A stretch of 64,000 nucleotides of DNA from Akkermansiaceae bacterium. GTDB lineage: Bacteria; Verrucomicrobiota; Verrucomicrobiia; Verrucomicrobiales; Akkermansiaceae. The position numbers and the translations under genes are program-made. Location of the stretch: the NCBI GenBank assembly GCA_013041925.1, contig JABDRB010000011.1, positions 1 through 64,000 of the forward strand. Direction: 5' to 3'. Under the pieces are notes generated by a model. The model ran no database searches. It was not told where the DNA came from and saw only the letters and a list, made by a program, of their open reading frames with translations. Shown here piece after piece: positions 1-64,000 of the stretch (its first letter is position 1; each line of letters starts with the position of its first letter).

Positions 1-3000
1 AACGGTAAAGTTCAGCCCATGTATCGGCGAAATGAATGACATTCAGCCCGTTGATCTGCGAGCCATCGTAGACCGGGTCCGTTGGGCTTTGGTCCAAATC
101 ATAACCATTTCCACTGATGTCTTTCCAGTTGGTGACATTCTGCCCTGACAGCACCACATTATCCGAATCAGAGGCATCATACCAGCCAGTAAGCGATGCT
201 GCTGCATCCGCAGGTGTCCAATCAACATCCGAACCGGCCAGGTAGACCGTTTGCGAGGAGCCTGCATCCACAACAGGATTGACATTCCATTGCGCATATA
301 AAGTCTGGGCGGCTGTGATGGCAACGGAAGTGCCCGAAGTGATTTCAGTCCCTCCGGCACCAGAGGTGAACCATCCCATGAATGTGTATCCAGTGCGACT
401 GACGGTCGCTAAGCTTCCGTAGGTCGAGTCATAGGTGACCGACTTACTTGCTGGGCTGGGCGTGCCACCACCATTGGAATTGAAAGTAACAGTGTAAGAG
501 CTGGGTGACCATTGCGCATACAAGGTGGTTGCGGAGTTCGCGCTGTAAGTCGCTTCGCTCGCATAAGAATCACCACTGCCATCGGCCGCCGTATTCCAGC
601 CACTGAAGGTATGGCCAGTTTTCACCAACGAGCCCTTAGTCGCAAGGGTTAAATCGATGGCATAAGTCTTGGTTTGATCACTTGGAGCTGAGCCTCCCGT
701 GTTGGTATTTCCATTGTAGACAACCGTATACGTGCTTACTGTCCACTGCGCATAGAGAACGTCGCCGACATCTGGGGTATAGGTGCCACCATCGGCATAG
801 GAGGTGCCGCTGCCGTTGGAGGCCGTGTTCCATCCACTGAAGCTGTATCCCGTCCGGCTCATGCCATTGGAGCTGGCTGAACTCAGCGTCAATCCCACTC
901 CTTGCGTCTTGGTTTGATTGGATGGCGGGCTGCCTCCATTATGCCCATTACCATTAAAGCTGATCGTGTAGGTTGGAACCGCGGTCCATTGAGCATACAG
1001 GGTGACGTTGGAGCTACCCATGCTAAACGAATTGCCTGCCACATAGTTGGTTCCTGAACCGTCTGCCGCAGTATCCCAACCGTTGAAGATGTAACCTGTT
1101 TTTATTAGATTCCCAGTATTACCAATCACGGTTACTGAACTGCTAGTAGGATATGCGTTGCTATCGATGGGGGGGCTACCACCATCACTCCCATTACCAT
1201 TGTAGGCAACGGTGAATCCAGGCTGCGTGATGGTCACGTTATCAATGGTAATGTCACTGGTGAAACTGCCGCCTGTGGTTCCATTGAATTTAAGCTGCAG
1301 ATATTGACCCGCGTAAGCACTCAAATCTGCTGTAGCTTGGGCCCATGAGTTCCCCTGATCTCCTGATTTGGTGAACAGCGTGTCCCAGCTCGAACCATCG
1401 ATGCTGGCCTGCACCACCAGAGACCCCATATCTGCGCCATACATGTGATAATAAAATGAAAGCTCTGGAAGCGAACTCGCAGTCAAATCAAACCAACAAG
1501 TGAGTTGTGCTGATTTATTGGACTGACTCGACGCTTCGGTGAAGAGGTAGTAGCTACCATCTTGGGCGGCTGCTGGCCCAGTACTGCCAGAGGGCGTCCC
1601 TCCAGAGTCCCACGTCCAATCTATAGCATCTGTTTCTAGCTGCACCCAGTCACCCACACCACTTTCAAAGCTTTCAGCATAGGGGATACTGACGGCTGTG
1701 GGTGCCGCGGAAATACTGAAATCCGAACTACTCGTGTCGTTGTAGCTAGGATCTCCTAGTGTGGTCACTCGAATCTTGTAGTCCGTGCCAACCGTCTGCC
1801 CTGCTGGAACCACCCAACTGTGGGAACCATCATTGGAAGTTGTAGCCGCAATGGTGGTGTTAAGCACACCATTTTTAAGAAGTTCGATTTTGACATTACC
1901 ACCCAAACTTGAAGTCCAGGTGATGTTTCGAGCCGTTCCCTTGAACCATCCTTCACCTCCATTTGGGCTGGTCAGTAACATCTCAGTGCCATCGACATTG
2001 AACGTTACGGGAATCGTCAGTGGCGAGTTGGTCGCCTCAGAAGAAGTGACCGTGATGGTGTCATTGTAGGTGCCTGCGGACAAGCTGCTGGCATCGAAAT
2101 TAACATAAATTGCATCGCGCTCACCACCGAGGCTTCCAGAGGCGGGCGTGATGGCGAGCCAAGATTTGGTTTTGGTGATCGTGTAGGTGGCGGTGCCGCC
2201 ACCTATATTTTCGAGGTCAAACTCAGCATCCGGACCAGATGTTCCTGCGAGGCCATCCACCGACAGGGAAGAGGAAGTAGCCGCCAGCGTAGGTTGCGCC
2301 CAAACCGTCAGGTTAACGGTGACCGTGGCGGTGCCCGAGTTGCCATCGTCAACAGTAATGGTCCCCGTGTAACTGCCCGACGACAACGCATCAGTCGACA
2401 AAGTGACGGTAACCAGATCCGATTCCGTCGTGGCCGAACCACTGGCGACACTGCAAGATAACCAAGCCGCATTATCAGAGATGGTGTAGTTAAGAGTGCC
2501 TCCCTGGCCATTGCAGATGGCGAACGTAGACGCCGGAGCCGTTTCCCCGTAGTTGCATGAGCTGTAGATGTTTGCACGGCTCAAGGAAATGCTTGGGGAG
2601 CCGGTCGGAGCGCCCGATCCTGCAACAAAGGTCATGACTGAGCTGTCGGAGCTGATGCTATGAATGACACCACCTGAATTGGTTCCGCGCCCACTAGCAT
2701 CCCAAAACTTCAACGATGGTGTGGTCGCATCTGAAATTTGATTTTTATCGGAACTCTTGAAAGCATCATTGGTTCCAGGCGTCGGGTTATCATACCATGG
2801 TGTCTGCGAAGCGGAGGGATTCGATTCCAAAACCAACAATTCATAGGGAGTCCCATAATCAGCGTTAGGACTATCCGCGGTGAAAATCGTTGAATAGGTA
2901 TTCGAGCCATGCTCACGAAGGTGATAAGCTAAAAGGCCCGTCGCTGGATTGACGCTTCCACTGTGGCCACCGTAGGGGCCTTCATACCCAGTATTATCAC

Positions 3001-4426
3001 GCACCTCGAACATGAAATATTCGCGCGACTCCGATGGGTTAAGATATCGGTAAAACAGATTATTATCCACCTGCACCGTGCAGCGTTGGCTACTGGAGCT
3101 ATCCAACTCGACAATATCTGACCATCCCGAAGCCGTCTTGAGGTAGGGGTCGATGTTGGTCGGATGGTAGCCACTGCCCCCGTAGTTGCCGGATGCCATC
3201 AATGAGAAATTACCGACATTGGCTGCATTGCTATTGTAAGAATAGAGATCTGGATAGCCGAGCAACATATGGCCATTTTCATGGCAGACTGTGCCAATCT
3301 TGAGCGTGGACGAGGTGCCGATATTGGTAATCTGATAATCGTAGATCTGCATACCACTGCCCACGCTTTTGGATGGCGACAGCACCCAACGGTGCGGCCA
3401 CAGACCCTTGGACCAGACCCCACTGTCGTTACCGGCAAAGAAAATATTGCAGGCACGAACATTGCCGCCGCTTTTGGTGGTCAATGAGGAGAAGTCGTAG
3501 CCATCTGCGATGAGTACATCCAAAGCAGCATTCAACAACAAGCGCCCACACTGACCGGAATCGACACTCGTATCATCGTAGTAGGACTTCGGTTGTGGAA
3601 CGCGCACGTAATAGGTGACGTTGTTGTTGTAGCGCAGCCGACCACCGGATTGGATGAAAAAGTAATCGTAGACGGAACCACTGTTACCAAAGCCGGTGTA
3701 ATCCGGCTTGTTGAAGTAATCATCCACCTGTGGCTGTGTCACTGCGGTGCCAGGGTCATCGGAAAAGTCGACAAGAATGGTCAAACCCACCACTTCACCC
3801 GTCAACGTGAACGAGGGTGGCCCCATCTCAGGTCCACCTTCGCCCGATGATTCACCTTCGGGGGCCGCCATCTGTGGGCCAGTGGGAATCTCAGAATCAG
3901 GGAAAACGGTGCCCATCGGAACGGCAAAGCTCTTCTTGCCTGCTTTTTCCTTCTTTTTGACTTGGGCTTTAAAGGATCGGTAATTTCTATTCGCCGCCTT
4001 GACTGCCTGCCATCGTTCACGCTGTTTCACCACAGCCTCAAAGGCTTCATACTTCGCCTTGGCCTTAGCTGCACGAGCTTCTGGCTTGAGCTTCACCTTT
4101 TTTTGTAACCCGAGAGATTGAGGGTCGACCGCCCCAGCCATCTTCCCCGTCGAGCGAAAATTCTCGCCATTTCCATCTAAATCAGCGTAGTGGTAGGTTT
4201 TTGTTTCAGGGTCAAAAACCACCGTGTAGCCGTCTACTGTCTCCGTGCGTCCGTGGAATTCATCACCAAAGACACGCAACTGAAGCTTTGTGCCATCCGG
4301 TTGAGTCCACTGGGTGGCTTTACCCTCAGCCCCCAAGGGAGCGGCGTGAAGAAAACCAAATGTTGATGCAAATACAAGCAGACAGGAAAACCAAAAACGA
4401 ACTGACGGAATACGTGGGGATATCAT
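1..4426 (-). CDS. Giant secreted M6-family metalloprotease, copy B (partial, runs off the left edge)
   Basis: At least 1475 codons are open without a stop, and the C-terminus lies outside the window. The chosen ATG (4426) gives a signal peptide identical to that of the neighbouring copy A. A propeptide-like Lys/Ala-rich stretch follows, then an M6 (immune inhibitor A type) catalytic domain with the zinc motif HENGHM at about residues 382-387, followed by YPDLYSY. Further on there are BACON/Ig-like segments with the TVTLS and WLAITPASG signatures. A MAM-like jelly-roll follows (near 1240-1700), then four tandem InlB B-repeat/Flg_new modules (each ending ...TLYAQW) and a LamG-like start near the window edge. 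The protein is expected to be secreted and to degrade proteins or matrix, with the C-terminal modules binding glycans or surfaces. No SD is obvious before the ATG. A GTG at 4483 is an in-frame alternative start. Beyond the signal peptide the protein is clearly diverged from copy A, so the pair is an old duplication with a homogenised 5' end. Confidence 0.85.
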   Translation of the reverse strand, partial: MISPRIPSVRFWFSCLLVFASTFGFLHAAPLGAEGKATQWTQPDGTKLQLRVFGDEFHGRTETVDGYTVVFDPETKTYHYADLDGNGENFRSTGKMAGAVDPQSLGLQKKVKLKPEARAAKAKAKYEAFEAVVKQRERWQAVKAANRNYRSFKAQVKKKEKAGKKSFAVPMGTVFPDSEIPTGPQMAAPEGESSGEGGPEMGPPSFTLTGEVVGLTILVDFSDDPGTAVTQPQVDDYFNKPDYTGFGNSGSVYDYFFIQSGGRLRYNNNVTYYVRVPQPKSYYDDTSVDSGQCGRLLLNAALDVLIADGYDFSSLTTKSGGNVRACNIFFAGNDSGVWSKGLWPHRWVLSPSKSVGSGMQIYDYQITNIGTSSTLKIGTVCHENGHMLLGYPDLYSYNSNAANVGNFSLMASGNYGGSGYHPTNIDPYLKTASGWSDIVELDSSSSQRCTVQVDNNLFYRYLNPSESREYFMFEVRDNTGYEGPYGGHSGSVNPATGLLAYHLREHGSNTYSTIFTADSPNADYGTPYELLVLESNPSASQTPWYDNPTPGTNDAFKSSDKNQISDATTPSLKFWDASGRGTNSGGVIHSISSDSSVMTFVAGSGAPTGSPSISLSRANIYSSCNYGETAPASTFAICNGQGGTLNYTISDNAAWLSCSVASGSATTESDLVTVTLSTDALSSGSYTGTITVDDGNSGTATVTVNLTVWAQPTLAATSSSLSVDGLAGTSGPDAEFDLENIGGGTATYTITKTKSWLAITPASGSLGGERDAIYVNFDASSLSAGTYNDTITVTSSEATNSPLTIPVTFNVDGTEMLLTSPNGGEGWFKGTARNITWTSSLGGNVKIELLKNGVLNTTIAATTSNDGSHSWVVPAGQTVGTDYKIRVTTLGDPSYNDTSSSDFSISAAPTAVSIPYAESFESGVGDWVQLETDAIDWTWDSGGTPSGSTGPAAAQDGSYYLFTEASSQSNKSAQLTCWFDLTASSLPELSFYYHMYGADMGSLVVQASIDGSSWDTLFTKSGDQGNSWAQATADLSAYAGQYLQLKFNGTTGGSFTSDITIDNVTITQPGFTVAYNGNGSDGGSPPIDSNAYPTSSSVTVIGNTGNLIKTGYIFNGWDTAADGSGTNYVAGNSFSMGSSNVTLYAQWTAVPTYTISFNGNGHNGGSPPSNQTKTQGVGLTLSSASSNGMSRTGYSFSGWNTASNGSGTSYADGGTYTPDVGDVLYAQWTVSTYTVVYNGNTNTGGSAPSDQTKTYAIDLTLATKGSLVKTGHTFSGWNTAADGSGDSYASEATYSANSATTLYAQWSPSSYTVTFNSNGGGTPSPASKSVTYDSTYGSLATVSRTGYTFMGWFTSGAGGTEITSGTSVAITAAQTLYAQWNVNPVVDAGSSQTVYLAGSDVDWTPADAAASLTGWYDASDSDNVVLSGQNVTNWKDISGNGYDLDQSPTDPVYDGSQINGLNVIHFADTWAELYR

Positions 4427-4956
4427 GGTATGATTATTAAATATTCTGGATGAAGATATCGAGATCTCAGGATCTGGAGGCACATTCTTTATGATGTTGT
4501 CGATCCAATCGACATCGCCTTTTGAACGACTAAATCAAATAGATCTAACTGATTTTTAGTGAATGCTTTATGCCTCATTTTAATAACATCAAAATGAAGA
4601 CAACTAAAAACCAGCAATTCAATAAAACCAGAATGATGCAACGCCGCAATTCTAATTTTCAAGAAAAGTTCGACCAAAACGGGGTCGATCCAACGAGGGA
4701 AACTTTCCCGATTGGGCGATATTTGAGTCAGTATTCACAAGATCCGACCGATCCTAGAGGCTGAATGGCTCTCATGTTGAACTGGGCGGCAGAAAATGAG
4801 CACAGCTCCCACTCAGCACGGTTTCATGCCCAAATCCTGTCGGCCCAGTCAAAAAACCTCGATTAATCCGCCTTGAACGCCTTATCCGCCCTAGGCCACA
4901 TAGAAAAGAGGCACAACCCAATTAGCCTCCCCCCAGCCTCCCCCCAGCCTGCTTCA
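4339..4956 (-). repeat. Long direct repeat, left copy (leader plus signal-peptide codons of the M6 gene)
   Basis: About 618 bp match 11640-12256 in the same orientation. Roughly 16 substitutions were counted over the ~480 bp aligned between 4441 and about 4900, so about 96-97% identity. The repeat covers the last codons of the DUF6288 gene, the whole intergenic spacer, and the start and signal-peptide codons of the M6 protease. Identity stops abruptly just after the signal peptide. This copy also carries an 11-bp tandem duplication in its C-rich end (4925-4946) and lost a few bases near 4905. Confidence 0.9.
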
Positions 4957-4962
4957 ATCCGG
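4427..4962. other. Intergenic spacer between the two M6 proteases (no gene seen)
   Basis: These 536 bases hold the leader of copy B and, next to the stop codon of copy A, a relic of the DUF6288 gene 3' end (4947-4956, matching 12247-12256). A 62-codon minus-strand frame (4489-4677) is present but looks non-coding (see rejected items). No convincing -35/-10 pair or intrinsic terminator could be picked out. The promoter of copy B must lie here if the gene is not read through from copy A. Confidence 0.6.
4499..4513. promoter_or_regulatory. Perfect inverted repeat GTCGAT-CCA-ATCGAC in the M6 leader, copy B
   Basis: A 6+6 bp palindrome with a 3-base spacer sits about 73 bases upstream of the ATG. 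It is repeated identically at 11800-11814 in the leader of copy A. It could be an operator or a small RNA hairpin. Function is inferred only from symmetry and position. Confidence 0.25.
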
Positions 4963-7900
4963 CTACGGGTCGACTGATACGTTAAGGCGACTGAAGAACC
5001 TATCGCCAGTCACGAGGGTGCGCTTCACCTTCACCTCCACCTTGTCCACACCCGTTTCATAGAAGTCATCGGTCGGGGTGATGATGATATCCGTGCCGTC
5101 GTGCACGGCATTGGTCCAAGTTCCCAAGTCGCTACCGTATTGCGGGGTGATGGTGGTATTGGTGTCAACATTAGCGGCATCGCTGCGGCGGAAGTTAAAG
5201 ATGTAATACTCAGCGTCCGTGTTGCTGTCCAATGTGGGCAACAGCGCTGCGGCATCGACTGAGATGCCGCTTGCCCCCAATACCCATGCCAAACCATTAT
5301 CGATACCGTCGTTGTTACCATCGACCTCCGAATGAACCCCACCTGCCCAAATACTATAGGGAGTAGGGTCGCTCACCGTAATCACCACCTCTTCGTAGAC
5401 TGGGCTATGACCATCGTCCACGGTAAGGCGGAGGATGTAGGTTCCCGAACCAGAGAAGCTCACATCAGAATTGAGGTCGTTGACATCTGCGAAGGTAACG
5501 ATCCCCGTGCCCGTGCCTGTGCCCGTGTCTGACCAGCTGTATGTCGGAGTATCATCGGAGTCCGTGACAGTTCCGGCTAGGGTTGCTGTCGCGGAAGGAA
5601 CGGACTTCTTCGGACCGCTCGTGGCATTGGCCGTTGAATAAGGATGCGCTGCAGGGAGCTTTGCCTGCATGCCCCATTTCCAAGCGAGGAAGCCCTCCAT
5701 CTTCTGAACTGTGGCCACACTCTCTGCTCCGTCTGTTAGAACAATCTCACCGATGGCTCCGTATTCCCAGTATTGGTAGGACTGCTTGCCAGAGAGAAGG
5801 CGCCAGACCTTCCCTGAGTGCGATGCCGTGCCTTTGGCAGTCCAGAGGGTAGGACCCATTGGGAGGATGCTCAGGTCCGAACTGGTCGTTGAGCCGTCCT
5901 TGTATTTGTCGAAGCCATAACCTGCAACCCAATCGTCGTTCCCGGAGGACCCCTGTAATTTGATGCTGTTTCCTGTATCACTGAAGAGGACCCGGTGTGA
6001 ATCAAAACTATTATCTGCATCGTCATAGTAGGTGACGACGTAAACGTTTTGAATCGCTGTCAGCGTCGGCGTATCCAAATATTTAAAACCCTGATCATAA
6101 CCAATCGTTGGCAGATTATTCAACCGGCTATCACTACTGTTGTAGGTTGGCTGGTTTGAAGAATTTCCCTGAGTCGCATGGTTTCCGTTGCCGCTCTTGT
6201 CTGACCACTGAGAAACGGCACCACTGCTTTCCGCGATCGTCGCGGCATCAGCAGCATCAAACCAAGCAACGGTATTTGTATCCGCAGGTGTCCAATCAAT
6301 ATCCGAACCGGTCAGGTAGACTGGCTGGTCCGAACCCGCATTGACAACGGGTTTTTCGTTCCATTGTGCATATAAAGTCTGGGCGGCCGTGATCGCAACG
6401 GTGGTTCCTGAAGTGATTTCAGTCCCTCCGGTCCCAGAGGTGAACCACCCCATGAATGTGTATCCACTGCGGCTAATTGCGGCCAGAGTTCCATAGGTCG
6501 TGTTGTAGGTGACCGACTTACTTGCTGGGCTGGGCGCAGCACCACCATTGGCATTGAAGGTAACGGTGTAAGAGCTGGGTGACCATTGAGCGTAGAGGGT
6601 GACATCGCCAGCAATGGCAAATGTATAGCCCGGGCTATAAGAGGTTCCGCCACCACCGGCTTCGGTCGTCCATCCCGATAGATCATGCCCCGTCAGGGTC
6701 AGCGTCCCCGAACCTGAGACGGTCACCGAGGAGCCACTGGTGTAGGGGTTACTGCCGTCGGCGGGTGCGGTGCCGCCATCGTTCCCATTCCCGTTGTAGC
6801 TTACGAGGTATTCGTCATCAAGCACATCGACCGTGTCGGTGACAACCGGATATCCGGAAGCTGTGGCGGTAATGGTGACGGTCTGCGTGCCATCATCCAG
6901 GCTGTCGTTCTGGGCGGTGACGGTGAAATTGGCCGTCGCGTTGCCGTCCAGGATGGTGACCGATGCGGGCACAGTGGCTTCTGAGCTGTCGTCGGAACTT
7001 AAATTGACGACTAAATCGCCCGCAGTGCTCACGCGAGTCAGGGTGGCCGAGCTAGTGCCGCCATTCTCAGAGATGGACGCTTGGTCGATGGCCACGGACA
7101 GGCCGGCGATGCCGACGGTGATAATAACTTCGTCCGTCGTCTGATCCCTCGTGTCATCACCAGTCAGGTGCAATTTATAGACACCTTCTTCGGTAAATGT
7201 GGCGGTGGTATTCACAACGGCTTCGTCGCCAAAGGTGACCGATGCCCCAGGGCCGTCGAACAAGTCCCAGTCGGTGGTGAAAGCATCTCCATCGGGGTCG
7301 CTTGCCGTTGCGTCACTCAGGTTGGCCACGGCATACATTCCAGCTCCGCCGGGAGGCGCAGTCTTATACGGATGCCCGCTAGGCAGGTTGCCTTCCATGC
7401 CCCATTTGTGAGCAAGGTAGCCCTCAAGGAGCTCTCGGTCTGCTTGACTGACCGATCCGGAGACGATGACGATTTCAGCAATTTTTCCGCCCAGGTAACC
7501 ATGGCCAACAACATTGCTAATGCGACCGCCGCCCGACATAGTTCCGGGTGCCAAGGCATTGTGTCCGGACCCTTCTAAAGATCCATTGGCAAAAATCTGT
7601 TTCGGCGAACCAACGTCCCAAATATAATTAACGATACTGCCGGTGGCGACGAAATTGCTGGTGACAGACGGACCATAGTCATGGCCCCAGTAGTTCATGC
7701 GGTAACCGGATGAATTGGAGAATCCGACATGGAGGCTGTTGGCACCGGAACCGCCACTCGCGGCACCGTAGATGTCTGAGTAATTGGTGACATCGGCAAG
7801 CACGATGAAGGCGGAATGCGATGCACCCGACATAAAGTCTAGGCCTGTGCCGAAGTTAAGGTAGTCGCTTGACCCATCAAAACTTACCACGTGTTTACCG

Positions 7901-10900
7901 TCCAATCCTGAGGCGGTATCAGCTGGCTGGGAGCTAGGCGTCGTCTGCCCGGCATGCCTGGCGTTGCCACTCTTGTCCCGCCATTCCTGCACATTTCCAC
8001 CATTCAACGTGAAGGTGCTGGCGTCGTCCGCATCCAACCAAAGGGCGGTGGTCGTCTCTGCAGGCGTCCAGGGCTGCGCCTCACTCAAGAAGATGGTTTT
8101 ATCCGCGCCAGCGTAGATGCTTGGTGCCTGATTGTCGTTGTCTTCGATGGTCAGGTTGATGGGATTACTACCAATCATGCTTGTTCCGCTCGGGTTGGAG
8201 AGCGTCAAGATAACGGTTTCCTGCAGGGACTCATGGTCGGTATCATTGGTGATAGAGACATTAAAGGTTTTCGACGCCCCATCGCCATCTGCCCAATTCA
8301 GGGTGCCCGAGCTTGATGTGTAGTCAGAGCCCGCAGTAGCAGTCCCGTTGGTAGTCGCATACTGGACGCTCACCGCACCAGAGGTGTCGCCGACTCGGTC
8401 GACTGTGACCGTTGCAGAGCCATCGGCTTCGGTCGCCGCGTAGGATGAGCTCGCAAATTGCACACCTGTATTGGTGAGGTCAAAGAGGCAAATATTGTCG
8501 AGGCAGAAGTCGCTTGTATAGCTTGTTGAAGTTACACCGCGGAACCGCAATCGGACACTGGACTCTCCAGCATAGGGCGTTAAGTCGACAAGTGCCGCAC
8601 GCCAGGCGTCTCCTTGGCCACCAGACAGTGACCAAATGGCGGCGTCCCAAGAACTGCCGCCATTGGTCGACGCTTCAAGATAGAGGGTGCCCATTGTGGC
8701 CCCATACATATGATAGTCAAACGACATCATCACTGCAGCCATCGAGGAAAAATCATAATCTTTATAGATCGTAGCCGTCTTGTCTGGGTAATTGGGGGAA
8801 CTGGACTCCATGTAGAGATAGTAGTCACCATCGCTGGCGAGCCCATCCGTAGGGCCCGTTCCGGAGCTAACCGTGGTACCGGTGTGGCGTGTCCAGTCGA
8901 AATCATCGGTGGACCCCTGCAGCCATCCATCAAAGTCTGTTTCAAAACTTGCACAGGTTCCGCCACTTGGATTGATCGTGAAATCTGCGTTGCTGGCATC
9001 AATCTTAGTCGGCTGTTCTATACTTGTGATTTGAATGCGGCAATTCACCCCACCTACCTTGGTGGGAATCGCCCAGCTGTATGAGCCATCATTGCTGGTG
9101 GATGCGGCAATGGTCCGATCGACAGAACCGCCCTTGAGTAGGTCAATCTTGACATTCCCTCCGAGAGTTGAGGTCCAAGTGATGGTTTCGGAGGTGGAGC
9201 CATCAAAGGTCTCCCCGCCATTCGGTGAAGTGACCACCATCTCAGTGCCCTCGACAGTGAAGCTCACCGGGAGCGTCAGCGGCGAATTTGTTGCAGAAGT
9301 TGAGGTAACCGTTATTGTGCCGTTGTAAGTGTCTGGACTTAGTGAGCCTGTATCAAAAGTGGCATAGATCGTATCGACTTCCGCTGCAACGGTTCCACTG
9401 GATTGTGACAGTGTCAACCAATCGACATCATCACTTAATGAGTAACTGAGTGTCCCTCCTCCAGTATTTCTGATCTCAAATATCTTATCACTAGTGCCAC
9501 CAGCAACTAAAGTTTCGCTTAAAGAAGCTTCACTAAGATTGATTGTTGCAAGAGCATTGACCGTCAGATTGACACTTATGGTATACGGTGAGTTGGTGGC
9601 GGCCCCATCGGTGATCGTAATGGTCGCGGAGTGGTTGCCACTAGACAGTCCGCTTGTAGCGTATGTCAGATTGACCGTATCCGACCCCGTTGTGATTGAG
9701 CCGGATGCAACGCTAAGAGAAAGCCAGGTCTGATTATCCGAAACTGAGTAATTGAGAGTGCCTCCGCCGCTATTATTGATCGAAAAGCTCTGTGGCGCAG
9801 CATTCGTGCCATTGTCGCATGTAGGGGTGAATGCTGTCTCTGTTGTGTTAATTGTCGGCGAGCCAGTGGGCGTATCCCCAATGACAAAAGTAATGGTGTC
9901 GCTCGGAGTGGAAATATCATGAATCCGCATGCCTGAATTCACCGTCCTTCCAGAGACAGACCAGAACTTGGCCGAAGGCGTCGTGGTGTCGTCGATGACG
10001 TCACCGGATTCGAATCCATCACCCGAACCAGGCGTGGGGTCATCATACCAGGGGGTCTTTGAGGGCAAATCATCTTCAAGAAGCAATAGTTCGTAAGGCG
10101 TGGTGTAATCGCAGTTTGGGTTTTCTGCCGTAACGATGGTACTGTAGGTATTCTTGCCATCTTCTTTCGCATGATAGACAACCAAACCGGTCAGCGGGTT
10201 GACAGAACTTTGATGACCTCCGTAGGGGCCTTCATAGCCCGTGTTATCCCTCAGTTCCATGATGAAGTATTCACCGGAATCGGAAGGGTTTTTGAATCGA
10301 TAAAATGTATTATTATCGACATTCATTGAAGCTCTGACGCTACTACTGCTATCAACATCGATAACCGTTGCCCATCCGGCAGCACTCTTCAGATAAGGAT
10401 CCACATTGGTGGGGTGAAACTCGTTGCCAGCGTAGTTCCCTGAGTGCATGAGAGACACATAGCCTAGGCTCGAAGCATTCCCATCGTAGGAATAAAGATC
10501 GGGAAAATTACACAGCATATGTCCGTTCTCATGGCACACTGTACCAATCCTCAAGTCGGCCATAGACATGTCCGTAATCTGATATTGATAACTGTTACTC
10601 GTCAGTCCGCCAGCGCTTAGGTTGCTATTACTTGAGGACGACTTGTGCGCCCAAAGGCCAAAATCATCCGCCCATGCATTGACATTGCTCCCTGCATAAA
10701 AGCAATTCACACCATCAAGCACGCCATCGCCGTTGCCGTCACACTCGGTAAAGTCAAAACCTTCTGCTGCGAGCTTATCAATTCCCTCATTAATCAGCCA
10801 CCGTGCCTGAACGCCAAAACTTACGCCTTGGTCCGTAACGTAATAAGACCGATCGTTTGCAGCCGTATAATACGCGGTAACAATACAGTTGTAGGACAGC

Positions 10901-11727
10901 TTGCCGTTGGACTGGATACTAAAATACCCGTAAACCGATGTTGCGTTTCCAAACTCAGTATAGTCGGGATCATTAAAATAACCATCCACCTGGCTTTGTG
11001 AAAAGACAACATCAGACTGCCGATCAGGGAAAGAGGCAAGAAGGACCAGACCCACACGATTCCCGACAGTAGTTGTCGATGGTGGCCCGCGTTGAATGAG
11101 AGTAGAATCAGACTCTTCCGTTGATGACTCTTCGGCCTCAGATGCGCTCTTCAGGACATCTGGATCTTGGGAAACTTCAGTATCTTCAGCTGGATTTTTC
11201 TCTGGAGCATTCGGATTCCTCGGCTTGTATCCGTTTTTCTTAATTTCCTTCTCTACTTCTTTGGAATACTTTTTGTAGCCGAAGTCGCGTGGTCGAAGCT
11301 TAGCAGCAAGTTCTGGTTTAAGCCGTCCTTGAGAATCATAACCAAGAAGGTCTCGTCTCCTTTGGGATATCTCAGCAATAGCAGAGGCGGGCAATCGTAA
11401 TTTCTTTTTGAATCCTGCGGGAGCCTTTCCCTTTCCAACTTGTTTCCCCGTAGAGATCCATGATTTTCCATCAGCCGCCAACCTAGCGTAACAGAATTGC
11501 CCCGTTCTCAAATCCTTCGTTACGGTAAACCCGTCAAGCGTCTCAGCGACGGCATAAAATTCATCACCAAAAACCCTTAATTCCAGTTCTTGGCCATTTC
11601 CATCAAGGACCTTAATCAGCTTTCCCTCCGGCCCATAGTGAGCGGCGTGAAGAAAACCAAATGTTGATGCAAATACAAGTAGACAGGAAAACCAAAAACG
11701 AACTGACGGAATACGTGGGGATATCAT
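4963..11727 (-). CDS. Giant secreted M6-family metalloprotease, copy A (2254 aa)
   Basis: A secreted multidomain zinc protease. The signal peptide (residues 1-28, ending LHAA) is followed by a charged propeptide (about 30-220). The M6 catalytic domain carries HENGHMLCNFPD at about residues 399-410 and an Asp-rich calcium-loop-like DGNGDG. Two BACON/Ig-like repeats follow (WLSLSVASG and WLTLSQSSG), then a Ser-Pro-Asn-Gly-Gly Ig-like module and a MAM-like domain (about 960-1120). A Calx-beta domain, a LamG-like jelly roll with PKD-like segment, a second Calx-beta, two InlB B-repeats and a second LamG/PKD-like unit complete the protein. The C-terminus (ending FFSRLNVSVDP) resembles tails common in verrucomicrobial secreted proteins. 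ATG 11727 was chosen because it opens the signal peptide. GTG 11784 would add 19 residues. It is the tandem paralogue of the gene at 1-4426, with a different set of binding modules. Likely role: extracellular degradation of protein or proteoglycan matrix. Substrate unknown. Confidence 0.88.
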   Translation of the reverse strand: MISPRIPSVRFWFSCLLVFASTFGFLHAAHYGPEGKLIKVLDGNGQELELRVFGDEFYAVAETLDGFTVTKDLRTGQFCYARLAADGKSWISTGKQVGKGKAPAGFKKKLRLPASAIAEISQRRRDLLGYDSQGRLKPELAAKLRPRDFGYKKYSKEVEKEIKKNGYKPRNPNAPEKNPAEDTEVSQDPDVLKSASEAEESSTEESDSTLIQRGPPSTTTVGNRVGLVLLASFPDRQSDVVFSQSQVDGYFNDPDYTEFGNATSVYGYFSIQSNGKLSYNCIVTAYYTAANDRSYYVTDQGVSFGVQARWLINEGIDKLAAEGFDFTECDGNGDGVLDGVNCFYAGSNVNAWADDFGLWAHKSSSSNSNLSAGGLTSNSYQYQITDMSMADLRIGTVCHENGHMLCNFPDLYSYDGNASSLGYVSLMHSGNYAGNEFHPTNVDPYLKSAAGWATVIDVDSSSSVRASMNVDNNTFYRFKNPSDSGEYFIMELRDNTGYEGPYGGHQSSVNPLTGLVVYHAKEDGKNTYSTIVTAENPNCDYTTPYELLLLEDDLPSKTPWYDDPTPGSGDGFESGDVIDDTTTPSAKFWSVSGRTVNSGMRIHDISTPSDTITFVIGDTPTGSPTINTTETAFTPTCDNGTNAAPQSFSINNSGGGTLNYSVSDNQTWLSLSVASGSITTGSDTVNLTYATSGLSSGNHSATITITDGAATNSPYTISVNLTVNALATINLSEASLSETLVAGGTSDKIFEIRNTGGGTLSYSLSDDVDWLTLSQSSGTVAAEVDTIYATFDTGSLSPDTYNGTITVTSTSATNSPLTLPVSFTVEGTEMVVTSPNGGETFDGSTSETITWTSTLGGNVKIDLLKGGSVDRTIAASTSNDGSYSWAIPTKVGGVNCRIQITSIEQPTKIDASNADFTINPSGGTCASFETDFDGWLQGSTDDFDWTRHTGTTVSSGTGPTDGLASDGDYYLYMESSSPNYPDKTATIYKDYDFSSMAAVMMSFDYHMYGATMGTLYLEASTNGGSSWDAAIWSLSGGQGDAWRAALVDLTPYAGESSVRLRFRGVTSTSYTSDFCLDNICLFDLTNTGVQFASSSYAATEADGSATVTVDRVGDTSGAVSVQYATTNGTATAGSDYTSSSGTLNWADGDGASKTFNVSITNDTDHESLQETVILTLSNPSGTSMIGSNPINLTIEDNDNQAPSIYAGADKTIFLSEAQPWTPAETTTALWLDADDASTFTLNGGNVQEWRDKSGNARHAGQTTPSSQPADTASGLDGKHVVSFDGSSDYLNFGTGLDFMSGASHSAFIVLADVTNYSDIYGAASGGSGANSLHVGFSNSSGYRMNYWGHDYGPSVTSNFVATGSIVNYIWDVGSPKQIFANGSLEGSGHNALAPGTMSGGGRISNVVGHGYLGGKIAEIVIVSGSVSQADRELLEGYLAHKWGMEGNLPSGHPYKTAPPGGAGMYAVANLSDATASDPDGDAFTTDWDLFDGPGASVTFGDEAVVNTTATFTEEGVYKLHLTGDDTRDQTTDEVIITVGIAGLSVAIDQASISENGGTSSATLTRVSTAGDLVVNLSSDDSSEATVPASVTILDGNATANFTVTAQNDSLDDGTQTVTITATASGYPVVTDTVDVLDDEYLVSYNGNGNDGGTAPADGSNPYTSGSSVTVSGSGTLTLTGHDLSGWTTEAGGGGTSYSPGYTFAIAGDVTLYAQWSPSSYTVTFNANGGAAPSPASKSVTYNTTYGTLAAISRSGYTFMGWFTSGTGGTEITSGTTVAITAAQTLYAQWNEKPVVNAGSDQPVYLTGSDIDWTPADTNTVAWFDAADAATIAESSGAVSQWSDKSGNGNHATQGNSSNQPTYNSSDSRLNNLPTIGYDQGFKYLDTPTLTAIQNVYVVTYYDDADNSFDSHRVLFSDTGNSIKLQGSSGNDDWVAGYGFDKYKDGSTTSSDLSILPMGPTLWTAKGTASHSGKVWRLLSGKQSYQYWEYGAIGEIVLTDGAESVATVQKMEGFLAWKWGMQAKLPAAHPYSTANATSGPKKSVPSATATLAGTVTDSDDTPTYSWSDTGTGTGTGIVTFADVNDLNSDVSFSGSGTYILRLTVDDGHSPVYEEVVITVSDPTPYSIWAGGVHSEVDGNNDGIDNGLAWVLGASGISVDAAALLPTLDSNTDAEYYIFNFRRSDAANVDTNTTITPQYGSDLGTWTNAVHDGTDIIITPTDDFYETGVDKVEVKVKRTLVTGDRFFSRLNVSVDP

Positions 11728-12233
11728 GGTATGATTATTAAATATTCTGGATGAAGATATCGAGATCTCAGGATCTGGATGCACATTCTTTATGATGTTG
11801 TCGATCCAATCGACATCGCCTTTTGAACAACTAAATCAAATAGATCTAACTGATTTACAGTGAATGCTTTATGCCTCATTTTAATAACATCAAAATGAAG
11901 ACAACTAAAAACCAGCAATTCAACAAAACCACAATAATTCAACGACGCAATTCTAATTTTCAAGAAAAGTCCGACCAAAACGGGGTCGATCCAACGAGGT
12001 AAACTTTCCCGATTGGGCGATATTTGAGTCCGTATTCACAAGATCCGACCGATCCTAGAGGCTGAATGGCTCTCATGTTGAACTGGGCGGCAGAAAATGA
12101 GCTAAGCTCTCACTCAGCACGGTTTCATGCCCAAATCCTGTCGGCCCAGTCAAAAAACCTCGATTAATCCGCCTTGAACGCCTTATCCGCCCTAGGCCAT
12201 AGAGAAAACCACAGAAAAAGGGGCAGAACTCAA
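11728..12233. other. Intergenic spacer between DUF6288 gene and M6 protease A (no gene seen)
   Basis: These 506 bases are almost entirely the long repeat. They contain the 62-codon minus-strand frame 11790-11978 (equivalent of 4489-4677), and AT-rich sequence around 11860-11950 suits a promoter, but no canonical hexamer pair could be assigned. Confidence 0.6.
11800..11814. promoter_or_regulatory. Perfect inverted repeat GTCGAT-CCA-ATCGAC in the M6 leader, copy A
   Basis: Identical in sequence and position to the palindrome at 4499-4513 of copy B. A candidate shared operator for both proteases. Not otherwise supported. Confidence 0.25.
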
Positions 12234-14906
12234 TTAGCCTCCCCCAGCCTGCTTCATTTCCTCGATGCTGATCATTTTTCGGGGTGTTTGGGAGTTTTCT
12301 ATCTGCGTGATGATCTCATCGGCATCTCCCCCTAGTGCTTCCTTGATCTGAGGGATGGCGTCTATGGCTTCGGCGCCAAAGGTTTTGAGGAGTTGAATGC
12401 GGGCCCTGACACGTGGACCGCGTCGGCCAGTGGGCTCGTTGATGGTTTTTATGGTTAAATCGATGACTTCTTTGATGTTGTGTCGGTTGAGGATTTCGAG
12501 TCCCTCCTGTCGCCCCCGTCCTGCGTAGGCGATGTAACTGCGGTCCTTATCCTCGATGATGTAGACAATTTGATCGATCATCCGCGGGAGGTCATCGATG
12601 GGGATATTTTTGATCAATGCCATGCCGGCACCACGGGCCAACATGTGTTTATGGTGAAGTAGTTTGGTGACGCCCGAATAGAAAAGATCTTTATCGAGAG
12701 ATAATGCGTAGGGGTCGGGGCCGAGAATTTTCACGAGGGCAACGCCGAGGTCGCGGTCGAGATTCCCGATGGGGTCGTAGGGTTTATCCGCAATCAACAC
12801 CTTGATGAGTTCAGGGCCATGGGGTTTTGCCTCATCCATCTCAGCGAGTTTTTTGGCTGCAAGCTGGCGGATCCAGACATGATCCTTGTCGTTTTGGACA
12901 ATGGCTACGAGCGCACCAGCGGCCTCGGTGATTTTCAGCTGTCCGATGGCATGAATGGCGCCAATACGTTGGTGGTGATTCCCCTTGGCGAGCAGCTTCA
13001 TGACTTGGTCGGCGACATCCGCGTCGAGGATCGCAAGGTGCTCCGCAGCCCTATGGCGCACGCGGGGTAATGGGCTCCCAAGTAGGGTGAGTAGCGAGTC
13101 GGCGTCTCGCTGTGACTCCCCAATGGCTCCGACCTCTGGGCTATCATTAGCCGTCTGACCGGTAAGCCAAAGGGATGGATCCATCCCTTTGCCCGTGATA
13201 TGAATGGCTCGCCGACCAGCGCAGTAGTTCATCAGGTAGGGGCTAGTATCACACAACCTCCCCGGCTTCGGGCTAACTCCCCAAGCCAGCATGCCCAGAA
13301 ATCGGCCATCCCATGAACGTGTGACGGTGCGCAACCAGTGGATTTTTTGGTTGTAGGCGGCAGTGACTTCGGGGCCAGCGACGTTGGCACCGAGTCCAGA
13401 CCAGAGAATATTCCACCACGGGCCGGTATGACCAGTTAGTATTTCATCAGCGGCGGCGGCGGACATCCTTGAGTAGAACCTAGCTCCCTCCATGTTACCG
13501 ATCAGCGCGTAGGCAACAGCGATCGATCCGCTCGTTCCGTTATTGGTGTGATGTTGTTCCACAGGTCCGTGACTTCCGTATGGGAGTGCCCCTTTTCCGA
13601 TCCAGTTGCTGTAGAAGGCGTGGGTTTTTTCAATCGCGGCGCGGACTTCAGGGTGCTTAACCCCGCACTTCTCGGCAAGGATCAATGACGTCCACAATGA
13701 AACCGATGTCTGGTTGATGGCGCCGTAGCCGTTGAGTCGGCCGTGCAGCTGACCAAAGTTTTTTGCGGGATCCGCTAGGTTATGATTCCAGAGTCCGGCA
13801 GCGTCCTGCCCCTTCGCAATGGTGAGCGCGTGCTGTTTAATGGAAGGAAGAACATATTCGTCGCCCGTGAGCAAGAAATACTCGGTAAGGATCAGCGCTT
13901 GATAGGCGTAATACCAGCTTACATAGGATCGATGCCCGAGCGTAGGATCAACCTCTGGGCTGGCAAAAGCACTTGCGTGGAGGACTTTGCCGACGTGGTC
14001 GATGTATTTTTTTTCACCCGTCGATAGCAGAGCGAGCAGTCCAGACTGCAGGATACCGACGTTGCCTGATTCGACGAGGTAGTCGGCAGCCTGAGTGATG
14101 ATGGCATCCGTTTTCGGGCAGTTGGTGGGTGCGGTGGGGCTGTAGTTGCCGATTACCTTAAGTTGAAGCGTGATGTGGTGTTCTTGCGCTGGCTTAGTGG
14201 CCAATGCGCCGGCTGCGACCGGTCGTTTGACTCTGAGTTTGAGACGACCACCGCCCTGATGGCTCTCGGCGTGATCGATACACGAGGTGAAAAGTTGAAA
14301 AATATTGCCTGTGACTGGTTTGTCGTCGACCGCGAGGATGACATCCCCGATTTGGAGATGACCCTCTGCGGGTGATCCTTTTTCGATGAGGTCAACGACG
14401 AGGCGATCTGGGTAGCGTTTGGCAAAAAAACCGGTCGGGCCGAAGTGGTAGAGTCCGCCGGGTTTGGGCGGTAAGTGCAGGTGGAATGTCAGCGTATTCC
14501 CTTTGCCGTTGCGTATCCCGTCACGCTCGACGGTGACAAACAGCTGCCAATCCCAATCGCGCCCCAATCGGTAAATCCGCTTTGCCGCCATTTTTCGGAT
14601 ATTGCTGCCGAGTCCACGGTGTTGAAGTTGGCGGATCCGATCGCCGACCTGCAATTTGCCGTCGGCCGGTGAATGGGGGATGACGTGAGTCACTCGGATA
14701 TGATCATCCATCACCCTTCCGCAGACGCCGGAGTCACCCAACCGATACGCTTGATTCGGAGTCAGCTCTTTGACTTCCGCCAGATCCTGATAATCCTGTC
14801 CAACCTGTATGACGGGCTCTACGGCTTGAAGGTCGATAAAGCCAGCCAAAAAGAATGCACTGATCGTCCATATGACCCCTAGGCGTGAGGTAATGCTTTT
14901 TTTCAT
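12234..14906 (-). CDS. DUF6288 / PDZ / HEAT-repeat exported protein (890 aa)
   Basis: An exported protein of a type I associate with Planctomycetes and Verrucomicrobia. ATG 14906 gives a signal peptide (MKKSITSRLGVIWTISAFFL...). The 14 codons before it, back to 14948, are probably not translated. Two PDZ-like units follow (about residues 60-130, with GDRIRQL, and 155-235, with GDVILAVDDKPV). The middle (about 270-570) is an alpha/alpha-type region with conserved Gly, Trp and His (GYGAINQTSVSLWTSL), as in DUF6288. The C-terminal third is made of HEAT-like repeats (RHRAAEHLAILD, IRQLAAKKLAEM). No catalytic residues were recognised. It is the gene whose last codons are duplicated behind M6 protease A. 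PDZ plus HEAT suggests a scaffolding or protein-binding role in the periplasm. Function unknown. Confidence 0.75.
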   Translation of the reverse strand: MKKSITSRLGVIWTISAFFLAGFIDLQAVEPVIQVGQDYQDLAEVKELTPNQAYRLGDSGVCGRVMDDHIRVTHVIPHSPADGKLQVGDRIRQLQHRGLGSNIRKMAAKRIYRLGRDWDWQLFVTVERDGIRNGKGNTLTFHLHLPPKPGGLYHFGPTGFFAKRYPDRLVVDLIEKGSPAEGHLQIGDVILAVDDKPVTGNIFQLFTSCIDHAESHQGGGRLKLRVKRPVAAGALATKPAQEHHITLQLKVIGNYSPTAPTNCPKTDAIITQAADYLVESGNVGILQSGLLALLSTGEKKYIDHVGKVLHASAFASPEVDPTLGHRSYVSWYYAYQALILTEYFLLTGDEYVLPSIKQHALTIAKGQDAAGLWNHNLADPAKNFGQLHGRLNGYGAINQTSVSLWTSLILAEKCGVKHPEVRAAIEKTHAFYSNWIGKGALPYGSHGPVEQHHTNNGTSGSIAVAYALIGNMEGARFYSRMSAAAADEILTGHTGPWWNILWSGLGANVAGPEVTAAYNQKIHWLRTVTRSWDGRFLGMLAWGVSPKPGRLCDTSPYLMNYCAGRRAIHITGKGMDPSLWLTGQTANDSPEVGAIGESQRDADSLLTLLGSPLPRVRHRAAEHLAILDADVADQVMKLLAKGNHHQRIGAIHAIGQLKITEAAGALVAIVQNDKDHVWIRQLAAKKLAEMDEAKPHGPELIKVLIADKPYDPIGNLDRDLGVALVKILGPDPYALSLDKDLFYSGVTKLLHHKHMLARGAGMALIKNIPIDDLPRMIDQIVYIIEDKDRSYIAYAGRGRQEGLEILNRHNIKEVIDLTIKTINEPTGRRGPRVRARIQLLKTFGAEAIDAIPQIKEALGGDADEIITQIENSQTPRKMISIEEMKQAGGG

Positions 14907-15040
14907 AATTCGGGTGATAGGATGATGATTGACTGGATCCAGCACCATGTTTGGACCCCGCCAGATCTATGCTATCGCTTCAGACAACGGCAACGGGCGC
15001 AGCATGGGGGTTACCCCGTTTTCCTGAGCAGATAGGCTCA

Positions 15041-16270
15041 TTAATTTCCTTGGAGCAGTTCGGCCATCGCCTTGCCCATGCCGTCGCCAATGTTCATGTA
15101 GGTCTCGGCGTTCCCGCCATAGTGACCGTTGGCACCGCCTCCCTTGGAGACAGGGTTGGAATAGAAGGTCGCCACGTTGCCTTTAAACTCTGGGTATTTC
15201 CCCGTCTTACCGTCGACAGCGAGTTGGGCATCCGTAATCTGGCCGCCCTTCTTTTCATGCCCCATGGTGGCACAAACAAAGGGAGCGTCTGGAGCATTAA
15301 AATCCTTGCGCAGATCCTTGATCAAATGAACGAGGTTCTCTTCATACTTGCTCGATTTACCCTGATCCTTGGCGCCCTGCCAGAAGAAGAAACCCGCAAC
15401 TTCGCATTTCGTGGCGCCTGGGTAATAGGTGCCAATATCCTTCATGACATCCTTAGCGGCTTTTGTATCCCCATCATACTGCACACCCGCATACCAGCCC
15501 CCCTCTTTGGGTGTTCGAGTGGGGTCATCCTTATTCCCTTCATATCCAGGAGCACTTGGAGGTAGCAGGTCGTAACCCAAGCTGCGGTTACCAATGCATG
15601 CCTTGAGGATCAAGACTGGCTCATCAAGAACATGCCCCACGTAATGACCAATACCGATCTCTGGGCCAAACTTGCCACCGGTCGCGCCAGAGCCATTGTC
15701 GCCGCTTAGCCAATCATTGAAGTGCGTATTCCATGGGTTGGAACCAGAACACATAACGCGCACATTTCGAACATCTTTGCGCACAATCCAATCACCAGAG
15801 TCATCAACGAGATAGGGGTATTGTCCCTTTTCTGTCGCCGACTTCAAACCCGAAGTCTTCCCAAATCCTAGCATGTTAGACTGCCCCATCAGGATGAAGA
15901 CCTTAACTGGCTTACTCATATCCGCCTCTTTGCCGTCAGAGTCTGGCAGGACGTCAGGTAAAGGTTTCGCTGAGACGGAACTTGTGCTGGATGTGTCTGA
16001 AGCGGGCTCCGCTTTTTCCCCATTTTCTTTGAGGTAAGTGATATCGGCCTCTGAAAGGATTTTCTGATTAAACTTCATCCGCTTGCCGTTGGACAAGGTG
16101 ACACTCACCGAACCCGTCGCCACATCATAGGATGTAAGGTCCCCTTCAAACGTTTTGGATCCGTCGACACTGGTCCATGTCCTCGCTTCGACACCAGCGA
16201 TCAATATGACCGAGAGTGCGGCGAGACCCGTCCAGTTTTTCCCGAGTTGCGTGAGGTATTTTTTGTGCAT
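15041..16270 (-). CDS. SHD1-like plus SASA-family carbohydrate acetylesterase (409 aa)
   Basis: A secreted esterase of the SGNH/SASA (sialate O-acetylesterase, CE6-like) family, expected to remove acetyl groups from polysaccharides. The N-terminal signal sequence ends near residue 29. A short SHD1-like beta domain follows (residues 30-80, RTWTSVDGSKTFEGDL), a module common in Planctomycetes and Verrucomicrobia. After a Ser/Thr linker comes the esterase domain with the nucleophile motif GQSNMLGFG (Ser131), a central FFWQGAKDQG block and a C-terminal NGHYGGNAETYMNIGDGM that should supply the catalytic His. It is followed downstream by the DUF6288 gene and preceded by a second SASA enzyme, suggesting a saccharide-deacetylation patch. 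The exact substrate is not determinable from sequence. Confidence 0.82.
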   Translation of the reverse strand: MHKKYLTQLGKNWTGLAALSVILIAGVEARTWTSVDGSKTFEGDLTSYDVATGSVSVTLSNGKRMKFNQKILSEADITYLKENGEKAEPASDTSSTSSVSAKPLPDVLPDSDGKEADMSKPVKVFILMGQSNMLGFGKTSGLKSATEKGQYPYLVDDSGDWIVRKDVRNVRVMCSGSNPWNTHFNDWLSGDNGSGATGGKFGPEIGIGHYVGHVLDEPVLILKACIGNRSLGYDLLPPSAPGYEGNKDDPTRTPKEGGWYAGVQYDGDTKAAKDVMKDIGTYYPGATKCEVAGFFFWQGAKDQGKSSKYEENLVHLIKDLRKDFNAPDAPFVCATMGHEKKGGQITDAQLAVDGKTGKYPEFKGNVATFYSNPVSKGGGANGHYGGNAETYMNIGDGMGKAMAELLQGN

Positions 16271-16406
16271 TGTTTTATCAGTGGTTGGTAATGTTGGCTG
16301 CCAATTTAGACACCTGATGGCTGGTAGTCAATTCGACTAATGGAGCAATTTATTGTTAGCACCCACTACCGGGATCAACTCATGGTGCCTTTTTCTCATT
16401 TACCTC

Positions 16407-19331
16407 TCACTTGCTGGTCGCCTTAACCGCCGTATCGATCAGCTTCTCGATGGCCGTCTGGTCGACCCACGTGCTGAGTTCAACCGCGGAGCTCTGACCA
16501 TTGATCGACTTAGGAGCATCGGCTTTGGCAGAGAGTGATTTGGCGGGGAGGGTGTAGAAAAATGGGGTGTCTGTGCCACCGAAGTGGTTTTTCCAGCCGT
16601 TGGCCAAGGCGGACAGCTCGCTGCCGTAGTTAGCGGCTTGCTCCCCTTCAAACATGTTTTCGCTGCAGAGGAAGATGATCCCCTTCAAGCTGGCAGAGCC
16701 AAACGAATGGGTCATCACGTTATAGGCATGGGAGGCATCCGTGGTAACCGCACTCGTGAGTGATGGGTAACTTCCCCACGCTGCGCCGTCCGGCACTTTT
16801 TTGGTAGCGATGAGCTGCGGAATGTATTCGCCCCAGAGCTTTTTCCAGTCGGCCACATAACGCTGGGCATTAGCATCATAAAACTCATTCCCTGGGCGGA
16901 TGGTGGCGAGCTGCTTGTAGTCGTCCATCAGGCTGGGTGCCTCGTTGAGGTATTCACTCGGGATCCAGTGTTTGAGATCGAGCGGCACGCTCTTGGCTTT
17001 CCTTTGACCGGGTACTTTCACACTTGCGGTCCCTTGCATGAGGATAATTCCGACTGGGTTCCCTGACTTGGCGGCGAGGCGTTGTCCGAGAGCGAGGGTT
17101 GATTCGCTGGCGTCTGTCCAAAACGAGGCAAAGCGGTTTAACGGGGTGGTCGAGACACACACGCTGTAGCGCCTAGCTCGGTTGGCCATACCACTCTTCG
17201 CCTTGCGCTGCATGACGCGGATGGTGCCTTTTGATGCGGGGTTCGGTTTGAGCCCTAGGTCCAAATCGGGGGTGGCGACATACCAGACATCGCCAATGAC
17301 GATATTTTTGGCGACTCGTTCATGGACCCGCTCACCATCGATGGTGAATGTCACCTTCAGCGTTTTGGGTTCCGCGCTGGCCTTCATGGGAGGCAGGGTG
17401 ACTTGCCACTCTTTCATACCAGGTGTGACGGGGATCGTTTTTTCGGTTCCCGCGAAGCTGAACTTGATGACGGCTTTGCCCTTGGCTTCATAGCCCCAGT
17501 CATGAATCGCTGACCCCCAGATGGTGACGGGAACGCCGGATTGAAATACGGCATTGTCGCGAAACTGGGTGCTAAGCAGAGGCATCTTGCGGTAGGCATA
17601 GACTTTGCCAGCCATGTTGGGGTCAGGCACAATGCCGGCGATCTGGATGGGATCGTGCGGCCAGTCTTTGGCGGTGACCATTTTGTGATCGTAGAAAATA
17701 AAGGGGGTGGTGGGCAGCAGGGCCTTATTGTAGAGGTTGGGCTGAAATCCGATACCTCCGGTGCCGTAGGAGACACCACGGGGAGCTTTGACTCCAGCAG
17801 CCGTGACGATGGCTTTGTTGCCTTCGATTTTGACTGTTGCAGGGTGCCATACGCGGTCATCACCTGCGAGATAGAACAAGTTGACTTGGTCAGCCCCGTT
17901 CGAGATGACCTTAGGTTTCTCGATTTTTTTCATGTTACTTTGGTTTACGGCAACGACCAGTCCACCGTCGGCGTGGTCGAATTCAATGATGAGTTGATGA
18001 CCCTTGACTTGGTAGGATTTGAACATCGGGCCGTCAGCGACGATGTCTTGACCGTATTGATTTTTGAGAGCGTGCAAAGCAAGGCGCTGCCCGGGAATGG
18101 CTTTATTTCGGTAGTGGATGGCACCCTGGACATCGATTTGGCTGGCCATGTTGGTATGCGGGATATCGCGGGCGAGCCATGTGCCGGCGCGCATTTCAGC
18201 GGTGCTCCCGATGCTTGGGGGGATACGCTTGTCGTCTTTTTTATTACCGGGGGTATAAAATTGATGGAAATAAACAGGCAGCTCCGGATTATTCCAGAGT
18301 TTGCGCCAGCCACGGATCATATTGTGCAGGTTGTTGTAGTAGACGAGACCTTCACCCATGTTGGCATAACCTTGGTTCCAGATCGCGCCGCGGATTGCGC
18401 AGGGGATCATCGGGTTGAGACGGGCGTTAAACAGCCAGGTGGCATCGCGATTCCCCATAAGATTGCCTGGAGTCTTGGTGATGATCTTCTGGGCAGGCTG
18501 GCCATTTTTGACCAACTCGGCATTTCCCTTGATCGTGTTTTCGATACCCTGATAGAACTTACTCCATGCCGCTTTGTGTTCAGCGGTGGCGGGGTCGGTC
18601 TCCAGCGTTTTCTGGTAAATGGCTTTACTGTAGTCGTCTTTGGCATCGACGTATCCAACGCGTGGAGTCCACGCCTGAATGGCGGTCTGGCTGAACGAAC
18701 AGTTGAGGATACCGATAGGGACGCCTAGTTCCTCGTAAAGTTTGTGCGCAAAGGCGAAAGCAATGGCACTGTAATTGAGATACTCACCCTTTTTCCAGAC
18801 GCCGGTCGCGCGCTCGATGGGGTGCATGGCGGAAAAGTAGTCGGTCACGGAGCATTCACGGATCGGGGCGATGCCGTCTTTATCTTCCACTTGAAGATTT
18901 ATACATACGCTTTTACCGACAAGCCATTGCATATTCGACTGCCCGGATGCCATCCAGACTTCGCCAACAAGGATATTTTTCAGGGTGACCCCTTTGCCGG
19001 AGCTATCGGTGACCACCATCTCGGCGGGTTTGAAGCTGGCTTTGAGAGGGTCGAGTTTAAGCATCCACTTGCCATCTTTCCCCGCGATGGCGGATTTCTT
19101 CTGACCGGCAAATTCCACCGTCACTTTGGTTCCGGGCTTTGACCACCCCCAGACAGGAAGATCCATCTGCCGCTGTAGAATGGCGTTGTCAGCGAAGGGC
19201 ACCCCAAGCTCAATAGCGGGTTTGGGTTTATCCGCCGTCTTCGATGCGGGGATTTTGGCAGCTTGGACAGCGAGGCTCGCTACGAACAGCACCATCAGTG
19301 CCAGCGATTTTGATTGGAGTAATCGTTTCAT
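16407..19331 (-). CDS. Tandem-domain sialate O-acetylesterase-like protein, second domain degenerate (974 aa)
   Basis: The N-terminal half has the standard layout of large SASA esterases. After a signal peptide (1-24) comes a beta domain (FADNAILQRQMDLPVWGW, about 46-63), then GEVWMASGQSNMQW with nucleophile Ser132, and the catalytic region to about residue 560. From about residue 590 the same architecture starts again (FRDNAVFQSGVPVTIWG, then IVIGDVWYVATPDLDLGL). In the repeat the GQSN nucleophile is replaced by TPDLD, so the second copy cannot be an active serine esterase. ATG 19331 was chosen because it starts the signal peptide; the longer frame to 19361 adds only a non-hydrophobic stub. 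It lies upstream of the 409-residue SASA enzyme on the same strand and probably acts on acetylated glycans outside the cytoplasm. Confidence 0.82.
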   Translation of the reverse strand: MKRLLQSKSLALMVLFVASLAVQAAKIPASKTADKPKPAIELGVPFADNAILQRQMDLPVWGWSKPGTKVTVEFAGQKKSAIAGKDGKWMLKLDPLKASFKPAEMVVTDSSGKGVTLKNILVGEVWMASGQSNMQWLVGKSVCINLQVEDKDGIAPIRECSVTDYFSAMHPIERATGVWKKGEYLNYSAIAFAFAHKLYEELGVPIGILNCSFSQTAIQAWTPRVGYVDAKDDYSKAIYQKTLETDPATAEHKAAWSKFYQGIENTIKGNAELVKNGQPAQKIITKTPGNLMGNRDATWLFNARLNPMIPCAIRGAIWNQGYANMGEGLVYYNNLHNMIRGWRKLWNNPELPVYFHQFYTPGNKKDDKRIPPSIGSTAEMRAGTWLARDIPHTNMASQIDVQGAIHYRNKAIPGQRLALHALKNQYGQDIVADGPMFKSYQVKGHQLIIEFDHADGGLVVAVNQSNMKKIEKPKVISNGADQVNLFYLAGDDRVWHPATVKIEGNKAIVTAAGVKAPRGVSYGTGGIGFQPNLYNKALLPTTPFIFYDHKMVTAKDWPHDPIQIAGIVPDPNMAGKVYAYRKMPLLSTQFRDNAVFQSGVPVTIWGSAIHDWGYEAKGKAVIKFSFAGTEKTIPVTPGMKEWQVTLPPMKASAEPKTLKVTFTIDGERVHERVAKNIVIGDVWYVATPDLDLGLKPNPASKGTIRVMQRKAKSGMANRARRYSVCVSTTPLNRFASFWTDASESTLALGQRLAAKSGNPVGIILMQGTASVKVPGQRKAKSVPLDLKHWIPSEYLNEAPSLMDDYKQLATIRPGNEFYDANAQRYVADWKKLWGEYIPQLIATKKVPDGAAWGSYPSLTSAVTTDASHAYNVMTHSFGSASLKGIIFLCSENMFEGEQAANYGSELSALANGWKNHFGGTDTPFFYTLPAKSLSAKADAPKSINGQSSAVELSTWVDQTAIEKLIDTAVKATSK

Positions 19332-19583
19332 TATGATTTTGGGATAAACTATCTGAGTCACCTCTGATACGGCACGGCTCGAAGCCGTATTTCACACAAA
19401 CAAAAAAATTCTGCCTAGTCGTTGAGGGTGCCGGCTTTTTCTCCATCAATGAACAACTTGGGATGTGGGCATGCTTGGTTGGCAGGCGGAAATTCCGCGC
19501 CCTCGCATCATTTTTTAGGCATCGCCTCCCATGCTGGTGTATTTGGAGTTTAAAACTTCGCGTTTAGTGCCTATTCTGCCGCC

Positions 19584-20150
19584 ATGTCCAACGATGATAT
19601 TCGCGCCCAACTCAAGGCGCTACTGCTTAAAAAGTCCGTCCGCACAGGGGAATTCACACTCGCCTCGGGAAAAACGTCCGACCTCTACATTGATTGCCGG
19701 GTCACCGCCATGGACCCGATGGGAGCCAACCTCATTGGTCAATTAGGCTGGGAAACCGTGCAGGCCGAAATCGCGCATCGTGGTCTCGACGTCCAAGCGA
19801 TTGGCGGCATGACGCTCGGAGCCGACCCGATTTCGCTCGCTGTCGGCATGACCTCAGCCACAGATGATAAGCCACTTCAGGTCTTTACCGTGCGCAAGGA
19901 ACCCAAAGGACACGGCAAAGGTAAGCAAATCGAAGGAAACTTCTCAGAAGGCGACACCATTGTGATTGTCGACGATGTCATCACCACCGGTGGGTCCACC
20001 ATCAAGGCCATGGATGTCATTGAAGCCGCCGGCGGAAAAATCGCATTTGCCCTCGTGTTGGTCGATCGAGAAGAAGGTGGCCGTGAGGCGATCGAAGCCC
20101 GCGGCGTGCCTGTGGTCCCCCTATTTTCGAGGTCGACGCTTTTGGATTAA
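19584..20150 (+). CDS. pyrE: Orotate phosphoribosyltransferase (188 aa)
   Basis: Transfers ribose-5-phosphate from PRPP to orotate, giving OMP in pyrimidine synthesis; cytoplasmic. The PRPP-binding signature VIVDDVITTGGSTIKAM is at about residues 129-145, and TVRKEPKGHGKGKQIEG is the flexible catalytic-loop region. FTLASGKTSDLYID near the N-terminus is typical. Length is normal. It is followed 62 bases later by cinA on the same strand and lies divergent from the SASA gene, with a 252-base spacer upstream in which no clear promoter was identified. Confidence 0.93.
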   Translation: MSNDDIRAQLKALLLKKSVRTGEFTLASGKTSDLYIDCRVTAMDPMGANLIGQLGWETVQAEIAHRGLDVQAIGGMTLGADPISLAVGMTSATDDKPLQVFTVRKEPKGHGKGKQIEGNFSEGDTIVIVDDVITTGGSTIKAMDVIEAAGGKIAFALVLVDREEGGREAIEARGVPVVPLFSRSTLLD

Positions 20151-20212
20151 ACTCCCCCGCAAGAAGGATCTTGCAGGCTGGGCTGGCTCGGATCCACGAC
20201 CCCGGACGCATC

Positions 20213-21460
20213 ATGCACATCGAAATCATCAACACCGGCAGTGAGCTCCTACTGGGAACGACACTCAATACCCATGGTGCCTGGATGGGGTCGGAATTGA
20301 TCCAACATGGATTCCGCGTGCAACGGCAAACGACGGTCCCCGATGGCCCTGCGATCATGGAGGCGTTGGCCGAGGCGATGACGCGCAGTGATGTCGTGAT
20401 TGTTTCTGGCGGGATTGGCCCTACGAGCGATGATATTTCGCGTGAAGCTGCCGCTGAGGTTCTTGGGGTTGATCTCATCGAGGACGAAGCGGCGATGCGA
20501 TCGATTGAGGCCTTTTTTGCTCGGCGCAAGCGACCGATGGCCGAGGAAAACCGCAAACAAGCACTCAACCCCGTGGGGGCCGATGTCCTTGCTAACCCAA
20601 ATGGCACGGCTCCGGGTGTTTATACCCCACCGCGATTGAGTGGTGATTATTTTTGCGCGCTCTTTCTTCTTCCTGGCCCACCTGGGGAGATGAAACCGAT
20701 GTTCCACGCCGAGGTGACGCCGAGGCTCTGCGCACTTGCCGATGTTTCCCGTGAACATAAGATGCAAACTCTGCGCTTCACCGGAATCGGCGAAAGTGAT
20801 TTTCATACCCAGCTCGATGAGAAGCTGCTCGCGATCCCCGAACTGGAAGTCGGCTACTGTGCCCGTCCGTCCGAGGTTGACTTGCGGCTGATCGGATCCC
20901 GTGAAAACATTCAAAAAGCCATATCCTACACGCTAGCAACCTTCCCCACGCATTGTTTCAGCACCAAGGGTGAATCGCTGGAGGCCGTGGTGGTCAACCT
21001 CCTCACCACCCAAGGCAAATTACTTACCCTCGCAGAGAGCTGCACAGGCGGGCGTATTGCCAGCCGCATCACCGACGTCTCTGGAGCATCTGCCGTTTTC
21101 ACCCATGGATTTGTCACCTATGCCAATGCGGCCAAGCGTGATCTGTTAGGCGTTTCCGACGACTTACTGGAATCACACGGCGCGGTCAGCGAAGAGGTCG
21201 CCATCGCCATGGCAGAGGGAGCACTCAAACATTCAAATGCAAACATCGCCGTCTCCGTTACTGGCATCGCAGGCCCCACGGGCGGCACCCAAGAAAAACC
21301 CGTAGGCACGGTTTGGATCGGACTCGCAACCGCCGAACACAGCTTTGCCATTCACAAAATCCACGCACACGGACGCGAAATTTTCAAACAATCGACCAGC
21401 CAAAATGCACTGGATCTGATCCGCAGGGAGTTACTCAAAGAATCCGGCTGTCCAAGTTAA
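20213..21460 (+). CDS. cinA: CinA-type nicotinamide-nucleotide amidohydrolase (415 aa)
   Basis: A two-domain CinA. The N-terminal MoCF/COG1058 domain (INTGSELLLG near residue 6, VSGGIGPTSDDISREA near 65-80) acts on ADP-ribose or NAD-related substrates. The C-terminal PncC domain (LTLAESCTGGRIASRITDVSG at about 270-290, VTGIAGPTGG at about 345) deamidates NMN. ATG 20213 was preferred to the upstream start at 20171 because it begins directly with the conserved MHIEIINTGSE. The 3' end overlaps the convergent SDR gene by 26 bases. Confidence 0.92.
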   Translation: MHIEIINTGSELLLGTTLNTHGAWMGSELIQHGFRVQRQTTVPDGPAIMEALAEAMTRSDVVIVSGGIGPTSDDISREAAAEVLGVDLIEDEAAMRSIEAFFARRKRPMAEENRKQALNPVGADVLANPNGTAPGVYTPPRLSGDYFCALFLLPGPPGEMKPMFHAEVTPRLCALADVSREHKMQTLRFTGIGESDFHTQLDEKLLAIPELEVGYCARPSEVDLRLIGSRENIQKAISYTLATFPTHCFSTKGESLEAVVVNLLTTQGKLLTLAESCTGGRIASRITDVSGASAVFTHGFVTYANAAKRDLLGVSDDLLESHGAVSEEVAIAMAEGALKHSNANIAVSVTGIAGPTGGTQEKPVGTVWIGLATAEHSFAIHKIHAHGREIFKQSTSQNALDLIRRELLKESGCPS

Positions 21461-22088
21461 ACACCTGCCCAGAGGTATGCGGGAGTTGCTCGTGAAGAAA
21501 GGCGACAAACTGACCAACGACCTCCGGCGTGTTGAACCGACCTAACACATGACGATTCAAGCTCGCTTGCTTGGCGGCATCCGGCAACCCATGCGTCATT
21601 TTTGTTTCTAAAAATCCAGGCAGGATGGTATTCACGCGGATGTTGCGTGGGCCAAGTTCTTGCGCTAGGGACATCATCAGACCTAACAATGCCGACTTCG
21701 CTGCAGCGTAATTTACCTGACCTGCAGGCGGATGCAGAGCAGAAAAGCTCGTGATAAAAACAAGGTGACCGGCGCGCCGTTTCATCATCCCAGGTGCCAC
21801 TTCACGCGCACAGCGAAATGCTCCTTTGAGGTTTACCTCCATCACTTGATCCCAATCCGCCTCACTCATCCGCGCGACCGGCCGATCTAGGGTCAGGCCT
21901 GCATTACATACCAGCAGGTCCACAGCACCAGCATCGACGAGGTAACTTTTTACCTGATCGGCAGAGGTGACATCGAGCTCTGCTTTACCCGGCGCCAGCA
22001 CGTGCATACCGACGGCGCGCAGGCTTTGGGTCAGCGCCTGCCCAAGGCCGCCTGCCGCACCCGTGATCATGGCTTGTTGCGTAGGCAT
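21435..22088 (-). CDS. Short-chain dehydrogenase/reductase, FabG-like (217 aa)
   Basis: A classical SDR: Rossmann motif TGAAGGLGQ at residues 9-17, NAG in VCNAGLTLD, and the catalytic Ser...YAAAKSAL (Tyr, Lys). An Asn-rich Leu segment and a C-terminus typical of 3-oxoacyl-ACP reductases follow. At 217 residues it is slightly short for the family (about 245). It could serve fatty-acid synthesis or another carbonyl reduction; sequence alone does not say. The start ATG 22088 is preceded on the sense strand by a run of ten C residues (22096-22105), an unusual leader with no SD. It follows the E2 gene 80 bases downstream on the same strand. Confidence 0.8.
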   Translation of the reverse strand: MPTQQAMITGAAGGLGQALTQSLRAVGMHVLAPGKAELDVTSADQVKSYLVDAGAVDLLVCNAGLTLDRPVARMSEADWDQVMEVNLKGAFRCAREVAPGMMKRRAGHLVFITSFSALHPPAGQVNYAAAKSALLGLMMSLAQELGPRNIRVNTILPGFLETKMTHGLPDAAKQASLNRHVLGRFNTPEVVGQFVAFLHEQLPHTSGQVFNLDSRIL

Positions 22089-22095
22089 GATCGTT

Positions 22096-22105
22096 GGGGG
22101 GGGGG
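22096..22105. repeat. C10 homopolymer (sense strand) in the leader of the SDR gene
   Basis: Ten consecutive C residues on the coding strand end 7 bases before the ATG at 22088, in the position normally held by a Shine-Dalgarno site. Slippage could alter leader length. Confidence 0.8.
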
Positions 22106-22168
22106 AGGTAACTTAAAAGGGAAAGGCTTACGGCAGTTCCACACAGCGGGCCCTTATGCCCACCCAGA

Positions 22169-23494
22169 TCAGACCAGCATCAAGGCAGGATTCTCGATGA
22201 GTTTTTTCACCTCGTTGATGAACTTGGCAGCGACGGCACCATCGACCACGCGATGATCGCAACTGACACCGATATTCATGCGCATGCCGGGAACGATTTG
22301 ACCGTCCTTGACGACGGGTTTTTCGACGATCGCGCCGATGCTGAGGATCACCGCCTGAGGTGGATTGACAATGGCGTCAAAACTCTCGATCCCCCATGCG
22401 CCGAGATTCGATACCGTCACGGTGCCGCCATCAAACTCGTTCGGGAGAAGTTTTTTATCGCGCGCACGAACGGCAAGATCTTTCACCTCTTGCGAGATCT
22501 GAAGCATCGACTTGTTCGCCGCGTCCTTGATCACAGGGGTGACCAAACCATCGTCAACAGCAACCGCCACGGAAACTCCAACCTTGGCATACTGGACAAT
22601 ACTATCACCATTGAATGACGCATTGACTTCCGGCACAGACTGGGAGGCATTAATCACGGCTTTGAGGACAAAGTCGTTGATGCTGTACTTGTTCCCATGT
22701 GTTTGCTCAGCCTGAGCATTAACCTGCTTACGCAGCGTCATCAGCGAGGCAACATCCGCCTCAACATGCAAATAAAAATGTGGAATCGTCGTTTTCGAGG
22801 TCAACAGCCGCTCGGCAATGATCCGGCGCATCGAGCTGAGTTGAATCGTCTGATCTTCTCCTCCTACGGTAGGATTGATCGCGGCGGGGGCAGGCGTTGG
22901 AGCAGGCGCGGGTGTGGATTGCGCGACCTGTGCCTTCACCGATGCGGCTAGGGCATTGGCAGCACTGGCCAAAGGCGAAGCTTCGGTGGAGGCTTGAGCC
23001 TCCACATCGGCTTGCACAATCCGGCCACCAGGGCCACTGCCTTGGATCGACGAAAGGTCAATCCCCTTGGCGGCCGCGATCTTGCGGGCGAGGGGTGAAA
23101 CTTTAACACGCTCACCGTTATCTGATGGTGTGGGCACCACAGAAGCAGCAGGTGAAGCGGATACGGCGGGTGCAGGTGCAGGAGCCGCGGGTGCAGGTGC
23201 AGCCGGTGTAGGAGCGGCGGCGGATTCTGGGGCAGCAGCGGCGGGGGCCGACTCTCCCTCATCAAGAAGGATTCCGAGAACGGCACCGACCTCGGCCTTG
23301 CCTCCTTCTTGGACGAGGATTTGCGAGAGGATCCCCTCATCAAATGCCTCCATTTCCATGGTTGCCTTATCGGTTTCCACCTCGGCAACGACATCACCAA
23401 TCTCGATGACGTCTCCCACTTGCTTATTCCACTTTACGAGAGTTCCTTCCGTCATCGTGTCGGAAAGCTTGGGCATTTCAATATTCATAGGCAT
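22169..23494 (-). CDS. pdhC: Pyruvate dehydrogenase E2, dihydrolipoamide acetyltransferase (441 aa)
   Basis: The core acetyltransferase of the pyruvate dehydrogenase complex. An N-terminal lipoyl domain has the lipoylated Lys in VETDKATMEME (about residue 43). An Ala/Pro-rich flexible linker follows (about 85-120), then a peripheral-subunit-binding domain (SPLARKIAAAKGIDLSSI, about 132-150), a second Ala/Pro linker, and the catalytic domain ending with CDHRVVDGAVAAKF (His and Asp of the active site). There is one lipoyl domain only. Start MPMNIEMPKL is canonical; an alternative ATG lies two codons in. It is separated from the E1 genes by a lipoprotein gene and an intrinsic terminator, so it may have its own promoter. 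No E3 gene is in the window. Confidence 0.93.
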   Translation of the reverse strand: MPMNIEMPKLSDTMTEGTLVKWNKQVGDVIEIGDVVAEVETDKATMEMEAFDEGILSQILVQEGGKAEVGAVLGILLDEGESAPAAAAPESAAAPTPAAPAPAAPAPAPAVSASPAASVVPTPSDNGERVKVSPLARKIAAAKGIDLSSIQGSGPGGRIVQADVEAQASTEASPLASAANALAASVKAQVAQSTPAPAPTPAPAAINPTVGGEDQTIQLSSMRRIIAERLLTSKTTIPHFYLHVEADVASLMTLRKQVNAQAEQTHGNKYSINDFVLKAVINASQSVPEVNASFNGDSIVQYAKVGVSVAVAVDDGLVTPVIKDAANKSMLQISQEVKDLAVRARDKKLLPNEFDGGTVTVSNLGAWGIESFDAIVNPPQAVILSIGAIVEKPVVKDGQIVPGMRMNIGVSCDHRVVDGAVAAKFINEVKKLIENPALMLV

Positions 23495-23649
23495 AGGTGA
23501 GTCTGGGTATCTGCGGGGAATTCATCGTTGAAACAAGCCTATTGGGCAAGCTGATTATGCCAATAATTCGCGACGACGGGGTTTCCTCATAAGAGTTTTT
23601 GCAGCATCGACAGTGAAGATACCACATCTCACACCGGTGCATTGAACCC

Positions 23650-23676
23650 AAAAAACCATGGCGGGTCTGCCATGGT
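23650..23676 (-). terminator. Intrinsic terminator after the small lipoprotein gene
   Basis: On the minus strand an 8-bp perfect stem ACCATGGC/GCCATGGT with a 6-base loop is followed directly by six T residues. It lies 27 bases after the stop of the lipoprotein gene and before the E2 gene. Confidence 0.75.
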
Positions 23677-23702
23677 CTTTAGAAAAAATGAGTTCGGGCC
23701 CG

Positions 23703-24068
23703 TTACTTTTTGGTGGGTGCCAGTGTTTTCATGGTTGGGATCAGACCGATCTGTGGCTCACCGGTTCCACCTTGGGCCGTGGCGCGGGCTAAGACCTTGG
23801 AGCTGACAATTCCGCAACACTGAGGTTTAGGACAAAAACTCGAACCACACTTGTTGCAGGACATCTTAACACGTTCGGTCGTCGTCACAGGCACACGGTC
23901 GGTAACCACATGCGATGTCTTACCCGAATACACGGTGCGTTGACTTTCCTGATAGGTCGTCACTTCCTTCTCGGCAGAAAGAGAACCACCACAAGGCAGC
24001 AAACCGCAGCAAGAGGAAAAGGACATCGAAAGAACGGCAAGCGCAAGGAGTTGGAACGTGGTTTTCAT
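23703..24068 (-). CDS. Small Cys-rich exported (probable lipo-) protein inside the pdh locus (121 aa)
   Basis: Not recognised as a named family. Start ATG 24068 begins MKTTFQLLALAVLSMSFSS, a signal peptide followed by CCGLLPCGG, so it may be lipidated at the first Cys of the CC pair although the lipobox is not perfect. The mature part is polar with Ser/Thr/Val-rich sequence (VVTDRVPVTTTERVK) and a Cys cluster MSCNKCGSSFCPKPQCCG (five Cys, metal- or disulfide-forming). The gene lies between E1beta (24185) and E2 (23494) with its own spacer and a strong terminator, so it looks like an independent insertion in the pdh operon. The longer frame to 24128 was not used because the signal peptide starts at 24068. 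Confidence 0.7.
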   Translation of the reverse strand: MKTTFQLLALAVLSMSFSSCCGLLPCGGSLSAEKEVTTYQESQRTVYSGKTSHVVTDRVPVTTTERVKMSCNKCGSSFCPKPQCCGIVSSKVLARATAQGGTGEPQIGLIPTMKTLAPTKK

Positions 24069-24087
24069 GATTGAGTTGAATACTAGG

Positions 24088-24109
24088 CATTGCGTATGCA
24101 GGCGCAATG
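24088..24109. promoter_or_regulatory. Inverted repeat CATTGCG-N8-CGCAATG upstream of the small lipoprotein gene
   Basis: A perfect 7+7 bp inverted repeat centred about 30 bases upstream of the ATG. It could be an operator or a 5'-UTR hairpin. Weak -35/-10-like sequences (TTGTCA, 18 bases, TATTTT) lie just upstream on the minus strand. Confidence 0.3.
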
Positions 24110-24184
24110 GAAAAATAGGGGAAATCACTTTTTCCTGACAAGATGATCGGTGACGTCATCCCTGTTGCAATATCTCAGTAAGCT

Positions 24185-25168
24185 CTAGGCAATTGTCAAA
24201 ACCTGATCGATGATACGTTGCGGGTTAGGCAGTTGTTCGTCCTCGATATGCGGTGAGTAAATCGCGGGAGCATCGAGGGCGCAGACTCGTTTAACCGGAG
24301 CGTCAAGATGATCAAAGGCGTGTTCCTGGATCAGCGTGGCAATCTGGGATGACACACCGCAGAACGGCTTACTTTCGTCCACGATCACGGCTCGGTTGGT
24401 CTTCATCACGGTATCGATGATCGCCTGCTGATCGAGCGGTCGGATCGAGCGGAGGTCAAGCACCTCACAGTTGATTCCGTGCTCAGACTGAAGGGTTTCC
24501 GCCGCTTCAAGCGCTCGCAGGACACTGCGCCCGTGAGCAATCAGAGAGAGGTCAGATCCAACACGTTTGATGTCGGCTTTTCCAAGAGGCACAAGATGAT
24601 CCCCCTCAGCAGGATCAGGCACGGGACCTTTGGTTCCGTAAAGTAATGTGTTCTCCATGACATACACGGGATCGTTGTCACGGATGGCTGTTTTTAACAG
24701 ACCCTTGACGTCGGCTGGGGTGGCCGGAGAACAGACTTTGAGCCCAGGAAAAGCCGCAAACAATCCTTCGGGACAGTGCGAGTGCGTCGCACCCACGGCC
24801 GTTCCTCCATTCGCAGGCCCACGCATCACAATCGGGCAGTGGCAAAGACCGCCAGACATGTAACGAACGTTGGCCGCATTGTTGACAAGTTGGTCAAAGG
24901 CGACCGAGTGGAATGACCAAAACATCAACTCCATCACGGGGCGCACGCCCAACATTGAAGCACCAATACCCATGCCGATAAAGCCAGCTTCAGAGATCGG
25001 GGTATCAACAACGCGTTTGCATCCCCATTTATCCCAAAGCCCTTCGGTCACCTTGTAGGCACCATTATACTGGGCGATCTCCTCGCCCATCAGGACAACA
25101 TTTTCGTCATGTCCCAGTTCTTCGTCAAGAGCTTCGCGGATCGCGTGGCGGTAGAGGAGTTCTCTCAT
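24185..25168 (-). CDS. pdhB: Pyruvate dehydrogenase E1 component, beta subunit (327 aa)
   Basis: Forms the alpha2beta2 thiamine-diphosphate-dependent decarboxylase that acetylates the E2 lipoyl group. Family-typical blocks are ALDEELGHDENVVLMGEEI (TPP-binding Glu region, about residues 13-31), AGFIGMGIGASMLGVRPVME (about 82-101), PIVMRGPANGG and VIVDESKPFCGVSSQIA near the C-terminus. Length is normal (about 325). The gene follows E1alpha after 51 bases on the same strand. Confidence 0.93.
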   Translation of the reverse strand: MRELLYRHAIREALDEELGHDENVVLMGEEIAQYNGAYKVTEGLWDKWGCKRVVDTPISEAGFIGMGIGASMLGVRPVMELMFWSFHSVAFDQLVNNAANVRYMSGGLCHCPIVMRGPANGGTAVGATHSHCPEGLFAAFPGLKVCSPATPADVKGLLKTAIRDNDPVYVMENTLLYGTKGPVPDPAEGDHLVPLGKADIKRVGSDLSLIAHGRSVLRALEAAETLQSEHGINCEVLDLRSIRPLDQQAIIDTVMKTNRAVIVDESKPFCGVSSQIATLIQEHAFDHLDAPVKRVCALDAPAIYSPHIEDEQLPNPQRIIDQVLTIA

Positions 25169-25219
25169 GTGTCGTATTCAGTTTAAGTATTCTGTGTATC
25201 AAACCAGCTATTCAGCCGA

Positions 25220-26296
25220 TTAGTCGTTAAAAAAGTGTCGACCGGTGTTTCCGGCTTCGGTGTTGTTATCGGTCTCCCAGTAAACATCGTCAAAAATCGA
25301 TTCCACGGTGGGTGCGGGTGACTCTTCGGCAAAGACGGCAGAGGCATCCGCCTCAAGCTTTGCCTCTCGGTCGATGGCATCGGCCTCGGCATCGGTGAAG
25401 ACCGACTCTTCAATGAGCCGACGACGCCAAAGGCGGGTCGGATCGTGGTATGTCTTGTACTTCTCGATCTCCTCGGGTGTCCGGTATTTCTTCGCATTGG
25501 CATCCGCAACGGAATGACCATAGTAGCGGTAGGTGGCAATCTCGAGGACCGTGGGTTTACTTTCCTTGCGGGCGCGCTCCATGGCGATGTGAGCCTTGGC
25601 GCGGACCTCGTATAAGTCCTCGCCATTGACCAGATCCCAGTCCATGTCATACGCATCAGCACGTTGTGCCAAACAATCTTTATAGGCGCTGGAACGATGC
25701 TGGCTGGTGCCCATCGAGTAGCCATTGTTTTCAATCACATAGACAACGGGCAGATCAAAGAGTGCCGCGAGGTTCAGCGACTCGTGGAATGCTCCTTGGT
25801 TGACAGCGCCATCACCCAGATAGCAAAGGCAGCAGCCTTCGAGTTCCTTGTATTTCAGGCCATAGGCAAGGCCCAACCCGAGGGGCGTCTGACCCGCAAC
25901 AATCCCGTGCCCGCCCCAGAAGTTTTTATCAGGAGCAAAAAGGTGCATCGATCCCCCCTTGCCCTTGGCTGAACCTGTTGCCTTGCCAAACAGCTCGGCC
26001 ATGCACGGGTTCATTTCCATCCCCACCGAGAGCGCATGACCGTGGCATCGATAAGCTGTAATGACGTGATCATTGTCTCCGCAGAGACCAATCGTGCCCA
26101 CAGCCACCGATTCTTGGCCGATATAGAGGTGAAGAAATCCACCCATCATTCCTTTGTTGTAAAATTTCAGGGCGGTCTGTTCAAAGCGACGGATACGCAC
26201 CATGTCACGGAACAACTGAATTTTATCGTCGTTGGTAAGGCTCTGATTGACCTTAGATTGGGAGAAATCGAGCAGGGAATCTGGGGAATCCATCAT
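25220..26296 (-). CDS. pdhA: Pyruvate dehydrogenase E1 component, alpha subunit (358 aa)
   Basis: Carries the TPP-binding motif GDGAVNQGAFHESLNLAALF through ENNGYSMGTS (about residues 168-200), the phosphorylation-loop region TYRYYGHSVAD (about 265-275) and the FLHLYIGQESVAVG entry block. Length is normal. First gene of the minus-strand pdh group. A 163-base spacer separates it from ruvA; no firm promoter was identified there. Confidence 0.93.
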   Translation of the reverse strand: MMDSPDSLLDFSQSKVNQSLTNDDKIQLFRDMVRIRRFEQTALKFYNKGMMGGFLHLYIGQESVAVGTIGLCGDNDHVITAYRCHGHALSVGMEMNPCMAELFGKATGSAKGKGGSMHLFAPDKNFWGGHGIVAGQTPLGLGLAYGLKYKELEGCCLCYLGDGAVNQGAFHESLNLAALFDLPVVYVIENNGYSMGTSQHRSSAYKDCLAQRADAYDMDWDLVNGEDLYEVRAKAHIAMERARKESKPTVLEIATYRYYGHSVADANAKKYRTPEEIEKYKTYHDPTRLWRRRLIEESVFTDAEADAIDREAKLEADASAVFAEESPAPTVESIFDDVYWETDNNTEAGNTGRHFFND

Positions 26297-26459
26297 AAAT
26301 GTGTCGGAAGTGATGTGGGGGACTTAGTGGCTGGCACGATCAGGTTCAAGCGCAAATCCTGCCAACCTTTGTTTGCGGGGGTCTCTTGTCGAGGCGGGCA
26401 ACGCTAGACAAGCATCTCATGATTGACCAGAAAAATGCAAGTTCGCTCTGAAGTCCGAT

Positions 26460-27056
26460 CTATGCACTCAGCATCCGCAACGCAGCACGCAGCACATCCT
26501 CAGCGGAGGAATCCGGCTTCAGCTTGGTCACCGCATTCACCGCCTTACGCGCCTCGGCCTGCTTATACCCCAGCCCAATCAAGGCCGACTCAGCATCCAC
26601 CGCCGCACTAGGCACCGCATCACCGGCCGCCGCCTGCCACGCTTCTGCCACACCCACCTTGTCTTTTAACTCGAGAATAATCCGCTCGGCCGTCTTTTTC
26701 CCTAGCCCCTTGATCTGAGCAAGAGCCGCCGCATCACCATTCACCACGCAGCTCTTAAAATGATCCACTGGCATCCCACTCAGCACCGACATCCCAATCG
26801 CCGGACCAATCCCGCTGACACGCTCGATGAGAAGTAAAAATAAATCCCGCTCCGCATCCGTCGCAAATCCATACAACGTATGTGCCGTCTCGCGGATGTG
26901 AAGGTGCGTCCGTAAATCCACTTCCTTACCCACCACCGGGTTGATCGCATCGTAGGTACTCAGCGACACCGTGAGCAGATACCCCACACCATTCACATCA
27001 ATCACCAGCCGCCCCGGCAGAGCCTCTAACACATTTCCACGTAGTCGCGCTATCAT
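26460..27056 (-). CDS. ruvA: Holliday junction DNA helicase subunit RuvA (198 aa)
   Basis: Binds Holliday junctions and recruits RuvB for branch migration. The N-terminal OB fold starts MIARLRGNVLEALPGRLVIDVNGVGY. The helix-hairpin-helix region is present (LIERVSGIGPAIGMSVLSG and LAQIKGLGKKTAERIILELK), and the C-terminal domain III (ESALIGLGYKQAEARKAV) contacts RuvB. ATG 27056 was preferred over 27065, which adds only MVL. It follows the M14 peptidase gene after 19 bases; ruvB and ruvC are not in the window. Confidence 0.93.
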   Translation of the reverse strand: MIARLRGNVLEALPGRLVIDVNGVGYLLTVSLSTYDAINPVVGKEVDLRTHLHIRETAHTLYGFATDAERDLFLLLIERVSGIGPAIGMSVLSGMPVDHFKSCVVNGDAAALAQIKGLGKKTAERIILELKDKVGVAEAWQAAAGDAVPSAAVDAESALIGLGYKQAEARKAVNAVTKLKPDSSAEDVLRAALRMLSA

Positions 27057-27075
27057 CAGCACCATTAGACCCGCC

Positions 27076-27822
27076 TCACACCCCCCGCGTCAACAGGAAT
27101 TCCTGCACGGCTTTACAAACCGCCAGCTGGTGACATGCCACTCGTTTCTCCAGCTCTAGCGAGCTGGGCGTTTCCAAGGTATAAGAAACACCTGTCCCCA
27201 GCTCCGCCATATAAATGGCTTCTGGCCAGTCTCCGGGGAAATCCGACCTCGGCTCATGGAAAATCCACCCCGGCTCACGCACTTGATGATCATCGATCAA
27301 GGGGCTGGGCTCAGGTTCGATCTCGGTAGATGCCGCATCGATAATTGAATGGGCCACGCTAGCGCAGGCGCATTTCTGAATTTCATAAAGATAAAACCCA
27401 GTGCTCTCCCAATCCTCATGCAACGATAAAAATACATCGGGGACCGGCTGCCGCTCCAACCACTCGATATGCCCGCGCACCTCCTCCGATGCCTGACGCA
27501 GGTAATCGCGATTCAAGTCCACCCCCTGCGTATTTTCCCGTGTCTCCTGAGCCAAGCCCGTTGGGTTCATCACTGGGCAGACACGCCATTCGACCTGATT
27601 GCCCAAGTGGCCCTTTTCCATCATTTCCAACAGGGCAACAACCCCAGCAGGCTCATCGCCATGGATGCCCGATGATACATAAACCCTCGGTTTGCCCACC
27701 GCCCGCCTCGTAAACGCAGGAACCTCATACCCCCCTACCTCAGCCATCACCTCCCGAGTAAAACCAGACGCAGTCGCAGCTCGGCAGAATCTTTCTAAAT
27801 AGGACCATGTATCAATCACCAC
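27076..27822 (-). CDS. M14-family zinc carboxypeptidase / succinylglutamate-desuccinylase-like protein (248 aa)
   Basis: Zinc-ligand motif HGDEPAG (about residues 53-59) and substrate motif CPVMNPTGLAQETRENTQG...DLNRDY, with a later LSLHEDWE that supplies the third zinc ligand. This pattern fits the M14 carboxypeptidase/AstE-aspartoacylase superfamily, and the short length is like cytoplasmic MpaA-type murein-peptide amidases. No signal peptide. Tightly upstream of ruvA (19 bases), probably co-transcribed. The precise substrate (murein peptide or an acyl-amino acid) is not resolved. Confidence 0.75.
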   Translation of the reverse strand: MVIDTWSYLERFCRAATASGFTREVMAEVGGYEVPAFTRRAVGKPRVYVSSGIHGDEPAGVVALLEMMEKGHLGNQVEWRVCPVMNPTGLAQETRENTQGVDLNRDYLRQASEEVRGHIEWLERQPVPDVFLSLHEDWESTGFYLYEIQKCACASVAHSIIDAASTEIEPEPSPLIDDHQVREPGWIFHEPRSDFPGDWPEAIYMAELGTGVSYTLETPSSLELEKRVACHQLAVCKAVQEFLLTRGV

Positions 27823-27885
27823 GCATATATTCTAATACCCGAACTTGAAACTTGAAACTTCAAAGTTAAATCATAGTTTGCTCCC

Positions 27886-28875
27886 ATGAACGTTCTCGTC
27901 GTCGGAGGCGCAGGCTACATCGGTAGCCACTGCGTCAGACAACTCCAAACTGCCGGTCACTCTCCCCTTGTTCTTGATAACCTCGTCTACGGCCACCGCC
28001 ATGCCGTTGCCAGCGATATCCCCTTCTTTGATGAAGACCTCGGAAACCGCCATGCCGTTGCCCAAATCCTCAAGGAAAACAACATCGACGTCGTCATGCA
28101 CTTCGCTGCCTACGCCTACGTCGGCGAATCCGTCACCGAACCCCTGAAGTATTACGAAAACAACGTCGGCAATACCATCCAACTCCTGCTCGCCATGCAG
28201 GACGCCGGCGTCACCAAATTCGTTTTCTCATCCACCTGTGCCACCTACGGCGTGCCTCAGTCGCTTCCCATCGTTGAAGACCTCCCCCAGTCTCCGATCA
28301 ACCCGTATGGCCAAACCAAGCTTCAGGTCGAGGCCATCCTCAAGGACCTCGCCGCCATCGGCAAAATTTCCTCCGCCGTATTCCGCTACTTCAACGCATC
28401 CGGTGCCGCCGAGGACGGCAGCATCGGAGAATGCCACGACCCCGAAACCCACCTCATCCCGCTCGCCATCGATGCCGCCACGGGCAAACGATCCGCCCTC
28501 AAAATCTTTGGCACTGATTACCCGACACCCGACGGCACCTGCCTGCGCGACTACATCCACGTCGACGACCTCTCCCGTGCCCACATCGCCGTGTTCGATC
28601 AATTGGAAGACCCCAAAGCCTTCGTCCACTATAACCTCGGCACCGGTAGACCCACCTCCGTACGCGAAATCCTCGACGCCGTAGAAAAAGTCACTGGCCT
28701 GCCTGTGCCCGCCGAGGAAGCCCCGCGCCGCGCCGGCGACCCACCGTCGCTCTATGCCGATAACACCAAGGCCCGCCAAGGCCTCGGCTGGGAACCCCAG
28801 CACATGGACATTGAGTCCACCATCGCCACCGCTTGGAAATGGCATCATGCCAACCCAGACGGCTACGCAAGCTAG
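27886..28875 (+). CDS. galE: UDP-glucose 4-epimerase (329 aa)
   Basis: Interconverts UDP-glucose and UDP-galactose using bound NAD. Rossmann glycine motif GGAGYIGSH (residues 7-15), catalytic SSTCATYG and YGQTKLQVE (Tyr-x-x-x-Lys, about 145-153), and the extended-SDR C-terminus with GTGRPTSVREI. Length is normal. Divergent from the M14 gene; the 63-base spacer contains short tandem ACTTGAA-type repeats at about 27843-27865. Confidence 0.92.
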   Translation: MNVLVVGGAGYIGSHCVRQLQTAGHSPLVLDNLVYGHRHAVASDIPFFDEDLGNRHAVAQILKENNIDVVMHFAAYAYVGESVTEPLKYYENNVGNTIQLLLAMQDAGVTKFVFSSTCATYGVPQSLPIVEDLPQSPINPYGQTKLQVEAILKDLAAIGKISSAVFRYFNASGAAEDGSIGECHDPETHLIPLAIDAATGKRSALKIFGTDYPTPDGTCLRDYIHVDDLSRAHIAVFDQLEDPKAFVHYNLGTGRPTSVREILDAVEKVTGLPVPAEEAPRRAGDPPSLYADNTKARQGLGWEPQHMDIESTIATAWKWHHANPDGYAS

Positions 28876-28942
28876 GCGGACCATCAAAGCGCCCATGAAA
28901 GCGCTTGCCATCCACGGGCATACGCCTACATCATAGCTCTCC

Positions 28943-30430
28943 ATGAAAGCCTTTGCGACCTTTGCGATTCTCCTGACCCTTGCCCTTCCGGCCGCGGCCA
29001 CCAATATCATTTTCATCATGGCCGACGACCTCGGCTACATGGATGTCGGTTTCAACAACCCCAAAACCTTCTATGACACGCCCGCATTGAATGGCTTGGC
29101 CAAAGAATCGGTTCGCTTCACGGCAGGCTACGCGGCCTGCCCAGTGTGCTCGCCGACGCGTTCCTCCATTCTTACTGGCCAGTATCCCGCCCGCACCCGC
29201 AACACGGACTACTTTGGCGCAGCCAATGGGTTTAAAGACCAACTACCGGACGACCCCACCGACATCACCCAAGGAGATTATCGCCATCACAAGAAGCGCC
29301 CTGTGCTTCCGGCTCCTTATTTATCGAAACTGGCCGCCTCACACACAACACTGGCTGAGGCATTCAAAGCCAAGGGCTACGCCACGATGCACGCAGGCAA
29401 ATGGCACCTTGGAGATCAAGGGTCATGGCCCAAAGATCATGGTTTCGATATCAACATCGGCGGTGGCAGCCACGGTGGCCCCTACAGCGGTGATAAGTAT
29501 TTCTCCCCCTACGCCAATCCCACCCTCCCCGATGGACCCAAAGGTGAACACCTGCCCGATCGCTTGGCGACCGAAGTTTCAAAGTTCATCGCAACCAACA
29601 AAGACCATCCTTTTTTTGTCTATCTCCCCTTTTACTCCGTTCACACCCCGTTGATGGGGCGACCCGATCTCATCAAAAAATATGAGGCCAAACGCAAAGC
29701 GCTCGGGCTTAAACCAAAATTTGAACCCGAGTTCCCACGGGAAAACCGCACCGTCCAAGAACACGCCATCTACGCGGCCATGGTTGAGGCCATGGATGCG
29801 GCGGTCGGTAAAGTCCTCAAAGCACTCGATGACAACGGGGTGGCCGACGATACCATCGTGATCTTCTTCTCCGACAATGGGGGGCTCTCGACCTCTGAGG
29901 GGTCACCGACCAGTAACCTGCCCTACCGCGCGGGCAAAGGATGGGCATACGAGGGTGGCATCCGCGAGCCATTGATCGTCCGCTGGCCAGGAAAGGGCAA
30001 GGCCGGCGCGATCTGTGATGTGCCCGTGATTTCCACCGATTTCTACCCGACGCTTCTTGAGGTATGCGGGTTTGACCCGATGCCTGAGCAACACATCGAT
30101 GGCACCAGCTTTGCCAATCTCCTCAAAAACCCGTCGGCCAAACACGATCGCGCTCCCTTGTTTTGGCATTACCCACATTGGGGAAACCAAGGAGGCATCC
30201 CCAACTCCACCATTCGCGACGGCGATTGGAAACTCATTCGTTATTATTACAAAAAAGCACCCGAGTTGTTTCACCTTGCAAACGACCCCGGCGAGCAATC
30301 CGACTTAGCCAAAAAGGAATCCAAGAAGTTGTCCGAGCTCAACACCAAGCTGGATGCTCTCCTCAAGGAAACCGACGCCCTGATGCCCGTTGTCAATCCC
30401 ATGGCCAAAAAGGGTTTCAAAAAGTGGTAA
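28943..30430 (+). CDS. Secreted sulfatase, formylglycine type (495 aa)
   Basis: Signal peptide MKAFATFAILLTLALPAAA. Metal-binding MADDLGYMD at residues 26-34 and FGly signature CSPTRSSILTG with the convertible Cys69 (C-x-P-x-R). HAGKWHLGDQG (about residues 152-162) and FFSDNGG (about 311-317) supply further active-site and metal ligands. It belongs to the arylsulfatase/S1 family and should desulfate an extracellular glycan. It needs the FGly-generating or anaerobic sulfatase-maturating enzyme, not in this window. Lies 67 bases after galE on the same strand. Confidence 0.9.
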   Translation: MKAFATFAILLTLALPAAATNIIFIMADDLGYMDVGFNNPKTFYDTPALNGLAKESVRFTAGYAACPVCSPTRSSILTGQYPARTRNTDYFGAANGFKDQLPDDPTDITQGDYRHHKKRPVLPAPYLSKLAASHTTLAEAFKAKGYATMHAGKWHLGDQGSWPKDHGFDINIGGGSHGGPYSGDKYFSPYANPTLPDGPKGEHLPDRLATEVSKFIATNKDHPFFVYLPFYSVHTPLMGRPDLIKKYEAKRKALGLKPKFEPEFPRENRTVQEHAIYAAMVEAMDAAVGKVLKALDDNGVADDTIVIFFSDNGGLSTSEGSPTSNLPYRAGKGWAYEGGIREPLIVRWPGKGKAGAICDVPVISTDFYPTLLEVCGFDPMPEQHIDGTSFANLLKNPSAKHDRAPLFWHYPHWGNQGGIPNSTIRDGDWKLIRYYYKKAPELFHLANDPGEQSDLAKKESKKLSELNTKLDALLKETDALMPVVNPMAKKGFKKW

Positions 30431-30574
30431 GACCATCCAGCCGGTGGATGAGGGAAACGATATCAAACCACCTGTCAGCGCTAGATCGACCCCTCCGCCG
30501 AATCTTTGTGCAATTTCAGCGCCATCAAAGACACTACCCTTGACTCGGACGGGTTATGTTATGAGCATGGTGAC

Positions 30575-32353
30575 ATGCACTCTGACCTCCACTACTGCCA
30601 GGACTACTTCGCCTACACACGCCGGAAATCCCGTGAAATCATGGTAGGCAACGTCGGCGTCGGTGGCGATAACCCGATCCGTGTGCAGTCGATGATCACC
30701 GCGGACACCCGCGACACCGACGCTTGTGTCAAGGAGATCCTAGAACTCGCCGAAGCCGGATGCGAGATTGCCCGAGTCACTGCACAAACCAAAAAGTATG
30801 CGGAAAACCTCGAACACATCCGGGATGGCGTCCGCGCCGCCGGTTGTGAGATCCCGCTCGTCGCCGATATTCATTTTAAACCCGACGCCGCCTTCGAGGC
30901 CGCCAAATGGGTCGAAAAAATCCGCGTCAACCCGGGCAACTACGCCGATACCAAAAAGTTTGCCATCCGCGAATACAGCGATGCCCAATATGCCGATGAA
31001 TTAGCGCGTATCCGCGAGGATTTTACACCTCTGGTCGATCTCTGCAAGGAACTGGGCCGCGCCATGCGCATCGGCACCAACCACGGGTCACTCTCCGACC
31101 GCATCATGAATCGCTACGGTGACACCCCACTCGGCATGGTCGAGAGTGCACTCGAGTTTGCCCGTATTGCCCGCGACCACGATTACCACCATTTCTGTTT
31201 TTCTATGAAGGCTTCCAACCCGAAGGTCATGATCGAGGCATACCGCTTGCTGGTCGCCCGGCTCGATCAGGAGGGCTCCGACTGGAATTACCCGATCCAC
31301 CTCGGCGTCACCGAGGCAGGCGATGGTGAGGACGGCCGTATCAAATCTGCCATCGGCATCGGCTCTCTGTTAGCCGATGGTGTGGGCGACACCATCCGCG
31401 TCTCCCTCACCGAGGATTCCGTCTATGAAATCCCAGTGGCGCAGCGGCTTGTCGATACCATCCGCCATAGCCACCTTCAAAGCGATCCGCACGGGTCGCA
31501 GCGTGGCACGCTCAGCTACGACCCGTTTTCCTACACCCGCCGACACAGCCACGCCATCGAGATCAACGGCCACCCACTCGGTGGCGATAACACCATCCGA
31601 GTGTTCACCTCACGGGAAAAATGGGATGCGCTCGCACACAAGATCGATAAACTCGGCGACTTCACGCCTGAGGTCGTTGTCGATGACTCAGGTGTCCTCT
31701 CCGTGGACCCGTATGACACCAATGCCGTGATGGAAATCAACGCCCTCGTCGAGCCTCATCTCGTCACCGTCGCCAACAGCGACGTGCACGATGCCGCCGT
31801 CATCCACGCGTTCCGCCTGCTCGCTTCCAAACTCGCCGCGCATCACCCGATCCTCCTCAAAGATCACCTCACCCCCTCGTCTGACCCCAACGCCGACGCA
31901 CTCCCCAACCTCCTCATCGCGGCACGCAATATCGGCTCCCTGCTCTGCGACGGCATCGGTGACGCCATCCTCATCCAAGGCGAAGCCGACCCGGGCCAAT
32001 CACTCCGCCTTGCCTACAACATCCTGCAAGCCGCCGGAGCTCGGATTTTTAAAACCGACTACGTTGCCTGCCCGTCGTGCGGCCGGACCCTCTTCAACCT
32101 TCAGGACACCACCCAAAAAGTCCGTGCCGCCACTGGCCATCTCAAGGGTGTGCGCATCGCCATCATGGGATGCATCGTGAACGGCCCCGGAGAAATGGCC
32201 GACGCCGACTTCGGCTACGTCGGCGGCGCACCCGGAAAAATCAACCTCTACGTCGGCAAACAAGCGGTCAAATTTAACATCCCAGAAGCCGAAGCCGTAG
32301 AACGACTCATCGACCTGATCACCGAGCATGGGAAATGGATCGACACCCCCTAA
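30575..32353 (+). CDS. ispG: 4-hydroxy-3-methylbut-2-enyl-diphosphate synthase, long form (592 aa)
   Basis: MEP-pathway FeS enzyme (GcpE). N-terminal TIM barrel with SREIMVGNVGVGGDNPIRVQ (about residues 14-33), LVADIHFKP and VRVNPGNY-like IRVNPGNYAD. The C-terminal [4Fe-4S] region has VACPSCGRTLF and MGCIVNGPGEMADADFGYVG. At about 590 residues it is the long form with an inserted central domain, as in Chlamydiae, Bacteroidetes and plants, rather than the about 370-residue E. coli form. ATG 30575 was chosen because family members start shortly before SREIMVGN; a TTG start at 30506 would add 23 unlikely residues. Convergent with the DUF2103 gene, overlapping by 4 bases at the stop codons. Confidence 0.92.
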   Translation: MHSDLHYCQDYFAYTRRKSREIMVGNVGVGGDNPIRVQSMITADTRDTDACVKEILELAEAGCEIARVTAQTKKYAENLEHIRDGVRAAGCEIPLVADIHFKPDAAFEAAKWVEKIRVNPGNYADTKKFAIREYSDAQYADELARIREDFTPLVDLCKELGRAMRIGTNHGSLSDRIMNRYGDTPLGMVESALEFARIARDHDYHHFCFSMKASNPKVMIEAYRLLVARLDQEGSDWNYPIHLGVTEAGDGEDGRIKSAIGIGSLLADGVGDTIRVSLTEDSVYEIPVAQRLVDTIRHSHLQSDPHGSQRGTLSYDPFSYTRRHSHAIEINGHPLGGDNTIRVFTSREKWDALAHKIDKLGDFTPEVVVDDSGVLSVDPYDTNAVMEINALVEPHLVTVANSDVHDAAVIHAFRLLASKLAAHHPILLKDHLTPSSDPNADALPNLLIAARNIGSLLCDGIGDAILIQGEADPGQSLRLAYNILQAAGARIFKTDYVACPSCGRTLFNLQDTTQKVRAATGHLKGVRIAIMGCIVNGPGEMADADFGYVGGAPGKINLYVGKQAVKFNIPEAEAVERLIDLITEHGKWIDTP

Positions 32354-32631
32354 CCCATACCTTCAATCCGCCGCCAGGCATCTTCGGCTCTCCCCTCCTC
32401 CGTCCGGATAAAAAGCTCCTGTAAGCCTTTCGATGTCTGGGTCACGGCCTTTAGGCCACCGGGCACTTCCCGCTGCACTCGCACCGATCCTGTTTTCCCG
32501 TTTTTCCCGAGCGATTTCCCACCGTAGGATCGGCCAATGATCACACCCGTCACCCCGTCTAACGATTCAATTTTCCGAATCATTCTAAGGCATTCCGGCG
32601 AGGAACTTTGATGTCGACCACGTGAGGGCAT
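32350..32631 (-). CDS. Small DUF2103-like protein (93 aa)
   Basis: Starts ATG 32631 (MPSRGRHQSSSPECLRMIRK), 28 bases after the stop of the ArsC-like gene. The core IESLDGVTGVIIGRSYGG, then a Lys/Gly-rich loop, then VPGGLKAVTQTSKGLQELFI resembles DUF2103 (predicted metal-binding) as I remember that family. The family assignment is tentative. The frame is open further upstream to 32772 but that part is antisense-frame overlap with ArsC. Operon with fhs and ArsC is likely from spacing. Confidence 0.6.
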   Translation of the reverse strand: MPSRGRHQSSSPECLRMIRKIESLDGVTGVIIGRSYGGKSLGKNGKTGSVRVQREVPGGLKAVTQTSKGLQELFIRTEEGRAEDAWRRIEGMG

Positions 32632-32659
32632 GAGAGGGGCTGGCCGCTGTTGAACTTGT

Positions 32660-33019
32660 TTACGAATGAAGAAAATCGATGATCCGTTGCTTGGGCCGAC
32701 CAATGATCGCCTTGTTTCCACGTATGAGCACAGGACGCTGTAGCAGCTGCTTGTGCTTGAGCAAAATTTCAATCACGGCATCAGGGTTGCTGACATAATC
32801 CTCGGGGTTAAGTTCCTTTTTCTTAAACATGGAATCCTTGCGCACCAGGTCCTCAACGGGACCTTCAAGGGCCGCCACGAGCCGTTCCAACGCCTCACGA
32901 TCCGGAGGCGTTTTGATATACAGGATGACATCGTGATCAACTCCCAGATCCTCGGCGACCGCCAAGGCATTTTTCGAGGACCCTCAGTGTGGGTTGTGGT
33001 AAATAATCGTTTTCGCCAT
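32660..33019 (-). CDS. Selenocysteine-containing ArsC-family arsenate reductase (119 aa, in-frame TGA = U12)
   Basis: Read from ATG 33019, the frame gives MAKTIIYHNPH, then TGA (32986-32984), then GSSKNALAVAEDLG and on to TAA at 32660. Aligned to E. coli ArsC (IYHNPACGTSR), the TGA falls exactly on catalytic Cys12. His8 and Arg60 sit at the same numbers, and Arg95 and Arg108 correspond to Arg94 and Arg107. Twenty-three bases after the TGA, a 7-bp stem with a GGUC apical loop (32950-32967) matches a bacterial SECIS. The frame downstream stays open and family-like, so a random nonsense mutation is unlikely. Predicted role: glutaredoxin-coupled reduction of arsenate or a related oxyanion or thiol substrate. 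It lies 64 bases downstream of fhs. A standard caller truncates it to 32660-32965 with a TTG start and loses the active site. Protein family is certain; the Sec reading is an inference needing selABC/tRNA-Sec elsewhere in the genome. Confidence 0.85.
32950..32967 (-). other. Candidate bacterial SECIS element (apical hairpin)
   Basis: On the sense strand CCUUGGC-GGUC-GCCGAGG forms seven pairs (one G-U) closed by a GGUC loop. The loop starts 23 bases after the UGA. The E. coli fdhF SECIS also has a GGUC apical loop, 18 bases after its UGA. An alternative outer stem GGUCCUCG/CGAGGAUC starts two bases after the UGA. Confidence 0.75.
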
Positions 33020-33083
33020 GCCCGATTCTAAATCGCATCATATCAAGTATCAAACTCCAAAAATGGACACGGCTGGTGCAAGA

Positions 33084-34757
33084 TTAAAACAGCCCAACCA
33101 CCTGTCCGTCGTCGCCGAGGTCGATTCTGTTTGCGGCTGGCACTTTGGGCAGGCCGGGCATGGTCATGATATCGCCACAAATCATAATCACAAACTCCGC
33201 ACCGGCAGCGAGTTTGACCTCGCGCACTTTGACTACGTGATCTTCCGGAGCACCAAGCAACTTCGCATCGGTGGAAAATGAATACTGGGTCTTGGCGACA
33301 CAAATCGGGTAGTGCCCATAGCCAGATTCTTGGAGGCGTTTCACCTCGTTGCGCACCTTGGTATCAGCCACCACCTCACTGGCACCGTAGATCTTTTTCG
33401 CCACCGACTCCATCTTCTGCCACAGCGGGGTGTCGTCATTATAGGCAAACTGAAAATTAGCTGGGCATTTCTCCATGACATCCATCACCGCCTTGGCGAG
33501 ATCCTCAGCTCCTTCACCACCTTTTTCCCAGTGCTCTGCCAGAATGACATCAACCTGAAGATGGGCAAGTTTGCTTTTAAGCAGCGCCACCTCAGCATCC
33601 GTGTCCGCACTAAATCGGTTGATAGCAACAACACACGGCAACCCAAATTGCTCACGCAAGTTACGCACATGCCGGATCAGATTCACCATGCCTTTTTCCA
33701 AGGCTTCCAAGTTCTCGCTGGAAAGGTCATTTTTATCGATTCCACCGTGGAATTTCAACGCACGGATAGTCGCCACCAACACAGTGACATCAGGACGAAG
33801 ACCTGATTTCCGACATTTGATATCGATAAATTTCTCCGCTCCCAGATCTGCACCAAAGCCAGCTTCGGTCACCACGTAATCAGCCAGCTTCAAGGCGCTT
33901 TTCGTAGCAATCACCGAGTTGCAACCATGGGCGATGTTGGCAAAAGGACCACCGTGGATGATCGCCATATTCCCTTCCAACGTTTGCACGATATTAGGTT
34001 TAAAGGCATCCTTGAGCAGCACCGTCATCGCCCCATGCGCATCCAGATCACGTGCATGAATCGGCTCACGTGTGCGGGTGTATCCCACGATGATGTTCCC
34101 CAGCCTGTCCTTGAGCTCTTGAATCGATGTGGCGAGACAAAAAATCGCCATGACCTCAGAGGCCACCACGATGTCAAATCCATCCGTGCGTGGGTAGCCG
34201 TTGCCCAGCCCTCCGAGCGCTACCGTGACCTCACGCAGCGAGCGGTCGTTCATATCGACCACCCGTTTCCACGCCACACGGCGCTGGTCGAGCCCCAAGG
34301 CATTCCCGTGATGGATATGATTATCCACCAGCGCAGCCAGTAAATTGTTAGCTAACCCGATGGCATGAAAATCACCCGTGAAGTGGAGGTTGATATCCTC
34401 CATCGGCACGACTTGAGCGTAACCACCACCGGCAGCCCCACCTTTCATGCCAAAACAAGGCCCCAGCGATGGTTCACGGAGGCAGACGACCGTTTTTTTA
34501 CCCAGACGATTCATCGCATCGGTGAGTCCAACGCTGGTTGTGGTCTTTCCCTCACCCGCTGGGGTCGGGCTAATCGCCGTCACCAAGATCAGCTTACCAT
34601 CAGGGCGGTCTTTCAAACTCTCTAAATAATCCAAGGATATCTTGGCTTTGTAGTGGCCATAAGGTTCCAGGTGCTCGTCAGATATTCCCAACTTCTCATG
34701 GGCGAGCTCTGCGATACGCACCATCTCCGTCTCCTGTGCAATCTCAATATCTTTCAT
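33084..34757 (-). CDS. fhs: Formate--tetrahydrofolate ligase (557 aa)
   Basis: ATP-dependent synthesis of 10-formyl-THF from formate, entry of formate into C1 metabolism. P-loop [15 protein letters not shown] (about residues 65-79), [29 protein letters not shown] and the C-terminal [17 protein letters not shown] are family signatures. Length is normal. ATG 34757 (MKDIEIAQ) was chosen because the 22 residues before it, from 34823, are not conserved-looking. Divergent from the FdhF/YdeP gene with an 86-base spacer; followed by the ArsC-like gene. Confidence 0.93.
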
Positions 34758-34843
34758 CGCATAGAGGCTAAGGGCACACACCATGATGAAAAGGTCAATA
34801 TCATGGCTTTTCCGACCATTCATTTCGCACTATATTGCATCGT

Positions 34844-37120
34844 ATGCCCTTTGAGAGCGATCCCCAACCACCCCACACAGGAAAACCAAAGACCTTTGCC
34901 GGAGGAGCAGGTGCGGTCACATCCGCACTGAAACACGTCATGAAATCCGCCGGACCGATCCGCGGCACCCAGGCACTACTCGAACTCAACCAGAAAGATG
35001 GGTTCGACTGCCCGAGCTGCGCCTGGCCTGACCCAGACGACCATCGTGCCCACGCCGAGTTCTGTGAAAATGGAGCCAAGGCCATCGCATCAGAAGCCAC
35101 CACACACCGGATCGACCGCCGATTTTTCCAAACACACAGCATCGCAGACCTACTGGAGAAAAGCGATTATTGGCACGACCAGCAAGGCCGCCTCACCGAG
35201 CCAATGATTCTGCACGCGGGCGAAACCCACTATCAACCGATTTCTTGGGATGATGCCATCACCCATATCGCCAACGAACTCAAGGGGCTCGATCACCCCG
35301 ACCAAGCTGTTTTCTACACTTCGGGACGTGCCAGCAACGAAGCCGCCTTCCTCTACCAACTCTTCGCCCGCCACTTCGGCACCAACAACCTCCCCGATTG
35401 CTCCAACATGTGCCACGAATCCAGTGGCACCGCCATGAAACAGGCCATCGGCGTCGGCAAAGGAACCGTCACCCTCGATGATATCCATCAGGCCGATACC
35501 ATCCTCTGCATCGGCCAAAACCCCGGCACCAATCACCCGAGAATGCTCGCCGCCTTAGAAAAGGCCGTGGAAAATGACGGCCGCGTCATCGCCATCAACC
35601 CACTCAAGGAAGCCGGACTCATCGGCTTTGCTCACCCACAGAAAATCTCCGGCATGCTCGGCAAATCCACGCCCCTTGCCTCGCAATACCTGCAGGTCAA
35701 GGTGAATGGCGACCTCGCCCTGCTCCGCGCTCTCGGCAAAGAGCTGTTCGAACGCGAAGACGCCCAACCAGGATCTGTCATCGATCACGATTTCGTCCGC
35801 CAACACACCCAAGGGATCGACGCCTACCGACATCGCTGCGAAAACGCCAACTGGGACCAACTCATCACGCAGTCCGGCATCCCAAAAAACGATATCCAAC
35901 AACTCGCCGACACCATCCTCCGTCGCGACCGGAAGCTCATCACCTGCTGGGCCATGGGAATCACCCAGCACCGCAATGCCGTCGCCACCATCCGCGAGAT
36001 CACCAATCTCCACCTGCTGCTCGGCGCCATCGGCCGACCCGCCGCAGGCCTCTGCCCAGTCCGCGGCCACAGCAATGTGCAAGGCGACCGCACCGTCGGC
36101 ATCTATGAAAAAATGCCCGAGTCGTTCCTGGCTGCCCTCGATGGTGAATTTGGTATCACATGCCCGCGTCAACACGGCTACGATACCGTCGATGCCATCC
36201 TTGCGATGCACCAAGGTGCCGCCAAGGTCTTCTTTTCGCTCGGCGGAAACTTCCTCCAGGCGTCGCCAGACACCGACTTCACCGCACAGGCACTCAGCAA
36301 CTGCACACTCACCTGCCAGGTCTCTACCAAACTCAACCGCAGCCACCTCGTTACTGGCCAAACCGCCATCATCCTCCCGTGCCTCGGCCGCAGTGAACGC
36401 GATACCCAAAGCGGAGAAGATCAATTTGTCACCTGTGAAAACTCCATGGGCATCGTCCATATGTCCAAAGGGAAACTCAACCCCGCCTCACCCGATCTCC
36501 TCAGCGAAACCGATATCGTCGCCCGACTCGCCAAGGCCACCGTGGGCGACACCCGCGCCATCCATTGGCGCCAGCTCGTAAACCACTACGACCAAATCCG
36601 CGACATGATTGAAAAAATCATCCCAGACTTTGCCCCCTACAACCAACAAGTTCGGCACCCCGGAGGATTCTACCTCCCCAACCATGCCAAAATGCGCATC
36701 TGGGACACCCCCACCAGCAAGGCCGAGTTCAGCGACTCCGCCTGCGATCAGTTTCAGGTCGCCGAGGGACGACTCGTCCTCCAGACCTTGCGCAGCCACG
36801 ACCAGTATAACACCACCATTTACGGACTCAACGACCGCTACCGCGGTATCGGCATGGGACGGAGGATCATTTTCCTCCACCCCGACGATATGAAAAGCCG
36901 CGGCATCGCCCCCGTCTCACAAGTCGATATCACCAGCCACTGGGAGGACGGCGAAAGACGTGCTGAAAATTTCTACGCCATCCCCTACGATATCCCCATT
37001 GGCACTGCCGCTGCTTATTTTCCCGAAGCCAACGTGCTTGTTCCCGTCCACTCCACCGCTCTGGAAAGCAATACGCCAACCAGCAAATCCATCGAAATCA
37101 GCCTTCAACCATCCCACTAA
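34844..37120 (+). CDS. FdhF/YdeP-family molybdopterin oxidoreductase (758 aa)
   Basis: A cytoplasmic Mo-bisMGD oxidoreductase of the YdeP/formate-dehydrogenase-alpha-like type. GFDCPSCAWPDP (about residues 48-59) is the characteristic N-terminal block. ISWDDAI starts the molybdopterin domain, and SNMCHESSGTAM (about 187-198) gives the Mo-ligating Cys where formate dehydrogenases may have Sec. The ADQFQ-like C-terminal cap binds the second pterin. The usual N-terminal four-Cys FeS motif is absent, as in the family. ATG 34844 (MPFESD) was preferred over TTG 34835. Physiological substrate is unknown (formate or an acid-stress-related substrate). It likely needs FdhD, encoded at 44192. Confidence 0.87.
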   Translation: MPFESDPQPPHTGKPKTFAGGAGAVTSALKHVMKSAGPIRGTQALLELNQKDGFDCPSCAWPDPDDHRAHAEFCENGAKAIASEATTHRIDRRFFQTHSIADLLEKSDYWHDQQGRLTEPMILHAGETHYQPISWDDAITHIANELKGLDHPDQAVFYTSGRASNEAAFLYQLFARHFGTNNLPDCSNMCHESSGTAMKQAIGVGKGTVTLDDIHQADTILCIGQNPGTNHPRMLAALEKAVENDGRVIAINPLKEAGLIGFAHPQKISGMLGKSTPLASQYLQVKVNGDLALLRALGKELFEREDAQPGSVIDHDFVRQHTQGIDAYRHRCENANWDQLITQSGIPKNDIQQLADTILRRDRKLITCWAMGITQHRNAVATIREITNLHLLLGAIGRPAAGLCPVRGHSNVQGDRTVGIYEKMPESFLAALDGEFGITCPRQHGYDTVDAILAMHQGAAKVFFSLGGNFLQASPDTDFTAQALSNCTLTCQVSTKLNRSHLVTGQTAIILPCLGRSERDTQSGEDQFVTCENSMGIVHMSKGKLNPASPDLLSETDIVARLAKATVGDTRAIHWRQLVNHYDQIRDMIEKIIPDFAPYNQQVRHPGGFYLPNHAKMRIWDTPTSKAEFSDSACDQFQVAEGRLVLQTLRSHDQYNTTIYGLNDRYRGIGMGRRIIFLHPDDMKSRGIAPVSQVDITSHWEDGERRAENFYAIPYDIPIGTAAAYFPEANVLVPVHSTALESNTPTSKSIEISLQPSH

Positions 37121-37122
37121 CT

Positions 37123-37392
37123 ATGCCACCCAAAACTTACATCGTCTACATCCTCAAAAACCGCATGAACCGCCGCTTTATCGGCATCACCGATGATGCC
37201 GAGGCCGAACTCCGTGCCCACAACAAAGGCCAGTTCAAAGGCACCAAAGCCTTTAAACCATGGCAACTGGAATGGTTCAGCGAACCCCTCTCACGCAACG
37301 ATTCACTGCGCCTCGAGGAAAACCTGCGACACCATAAAACCAACGCCGCCATGCTCGAATCCATCACCCACAAACACGATATGGGGATGTGA
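37123..37392 (+). CDS. GIY-YIG nuclease-domain protein (89 aa)
   Basis: UvrC-like/YhbQ-type small GIY-YIG domain: YIVYILKN with RFIGITDD in place of the strict GIY...YIG, then Arg in AELRAHNKG, followed by TKAFKPWQLEW, and the catalytic-type Glu in LRLEENLRHHK. It starts two bases after the FdhF/YdeP stop, so is translationally linked. Role in DNA processing is not known. Confidence 0.75.
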   Translation: MPPKTYIVYILKNRMNRRFIGITDDAEAELRAHNKGQFKGTKAFKPWQLEWFSEPLSRNDSLRLEENLRHHKTNAAMLESITHKHDMGM

Positions 37393-37565
37393 TCCATCCT
37401 CCATCATATCAGACATCTCTGGCTGTGCCAGTTCATGATAGCGACTAGCTAGGTGTGGCCTTTTCCCGTGGGGATTTAAGAGCCGAGCGGAGCGAGTTGG
37501 GCAGGACGCAATACGACGTTGCCTGCACCGTCTTGTTCACGAATCTATGATTATGGCTCGCGATT

Positions 37566-39119
37566 TCAAGGCATCGGCCAATAGCGCCGGACCTTGACGT
37601 CGTTCATTTGTACAGGCCCCGGTGTGCTGCGACCCCGGACGATGAGTTTCTCGAGAAGAGCCTGCATCTGTTCGACCCGTTCAGGGTGTTGCATCGCCAA
37701 ATTCGAGGTTTCGCCGATGTCTTTTTCAAGATCATAGAGTTGAATCGGGGCCGATCCACCCCCTTCGCTCCAACCGCCAGAACCCGGAGCCGGAATGTAC
37801 TTCCACTGGCCGAAGCGGACAGACGGGACACCGGACATCGAGGCGCTAACAGACTGTTCACGAATAGGCTCTTTGTCTCCCGTGAGCAATGGCAATAAGC
37901 TAAAGCTGTCCTCGCCTGCTCGGTCGGGGAGATCGCTTCCTAGAATATCGGCAGCGGTGGCCATGATATCGGCCTGATGCACAAGCTGGTCGCAAACGCT
38001 TCCCGCCTTGATCGCCTTGGGCCAGCGCGCGATGAAGGGCACACGATGCCCACCTTCGAATGCGTCGGACTTGTAGCCGCGCAGTGGACCGCTGGGAAAG
38101 TGCCCCTTTGCCTCTAAGCCTGCGACAGACTCCATTCTGTCATGCGAATCACGCGGGTTTTGAGTTACCTTAGTGCCGACATACGGGGCGCAACCGTTGT
38201 CACTTGTAACAATGACTAAGGTATTCTGAGCTACACCAGCATGATCTAGTGCTGTCAACACTTCACCGATGATACCATCCGTTTGCATGACAAAATCGGC
38301 GTAGTCACCTAGACCACTCTTGCCCTTCCAAGCTTCGGTGGGGGCCAAGGGTGTATGTGGCGAGTTCAGTGCCAGATAGAGGAAAAACGGTTTATCTCTC
38401 TGTATTGATATCCATTCAGAGGATTTCTGGGCCAGAACCGGCAATACCTGCTCAGACTCGAAGCTGGGTGCAGCCGGTCCACGACGCCCGTCTTTACCGT
38501 TTACAATGAGAAGATTCTTGACGGCTGTCGGAGCTTCGGTGAATCGGTCATTCTCAATGAAAGCATAGGGTGGCATGTCCAGAGAAGCGCTGATACCAAA
38601 GAAGTAATCAAATCCGTTTGTCGTTGGCCCCCTTTTGATGGTTCCCGTTGTCAGGGGCTTGGGCATCACCATGCCGAGGTGCCACTTTCCGATGCACGCT
38701 GTTGCGTAACCTTGCTCCTTGAGAAAACTGGCAACGGTCAGACGGTCGGGCGCAATCAGCGGCGGGCTCATGCCCCCGAGCACCCCCCGCTGAAGCCTGG
38801 TGCGCCAGTGGTAACGCCCAGTCAGCAAAGTGTAACGTGAGGGAGTGCAGACGCCCGACGACGAATGCGCATCCATAAACCGCATGCCTTGTGATGCAAG
38901 CTTGTCAATATTCGGCGTAGGAATCCTGCCCCGTTCGGGATTGTAACACTGGACATCGCCATACCCGAGATCATCCGCATAGATCACCACAATGTTGGGC
39001 AATGCCTTGGAAACTTCATCCGCTTCCGATACGGGCGAAAGCCATCCGAGCATAAGACAGGTCGCGACCGTCTTGATGCCAGCGGCGGATGGATAGATGC
39101 TAGAAATTTTCTTTTTCAC
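37566..39119 (-). CDS. Secreted arylsulfatase, formylglycine type (517 aa)
   Basis: N-terminal signal segment (hydrophobic about residues 12-32), IYADDLGYGDV metal site (Asp49/Asp50) and FGly motif CTPSRYTLLTGRY with Cys91. CIGKWHLGMVMPKP and VTSDNGCAPYVGTKV are typical of the arylsulfatase A/S1 group. Together with the GH95 fucosidase next door it suggests removal of sulfate from fucose-rich algal glycans. The 173 bases between it and the GIY-YIG gene hold no recognisable feature. Confidence 0.9.
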   Translation of the reverse strand: MKKKISSIYPSAAGIKTVATCLMLGWLSPVSEADEVSKALPNIVVIYADDLGYGDVQCYNPERGRIPTPNIDKLASQGMRFMDAHSSSGVCTPSRYTLLTGRYHWRTRLQRGVLGGMSPPLIAPDRLTVASFLKEQGYATACIGKWHLGMVMPKPLTTGTIKRGPTTNGFDYFFGISASLDMPPYAFIENDRFTEAPTAVKNLLIVNGKDGRRGPAAPSFESEQVLPVLAQKSSEWISIQRDKPFFLYLALNSPHTPLAPTEAWKGKSGLGDYADFVMQTDGIIGEVLTALDHAGVAQNTLVIVTSDNGCAPYVGTKVTQNPRDSHDRMESVAGLEAKGHFPSGPLRGYKSDAFEGGHRVPFIARWPKAIKAGSVCDQLVHQADIMATAADILGSDLPDRAGEDSFSLLPLLTGDKEPIREQSVSASMSGVPSVRFGQWKYIPAPGSGGWSEGGGSAPIQLYDLEKDIGETSNLAMQHPERVEQMQALLEKLIVRGRSTPGPVQMNDVKVRRYWPMP

Positions 39120-39176
39120 TCGCAGCGAGAATACCTCTAGCGCCCGTGCTATGGAAGGGAAAAAGGGGCTTGCCCA

Positions 39177-39794
39177 CTACTCTGGCAGGGCGTTGCGCGT
39201 TAGTGCCACGTTCAGTGCCACGTTGATTCTGCGGTGACGGTGGTCATCTTCGCGCCACTGGCAGGTGTCGCGTTTGTAGTGGTTGGCGTTTTCCACCATC
39301 CAGTGACCCCGGATGACACAGGGCGACTTTGGGTAACGCTCCGGATCCAGGCTGCTCAGGAAGTAGCGGGTGTGTTGACCGGGCGGATCGTCCGGGGTGG
39401 CTTTGTAGCTCCAGGTCCGCTCCACACTGATTGCGCTCCGCGCTCCGGCAAGTCCGGCACTGACAGGGGTGATCGCGGCAACCGCTGTTTTGCGGGTGAT
39501 AGCCTGCATGGTCCGCGTTTTGTTATGCAAGGAGTCGAGGGTGATGCAGGCACCGGCAAGGTTCACCACGGGGTCGGCAAGCAGGCTGCGCCCTTCGCTG
39601 ACTTCGCAGTCCTCCTTTGCCACCGGTGGCCGGGGTCATCGCCACGGGGCGTCCGTCCTCGTGGCGGCAGAGGGTGACGATCATGCCGCATTTCCCGTCC
39701 CCGATGTTCTTGCCGACGAGTGCGAGGCTGCCGGGGATGAGCCCGGCGTTGTGCTGGAGCCAGGTGGTGAGGGCGTTGAGTCGCGGTGTATGAC
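39177..39794 (-). pseudogene. Decayed ISAs1-type transposase fragment
   Basis: The 3' part (39177-39623) encodes ...LDSLHNKTRTMQAIT and the C-terminal CVIRGHWMVENANHYKRD, resembling the ISAs1 DDE transposase tail (I-R-x-H-W-x-x-E-N). The upstream part (about 39620-39790) reads LTTWLQHNAGLIPGSLALV in another frame, so there is at least one frameshift near 39620. The N-terminal half is missing altogether, and no terminal inverted repeats were found. The remnant abuts the 3' end of the GH95 gene. Confidence 0.75.
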
Positions 39795-42131
39795 CTACTG
39801 GTTCTTAATTCCGGAGAAACGGTCAGCCTCTACGACACCGTAGCCGCCATTTTGTATCTCGAGCTTGAGCGATTTACCCTCGTAAGCCACTCCGACTTCT
39901 AAGTCAGCGTTCGGCCCCGCGTGGATGGTAGCTTTGGTTAGCTTGCCGTCTTTCCATTCGATATCGACGGTGTAGTCACCACGGGCGCGCAGTCCTTTTA
40001 CATGACCATTCGGCCATTGCTCGGTTGGGAGTGCGGGGAGTAGTTTGATTTCATCATTGTGGCTATGCAGGAGCATTTCTGCGATGGCTGCGCCCGCTCC
40101 GAAGTTGCCGTCGATTTGAAAGGGCGGGTGCGTGTCGAAGAGGTTGTCGAGCGTCGATCGGACGAGGATCGCGTGGAGGTTGTCGTAGGCTTTGGGCGCA
40201 TCGCTCAGGCGGGCGAACATGCCGATCGTCCAAGCACGGCTCCAGCCCGTGGCGGCCCCTCCGTGATCGAGACGGTAATCAATCGTATTAAGCACGGCAT
40301 CGCGCATCTTTGCATCTTCATCGAGGTTGATTTGGTTGCCGGGGTAGGCGCCAATCACGTGTGACATGTGTCGGTGCCCAGGGTCTTTCTCTTTGAAGGG
40401 GAATCGCCACTCCATGAGGCGACCATCCTCACCGACCTGCGGGCGATAGACTTTCGGGATGAGTGCTTTTATCTTCTGCACATAGGCGTCGTCACTCTTG
40501 CCAATTGCCTTCGCCGCTTCGAGGTAATTATCGAAGACCTGAAGAATCATAAACTGGTCAAAACTACAGCCGGAGGAGAGCTCTCCAGGGACTTCTTTGC
40601 CCTCGGCATTCGTATAGAGAAAGGTGTTTTCCGGCGATGGGGTGGGGCGCGAAATTAGCGTGCCATCGGGGCCGGGTATGAGCCACGATTCGACGAATTC
40701 CGTGGAGGCGGTGAGTATGTCCCAATTGTCTTCGAGTAGCTGCTTGTCCCGATTGAAGCGGTAGTGGTCGAGGAGGTGGAAGGTCAACCACTGGCCGCCA
40801 AACATTGAGCCGCCCCAGCGGGCTCTTGTGGCCATCGGCTTAGCGTAACCCCAAAGGTCGGTGGCGTGTGGCATACACCACCCCTTCATGCCCATGCGTT
40901 TTGCCATTTCCTTACCACGCGGCTGGTAGGTGCGGATCAGGTGAAAGAGCGCCTCGTGCATGGGCGATAGATTCGTGGTGTCGGCCAGCCAATAGTTCAT
41001 CTGGAGATTAATATTCAGATGATAATCAGAGGCCCAAGGTGCTTTCATGTGTGGGTTCCAGACGCCCTGCAAGTTCGCCGGAAAGCTATCGGGGCGGGAA
41101 CTGGCAATCAGTAGGTAGCGACCGAATTGGAAGTACTGCTCGATCAAGCCGGGATCGTCATGCCCCCCCTTTTTGATGCGGCCTAGGCGCTTGGCGGTGG
41201 TGAGTGCCCGGATCTCTTTTGCTGTGGTGCCGAGATCAATATCAACTCTATCGAAATACTGTGTGTGGTCCGCAACCGCTCGTCCCATAAGTTTATTGAA
41301 ACTTTTCCTAGAGGCTGCCTTTAGGTCATTGAGTGCTTTGTTTTGCCAGCCATCGGCCAGAACTGTGCCCGGAGATTGTCGGTCGACATCGGTGGCGACC
41401 GATAGCAGGAGAGTGATCTCCTTGCTTTCTTTCAGGGCGATGCGGTCACCGCTCTGGGAGCGTTTACCATCGTGAAGGGCCCGCACGCGGCTGACAAAGT
41501 GAGTGCCTTTCGGGCCACTAGCTTGCTTGGTCAATACGAGGTCACCGTCTTGAATAACCGCTCCCTCGATAGCCACATCGAGCGAAATCGGTTTGCTCGC
41601 GGTAATATGGACGACGATGACATCGTCCGGGTGGCTGGCCAGAACCTGCTGGTAAATGGTCGTTCCGTTTTCTAATGTGTAATGGTTGCTCGCGATGCCC
41701 GTTTTTAGATCGAGTTCGCGGCGAGTTTCCTGCAGCGGCGATTCGTTGGGGTAGGTGATATTGAGCCAGCCGACTAGCTGATAGCTGTTCGGGCGTTTCC
41801 CGTCTTGGACTTCCTTCTCAAAGTAGCGATCCGCTTCGTGATATTTTCCTTCGGCATCCAGTTCGCGGATCATTTCGAGGTGCTCGAAGGCATCTTCGCG
41901 GATTTCCATTTCCCTGGTATTGGCCCAAATGGTTTCCTCATTGATAAGGATCTTCTCCGTGGGGAAAGTGCCCCAAGCCATGGCACCGAGCCGACCACTA
42001 CCTACCGGAAAGGCGAGATCCCATTTTTCGGCGGGGCTGTCCGCCCATAGGATAAAGTCATCTTGCGCGCCAGAATGGGCAAATGATGGAACAAGCAAGC
42101 AGCAAGCGAGTAGGACGGATTTGATTTTCAT
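39795..42131 (-). CDS. Glycoside hydrolase family 95, alpha-L-fucosidase/galactosidase type (778 aa)
   Basis: Signal peptide [21 protein letters not shown]. The N-terminal GH95 block is [20 protein letters not shown] followed by LGAMAWG. The central (alpha/alpha)6 barrel has [20 protein letters not shown] then NINLQMNYW, and the hallmark [20 protein letters not shown] (about residues 670-690) carries the catalytic-region Asp. Expected to release terminal alpha-1,2-L-fucose or galactose from extracellular glycans. The stop lies immediately beside the transposase remnant, yet the protein has full family length (about 750-800). Confidence 0.9.
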
Positions 42132-42186
42132 GGTGGTATTCTAAATAGACATTGTCGTGACCCACTAGTGTCGTCGATATAAAAAA

Positions 42187-42217
42187 AACTCAGCTAAAGT
42201 ATTAGCTGAGTTTTTTG
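42187..42217 (-). terminator. Strong intrinsic terminator (works in both directions)
   Basis: An 11-bp perfect stem AACTCAGCTAA/TTAGCTGAGTT with a 4-base loop, bordered by T6 on the plus and T7-8 on the minus strand. It ends the PEP-CTERM gene transcript and precedes the GH95 start. Confidence 0.9.
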
Positions 42218-42252
42218 GACGCGGATTGGCTCCTTCGCTTTTTTAAATAGAC

Positions 42253-42999
42253 TTATCTACGGCGGCGTAACATGAAGCTAAAGAACCCTAAGCCTATAAG
42301 CAACGTAGAGGAGGGCTCAGGAACCACTGTGACACCAGAAGCACCAAATACGTGAGTATCTCTGGCTTGGACAGAATCACTCCAAGTAATCGTAGTTCCT
42401 ACACTATAAGAGATATACCAGTCTTGTGTACTGGTCCCAGGGGCTCCTGCTACTGTAGGGGTTAGGTCTCCCGTTGTTACAGAGTCATAAGTAGCACTAC
42501 TAGCCGTCCCAGGCACTAGAGTGCCTCCTGTGTTAATAGTTGCTGTCCCCCAGTCAGCGAATGATCCATTGCCAGATGGGCCTACACCGTAAGTCAAACC
42601 AGTTAGAGAATAACCAGAATCAACTGCCATAGTGAATGACATGTCTAAGGTGCTTGTTTCAGAGTTGAAAATCTCATCTGCCCCTCTGAAATCAAGAAGT
42701 AGACCGCCACCTGTCGTTGCTCCAACCGCAACAGAATTCCCTGCGTTTGCTTCCCAATCAAGAGCAGTTGCTGCAGAAGATGTATACTCGATATCGATGC
42801 TCCAGGTTCCAGTAGCACTAGTTTCAGATTCTGACCAAGTGCCCGAATAAGTAGTAACATTAGAGTCGCCCTCCACGTCTACTATACCGTTCTCAGTAAA
42901 AGAACCTACGGTGGGTGTGAATGTGATTGCTGCCTGAGCACCGCTAAGTGCAGACAAGCCGAGTATTGGGATTAAGAGTGATTTTTTATTCATTATCAT
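42253..42999 (-). CDS. PEP-CTERM sorting-domain protein (248 aa)
   Basis: An exported protein with signal peptide (MIMNKKSLLIPILGLSALSGAQA) and a C-terminal PEP-CTERM signal: VVPEPSS, a hydrophobic segment (TLLIGLGFFSFML) and RRRR. It should be processed by an exosortase (EpsH type) and displayed on the surface or in extracellular polymer. The mature part is Thr/Ser/Gly-rich and beta-structured, with no named domain. A run of eight C residues sits 3 bases before the ATG instead of an SD. A second ATG is at 42993. Monocistronic by the terminator behind it. Confidence 0.88.
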   Translation of the reverse strand: MIMNKKSLLIPILGLSALSGAQAAITFTPTVGSFTENGIVDVEGDSNVTTYSGTWSESETSATGTWSIDIEYTSSAATALDWEANAGNSVAVGATTGGGLLLDFRGADEIFNSETSTLDMSFTMAVDSGYSLTGLTYGVGPSGNGSFADWGTATINTGGTLVPGTASSATYDSVTTGDLTPTVAGAPGTSTQDWYISYSVGTTITWSDSVQARDTHVFGASGVTVVPEPSSTLLIGLGFFSFMLRRRR

Positions 43000-43395
43000 T
43001 TTGGGGGGGGTGGTGTGTGTTTCAATTAAGCGGAGAACCTATGTCTTGTTGATCTCGCACGCGAGTTTCAATGAGACTTCACTACTTGCATATGTCATAC
43101 GTACAGCGAACGTTAACAAATAAATTAATAAAATTAATAAAAACGTCAGGCATATTGTGATGAAGCACGTTATTTCCCTCTTGAGTTGAATTTAACGAAG
43201 CGACTTAACCCCTTGATAATGAGCGAATTAAGTGGGCATCCAGGTCTTTAGGGGTCGATGGGATGACGGGTTATCTCCATGGAAAAACGGGGAGGATCGG
43301 CCAATCTTGGTTGATGCCTCATCACTGCCGAAACGGGGTGAAATTTAGGCATGAAAACAACTAGATAAGTTGGCATTCCGTATTATGGTTCGCGC
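43000..43395. other. Divergent intergenic region between the PEP-CTERM and Bax-inhibitor genes (no gene seen)
   Basis: These 396 bases are AT-rich near the left gene, with ATTAATAAAATTAATAAAAA around 43123-43144. They should hold both divergent promoters. No clear operators or RNA motif could be assigned. Confidence 0.5.
43003..43010. repeat. C8 homopolymer (sense strand) directly before the PEP-CTERM start
   Basis: Eight C residues on the coding strand are separated from the ATG by AAA only, in the position normally occupied by the ribosome-binding site. Confidence 0.8.
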
Positions 43396-44130
43396 ATGAA
43401 CAATCCATACGCAAGCACCACGGCCAGTTACGCCAACCCCTACACGGTGGCGGCCCAGCCTATCGAAGCCCGCACGGCCTTCATTCGGGCCACCTACGGC
43501 CACCTTGCGGGAGCCATTGCTGCTTTTGCGCTATTGGAGACGCTTTTGATGTCGATTCCCGGCATCGGCGACACGGTGCTTGGACTGCTTGCTACCAGCC
43601 GCTTCAGCTGGCTACTCGTCTTGGGCGGCTTTATGTTTATCTCCCACTTCGCGAATCAATGGGCGATGAGTTCGACGAGTAAAAACACGCAGTATCTCGG
43701 GCTGGGTATTTATGTGGTTGCCGAGGCACTCATCTTTCTGCCGCTGTTGTTGCTTGCGCAGATGATGGCGGGAGACAACACACTCATCATGAAGGCGGGA
43801 GGTGTGACCATGCTGCTGTTCCTGGGTCTGACCATCATCGCCTTTACCACCAAAAAAGATTTTTCCTTCCTCGGTGGCATGTTGAAAATCGTGGGCATGA
43901 TTGCGCTCGGGGTGATTGTCATCGCCGTGATCTTCCCTGGTGATCTGACGCTTGGCCTCTGGTTTTCCGTGGCTATGGTGATCTTTGCCGCCGGCACCAT
44001 CCTCTATAACACCAGCAACATCATCCATCACTACAACACGGACCAATACGTCGCCGCCTCACTCGGGCTCTTTGCCAGCGTCGCTCTGCTGTTCTGGTAT
44101 GTTCTACGTATCTTTATGTCGCGCGACTGA
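43396..44130 (+). CDS. Bax inhibitor-1 (BI-1/YbhL) family membrane protein (244 aa)
   Basis: Seven predicted hydrophobic segments in the UPF0005/YccA pattern: RATYGHLAGAIAAFALLETL, WLLVLGGFMFISHF, YLGLGIYVVAEALIFLPLLL, MLLFLGLTIIAF and the C-terminal LGLFASVALLFWYVLRIF. A cytoplasmic N-terminal tail of about 25 residues is Tyr/Ala-rich. Members act in ion homeostasis and membrane quality control (YccA with FtsH). The specific role here is unknown. A candidate terminator follows at 44152-44192. Confidence 0.88.
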   Translation: MNNPYASTTASYANPYTVAAQPIEARTAFIRATYGHLAGAIAAFALLETLLMSIPGIGDTVLGLLATSRFSWLLVLGGFMFISHFANQWAMSSTSKNTQYLGLGIYVVAEALIFLPLLLLAQMMAGDNTLIMKAGGVTMLLFLGLTIIAFTTKKDFSFLGGMLKIVGMIALGVIVIAVIFPGDLTLGLWFSVAMVIFAAGTILYNTSNIIHHYNTDQYVAASLGLFASVALLFWYVLRIFMSRD

Positions 44131-44151
44131 TCACCCACCACCGGCTTACCC

Positions 44152-44192
44152 GCACCCTGGATCCGCACGTCATGTTTAGGGTGCCCTTTTTT
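44152..44192 (+). terminator. Candidate intrinsic terminator after the BI-1 gene
   Basis: GCACCCT (44152-44158) pairs with AGGGTGC (44178-44184), loop 19 bases, followed by CC and T6. Between convergent genes. Confidence 0.5.
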
Positions 44193-44980
44193 CACACCAC
44201 GCGCTCGGGACCAGCGTAGATATTCATCTTCGGTGGGCGCAGAAAACCGATCAACGTCTGTCGGCTTTGCTGGGCAAACTCGACTGCGAGCGACGATGGA
44301 GACGAGATGGCGGAGACGACGGGAACACGGGCGACCAAGGCTTTCTGCATCACCTCGAAAGACACCCGACCCGAGACCTGCATCAGCGTTTGGCTGAGAT
44401 CAACCCCCTCAGCCGTGGCCCAGCCGACGATCTTATCGATCGCGTTGTGGCGGCCCACATCCTCGCGCAGAACGAGGATCGATCCATCCCTATCGACCAA
44501 GGCTGCCGCATGCAGGCCGCCGGTGCGATCAAACACCTCCTGCGCCGCACGCAGGGTAGCTGGTAAACCCATCACGATGCTTGCGGGAATACTAAAATCA
44601 CTCTGGATCGGGGAGGCATGCTGATGGATGGCGTCGATGCTCGCCTTACCACAAATCCCACACGACGAAGCACTAAACAGGTTACGGCTGAGCCGTGCGT
44701 GATCGAGCACGACGTCATCCACCAGAAAGACATAGGCGTGGTTTTTTTGCGCCTCTGTGTCGACCCGTCGGATATCCGCCAGCGAGGTCACCATCCCCTC
44801 CGTGAGCAAAAATCCGTTTACCAAATCATCATCGTGGCCTGGGGTGCGCATGACGACAGCGACCGGCGTGCCATCGATCGTTATCTGGAGTGGTTCTTCA
44901 CACGCCACGTGGTCGGTCACGGCGGTGCGTTCTGCCCCCGACTGCTTCCAAATTTCGATCTCATTAGATTCCTTACGCAT
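44192..44980 (-). CDS. fdhD: Formate dehydrogenase accessory sulfurtransferase FdhD (262 aa)
   Basis: Inserts sulfur from IscS into the bis-MGD cofactor of formate dehydrogenases and relatives. The conserved pair SSCGICGK (about residues 106-113) holds the sulfur-carrying Cys. PVAVVMRTPGHDDDLVNGFL (about 35-54) and LVLREDVGRHNAIDKIVG (about 177-194) bind the cofactor. Length is normal. Overlaps the 3' end of the upstream MOSC gene by 8 bases, so translationally coupled at the end of the nap-moa operon. The likely client is the FdhF/YdeP protein 7 kb away. Confidence 0.93.
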   Translation of the reverse strand: MRKESNEIEIWKQSGAERTAVTDHVACEEPLQITIDGTPVAVVMRTPGHDDDLVNGFLLTEGMVTSLADIRRVDTEAQKNHAYVFLVDDVVLDHARLSRNLFSASSCGICGKASIDAIHQHASPIQSDFSIPASIVMGLPATLRAAQEVFDRTGGLHAAALVDRDGSILVLREDVGRHNAIDKIVGWATAEGVDLSQTLMQVSGRVSFEVMQKALVARVPVVSAISSPSSLAVEFAQQSRQTLIGFLRPPKMNIYAGPERVV

Positions 44981-45485
44981 CCTCGTCTCTCCGATCCAGC
45001 TCGCCGAGAACCTCGAGTTGACATTCCCCGAGAGTCAGCACGCCTCCCTTGACGATGCGAGCACGGAGGCCGCCTCGGCCTTTAAGGAACTCATGGGTTC
45101 CTGGTGCGCAGGCTTCGTCCATCCAGTAACACGGCGCGCACTCACATGACCCAGTGAGTTCAAGCTCACCAAGGGAAAACCGTTGGTCAATCAGCGCGTT
45201 GAGATCAACCCCCTGCACCACCACATTGCGCCTGAATGCCATCGGGTGAAGTTCACCTTGGACAATCTCATCCCGCACCCGCTCATAGACCGCCCCATCA
45301 AACAGGGTGATCTGTCCTTTGTAGTCGGGTTGATAATCAAAAAAACGATCGCCAACGATGCCGCTGCCAGCCACGCACTCGATCCGCTCAACCTCCTCGA
45401 TCGGGTGATCCAGCGACCCCATGCCATGGCGCCCGTAGTAATTATGCCCTGGGGAGATAAAGAGATGTTTCAAGGTGACGTTCAT
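44973..45485 (-). CDS. MOSC-domain protein (170 aa)
   Basis: A small single-domain MOSC protein (molybdenum-cofactor sulfurase C-terminal fold), with the conserved Cys in SCECAPCYWMDE (about residues 114-125) and preceding RRNVVVQGVDLNAL. Such proteins bind Mo-cofactor or carry sulfur to it. Its place between moaA and fdhD supports a Mo-cofactor role. Length is typical of stand-alone MOSC proteins. A 50-base gap follows moaA. Confidence 0.82.
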   Translation of the reverse strand: MNVTLKHLFISPGHNYYGRHGMGSLDHPIEEVERIECVAGSGIVGDRFFDYQPDYKGQITLFDGAVYERVRDEIVQGELHPMAFRRNVVVQGVDLNALIDQRFSLGELELTGSCECAPCYWMDEACAPGTHEFLKGRGGLRARIVKGGVLTLGECQLEVLGELDRRDEDA

Positions 45486-45535
45486 GGCTTCATGATGCTT
45501 GATTTTCGTGTTTCTTCAATCTCCATCGTTTGCAA

Positions 45536-46543
45536 CTACCCGCCGATATAGGACATCTCAGGCTTCACATGGGTGCCGCCGATCTCACTGCGAAGCTCCG
45601 AGTAGCGGTCGTCTCGGGCCGACCAAACACGGCGGATCAGATCAACCATCTGTGTGTCACTGGCACCATCCCGCAAGGCCGATTTGAGATCATGACCGTG
45701 GGAGGCAAACAGACAGGTAAAAATGTGCCCGTCGGCCGAGAGCCGGACGCGATTGCAGTCGCTGCAAAATGGTCGGCTGACCGAGGTGATAAACCCAATT
45801 TCCTGATCGGGAAAATCCTTATAGCGGAACCGACGGGCTGTTTCGCCGAGGTAGTTGGGGTCGATCGGCTCTAAAGGGAAATGCTGATGGAGGTCTTGCA
45901 CCATCTCGGTGTATGGCACGACATGATCGAGCTTCCAGCCGTTGGTATTGCCCGTGTCCATAAACTCAATGAAGCGTAGAGTGACGCCGCGGTCGCGGGC
46001 CAATGCGGCGAGCGGCAAGATTTGATCTTCATTGACGCCTTTCTGGATCACGCTGTTGATCTTCACGCCGAGCCCGTATTCGAGGGCGGCATCCACCCCC
46101 TCGATCACCCGGTCAGGGCTGGCACCCACCCCATTCATCCGAGCAAAAACCTGCGGGTCCATGGCATCCAATGAGATGGTCACCCGATGAAGCCCAGCCG
46201 CCATCAACTTTTTCGCGTAGCGTGGGAGAATGGTGCCATTGGTCGTCATCGCGATATCATGCTCACCCGGGATATCCGCCAGCATCGAAACCAGATCAGG
46301 CAGCCCCCGACGCAACAACGGCTCACCTCCCGTGAGGCGTAATTTTTCAACCCCCAGTCCGCAAAAAATCCCAGCAAGCTTGGCAATTTCCTCAAGCGTC
46401 AGTATCCCCTCCTTGGGAAGATAATCATAATCGTCACCAAAAATTTCCGCGGGCATACAATACCGACAGCGGAAGTTACAGCGGTCAGTCACCGAGATCC
46501 GAAGATCGCGCAGCGGCCGAGAAAATGTATCGCTAATTGGCAT
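45536..46543 (-). CDS. moaA: GTP 3',8-cyclase MoaA (335 aa)
   Basis: Radical-SAM enzyme that starts Mo-cofactor synthesis. N-terminal cluster motif DRCNFRCRYCMPAE (C-x3-C-x2-C, about residues 22-30), ending in a second cluster FCSDCNRVRLSADGHIFTC (about 252-270) that binds GTP. The C-terminal double Gly (YIGG) needed for activity is present. Length is normal. Starts 39 bases after the unknown 111-residue gene. Confidence 0.94.
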   Translation of the reverse strand: MPISDTFSRPLRDLRISVTDRCNFRCRYCMPAEIFGDDYDYLPKEGILTLEEIAKLAGIFCGLGVEKLRLTGGEPLLRRGLPDLVSMLADIPGEHDIAMTTNGTILPRYAKKLMAAGLHRVTISLDAMDPQVFARMNGVGASPDRVIEGVDAALEYGLGVKINSVIQKGVNEDQILPLAALARDRGVTLRFIEFMDTGNTNGWKLDHVVPYTEMVQDLHQHFPLEPIDPNYLGETARRFRYKDFPDQEIGFITSVSRPFCSDCNRVRLSADGHIFTCLFASHGHDLKSALRDGASDTQMVDLIRRVWSARDDRYSELRSEIGGTHVKPEMSYIGG

Positions 46544-46582
46544 GGTGAGTAATGAGACGTATTCCGTATCGGTCGTTGATGG

Positions 46583-46918
46583 TTAGTCGAAGTCGTGCTG
46601 GATACGGACGATCCTGAACCCCTGGTTCCCTGGAGCAGGAAGCAGGGTGTCCCACCACTGACTTCCTTGGTAGTTGTAGCGGATTTGAAGACCGCGGACA
46701 TGCCCAGCGAGAAGAAGCTCTCGCGATGCCTCGAGTGTGATCTCTGTATGCTCCGGCACATACCCTTGGGCGGCAGCCTTCGGGATGATCTCGGTAATTT
46801 CCGTGAGGGATGCAAGATCGACAAACAATTGATCCAGGGTCTCGGGATCAAGCACAGACTGTTGCAGATCAGGTAGCGCACTGCCTCCAGGCAACGTGTG
46901 GTCAGATTTTTCCTCCAT
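46583..46918 (-). CDS. Unknown protein in the nap-moa operon (111 aa)
   Basis: Not recognised. It starts in an ATGA overlap with the stop of napF (46918), so is translationally coupled. No signal peptide or Cys. N-terminal acidic helical part, then ITLEASRELLLAGHVRGLQI followed by RYNYQGSQWWDTLLPAPGN, a Trp-Trp-Asp-containing segment, then RIVRIQHDF. The size and position (between napF and moaA) suggest a Nap- or cofactor-assembly role, but there is no sequence basis for a function. Confidence 0.7.
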   Translation of the reverse strand: MEEKSDHTLPGGSALPDLQQSVLDPETLDQLFVDLASLTEITEIIPKAAAQGYVPEHTEITLEASRELLLAGHVRGLQIRYNYQGSQWWDTLLPAPGNQGFRIVRIQHDFD

Positions 46919-47289
46919 TATGATCGGGCGAGGGCGGGCGTTTCAGGTGGGGCGAGCATCAGGATGGCATTGCGTGGTGCGGGGCAAAGGTCATGGCAGA
47001 TTCCGCAGCCCGTGCAGATGTCCGCGTGCACCGTGGGGATGCCTTTTTCCGTGGTCAGAGCATCCGGCACAGGGCAGCGCTCGGAACAGGTAAAACAAAC
47101 GCCCCCTTGATACGCTAGACAAAAACGACCCTGAATGATGGCCACCTTCGGGGTCCCATCATCCGCAGGGCGTGATGGGTTTCCTTGTGCCAAGCCCGCG
47201 CCGTCATCACCACCCGCATGACGTGCAAAGGGGCGAACCAAAGCCTCAAAAAGACCCCGGCGTGATATGGGCTGTGAGCGATCCTCCAT
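46918..47289 (-). CDS. napF: NapF-like 4Fe-4S ferredoxin-type protein (123 aa)
   Basis: An N-terminal basic motif SRRGLFEAL is followed by two cysteine clusters: CLAYQGGVCFTCSERCP (about residues 62-78) and CTGCGICHDLCP (about 96-107). NapF proteins help assemble the FeS centre of cytoplasmic NapA. It is shorter than the E. coli protein (164 residues), which has extra clusters. 15 bases after the NapB-like gene. Confidence 0.8.
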   Translation of the reverse strand: MEDRSQPISRRGLFEALVRPFARHAGGDDGAGLAQGNPSRPADDGTPKVAIIQGRFCLAYQGGVCFTCSERCPVPDALTTEKGIPTVHADICTGCGICHDLCPAPRNAILMLAPPETPALARS

Positions 47290-47304
47290 CGTCCCGCTAC
47301 TGTA

Positions 47305-48123
47305 TCACTGACCCACGGGCGGAGTCAATGGCCCAAGCTTTTCACGGTTATCATAGCCACTGTGAGGCGCATGACACTGCAGGCAATTTTGGCGTTGCGG
47401 GTGCGGGGTGACCACCGCATCGGGCATGCCAGGGCCGTGACACGACACACAATTCTGGCGCATCCAGATGGGATGAGGGACGGTGGGAGGCGCCCCGAGA
47501 GATGCCCGCTGACCTTTTCCATAGCGTATATTTCCACGGAATTGATTTTCGACCACCAGCCCAGTGGTTCCTGAGTGGATGGCAAACTGCATCCCTGCGG
47601 AGGGAGCGTGGCACTGTGTGCAGTTTGCCAGATAAGGATGACTCATCGCGGGCACCCTTTTCCCGGCAACAAGCACCTCCGCATCCTGACTGTGACAAGC
47701 GGAGCAGGACCGCACATCACGGTAATTGATTGCATGAGGAATGGTTGGCGGTGCGCCATCATAGGCACGACGACGCGCCCGATCAACCAGCACAACGAAC
47801 CGGGCATCATGCTCCATCGCCTCGCGAGCGGTGCGATCGAGCTTCTCTTTTGGCAAGTTAGCGAGCTCGTTTTTCCAATCTTTATTGGCCTTCCATTCTG
47901 TCGTCGGGATATTTTTGTAGAGTGGCGCCACGGGGTAGGTCGTCTGAGTATCCACCAGCTCCACGGGAGCGGATCGCCAATGTGCGTCATCGCCGTCCGC
48001 TCTGGTGCTCTGGCGCATGCCCATGAAAAATCCAGACACCGAGACGATGCCAACAATCATCAGCACCACCGCCAGAATGCTTTTATGCGAGGCAAAGTAT
48101 TTTTCGATATCGTGTGAGTCCAT
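47305..48123 (-). CDS. Tetrahaem NapB-like cytochrome c, duplicated dihaem module (272 aa)
   Basis: Membrane-anchored electron donor of the nitrate reductase. N-terminal helix (residues 15-36) is an uncleaved-type anchor. Four CxxCH motifs are at about 140-144, 168-172, 225-229 and 247-251. Each pair is preceded by the NapB hallmark GAPPT(I/V)PH (about 123-130 and 210-217), so the protein is an internal duplication of the NapB fold. Canonical NapB is about 150 residues with two haems. The gene lies between napA and napF in the canonical NapB slot (47 bases after napA). The double module and anchor suggest a longer electron wire from a membrane donor. Confidence 0.82.
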   Translation of the reverse strand: MDSHDIEKYFASHKSILAVVLMIVGIVSVSGFFMGMRQSTRADGDDAHWRSAPVELVDTQTTYPVAPLYKNIPTTEWKANKDWKNELANLPKEKLDRTAREAMEHDARFVVLVDRARRRAYDGAPPTIPHAINYRDVRSCSACHSQDAEVLVAGKRVPAMSHPYLANCTQCHAPSAGMQFAIHSGTTGLVVENQFRGNIRYGKGQRASLGAPPTVPHPIWMRQNCVSCHGPGMPDAVVTPHPQRQNCLQCHAPHSGYDNREKLGPLTPPVGQ

Positions 48124-48169
48124 GCTTGGATGAGTGAGGTCGGGTTACTAATGGTTTAATCAACGGAGT

Positions 48170-50590
48170 TTAGGGTAAGGGTTTTTTCTCGATGGGGTCA
48201 TACTTCTCCACCTTGGTCGCACACTTTTTGTAGTCGGGTTCTTTCGAAACAGGACAGTAGGCATCCAGTGTCAGGCGGTTGATCAGAAGCTTCTCATCAA
48301 AGAATGGCACAAACACGGAGCCTCTCGGCGGACGGGCCCGTCCATTGATCCATGCCGGAAGAACAAGATCTCCACGTGCGGTGGTTAATTGAACAAGGTC
48401 ACCGTTATTGATCCCCTTCTCGGCGGCATCCTTCGGGTTCAATTCAACGTAGGCCTTGGGCATCGCCTTGCGGAGTTGATCAACACGCATGGTCATCGTT
48501 CCCGAGTGCCAGTGCTCAAGCACACGGCCCGTGCAAAGCCAAAACGGATACTCTTTATTTGGTTCCTCGGGTGCCGCCTCATACGGGCAGAACCAGATCT
48601 GTGCCTTGTCATCTTTGGTGGTGGAATTATAAAACTGGATGCCGGTCCCCTTTTTGACAAAAGGATCATCTGCCTCGGTAAAGCGGAAGCGCGTCTCACG
48701 CCAATTTCCGTCCTTGGTTTGCACCACCGGCCATCGCAGACCATGGGCATTCACCAGCACATCGTAAGGTGCCACGTTTTTACGTTTCCCGTGGGTAAGC
48801 GGACGGTATTCCTCGTAGAGTTCCCGATCCACATTGATGTCATGGAAGTGGTCATAATCCCAGATTGGCACTTCATTCCCCTGCTCGTCGTTGTAGCTGA
48901 AGATGAACTTACCGTCCTGGTCCTTCATTCCAGGATACCCCATGTCAAAAAGCTTCCGAGCGATAGCGATCGTCATCCAGAGGTCCTCGCGTGCCCCCCC
49001 GGGAGGATTCACCTGCTTAAACCACTGCTGCGTGCGCCGCTCTGAGTTTCCATAGACGCCACCCTTCTCCACCCACAAGGCGGCCGGCAAGACAAGATCC
49101 GCCAGCTCCGTGGTCGCCGTCGGGTAAACTTCCGACACAATCAGAAACTTATCCTCCAAATCCTTCTTCGCTTCAAAAAGTTTGTAAAGGTTCGGTAACG
49201 TCTGCCCTGGGTTGGTCACCTGCACAAGCACCGTGGAGATATCTCCACCTTCCGCTGTGGGTTTACAAAACTGCTCAAACATCTTTACCGTATGATAACC
49301 CGGCTTCGGATTAATCGTTCCAGGCGCCATGTTCCACGCTTTTTCACATGCCTCACGGTGCGCTGGCTTCTTCACAATCCGCCCACCAGGCAGCGCGTGG
49401 GCCAGCGTGCCGACCTCACGTGCGGTGCCACAGGCAGATGGCTGACCGGTCAAACTTGTTGGGGCATCACCAGGTTTACCAAAGTGACCAGACAGGAGGT
49501 GGATACCGTGGAGCAAACGATTCATCGCAGTTCCTCGGTAGTGCTGGTTGACACCCATGCACCAGAGCGATGTGATACGTGACTCTGGATCAGCAAAGGC
49601 CTCAGCGAGGACCTTCAACTGCTCTTCGGGAACACCTGAAAGTTGGCTGGTATACTCGAAGGTATAGGTCGACATCTGCTGCTTGTATTCCTCAAAGCTG
49701 CTTGCCTTACCAAAGAGGTCACGTGTTGTGTCATCCACATCAATTCTGAAATTGCAGTGTTTACTGACAAACTCCTTATCGTAGCAATCACTCTCTATCA
49801 GATAATGAGCAATGCAATTGGCAATCGCCAAATCCGTCTGCGGGCGAAACTCCAGGTAATGATCCGCAAACTCCGTGGAACGCGTGCGCCGTGTCCCTAT
49901 GTCGATGATGGTGACCTTCTCACCACGAGAACGACGGTCAACAATACGGGAGAAAAGAACCGGATGCATCTCAGCTGGGTTGTTACCCCAGAAAATAACC
50001 ACGCTGGCATTGTCGAGATCATCATACGTCCCGGCGGGTTCATCAACACCATACGTTGAGATAAAACCCGTCACCGCAGACGCCATGCAGAGGCGTGCAT
50101 TCGGATCAATGTGATTATTTGACAACCCACCTTTGATAAATTTCTGTGCGGCGTACCCCTCAGGGATCGTCCACTGACCAGACCCGTAAAAGGCAAACTT
50201 CTTCGGCTCTTTGTAAATACGATCGGCCACCACGGTGATAGCTTCATCCCAACTGATCGGCTCCAGCTTACCCTCTTTGCGAAGCATCGGAGTCGTTAAT
50301 CGGTCTTTACCGTAGAGAATCCCACCCACGTGGTAACCCTTCACACAAAGCAGGCCTTTATTGACATCGGCATCCTCGGCTCCGGCAATCGCGATCACCT
50401 TACCATCCTTCACCCCGACCTTAACATGACAGCCTGTCCCGCAAAAACGACACGGTGCCTTATCCCAACGGATGCCGTGATCATCCGTATGTATTGCTTT
50501 GCGCTCCACTCCCGCCTTCGCCTGCGCTGCAGCGGTGGCCGCTGTCATAGCGGATAATTTTAAAAAGTCGCGGCGTTCCATGTTACTCAT
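48170..50590 (-). CDS. napA: Periplasmic nitrate reductase catalytic subunit NapA (806 aa)
   Basis: Mo-bisMGD enzyme reducing nitrate to nitrite. Tat signal ERRDFLKLSA (residues 5-14). [4Fe-4S] motif C47-x2-C50-x3-C54-x27-C82 (PCRFCGTGC...GLLCVKG). Mo-ligating Cys168 in ARLCMASAV. Further blocks VFWGNNPAEMHPV and GQPSACGTAREVGTLAHALP are Nap-type rather than Nar-type. Length is close to the family's (about 830). It follows napD by 27 bases. Confidence 0.94.
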   Translation of the reverse strand: MSNMERRDFLKLSAMTAATAAAQAKAGVERKAIHTDDHGIRWDKAPCRFCGTGCHVKVGVKDGKVIAIAGAEDADVNKGLLCVKGYHVGGILYGKDRLTTPMLRKEGKLEPISWDEAITVVADRIYKEPKKFAFYGSGQWTIPEGYAAQKFIKGGLSNNHIDPNARLCMASAVTGFISTYGVDEPAGTYDDLDNASVVIFWGNNPAEMHPVLFSRIVDRRSRGEKVTIIDIGTRRTRSTEFADHYLEFRPQTDLAIANCIAHYLIESDCYDKEFVSKHCNFRIDVDDTTRDLFGKASSFEEYKQQMSTYTFEYTSQLSGVPEEQLKVLAEAFADPESRITSLWCMGVNQHYRGTAMNRLLHGIHLLSGHFGKPGDAPTSLTGQPSACGTAREVGTLAHALPGGRIVKKPAHREACEKAWNMAPGTINPKPGYHTVKMFEQFCKPTAEGGDISTVLVQVTNPGQTLPNLYKLFEAKKDLEDKFLIVSEVYPTATTELADLVLPAALWVEKGGVYGNSERRTQQWFKQVNPPGGAREDLWMTIAIARKLFDMGYPGMKDQDGKFIFSYNDEQGNEVPIWDYDHFHDINVDRELYEEYRPLTHGKRKNVAPYDVLVNAHGLRWPVVQTKDGNWRETRFRFTEADDPFVKKGTGIQFYNSTTKDDKAQIWFCPYEAAPEEPNKEYPFWLCTGRVLEHWHSGTMTMRVDQLRKAMPKAYVELNPKDAAEKGINNGDLVQLTTARGDLVLPAWINGRARPPRGSVFVPFFDEKLLINRLTLDAYCPVSKEPDYKKCATKVEKYDPIEKKPLP

Positions 50591-50617
50591 TTTTTTATTC
50601 AGTTGATTGATCTCTTC

Positions 50618-50887
50618 TTACTTCAAAACTTTTTTTGACGATGCCTCCTGCGGAGGACGACTGACACTGGTAAAAACAACATCCACCATCTGCACACCGG
50701 GAAGATCCGCCAGCCACTCATGCGCCTCATGCGATTCACGTGTACCCTCCGTTTCGACCACCACCGGCTGCCACCTGTCAGTGCGATCACCCAGCTCGAT
50801 ATCATCACGCCGGCTAATCTCCAACAAGGATTCCCCCGCAAGTTCTTCGTCTTCCGTGAGTGTGAGCAATAATCCGTTGACTGGCAT
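50618..50887 (-). CDS. napD: NapD-like Tat-signal-binding chaperone (89 aa)
   Basis: Small ferredoxin-fold protein: MPVNGLLLTLTEDEELAGES, then ISRRDDIELGD, VVVETEGTRESHEAHEWLAD and LPGVQMVDVVF. The order beta-alpha-beta with a Pro-Gly-Val turn matches NapD. ATG 50887 was chosen: it has AGAAG upstream and gives the expected length, whereas the longer frame to 50974 is not NapD-like. First gene of the leftward nap operon, as expected for NapD. Confidence 0.75.
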   Translation of the reverse strand: MPVNGLLLTLTEDEELAGESLLEISRRDDIELGDRTDRWQPVVVETEGTRESHEAHEWLADLPGVQMVDVVFTSVSRPPQEASSKKVLK

Positions 50888-51094
50888 TTCTTCTAGACGG
50901 GTGATCCGACGCCATTGATATAGGAACAAGCGGCGACCCTTATCAAGAAAAAAAATTCTTTTATGGTTGAACATTTTCTCGCCTTACCTCATCACTCATT
51001 CAGATCCGAGCTTCGGACGCCAAGCTCGCCGCCCGACTCGAGAACGCCTCCCCCCCCCTACTTCACGCCTTTACTCGAGAAACTTTTACGAATC
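50888..51094. other. Divergent nap / cytochrome-FeS-NrfD regulatory region
   Basis: This 207-base spacer must hold both promoters. A nine-C run lies at 51050-51058, 36 bases before the cytochrome ATG. FNR half-site-like TTGAT elements occur (about 50915 plus strand; 50939 minus strand) but no complete FNR palindrome was seen. Confidence 0.45.
51050..51058. repeat. C9 homopolymer (sense strand) in the leader of the tetrahaem cytochrome gene
   Basis: Nine consecutive C residues on the coding strand, 36 bases upstream of the ATG at 51095. The third such sense-strand C tract found in a gene leader in this window. Confidence 0.8.
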
Positions 51095-51739
51095 ATGCAA
51101 GAGATTTCAAAAACTGGTCGAACCATCGTGGTCATTGCGGTGCTCATCATCTTAGCCATCATATCAGCCGTTGCCCTCAGCTATCTGCAAAGTAAAAACA
51201 ACCCTTCGCATGGTGAACTTGAAACGTGGACTCCCAGCGATTCACTGCACCCCGTCACCATTCACCAACCCGACCTGATGCCCATGGTGGATTCCGGCAA
51301 AAAAGACCGTGAGGGAAAAGCCGTTATGATTCGTTGCAACAACTGCCACGACACCAAAGAACCCAACACGCTCACGGAGAAGGCAAGCGACCTCAACGAC
51401 TTCCACCAGCACATGACGTTCCGCCACAACTCGCTCAAGTGCGCAAGCTGCCATCACCCTGACGACTATGAATCCCTTCGGCTTGCCGATGGCTCATCTG
51501 TCACCTTCTCCAACGTCATGGACCTCTGCGCTCAGTGCCACGGCCCGCAATACCGCGACTACAACAATGGAAGCCACGGAGGCATGAATGGCTACTGGGA
51601 CCTCAGCCGTGGACCACGCACACGCAATAACTGTGTCGACTGCCACGATTCACACGCCCCGGCATACCCGAAAGTCATGCCCGTTTTCCCACCGAAGACA
51701 CGCGTCGGAACCCAAGGCGCAGGAGGCCACCAACACTAA
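51095..51739 (+). CDS. Membrane-anchored tetrahaem cytochrome c (214 aa)
   Basis: One N-terminal membrane helix (residues 10-30), then four CxxCH motifs at about 81-85, 116-120, 145-149 and 180-184, with an extra His-rich segment DFHQHMTFRH near 102. It does not look like NapC or NrfH (no matching motif spacing). ATG 51095 was chosen because it begins the anchor (MQEISKTGRTIVVIAVL). It is 23 bases upstream of the FeS protein gene. With the next two genes it forms a cytochrome/FeS/NrfD module, probably delivering electrons from quinol to the Nap cytochrome. Confidence 0.8.
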   Translation: MQEISKTGRTIVVIAVLIILAIISAVALSYLQSKNNPSHGELETWTPSDSLHPVTIHQPDLMPMVDSGKKDREGKAVMIRCNNCHDTKEPNTLTEKASDLNDFHQHMTFRHNSLKCASCHHPDDYESLRLADGSSVTFSNVMDLCAQCHGPQYRDYNNGSHGGMNGYWDLSRGPRTRNNCVDCHDSHAPAYPKVMPVFPPKTRVGTQGAGGHQH

Positions 51740-51762
51740 CACCCTAACCCGAATTACTCAGT

Positions 51763-52740
51763 ATGAGCGGACATCATAAAGAATCATGCGGCAGCCACTG
51801 TGGTTGCCACACCCCCCCGAGCAACGGAGGAAATGACGAGGGACTCTTCAATCGGCGCAACCTCCTCAAAGGAGCCGGTGCCACGCTCGGAGTCGCCGCC
51901 TTCGCCAAGGCCATGGCACCCATCACCGAGTGGAAAGAAAGCACATCCGTCGATGAATTCCTCCAAACCCACTATCGAGAACTCAGCAAAGATCAACTCG
52001 CTGAGGTCATCACCCGCCTTGAGGAGGAAACAAAAAATGACTACGGCGCCGAGGTCAACATCAGTGATGTTCGACCACAAAAAGGCGTCAAGTTCGGCTA
52101 CGCCCTCAACCTCAGTATCTGCGTTGGTTGTCGACGCTGCGCCAAAGCCTGCCACGAAGAAAATAACCACGATCGCACATCCGGAAACTCCTACATCACC
52201 GTGCTCGAGATGTCAAAAGGGTCGATGGATATGGAACAAGGTCACGCCGACTACAACCACCCCGTGCCCCAGCCTGATAAGTTCTACATGCCCGTTCAGT
52301 GTCAGCAGTGTGAAAATCCACCCTGCGTCGACGTCTGCCCTGTGGAGGCAACTTGGAAAGAACCCGACGGCATTGTGGTGGTCGACTACAACTGGTGTAT
52401 CGGTTGTCGCTACTGCGAAGCCGCCTGCCCGTATCACGCCCGCCGATTCAACTGGACCAAACCCGAAGTCCCCAAGGAGGAAATCAATATCGAGCAAGGA
52501 TATCTCAGTAACCGTATCCGGCCCCAAGGGGTGATGGAAAAATGCACCTTCTGCCTGCACCGCACCCGCAAAGGTAAACTCCCAGCCTGCCTAGAAGCCT
52601 GCCCGACCGGTGCCCGCGTCTTTGGCAACCTCCTCGACCCGACATCCGAGATCCGGACCGTGCTCGCCAACAAACGTGTCTTTGTCCTCAAAGAGGAACT
52701 CGGAACCAAACCTAACTTTTTCTACTTCTTCGATGAATAG
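51763..52740 (+). CDS. Tat-exported 4Fe-4S protein, NrfC/DmsB/HybA-like (325 aa)
   Basis: The Tat motif FNRRNLLKGAGA is at residues 29-40. It is preceded by an unusual 28-residue Cys/His-rich extension (SCGSHCGCH). Ferredoxin-type clusters: CVGCRRCAKACHEE, CQQCENPPCVDVCPVEA, CIGCRYCEAACPYHARRF and CTFCLHRTRKGKLPACLEACP, so four [4Fe-4S] centres. A C-terminal RVFVLKEELGTKPNFFYF completes it. It transfers electrons between the NrfD membrane subunit and the cytochrome. Followed 60 bases later by the NrfD-like gene. Confidence 0.87.
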   Translation: MSGHHKESCGSHCGCHTPPSNGGNDEGLFNRRNLLKGAGATLGVAAFAKAMAPITEWKESTSVDEFLQTHYRELSKDQLAEVITRLEEETKNDYGAEVNISDVRPQKGVKFGYALNLSICVGCRRCAKACHEENNHDRTSGNSYITVLEMSKGSMDMEQGHADYNHPVPQPDKFYMPVQCQQCENPPCVDVCPVEATWKEPDGIVVVDYNWCIGCRYCEAACPYHARRFNWTKPEVPKEEINIEQGYLSNRIRPQGVMEKCTFCLHRTRKGKLPACLEACPTGARVFGNLLDPTSEIRTVLANKRVFVLKEELGTKPNFFYFFDE

Positions 52741-52800
52741 GCCGTATCGCATACGCCCATTGAACCAACCACTCACCACCTCTCCATCCCGCTAGAAGCT

Positions 52801-54078
52801 ATGAGCTCAGATGATTCCTCCCTTATCAAAAATGCTAACCACAGCGCCGGTTTCCATGTAAACAGCTATCCCAAATTCCTCCGCATGGCAGTCCGACTAT
52901 GCACCTCGGGAAGCTGGACGTTCTACGCCTGGATGATCTTCCTCAGCTGCGTCGCCCTCGTTGGTGCCAATGCTTGGGCGCTTCAGGTGCGCGACGGCAT
53001 GATCCGAACCGCCATGACCGACCACGTTTCATGGGGGCTCTACATCGCCAACTTCACATTCCTCGTCGGCCTCGCCGCAGGAGGTGTCATGATGGTGATC
53101 CCTGCTTATATCTACAAAGACAAGGACATGCACGACACCGTGATCATCGGTGAACTCCTCGCGATTGCATCCATCGCCATGTGCCTGATGTTTGTCATCG
53201 CAGACCTCGGCCGACCCGACCGTTTCTGGCATATGATCCCATTGATTGGAAAATTCAACTGGCCGATCTCCATGCTCACCTGGGATGTCATCGTGCTGAA
53301 TGGATACCTCCTACTCAACCTTCACATTTGCGGATACCTCCTCTACAAACGCTTCCTCGGTGAGGTGCCCAACCCGAAGTGGTATGTGCCCTTTGTTTTT
53401 ATTAGCATCGCCTGGGCGATTTCGATCCATACCGTCACCGCCTTTCTCTACTGCGGGCTAGGAGGTCGCCCCTTTTGGAACACCGCCTTGCTTGCCCCCC
53501 GATTCCTCACCACCGCCTTCTGCGCCGGTCCGGCATTTATCATCATCGTGCTTCAGATCATCCGCCGCATGACTCATATGGTCGTGGGTGCTGGCTCGAT
53601 CCGCACCCTCACCAATATCATGCGGATCACCATTTTGATCAACTTGGTGATGCTTGCCTCCGAGCTCTTCACCGAGTTTTACACAGGTGGCAGCCACGCC
53701 ACCGCCGCTCGATACCTCTACTTCGGCCACCACGGACTCAACGCCCTGCAACCATGGATCTGGACGTCTACCATCTCCATTGTCGTCGCCGCCGTGCTCC
53801 TGATGCGACCCAATATCCACGAGCACATGAAAACACTCGATGTCGCCTGCATCCTTATTTTTGTAGGTATCTGGATTGAAAAAGGCATGGGACTGATCAT
53901 TCCCGGCTTCATCCCATCGACGCTTCATGAGTGGATCGAATACATCCCCAGCGCCATCGAGTGGAAGGTCTCCGCTGGCATCTGGGCTGCAGGATTAATC
54001 ATTTACACCTTGCTGCTGAAGGTCGCTATCCCCATCTTTGCAGGACAGACTGGCGCGCAACAGGGAAAAAACCAATAG
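52801..54078 (+). CDS. NrfD/PsrC-family quinol-oxidising membrane subunit (425 aa)
   Basis: Polytopic membrane protein with about ten hydrophobic segments (FYAWMIFLSCVALVGANAWA, HVSWGLYIANFTFLVGLAAG, LLAIASIAMCLMFVIADLG, LIGKFNWPISMLTWDVIVLN). Trp/Gly/Asp positions are typical of NrfD/HybB/DmsC members, which hold the quinol site. Together with the FeS and cytochrome genes it forms a likely quinol dehydrogenase for periplasmic nitrate reduction in place of NapC or NapGH. Length is in the range for the family (about 320-450). Confidence 0.86.
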   Translation: MSSDDSSLIKNANHSAGFHVNSYPKFLRMAVRLCTSGSWTFYAWMIFLSCVALVGANAWALQVRDGMIRTAMTDHVSWGLYIANFTFLVGLAAGGVMMVIPAYIYKDKDMHDTVIIGELLAIASIAMCLMFVIADLGRPDRFWHMIPLIGKFNWPISMLTWDVIVLNGYLLLNLHICGYLLYKRFLGEVPNPKWYVPFVFISIAWAISIHTVTAFLYCGLGGRPFWNTALLAPRFLTTAFCAGPAFIIIVLQIIRRMTHMVVGAGSIRTLTNIMRITILINLVMLASELFTEFYTGGSHATAARYLYFGHHGLNALQPWIWTSTISIVVAAVLLMRPNIHEHMKTLDVACILIFVGIWIEKGMGLIIPGFIPSTLHEWIEYIPSAIEWKVSAGIWAAGLIIYTLLLKVAIPIFAGQTGAQQGKNQ

Positions 54079-54128
54079 TCCCGCCCTAGGATCCGCTTCA
54101 TGGTCTGCCTGATCAACGATCTTTCCCC

Positions 54129-55331
54129 ATGCAAGCACTCATCACTGTTGAAGAGGCGGAGTCACTCATTCGCCAAAACCTGACCACACGCCCAGTTGAA
54201 ACCATCCCCCTCGCGGAGGCACAGGGACGCTACCTGCGTCAGGACATCGTGGCCGACCGACCGATGCCACCATTCGACCGCGTCATGATGGACGGCATCG
54301 CCATCAAACACGCCGCTTACTCCGCAGGACAATCCCATTTCCCTATCGCCGCGACCCAAGCCGCCGGCGCCCCCGCCATCAAGCTAGCCGACGAACGGAG
54401 CTGCATCGAGGTCATGACCGGATGTGTGCTCCCAGTCGGATGTGATTGTGTCATTCCCGTCGAACTGATCGATACCTCGAACCATACCGCGCAGGTCAAC
54501 GACGAAGCGAAGCCGCGGCGTAACCAGCACATCCATTTCACTGGCGGCGATACAGCGCAAGGCCAGACGCTCCTCACCAGCGGCCAGAGGCTTAATGCTC
54601 CCGAGCTCACCATCGCCGCATCCTGTGGTGCCACCGACCTTCAGGTTACATCCCTCCCCCGCATCCTTATTCTCAGCACTGGCGATGAGGTGGTGGCCCC
54701 TGATGAAACGCCCATGCCGCACCAGATCCGCCGCAGCCACGCGACAGCCCTTCATGCCGTCATCACCAGCATGCACCTCGGCACCGTGACCACTCAGCAC
54801 GTCCCTGATCATCCAGAAACACTGCATGAAACCATCGGTAACGCGCTCAGCAGCCACGATGTGCTGGTTGTCACCGGTGGCGTGTCCCGAGGAAAATACG
54901 ATTACGTCGCCCCTGTCCTCAAGGCACACCTCGGCGCCCCCCACTTCCACGGCGTCGCCCAACGCCCCGGCAAACCCTTTGCATTCTGGAACAAGCCACA
55001 TACCCCCCCGGTCTTTGCCTTACCCGGCAACCCCGTCTCCGTGATGGCCTGCGCCGCCCGCTACCTGCTACCCGCCCTGATCGAGGTCGCCAGCGGCGCC
55101 CGAGCCACCGCCGTATCCACCCTCCCCGCCACCGGCCACTTCAATTGCCCACCCCATTTCACGGGACTCATCCCATGTAAGGTCAACAACGGACGGATCG
55201 AACTTATCCCGATCTCCAATTCCGGCAACTTCCTCAGCCTCTCAGGCACCCATGGCATCGCCGAACTCCCAGGAAAGCTGGCTCGAAAAAGCCTTCTCAA
55301 CGAACCCGCCACCTTCTACCCTTGGGTTTAA
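54129..55331 (+). CDS. moeA: Molybdopterin molybdenumtransferase MoeA (400 aa)
   Basis: Inserts molybdate into adenylylated molybdopterin. N-terminal ITVEEAESLI, DRPMPPFDRVMMDGIA (about residues 39-54), GCVLPVGCDCVIPVE (about 98-112), and the MoCF domain with LILSTGDEVV (about 179-188) and LVVTGGVSRGKYDYV (about 247-261). The C-terminal domain IV is present. Length is normal. 50 bases after nrfD. Confidence 0.93.
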   Translation: MQALITVEEAESLIRQNLTTRPVETIPLAEAQGRYLRQDIVADRPMPPFDRVMMDGIAIKHAAYSAGQSHFPIAATQAAGAPAIKLADERSCIEVMTGCVLPVGCDCVIPVELIDTSNHTAQVNDEAKPRRNQHIHFTGGDTAQGQTLLTSGQRLNAPELTIAASCGATDLQVTSLPRILILSTGDEVVAPDETPMPHQIRRSHATALHAVITSMHLGTVTTQHVPDHPETLHETIGNALSSHDVLVVTGGVSRGKYDYVAPVLKAHLGAPHFHGVAQRPGKPFAFWNKPHTPPVFALPGNPVSVMACAARYLLPALIEVASGARATAVSTLPATGHFNCPPHFTGLIPCKVNNGRIELIPISNSGNFLSLSGTHGIAELPGKLARKSLLNEPATFYPWV

Positions 55332-55358
55332 GCTTTCATCTCCCATCACCTAAGACTC

Positions 55359-55835
55359 ATGAGCAACTTCACCCATATCGATTCAAACAACCAACCTGGC
55401 ATGGTCGATGTATCGCCCAAAGACATCACGCGCCGCACCGCCACCGCACAAAGCATCATCGACGTCGGACCCAAGGTTATGGCACTCCTCGCCGATGGTG
55501 ATATCCAAAGTAAAAAAGGCCCCGTCTTTCACACCGCCATCATCGCCGGCACCATGGCCGCAAAAAAGACCTCCGACCTCATCCCATTCTGCCACCCCCT
55601 TCCGTTGGATAGCGCCAAGTTCACCATCAACGCCAGCTCTGGCACCGAGATATCGATCACCTGCACCTGCGTCACCACAGGACGCACCGGCATCGAAATG
55701 GAAGCCCTCGCAGGCGCCTCCGCTGCCGCCCTCACCATCTACGACATGTGCAAAGCCGTCAGTAAGGAGATGATCATCCGCGAAACCAAACTGCTCACCA
55801 AAACCGGCGGCAAGTCAGATTTTCAAGCAAGCTAA
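55359..55835 (+). CDS. moaC: Cyclic pyranopterin monophosphate synthase MoaC (158 aa)
   Basis: Second step of Mo-cofactor synthesis, acting on the MoaA product. Blocks GMVDVSPKDITRRTATAQ, DLIPFCHPLPLD (about 72-83), GRTGIEMEALAGAS and LTIYDMCKAV are family signatures, the active-site Lys being in the KAVSKE region. Length is normal. 27 bases after moeA, 4 bases before the mobA-moaD fusion. Confidence 0.95.
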   Translation: MSNFTHIDSNNQPGMVDVSPKDITRRTATAQSIIDVGPKVMALLADGDIQSKKGPVFHTAIIAGTMAAKKTSDLIPFCHPLPLDSAKFTINASSGTEISITCTCVTTGRTGIEMEALAGASAAALTIYDMCKAVSKEMIIRETKLLTKTGGKSDFQAS

Positions 55836-55839
55836 CAAT

Positions 55840-56655
55840 ATGATCTACGGACTTCTCCTCGCAGGCGGCCGATCGCGCCGCATGGGTACCGACAAAGCGG
55901 CACTCTCATTCCACGACGGAAAATCCCAGACCGAGCGCGGACTGGAACTTCTTCGTTCTGTCTGCGATCAGGCGTTTGTCTCGATCCGCGACGACCAAGA
56001 AGCGGCCCCACACACCATCGCAGACGCCTTCGGCGAAGTGGGACCGCTCGGCGCGATCGCCTCCGCCCAACAGGCACACCCGGAGGTGACTTGGCTGGTG
56101 CTCGCGTGCGACCTCCCGCTATTAGAAAAAAAACACCTGCACACCCTTGTCGATGCGCGCAGTCATGCGTCCGACGCCACCTACTTCACCAGCGCCACCG
56201 ACGGCTTCCCAGAGCCACTCTGCACCCTTTGGGAGCCATCCTCCGCTGCCATCGTTCGCACCGCCATCAAATCCGGAAACCGCTGCCCACGCGCGGTGCT
56301 CAAGCAACTCAATGCCACAGCCCTACCCTCCCCCGGACTCTGGCCGCTCGCCAACATCAACACCGAAGCCGATGCGCTCGAAATTCGCGCCCGACTCAAC
56401 CGATCCACCACCGTGAAAAACATCACCGTCACCTACTTCGCCCAGCTCCGTGAACTCACCGGCACGGGATCTGAATCCCTCACCACCGATTCCGAAACCC
56501 CCGCAGGCCTCTTCGAGGAAATACGGGCCCAACACAACATCCCACTGAAACGCAAAGGCATGATGGTCGCCGTCAATGGTGACTTCACCGACTGGACACA
56601 CCCGCTCGCAGACGGTGAAGAAGTCGTCTTCATCCCACCCGTCGCAGGTGGCTAA
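55840..56655 (+). CDS. MobA-MoaD fusion protein (271 aa)
   Basis: Residues 1-190 are MobA (molybdenum cofactor guanylyltransferase): nucleotide-binding LLAGGRSRRMGTDKA (6-20), VGPLGAI, ACDLPLL. Residues about 193-271 are a complete MoaD sulfur-carrier: VTYFAQLRELTGTGSE, then PAGLFEEIRAQHNI, ending VVFIPPVAGG with the C-terminal Gly-Gly needed for thiocarboxylation. No stop or frameshift separates the two. MobA acts last and MoaD early in the pathway, so the fusion is unexpected. moaE follows at 56697, its partner for molybdopterin synthase. Confidence 0.87.
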   Translation: MIYGLLLAGGRSRRMGTDKAALSFHDGKSQTERGLELLRSVCDQAFVSIRDDQEAAPHTIADAFGEVGPLGAIASAQQAHPEVTWLVLACDLPLLEKKHLHTLVDARSHASDATYFTSATDGFPEPLCTLWEPSSAAIVRTAIKSGNRCPRAVLKQLNATALPSPGLWPLANINTEADALEIRARLNRSTTVKNITVTYFAQLRELTGTGSESLTTDSETPAGLFEEIRAQHNIPLKRKGMMVAVNGDFTDWTHPLADGEEVVFIPPVAGG

Positions 56656-56696
56656 GCCACCCCAACTTCCATCACCCATCACCCATCTATTTCTCC

Positions 56697-57134
56697 GTGT
56701 TCCAACTCACTGAAACCCCCATCGACCCGCGCGCCCTCTGTGACGCGGTCCGCAATCCATCCGCCGGCGGCTTTGCCTCATTCGAGGGCTGGGTGCGCAA
56801 CCACCACCAAGGCCGCGATGTCGCATCGTTAGAATATGAAGCCTTTCCAGCTCTCGCGGAAAAAGAAGGCAACCGGATTCTCCAGGAGATTTGTGCCCAA
56901 CACGACATCGTCTCAGCCCGCTGCACCCACCGCACCGGCCACTTGCACGTTGGCGATATTGCCATCTCCATCGCAGTATCCGCCGCCCACCGCGATGCCG
57001 CATTTGATGCCTGCCGCGCCATCATCGATTCCATCAAATCGACCGTCCCGATCTGGAAAAAAGAACACTACACCGATGGCACCAGCATCTGGGTGAAGTG
57101 CCACGCCTGCGCCGATCACGGGCATCATCATTGA
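56697..57134 (+). CDS. moaE: Molybdopterin synthase catalytic subunit MoaE (145 aa)
   Basis: Adds the two sulfurs from MoaD thiocarboxylate to precursor Z. The sequence GGFASFEGWVRNHHQGRDV (about residues 24-42) and the catalytic-Lys region VPIWKKEHYTDGTS (about 121-134) are typical. The C-terminus is His-rich (DHGHHH). Start is GTG 56697, 41 bases after the fusion gene. Length is normal. Confidence 0.93.
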   Translation: MFQLTETPIDPRALCDAVRNPSAGGFASFEGWVRNHHQGRDVASLEYEAFPALAEKEGNRILQEICAQHDIVSARCTHRTGHLHVGDIAISIAVSAAHRDAAFDACRAIIDSIKSTVPIWKKEHYTDGTSIWVKCHACADHGHHH

Positions 57135-57157
57135 TCGCGCAATGGCGGCACACGAGC

Positions 57158-60100
57158 TCACGAATCCGTCCACTCCGCCAACGCCTTATCAAGCGCTGCG
57201 GACTTTTTGACGCGTAAGCTTTCGCCCACCTCGATGGTCGCGCGCTTCCCTGTGCCACTTTGAAAATTCATCTCAACAGGTGTCGATCCAGGGTGATCTT
57301 TGAGGACCTGATGAATCGCCCGAAGATCATTTTCGCCATGGCGGGCGACCCAGAGATTGATCTGCAGGGCACCATTCCCTGAGTTTTTACGTGCTTTCAA
57401 CTCCTTGATCTGAGATCCTGTTAGCCTCAAGGTTTCCGTGCGATCATCGACCTGCACATTCGCCTGAAAACGGATCACGCCACCGGACATCAGCAGACCA
57501 GCTTCGCGCGCCGGACTGTAACTTTCCGACCAACAAACGACCTCACAACTTCCGGTGAAATCCTCCATATGAAGCACTCCAAATGGCTTACCTTTCCGAG
57601 TCACCTTGTGCTCGACGTGACGGATCATTCCAGCAAAGGGATAACGCGCCCGTTTGTCACGGGTATCCAACTCATCCATGAATCCCATTTTTTTAAACCG
57701 ATCGGAGTCGATGACGCCACGATACTTATCCAGCGGGTGACCACTGGTGTAACAACCTAATAATTCTTTTTCGCTAGTAAGCCGATCATCCTTGCTCCAC
57801 TCAGCAAGGTCAGGTGCCGAACCCGCTGCTACGGAATCAACCGCAGCTCCCGCAAAGTCCATGGTGTCAAAGAGTGACACCTGCCCTTGCGCCCGATCAC
57901 GCTGCGCGGAACTCGCCGAGGCAACCACCTGCTCGATACGACTAAACATCCCAGCACGCGTTTCCCCCGTCCAATCGAGCGCCCCCGCTTTAACCAAGTT
58001 TTCAAGAATGCGCTTGTTCACACTGCGGGAATCGAGCCGATTGGAAAAGTCATCGAGACTCTCGAATTGCCCTTGATTCTCGCGCTCGGCGACAGCGGCG
58101 GTCATCGCGCCCTCGCCGCAGTTTTTAATCGCGGCGAGCCCGTAACGGACAGCCATCTTCCCCGACGGCGTTTTTTCTGGCGCAAATCGGATCTGTGACT
58201 GATTGATGTCCGGAGGTAGTATCTCAATGTCCATGCGGTGACATTCCGAAACAAAAACACCAATTTTCTCCGTGTTGTTGAGCTCGTTCGATAAGAGTCC
58301 CGACATAAATTCAACGGGATGGTTCGCCTTCAGGTAGGCCGTCCAGTAGGAAATGTGACCGTAGCAGGCGGAGTGAGATTTGTTAAATCCATAGCCGGCA
58401 AATCCGGCAATTTTATCAAAGATCTGGTTCGCCAAGGGAGCGTCAATGTCATTGGTCTCCTTGGCACCTGCGACAAATATCTCTCGCTGTTTCGCCATCT
58501 CGGAGGGTTTTTTCTTACCCATCGCACGGCGAAGAATATCCGCACCACCGAGCGTGTACCCGGCGAGTAATTTGGCGGCATTCTGCACCTGCTCCTGATA
58601 AATCATCACCCCATACGTGTCCCCACAGATTTCCTCCAACAAGGGATGCTCATACCTAACCGGCTTGATCCCTTTTTTCACCTCGATCATCTGATCGATG
58701 TAATCCATCGCACCCGGTCGGTAGAGCGCAAGTAAGTCGATGATGTCGTCGATACGATCAATCCCATACTTTCGGCAGGTTTCGACCATACCACCGGATT
58801 CCAACTGGAACACACCCATGGTTTCACCACGGTTGAGAAGATCCAGCGTGGCTTCATCCTCAAGGGAGATTTTATTGATATCAAAATCCGGGGTGTGCCG
58901 CTTGATATAGTTCACCGCATCCTGAATCACGGTCATGTTTTTTAGACCGAGAAAGTCCATCTTCAACAAACCCAACTCGGTGATCGCATTCATATCACAC
59001 TGAGTGACCACCTCCCCTTCGTTTCCTCTTGTTAGTGCGCAGTGATCATCGAGCGCACGGTCACCGATCACCACACCCGCGGCGTGCACTCCGGTGTTCC
59101 GTTTCAGACCTTCCAGCTTGAGTGCATAGTCCCAGAGCTCTTGCCATGTGCTGCTATTTTCGATAACGTCACGCAGCTCCTGTTTCGCGTCAAACTCCTG
59201 CTTGAGTTTCACCCCTGGCTTGGTCTCGATCATTTTTGCCAGCATATCGGCATCGCCATAGCTGATGCCCATGACACGGGAAACATCACGGATCACACTC
59301 TTTGCCCCCAGCGTTCCATAGGTAATGATGTGAGAGACCGATCGCTCACCGTATTTCTGACGCACATACTCGATGACTTCCGGCCGACGGGTTTGACAAA
59401 AATCGATATCCACGTCCGGTGGGCTCACCCGCTCTGGGTTAAGGAAACGTTCGAAAAGCAGACCAAAACGCATCGGGCAGATGTCGGTGATCCCCATGGT
59501 GTATGCGACCAGTGATCCTGCCGCAGAGCCACGTCCCGGCCCGACAGGAATATCCTGATCGCGCCCCCATTGAATAAAGTCCGCGGTGATCAGGAAGTAA
59601 GACGCAAAGCCAAGGTCATTGATCGTCTTAATCTCGTAATCGAGTCGATCATCAAGCGTTGTTTGCATTTCCTCCACGGTCACTTCCTCAAGATCGGCGA
59701 GCTGCTCCAACCGACCCTCCCCGTATCGTTCCTTCAAACCATCAAAACAAACCTTGCGGAAATACTGCTCACGCGGGCTTCCATCCGGAGCGTCAAATTG
59801 TGGATACTTGTCTGAACTTGTTGGGTCCAGCGTCATCTCAACATGGCATTTCTCAGCAATCTCAAGCGTGTTATCACAGGCGCCAGGGAAATCCGCAAAC
59901 AAGGCACGCATCTCTTCTCCCGTTTTAAAATAATGATCGGTCGGGTAGCGCTTCCGGTTCTCATCCAACAGCAAACGACCCTGACCAATACAAATCAAGA
60001 CGTCCTGAGCTTCGGCGTCCTGCTCACCCAGAAAGTGCACGTCATTGGTCGCCACCATCTTGAGCCCCAATTCCTCGGCAAACTCTTTGAGTTGCGCATT

Positions 60101-60685
60101 TGCAACTTGTTGCTGCTCAAGGCTCTGGTCGTTGAGCTCAAGATAGAAATCCTCCACGCCAAAAATGTCACGTAACCCACAGACTTCCTCACGGGCAGCA
60201 TCGATATCATGCGCCTGAATCCATTCATTCACCGCGCCATTGACACAACCGCTCAGGCAGATCAACCCTTCGGAAAACTTGGCGAGCTGTTCGCGGTCGA
60301 TGCGGGGTTCGCCGAGGTAATCACCCTCGAGATGCCCCACACTGACGAGCTTGACGAGATTACTCCAACCGGTCTCATTTTTTGCCAGCAGCGTGAGATG
60401 GCTCGCGTTTTTTCGTCCGGGGGTTTCCTTTTTATCGTGCAGCGATGCGGGCGCGAGGTAGACTTCACAACCCAGGATCGGCTTGATTCCAGCGCTCTGC
60501 GCATTTTGATAAAACTCCACCGCCGCGTAGAGGTTCCCGTGGTCCGTCATCGCAACCGCCGGCATACCCAGCTCCGCCGCACGGGCGACAAGATCCTTGG
60601 TCCGCACCGTCGAGTCCAGCGTGGAATACTCAGTGTGAACGTGCAGGTGGACAAAGGAAGGGGGGGAATCAGGCGAATCAGACAT
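57158..60685 (-). CDS. dnaE: DNA polymerase III alpha subunit DnaE (1175 aa)
   Basis: Main replicative polymerase. N-terminal PHP domain with FVHLHVHTEYSTLDSTV and MTDHGNLY (about residues 12-50). The palm carries the catalytic aspartates in PPDVDIDFCQTRRPEVIEYV (about 405-425). Duplicated HhH, then the OB fold (MIRHVEHKVTRKGKPFGVLH) and the tau-binding C-terminus. ATG 60685 begins the canonical region; the longer frame to 60823 adds 46 unlikely residues. Length fits DnaE1. Convergent with moaE, 23 bases apart. Confidence 0.95.
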   Translation of the reverse strand: MSDSPDSPPSFVHLHVHTEYSTLDSTVRTKDLVARAAELGMPAVAMTDHGNLYAAVEFYQNAQSAGIKPILGCEVYLAPASLHDKKETPGRKNASHLTLLAKNETGWSNLVKLVSVGHLEGDYLGEPRIDREQLAKFSEGLICLSGCVNGAVNEWIQAHDIDAAREEVCGLRDIFGVEDFYLELNDQSLEQQQVANAQLKEFAEELGLKMVATNDVHFLGEQDAEAQDVLICIGQGRLLLDENRKRYPTDHYFKTGEEMRALFADFPGACDNTLEIAEKCHVEMTLDPTSSDKYPQFDAPDGSPREQYFRKVCFDGLKERYGEGRLEQLADLEEVTVEEMQTTLDDRLDYEIKTINDLGFASYFLITADFIQWGRDQDIPVGPGRGSAAGSLVAYTMGITDICPMRFGLLFERFLNPERVSPPDVDIDFCQTRRPEVIEYVRQKYGERSVSHIITYGTLGAKSVIRDVSRVMGISYGDADMLAKMIETKPGVKLKQEFDAKQELRDVIENSSTWQELWDYALKLEGLKRNTGVHAAGVVIGDRALDDHCALTRGNEGEVVTQCDMNAITELGLLKMDFLGLKNMTVIQDAVNYIKRHTPDFDINKISLEDEATLDLLNRGETMGVFQLESGGMVETCRKYGIDRIDDIIDLLALYRPGAMDYIDQMIEVKKGIKPVRYEHPLLEEICGDTYGVMIYQEQVQNAAKLLAGYTLGGADILRRAMGKKKPSEMAKQREIFVAGAKETNDIDAPLANQIFDKIAGFAGYGFNKSHSACYGHISYWTAYLKANHPVEFMSGLLSNELNNTEKIGVFVSECHRMDIEILPPDINQSQIRFAPEKTPSGKMAVRYGLAAIKNCGEGAMTAAVAERENQGQFESLDDFSNRLDSRSVNKRILENLVKAGALDWTGETRAGMFSRIEQVVASASSAQRDRAQGQVSLFDTMDFAGAAVDSVAAGSAPDLAEWSKDDRLTSEKELLGCYTSGHPLDKYRGVIDSDRFKKMGFMDELDTRDKRARYPFAGMIRHVEHKVTRKGKPFGVLHMEDFTGSCEVVCWSESYSPAREAGLLMSGGVIRFQANVQVDDRTETLRLTGSQIKELKARKNSGNGALQINLWVARHGENDLRAIHQVLKDHPGSTPVEMNFQSGTGKRATIEVGESLRVKKSAALDKALAEWTDS

Positions 60686-60755
60686 GGGACCCCGCCACCT
60701 TAGGACACCGAGCCCGCTTGGCAATGCGTGAGTGAAAAACTCGGACGATTTCCCG

Positions 60756-61439
60756 TCACTTTTGCCCCTGCCGCCTGATACAAACAAATGCCATCTGCCG
60801 CTTATAACGCGGGATGGTCGCATCCGTGGTCAGTTTAATCATCCCAAATGCCGGGGTGCTCACATCCTTGGGCGTCACCGAGAGTTCATACTCCCAACCT
60901 TCACGGATGGTTTTAATCTCATAGACAAAGTTAGCATTTGTCCCCGTATCACTCAGAATACGGATCGGTTTGTCGTGATTCACCTTCAATTGAAACATCT
61001 TGGTCTCCTTCGTCCCGTTCTGATCCCAAAATACCGTGAGGGGCGCCACTTCAAACAACTTCGGAATCGTAATCGCCACCGTCAACACCGACGACGGTGC
61101 ATCCTCGGCATCTTCCGTGGTCCATAGCATTACCGTTTTTTCCACCAATCCCGAAAAGTTTTTCAACTCAAACTCGACCTTCATCTCACCCTTTTCACCC
61201 GGTTTATAGGCCAGCTTCCCGCCCTTGACCTGCGCACTCAAACATGAACACGCCGAATCATAGCGAGCGATCGTAATCGTCTGCTGGCTCGTATTTTCAA
61301 AGGTATAGGGGACCGTGACTTTTTTAGCATCCGGCGCCACCGTCAGAGCGATCCGGTCCTGGGTAAAGGTCAGCCCAGCCGTTGCCGACGCAGCTGCCAT
61401 GAAACATAAAATAAACGAGAATATGAGTAGCGTGGGCAT
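60756..61439 (-). CDS. DUF1573-domain exported protein (227 aa)
   Basis: Signal peptide MPTLLIFSFILCFMAAASATAG, then a DUF1573 Ig-like domain (SACSCLSAQVKGGKLAYKPG with the conserved CSC). The C-terminal half is a second, similar beta domain. The ATG at 61439 overlaps the stop of the upstream gene (TAATG), so the two are translationally coupled. DUF1573 proteins are secreted and of unknown function, common in Bacteroidetes, Planctomycetes and Verrucomicrobia. Confidence 0.85.
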   Translation of the reverse strand: MPTLLIFSFILCFMAAASATAGLTFTQDRIALTVAPDAKKVTVPYTFENTSQQTITIARYDSACSCLSAQVKGGKLAYKPGEKGEMKVEFELKNFSGLVEKTVMLWTTEDAEDAPSSVLTVAITIPKLFEVAPLTVFWDQNGTKETKMFQLKVNHDKPIRILSDTGTNANFVYEIKTIREGWEYELSVTPKDVSTPAFGMIKLTTDATIPRYKRQMAFVCIRRQGQK

Positions 61440-61960
61440 TATTTTTTCGGGGTGATTGCCATGATTTCGACGGCAATAATAAGCGATCCTCCACGCCACT
61501 TCGGACCAAGAATCAACAACGGTCGGCCGCGATGCAGGACAGGATCACTTTTCATCACCTTACGTCGGTGCTGCCAAAGCTCAAGATCAAGTCGCAATCC
61601 ATCATCCGATGAACGCCCACGCGATTCAAAACTAAGAAGAATTTCCTCAGAGGGCTTCAGCGGCGTTAACCAGTTTTCATAGCTCCGGAATACCGACTGT
61701 GTGTCCTCCCCCAGCTTGCGATAGTGCTTGAATCGCATTTTTTCAATACGGCGCAGTCGCTTCACCATCACCTCATCCACTGCGGCCACCTTCTCCCCCA
61801 GCTTGCCGACATCACCATCCGTGCCAATATAAAGCGTCGCCTTGAGACGCCCCACCGACTCCTTACCCACGTCCTTCTCGTTGTCTTCGGCCTTGGCCGC
61901 CCCCGCTACCAACACCAGATGAAGGCAAAGAATCGTCAGAATACCACGTGCGCGTGTCAT
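61439..61960 (-). CDS. Secreted protein of unknown family (173 aa)
   Basis: Signal peptide MTRARGILTILCLHLVLVAGAAKA. The mature part contains RLKATLYIGTDGD, a helical Arg/Lys/Phe-rich middle (KRLRRIEKMRFKHYRKLG), and a beta-rich C-terminus (LLILGPKWRGGSLIIAVEIM). No family recognised. It lies between the anti-sigma gene (22 bases) and the DUF1573 gene (1-base overlap), so probably in a sigma-factor operon controlling envelope functions. Confidence 0.75.
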   Translation of the reverse strand: MTRARGILTILCLHLVLVAGAAKAEDNEKDVGKESVGRLKATLYIGTDGDVGKLGEKVAAVDEVMVKRLRRIEKMRFKHYRKLGEDTQSVFRSYENWLTPLKPSEEILLSFESRGRSSDDGLRLDLELWQHRRKVMKSDPVLHRGRPLLILGPKWRGGSLIIAVEIMAITPKK

Positions 61961-61982
61961 ATCAATTTGAGGGTAAATTATC

Positions 61983-62549
61983 TTAGAATGTCATTTCAGT
62001 GCGGACCATCACAGCTCCGGATCGCTCGATCGATGGCCGCCCGACCATATCAAGTTCGTCGGGTATATCTTCAAGCCCTTCCAACACAATCACGGTGGCA
62101 TCCGCATCCGTGGACTTAAACATATCCGCCTTCACATTTCCATCGGGCGTGTAAACAGAGCTTAGCTCAGCCACCAGCGGTGCCGACCCTTCGGAGGTTT
62201 CCACCACTTGGGTTCCCATATAAAAACAAGCCGCCATCACACCCGCCGCAACAGGAAAGGCCAACCACCGCCAAAACCCCCTGATACTCCGAGACGACTC
62301 GCCAGCGACGGGAACCGATTCATCATCAATATGACGGAGAACGTGCTGGTTGAAAAAATCCGGATACGGGGGCTCAATACTGCGAGGAATGTGCTGTTGA
62401 ATGTTGGATCGCATCAATTGCACCGCATCACGCTCAGCAAGCAACTCAGGATGATCCTGCACCCATGCCTCGACACATTGCAGGTCATCGCCTTCCAGCT
62501 CACCATCCATCCAGAGTGTCAGTGCGGTTTCATCAGGTTTCGTTTTCAT
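61983..62549 (-). CDS. Probable anti-sigma factor, single-pass membrane protein (188 aa)
   Basis: The N-terminal cytoplasmic part (DETALTLWMDGELEGDDLQC, then VEAWVQDHPELLAERDAV) is like anti-sigma domains, although it lacks the HxxxCxxC zinc motif. One membrane helix (FPVAAGVMAACFYMG, about residues 94-108) and a periplasmic C-terminal domain follow. The gene starts 26 bases after the ECF sigma-factor stop, the usual arrangement for a sigma/anti-sigma pair. Confidence 0.8.
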   Translation of the reverse strand: MKTKPDETALTLWMDGELEGDDLQCVEAWVQDHPELLAERDAVQLMRSNIQQHIPRSIEPPYPDFFNQHVLRHIDDESVPVAGESSRSIRGFWRWLAFPVAAGVMAACFYMGTQVVETSEGSAPLVAELSSVYTPDGNVKADMFKSTDADATVIVLEGLEDIPDELDMVGRPSIERSGAVMVRTEMTF

Positions 62550-62575
62550 GGTCTGTGTGTGGTTAAAAATTTAGG

Positions 62576-63292
62576 TTATAATTCAGGTCGAAGATACGAT
62601 TGTAATTTTTTGCGGGCGTAATGAATACGGCTCATCACCGTCCCCATCGAGCACTCCGTGATCTCAGAAATCTGTTTGTAATCCATCCCTTGGACTTCAC
62701 GCAGCAGGATCACTTCCTGGTGCTCTGCAGAGAGCCTTCCCATGGCAGCCTCGATCTGGCCGCGCAGCTCTTTTTGCGCCATCGCTTCATCGGGACGTTT
62801 TTCCTGCCGAGGTGCCGTCGCGGCACCAGACTCAATCCGACTGGCGTCAAACACCTCATCATGAAGCTCCCCCGCACTTTCGCCTCGGCGCTTGCGCAGC
62901 CAGTCGTAAACCACGTTGTGACTGATCCGGAACATCCACGTGGTAAACCGTGCCCGCGCCTCGAACTTTGGCAAGGCCTTCCATGCCTTGATAAACGCCT
63001 CTTGCGAGAGGTCCCAGGCATCAGCATCATTTTTGACCATATTGAGTATCATGGCGTAGATTTTTCCTCGGTGTTTGGTGACCAGACGATCAAAGGCCCG
63101 CGTGTCCCCCGACTGAGCTTTTTGAACCCACTCGGCATCTTCTGCGGCACTCTGGATACTTGCGTCCAGAGCCCCTTGACCCTCCTTTTTTTTGTAGGGT
63201 TGCGACCCGCCCCCCGCGCCTCCGCCAACAGCAGATTCAGGTGGAACAGGTCCATTCAGCCGATTGGACGCCATATGTCGGAAAATATTCAT
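62576..63292 (-). CDS. ECF-type RNA polymerase sigma factor (238 aa)
   Basis: Sigma-70 family group 4. Region 2 has FDRLVTKHRGKIYAMILNMV and DLSQEAFIKAWKALPKF. Region 4 is EVILLREVQGMDYKQISEIT then SMGTVMSRIHYARKKL (helix-turn-helix). The N-terminal about 60 residues are Gly/Pro/Lys-rich and not part of the fold. Start MNIFRHMASNR at 63292 is chosen; ATG 63274 is an alternative. Followed by its likely anti-sigma factor. Confidence 0.88.
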   Translation of the reverse strand: MNIFRHMASNRLNGPVPPESAVGGGAGGGSQPYKKKEGQGALDASIQSAAEDAEWVQKAQSGDTRAFDRLVTKHRGKIYAMILNMVKNDADAWDLSQEAFIKAWKALPKFEARARFTTWMFRISHNVVYDWLRKRRGESAGELHDEVFDASRIESGAATAPRQEKRPDEAMAQKELRGQIEAAMGRLSAEHQEVILLREVQGMDYKQISEITECSMGTVMSRIHYARKKLQSYLRPEL

Positions 63293-63473
63293 ACCAATAA
63301 CCCATACCTGACAGAATTTCCTGACAGGTGGTCGCGAGTCCCTAGAATGACGGGGATGGGCGGCCTTGGCAAGGCGGTGTTTTTCATCTTCAACATCCTT
63401 CCGGAAAAAATCGTGCCATCGCACGCTTTTCCTTTCGCATTTCCGCATCACGGGTCTACGATACCTCCCAACG

Positions 63474-64000
63474 ATGCAATGCGACTACTGCAACAATAAG
63501 GCCACCGTCTTTTTCACCCAGATTATTGACGGCAATAGCAAGAAATCATGCCTGTGTGAGGCATGTGCCACCCAGTCTGGGGTGATCGACCCTGACGGGT
63601 TCCTGCTCGGAAACATCGAAGCCTCAGCCAACCCGACCAGTCCGACCAACCCAAAAGACTCACCCTTTGACCCCCCACTGACCGGCGACACCACCGATCC
63701 TGCTACGCACACACCCCCAACCCTTGAAAAATCGGCCACCTGCCCTGGGTGCGGATTTGCCTTGGACGATCTTAAAAAAACCGGCCGACTCGGCTGCAGC
63801 CAGTGCTATCAGTCCTTCCACAATGAAATCCGCCATAACCTCGGCGGCATGCACAAAGGCACCAGCCACACAGGCCGCGTCCCCGAGGGAATGCTCAAGG
63901 CGTTTCAACAACGTCAGCACCGCGAACAACTCCAGCAGGAAATGGACGAAGCTATTCAGGCTGAAGATTACGAAAAAGCAGCCGCCCTGCGCGATCAACT
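63474..64000 (+). CDS. McsA-like UvrB/UvrC-motif zinc protein (partial, right edge)
   Basis: The ATG at 63474 opens a frame to the window end. N-terminal Cys pairs MQCDYCNNKATV and CLCEAC, a Pro/Thr-rich linker (about residues 35-85), then CPGCG and LGCSQCY, forming zinc-binding sites. Near the edge QQEMDEAIQAEDYEKAAALR is a UVR motif. This layout fits McsA (activator of McsB arginine kinase), but mcsB would have to follow outside the window. Could be another UVR protein. Confidence 0.75.
   Translation, partial: MQCDYCNNKATVFFTQIIDGNSKKSCLCEACATQSGVIDPDGFLLGNIEASANPTSPTNPKDSPFDPPLTGDTTDPATHTPPTLEKSATCPGCGFALDDLKKTGRLGCSQCYQSFHNEIRHNLGGMHKGTSHTGRVPEGMLKAFQQRQHREQLQQEMDEAIQAEDYEKAAALRDQ

Follow-up and report, generated by a model that had tools for sequence, protein, structure and literature searches.

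In E. coli, ArsC is encoded in an ars operon together with an exporter. Its nucleophile attacks arsenate held by arginines, and the resulting adduct is resolved by glutathione/glutaredoxin. The ArsC fold is common to Spx, which binds RNA polymerase, and YffB (TIGR01617). An arsenate reductase with a UxxS motif, in which selenocysteine (Sec) takes the catalytic position, appeared with 14 sequences and a predicted SECIS among the fifteen selenoprotein families newly described from the Sargasso Sea (Zhang et al., 2005, PMC1088965). The GOS survey of 2008 contained 77 UxxS sequences filed as 'ArsC 1' (pfam03960; PMC2398784). Selenoproteome catalogues of 2022 and 2026 list Sec ArsC with MBT3519430.1 (PMC9312934, PMC13188914), and the functions of such selenoprotein families are largely uncharacterised according to the 2026 review (PMC13188914). 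A further arsenate reductase-like selenoprotein, NF041106, belongs to the same ArsC/Spx superfamily. It carries a UxxC motif, represents a different subfamily and is possibly the 'Arsenate reductase 2' UxxC group of GOS.

Here, we describe an arsC-like gene in a 64,000-nucleotide stretch of an Akkermansiaceae genome (hereafter the window). Judged by its sequence, the encoded protein is a member of the Sec ArsC UxxS family known since 2005. We classify it as a new member because both defining features are present, namely homology to ArsC and the UxxS motif (U12-G13-S14-S15, with S15 invariant among its relatives). Compared by published description rather than by alignment, the two share the ArsC family (COG1393/PF03960/TIGR00014), Sec at the catalytic position, UxxS and a predicted bacterial SECIS immediately after the UGA, and nothing essential differs; here, the host is genome-resolved. 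The NF041106 profile does not match the window protein. The literature bears out the statement, in the original prediction from the DNA alone, that Sec versions of arsenate reductase-like proteins had been predicted in marine metagenomes (PMC1088965, PMC2398784). A literature search, with most subscription papers beyond reach, found no published placement of the family in Verrucomicrobiota.

An arsC-like frame with one internal TGA

The segment at 32660–33019 on the minus strand is almost certainly a genuine selenoprotein gene with Sec at codon 12 that ordinary gene callers overlook. Its frame runs from ATG 33019 through MAKTIIYHNPH-TGA-GSSKNALAVAEDLG to the TAA stop at 32662–32660 and comprises 119 amino acids. 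Exactly one internal stop interrupts it, the TGA at 32986–32984 (codon 12), so that Sec would be residue 12. Mechanical ORF calling at this locus yields only a 101-residue ORF that starts at TTG 32965 and lacks the active site. The gene is a clean case of ordinary annotation cutting off the part that carries the active site and leaving a fragment. A weak, putative promoter-like match (TTGATA-17-TAGAAT, 33025–33053, minus strand) ends 5 nt upstream of the ATG and, if real, would give the gene an almost leaderless mRNA.

The protein belongs to the Pfam ArsC family (PF03960; 50.7 bits against a cut-off of 24, 2.3e-13). With Cys in place of Sec, it scores 91.1 bits against the TIGR00014 equivalog for arsenate reductase (glutaredoxin), whose cut-off is 106.05 bits. 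Because this score lies below the curated cut-off, we name the protein ArsC-like and do not file it under the equivalog. In an alignment to the solved E. coli structure, codon 12 coincides with the catalytic Cys. The counterparts of H8, R60, R95 and R108 in E. coli ArsC are H8, R60, R94 and R107. The combination expected of an arsenate reductase (glutaredoxin), H8 with a nucleophile at position 12 and three arginines, is therefore present. An AlphaFold2 model, built from 18 sequences with Cys standing in for Sec, reached a pLDDT of 94, and the PDB entries most similar to it are arsenate reductases (TM 0.80–0.84). The E. coli plasmid ArsC (PDB 1I9D, 1JZW) shares with it the fold (TM ~0.83), H8, R60 and a nucleophile at 12, as well as both arginines further along the chain; it differs in carrying Cys12 instead of Sec12 and is ~30% identical. 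Arsenate reductases outrank Spx and YffB among both sequence and structure matches, and the matches to Spx and YffB are weaker. Several points of the original prediction hold up in these data: the same frame from ATG 33019 with its single TGA at residue 12 was recovered, the proposed active-site set of H8, R60, R95 and R108 agrees with the alignment to E. coli ArsC, and the expected annotation product of 101 residues without an active site is exactly what ORF calling gave.

Arsenic context and the likely substrate

By family, arsenate is likely the substrate of the Sec ArsC-like protein. It is possible, if rather unlikely, that a genuine ArsC-fold selenoprotein instead has a physiological substrate other than arsenate, acting as a selenol/thiol oxidoreductase (e.g., on peroxide or a disulfide) or as a protein of the YffB or Spx type. 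The fold itself, being common to Spx and YffB, and the TIGR00014 score under the cut-off would fit such a role. Moreover, neither an arsenite export partner nor an ars operon was found, which are usual but not strictly defining for an arsenate reductase. Acr3 (TIGR00832) and ArsB (PF02040) have no match in the 98% complete genome. In twelve relatives, the ORFs flanking the gene, assessed by eye on their opening residues, reveal no common arsenic operon, and the gene neighbours are not conserved among these relatives. All of these points favour another substrate. However, Acr3 and ArsB, to which the exporter search was confined, are not the sole arsenic exporters (ArsP, ArsJ and aquaglyceroporin are others), the arsenate-binding arginines R60, R95 and R108 are conserved, and arsenate reductases come ahead of Spx and YffB as the nearest matches in sequence and structure. 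Arsenate is thus the more likely substrate, and since the usual arsenite exporters are absent, the true substrate of Sec ArsC is a testable question.

Near the gene, the window contains an ORF for a formate-dehydrogenase-like molybdopterin oxidoreductase (34835–37120, plus strand), which apparently uses Cys (CSNMCHESSG) and has no internal stop. A homologue of this ORF adjoins the Sec ArsC gene in the closest relative (L051).

Conservation of the TGA codon, the SECIS hairpin and the Sec machinery

Homologues were sought in 289 genomes of the same order, and a scan of GTDB contigs added more loci, with tblastn used to locate homologous sequences. A close relative of Sec ArsC, whole or partial, occurs in 47 of the 289 genomes (the window's own counted). 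The match includes a TGA in all 47, at 65–78% identity except for the window's own, and the remaining ArsC matches of this search show at most 35% identity and no stop. Codon 12 reads TGA in every one of the 65 close loci that span it, which correspond to 51 distinct sequences. No Cys version exists among these close relatives; TGT or TGC at this position is confined to distant relatives of at most 39% identity. The locus hence has the mark of a bacterial selenoprotein, an in-frame UGA where distant homologues carry a redox-active Cys. Residues without exception in the 51 sequences include Y7, H8, U12, G13, S14, S15, R95 and R108, and R60 is kept in 50. A TGA in a distant homologue from genome G596 was rejected as a Sec codon, as it is the ordinary terminal stop of a protein with Cys.

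Downstream of the TGA, a 7-bp hairpin (CCUUGGC-GGUC-GCCGAGG; 32950–32967, minus strand, apical loop 32957–32960) begins after 16 nt, and its loop after 23 nt. It has the form expected of a SECIS, a downstream hairpin with G in the apical loop. The GGUC loop is invariant in 51/51 distinct sequences. The stem shows compensated changes across these sequences, chiefly U-A to C-G and G-C to A-U, which run through the synonymous codons of Leu19 (TTG/CTG/TTA/CTC) and Ala22 (GCC/GCT/GCG) and also through residue 23. Other codons inside the hairpin are frozen, with Val21 being GTC in 51/51 and codon 20 being GCG or ACG only. In 20 diverse sequences, 94.3% of stem cells are paired, and both sides carry a change in 14 cells, compared to a mean of 4.8 in shuffled alignments, with none of 500 shuffles as high. 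The signal is destroyed when one stem partner is slid. Two less sensitive covariation measures, pairs changed on both sides (59/500) and pair types (75/500), gave no excess over shuffles.

Folded as a single sequence, the stretch prefers a different stem as its minimum-energy structure (z-score -0.97), and the SECIS hairpin has a pair probability of only ~0.11. This competing stem, GGGUCCUCG/CGAGGAUCU, was rejected, with 76.7% pairing and covariation not above shuffles. An Rfam scan of the window returned nothing at gathering thresholds. Since folding of the stretch alone is unremarkable, the hairpin by itself is a weak argument and the case rests on comparison. The comparative case for a SECIS at this site, made from aligned homologues, is strong, and the covariation support is added by the present analysis.

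It is very improbable that translation starts at the internal TTG 32965 and that the piece upstream is not translated in frame, as the 101-residue ORF from mechanical calling would have it. The upstream codons encode an IYH motif conserved in homologues, the shorter product would lack the catalytic residue, and the TTG start is not conserved, as 23/51 sequences have CTG, TTA or CTC at codon 19. A pseudogene or sequencing error, by which the TGA would be a nonsense change in an arsC of the Cys type, has the single in-frame stop as its sole support and can be dismissed because 51 distinct sequences, drawn from many assemblies, have TGA at the same codon, with the protein conserved on both sides of the TGA and the hairpin conserved as well.

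The gene set expected for a bacterial selenoprotein, selA, selB, selC and selD, is complete in the window's own genome (98% complete). selB lies on contig C11 (324 bits, above cut-off), selA on C10 (504 bits), selD on C21 (370 bits) and tRNA-Sec (selC), with anticodon TCA, on C22. The selD gene (L010 1501–2427; C21:73839–74765) itself has an in-frame TGA in CAGUASKL (CAG-U-ASKL) and is a second predicted selenoprotein gene of this genome. Within the order, selA is found in 44 of 47 genomes with a TGA-containing arsC vs 51 of 242 others (Fisher p ~9e-22, uncorrected for relatedness). Of the three such genomes without selA, two have selB above the cut-off and one is a bin of 53% completeness.

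Taken together, homologues, SECIS covariation and Sec genes support the original prediction of a probable selenoprotein hidden by ORF calling. Its 7-bp hairpin with a GGUC loop is present at the spacing given above, its view that error or random mutation was improbable fits the recurrence of TGA at the same codon, and the search it proposed for selA, selB, selD and tRNA-Sec found all four. A close strain with plain TGT or TGC and no hairpin, which would have spoken against it, was looked for, and all close relatives have both TGA and hairpin.

By this reading, SelD would supply selenophosphate, from which SelA would make Sec. SelB would bind the GGUC-loop hairpin and, with tRNA-Sec(UCA), would allow UGA codon 12 to be decoded as Sec. 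In the protein, the Sec12 selenolate, amid Arg60, Arg95 and Arg108, may act as the nucleophile towards an oxyanion (most likely arsenate) and so give an adduct. If the enzyme works like E. coli ArsC, this adduct would be resolved by glutathione/glutaredoxin, a glutaredoxin being the presumed partner.

Host range of the family

The Sec ArsC gene is patchy within the genus. Congeners G155, G181, G187, G220, G270 and G286 possess selA and have no Sec ArsC match. Beyond Verrucomicrobiota, seven distinct sequences come from MAGs labelled Acidimicrobiales or Acidimicrobiaceae (Actinomycetota; L052, L053, L055, L062, L064, L069, L072). They are 71–78% identical to the window's protein and have the same SECIS, and six of the seven lie in GC-rich flanks (0.60–0.65). 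These records suggest either transfer between phyla or mis-binned contigs.

More tentatively still than a non-arsenate substrate for this one protein, a Sec-only ArsC-fold subfamily without a near Cys version might have shifted from arsenic detoxification to other selenol chemistry and been exchanged between Verrucomicrobiota and Acidimicrobiia. Such a shift is proposed because the host lacks the usual arsenite exporters. For this selenoprotein family, initially known from pieces of metagenome, the present genomes now provide a genome-resolved host range.
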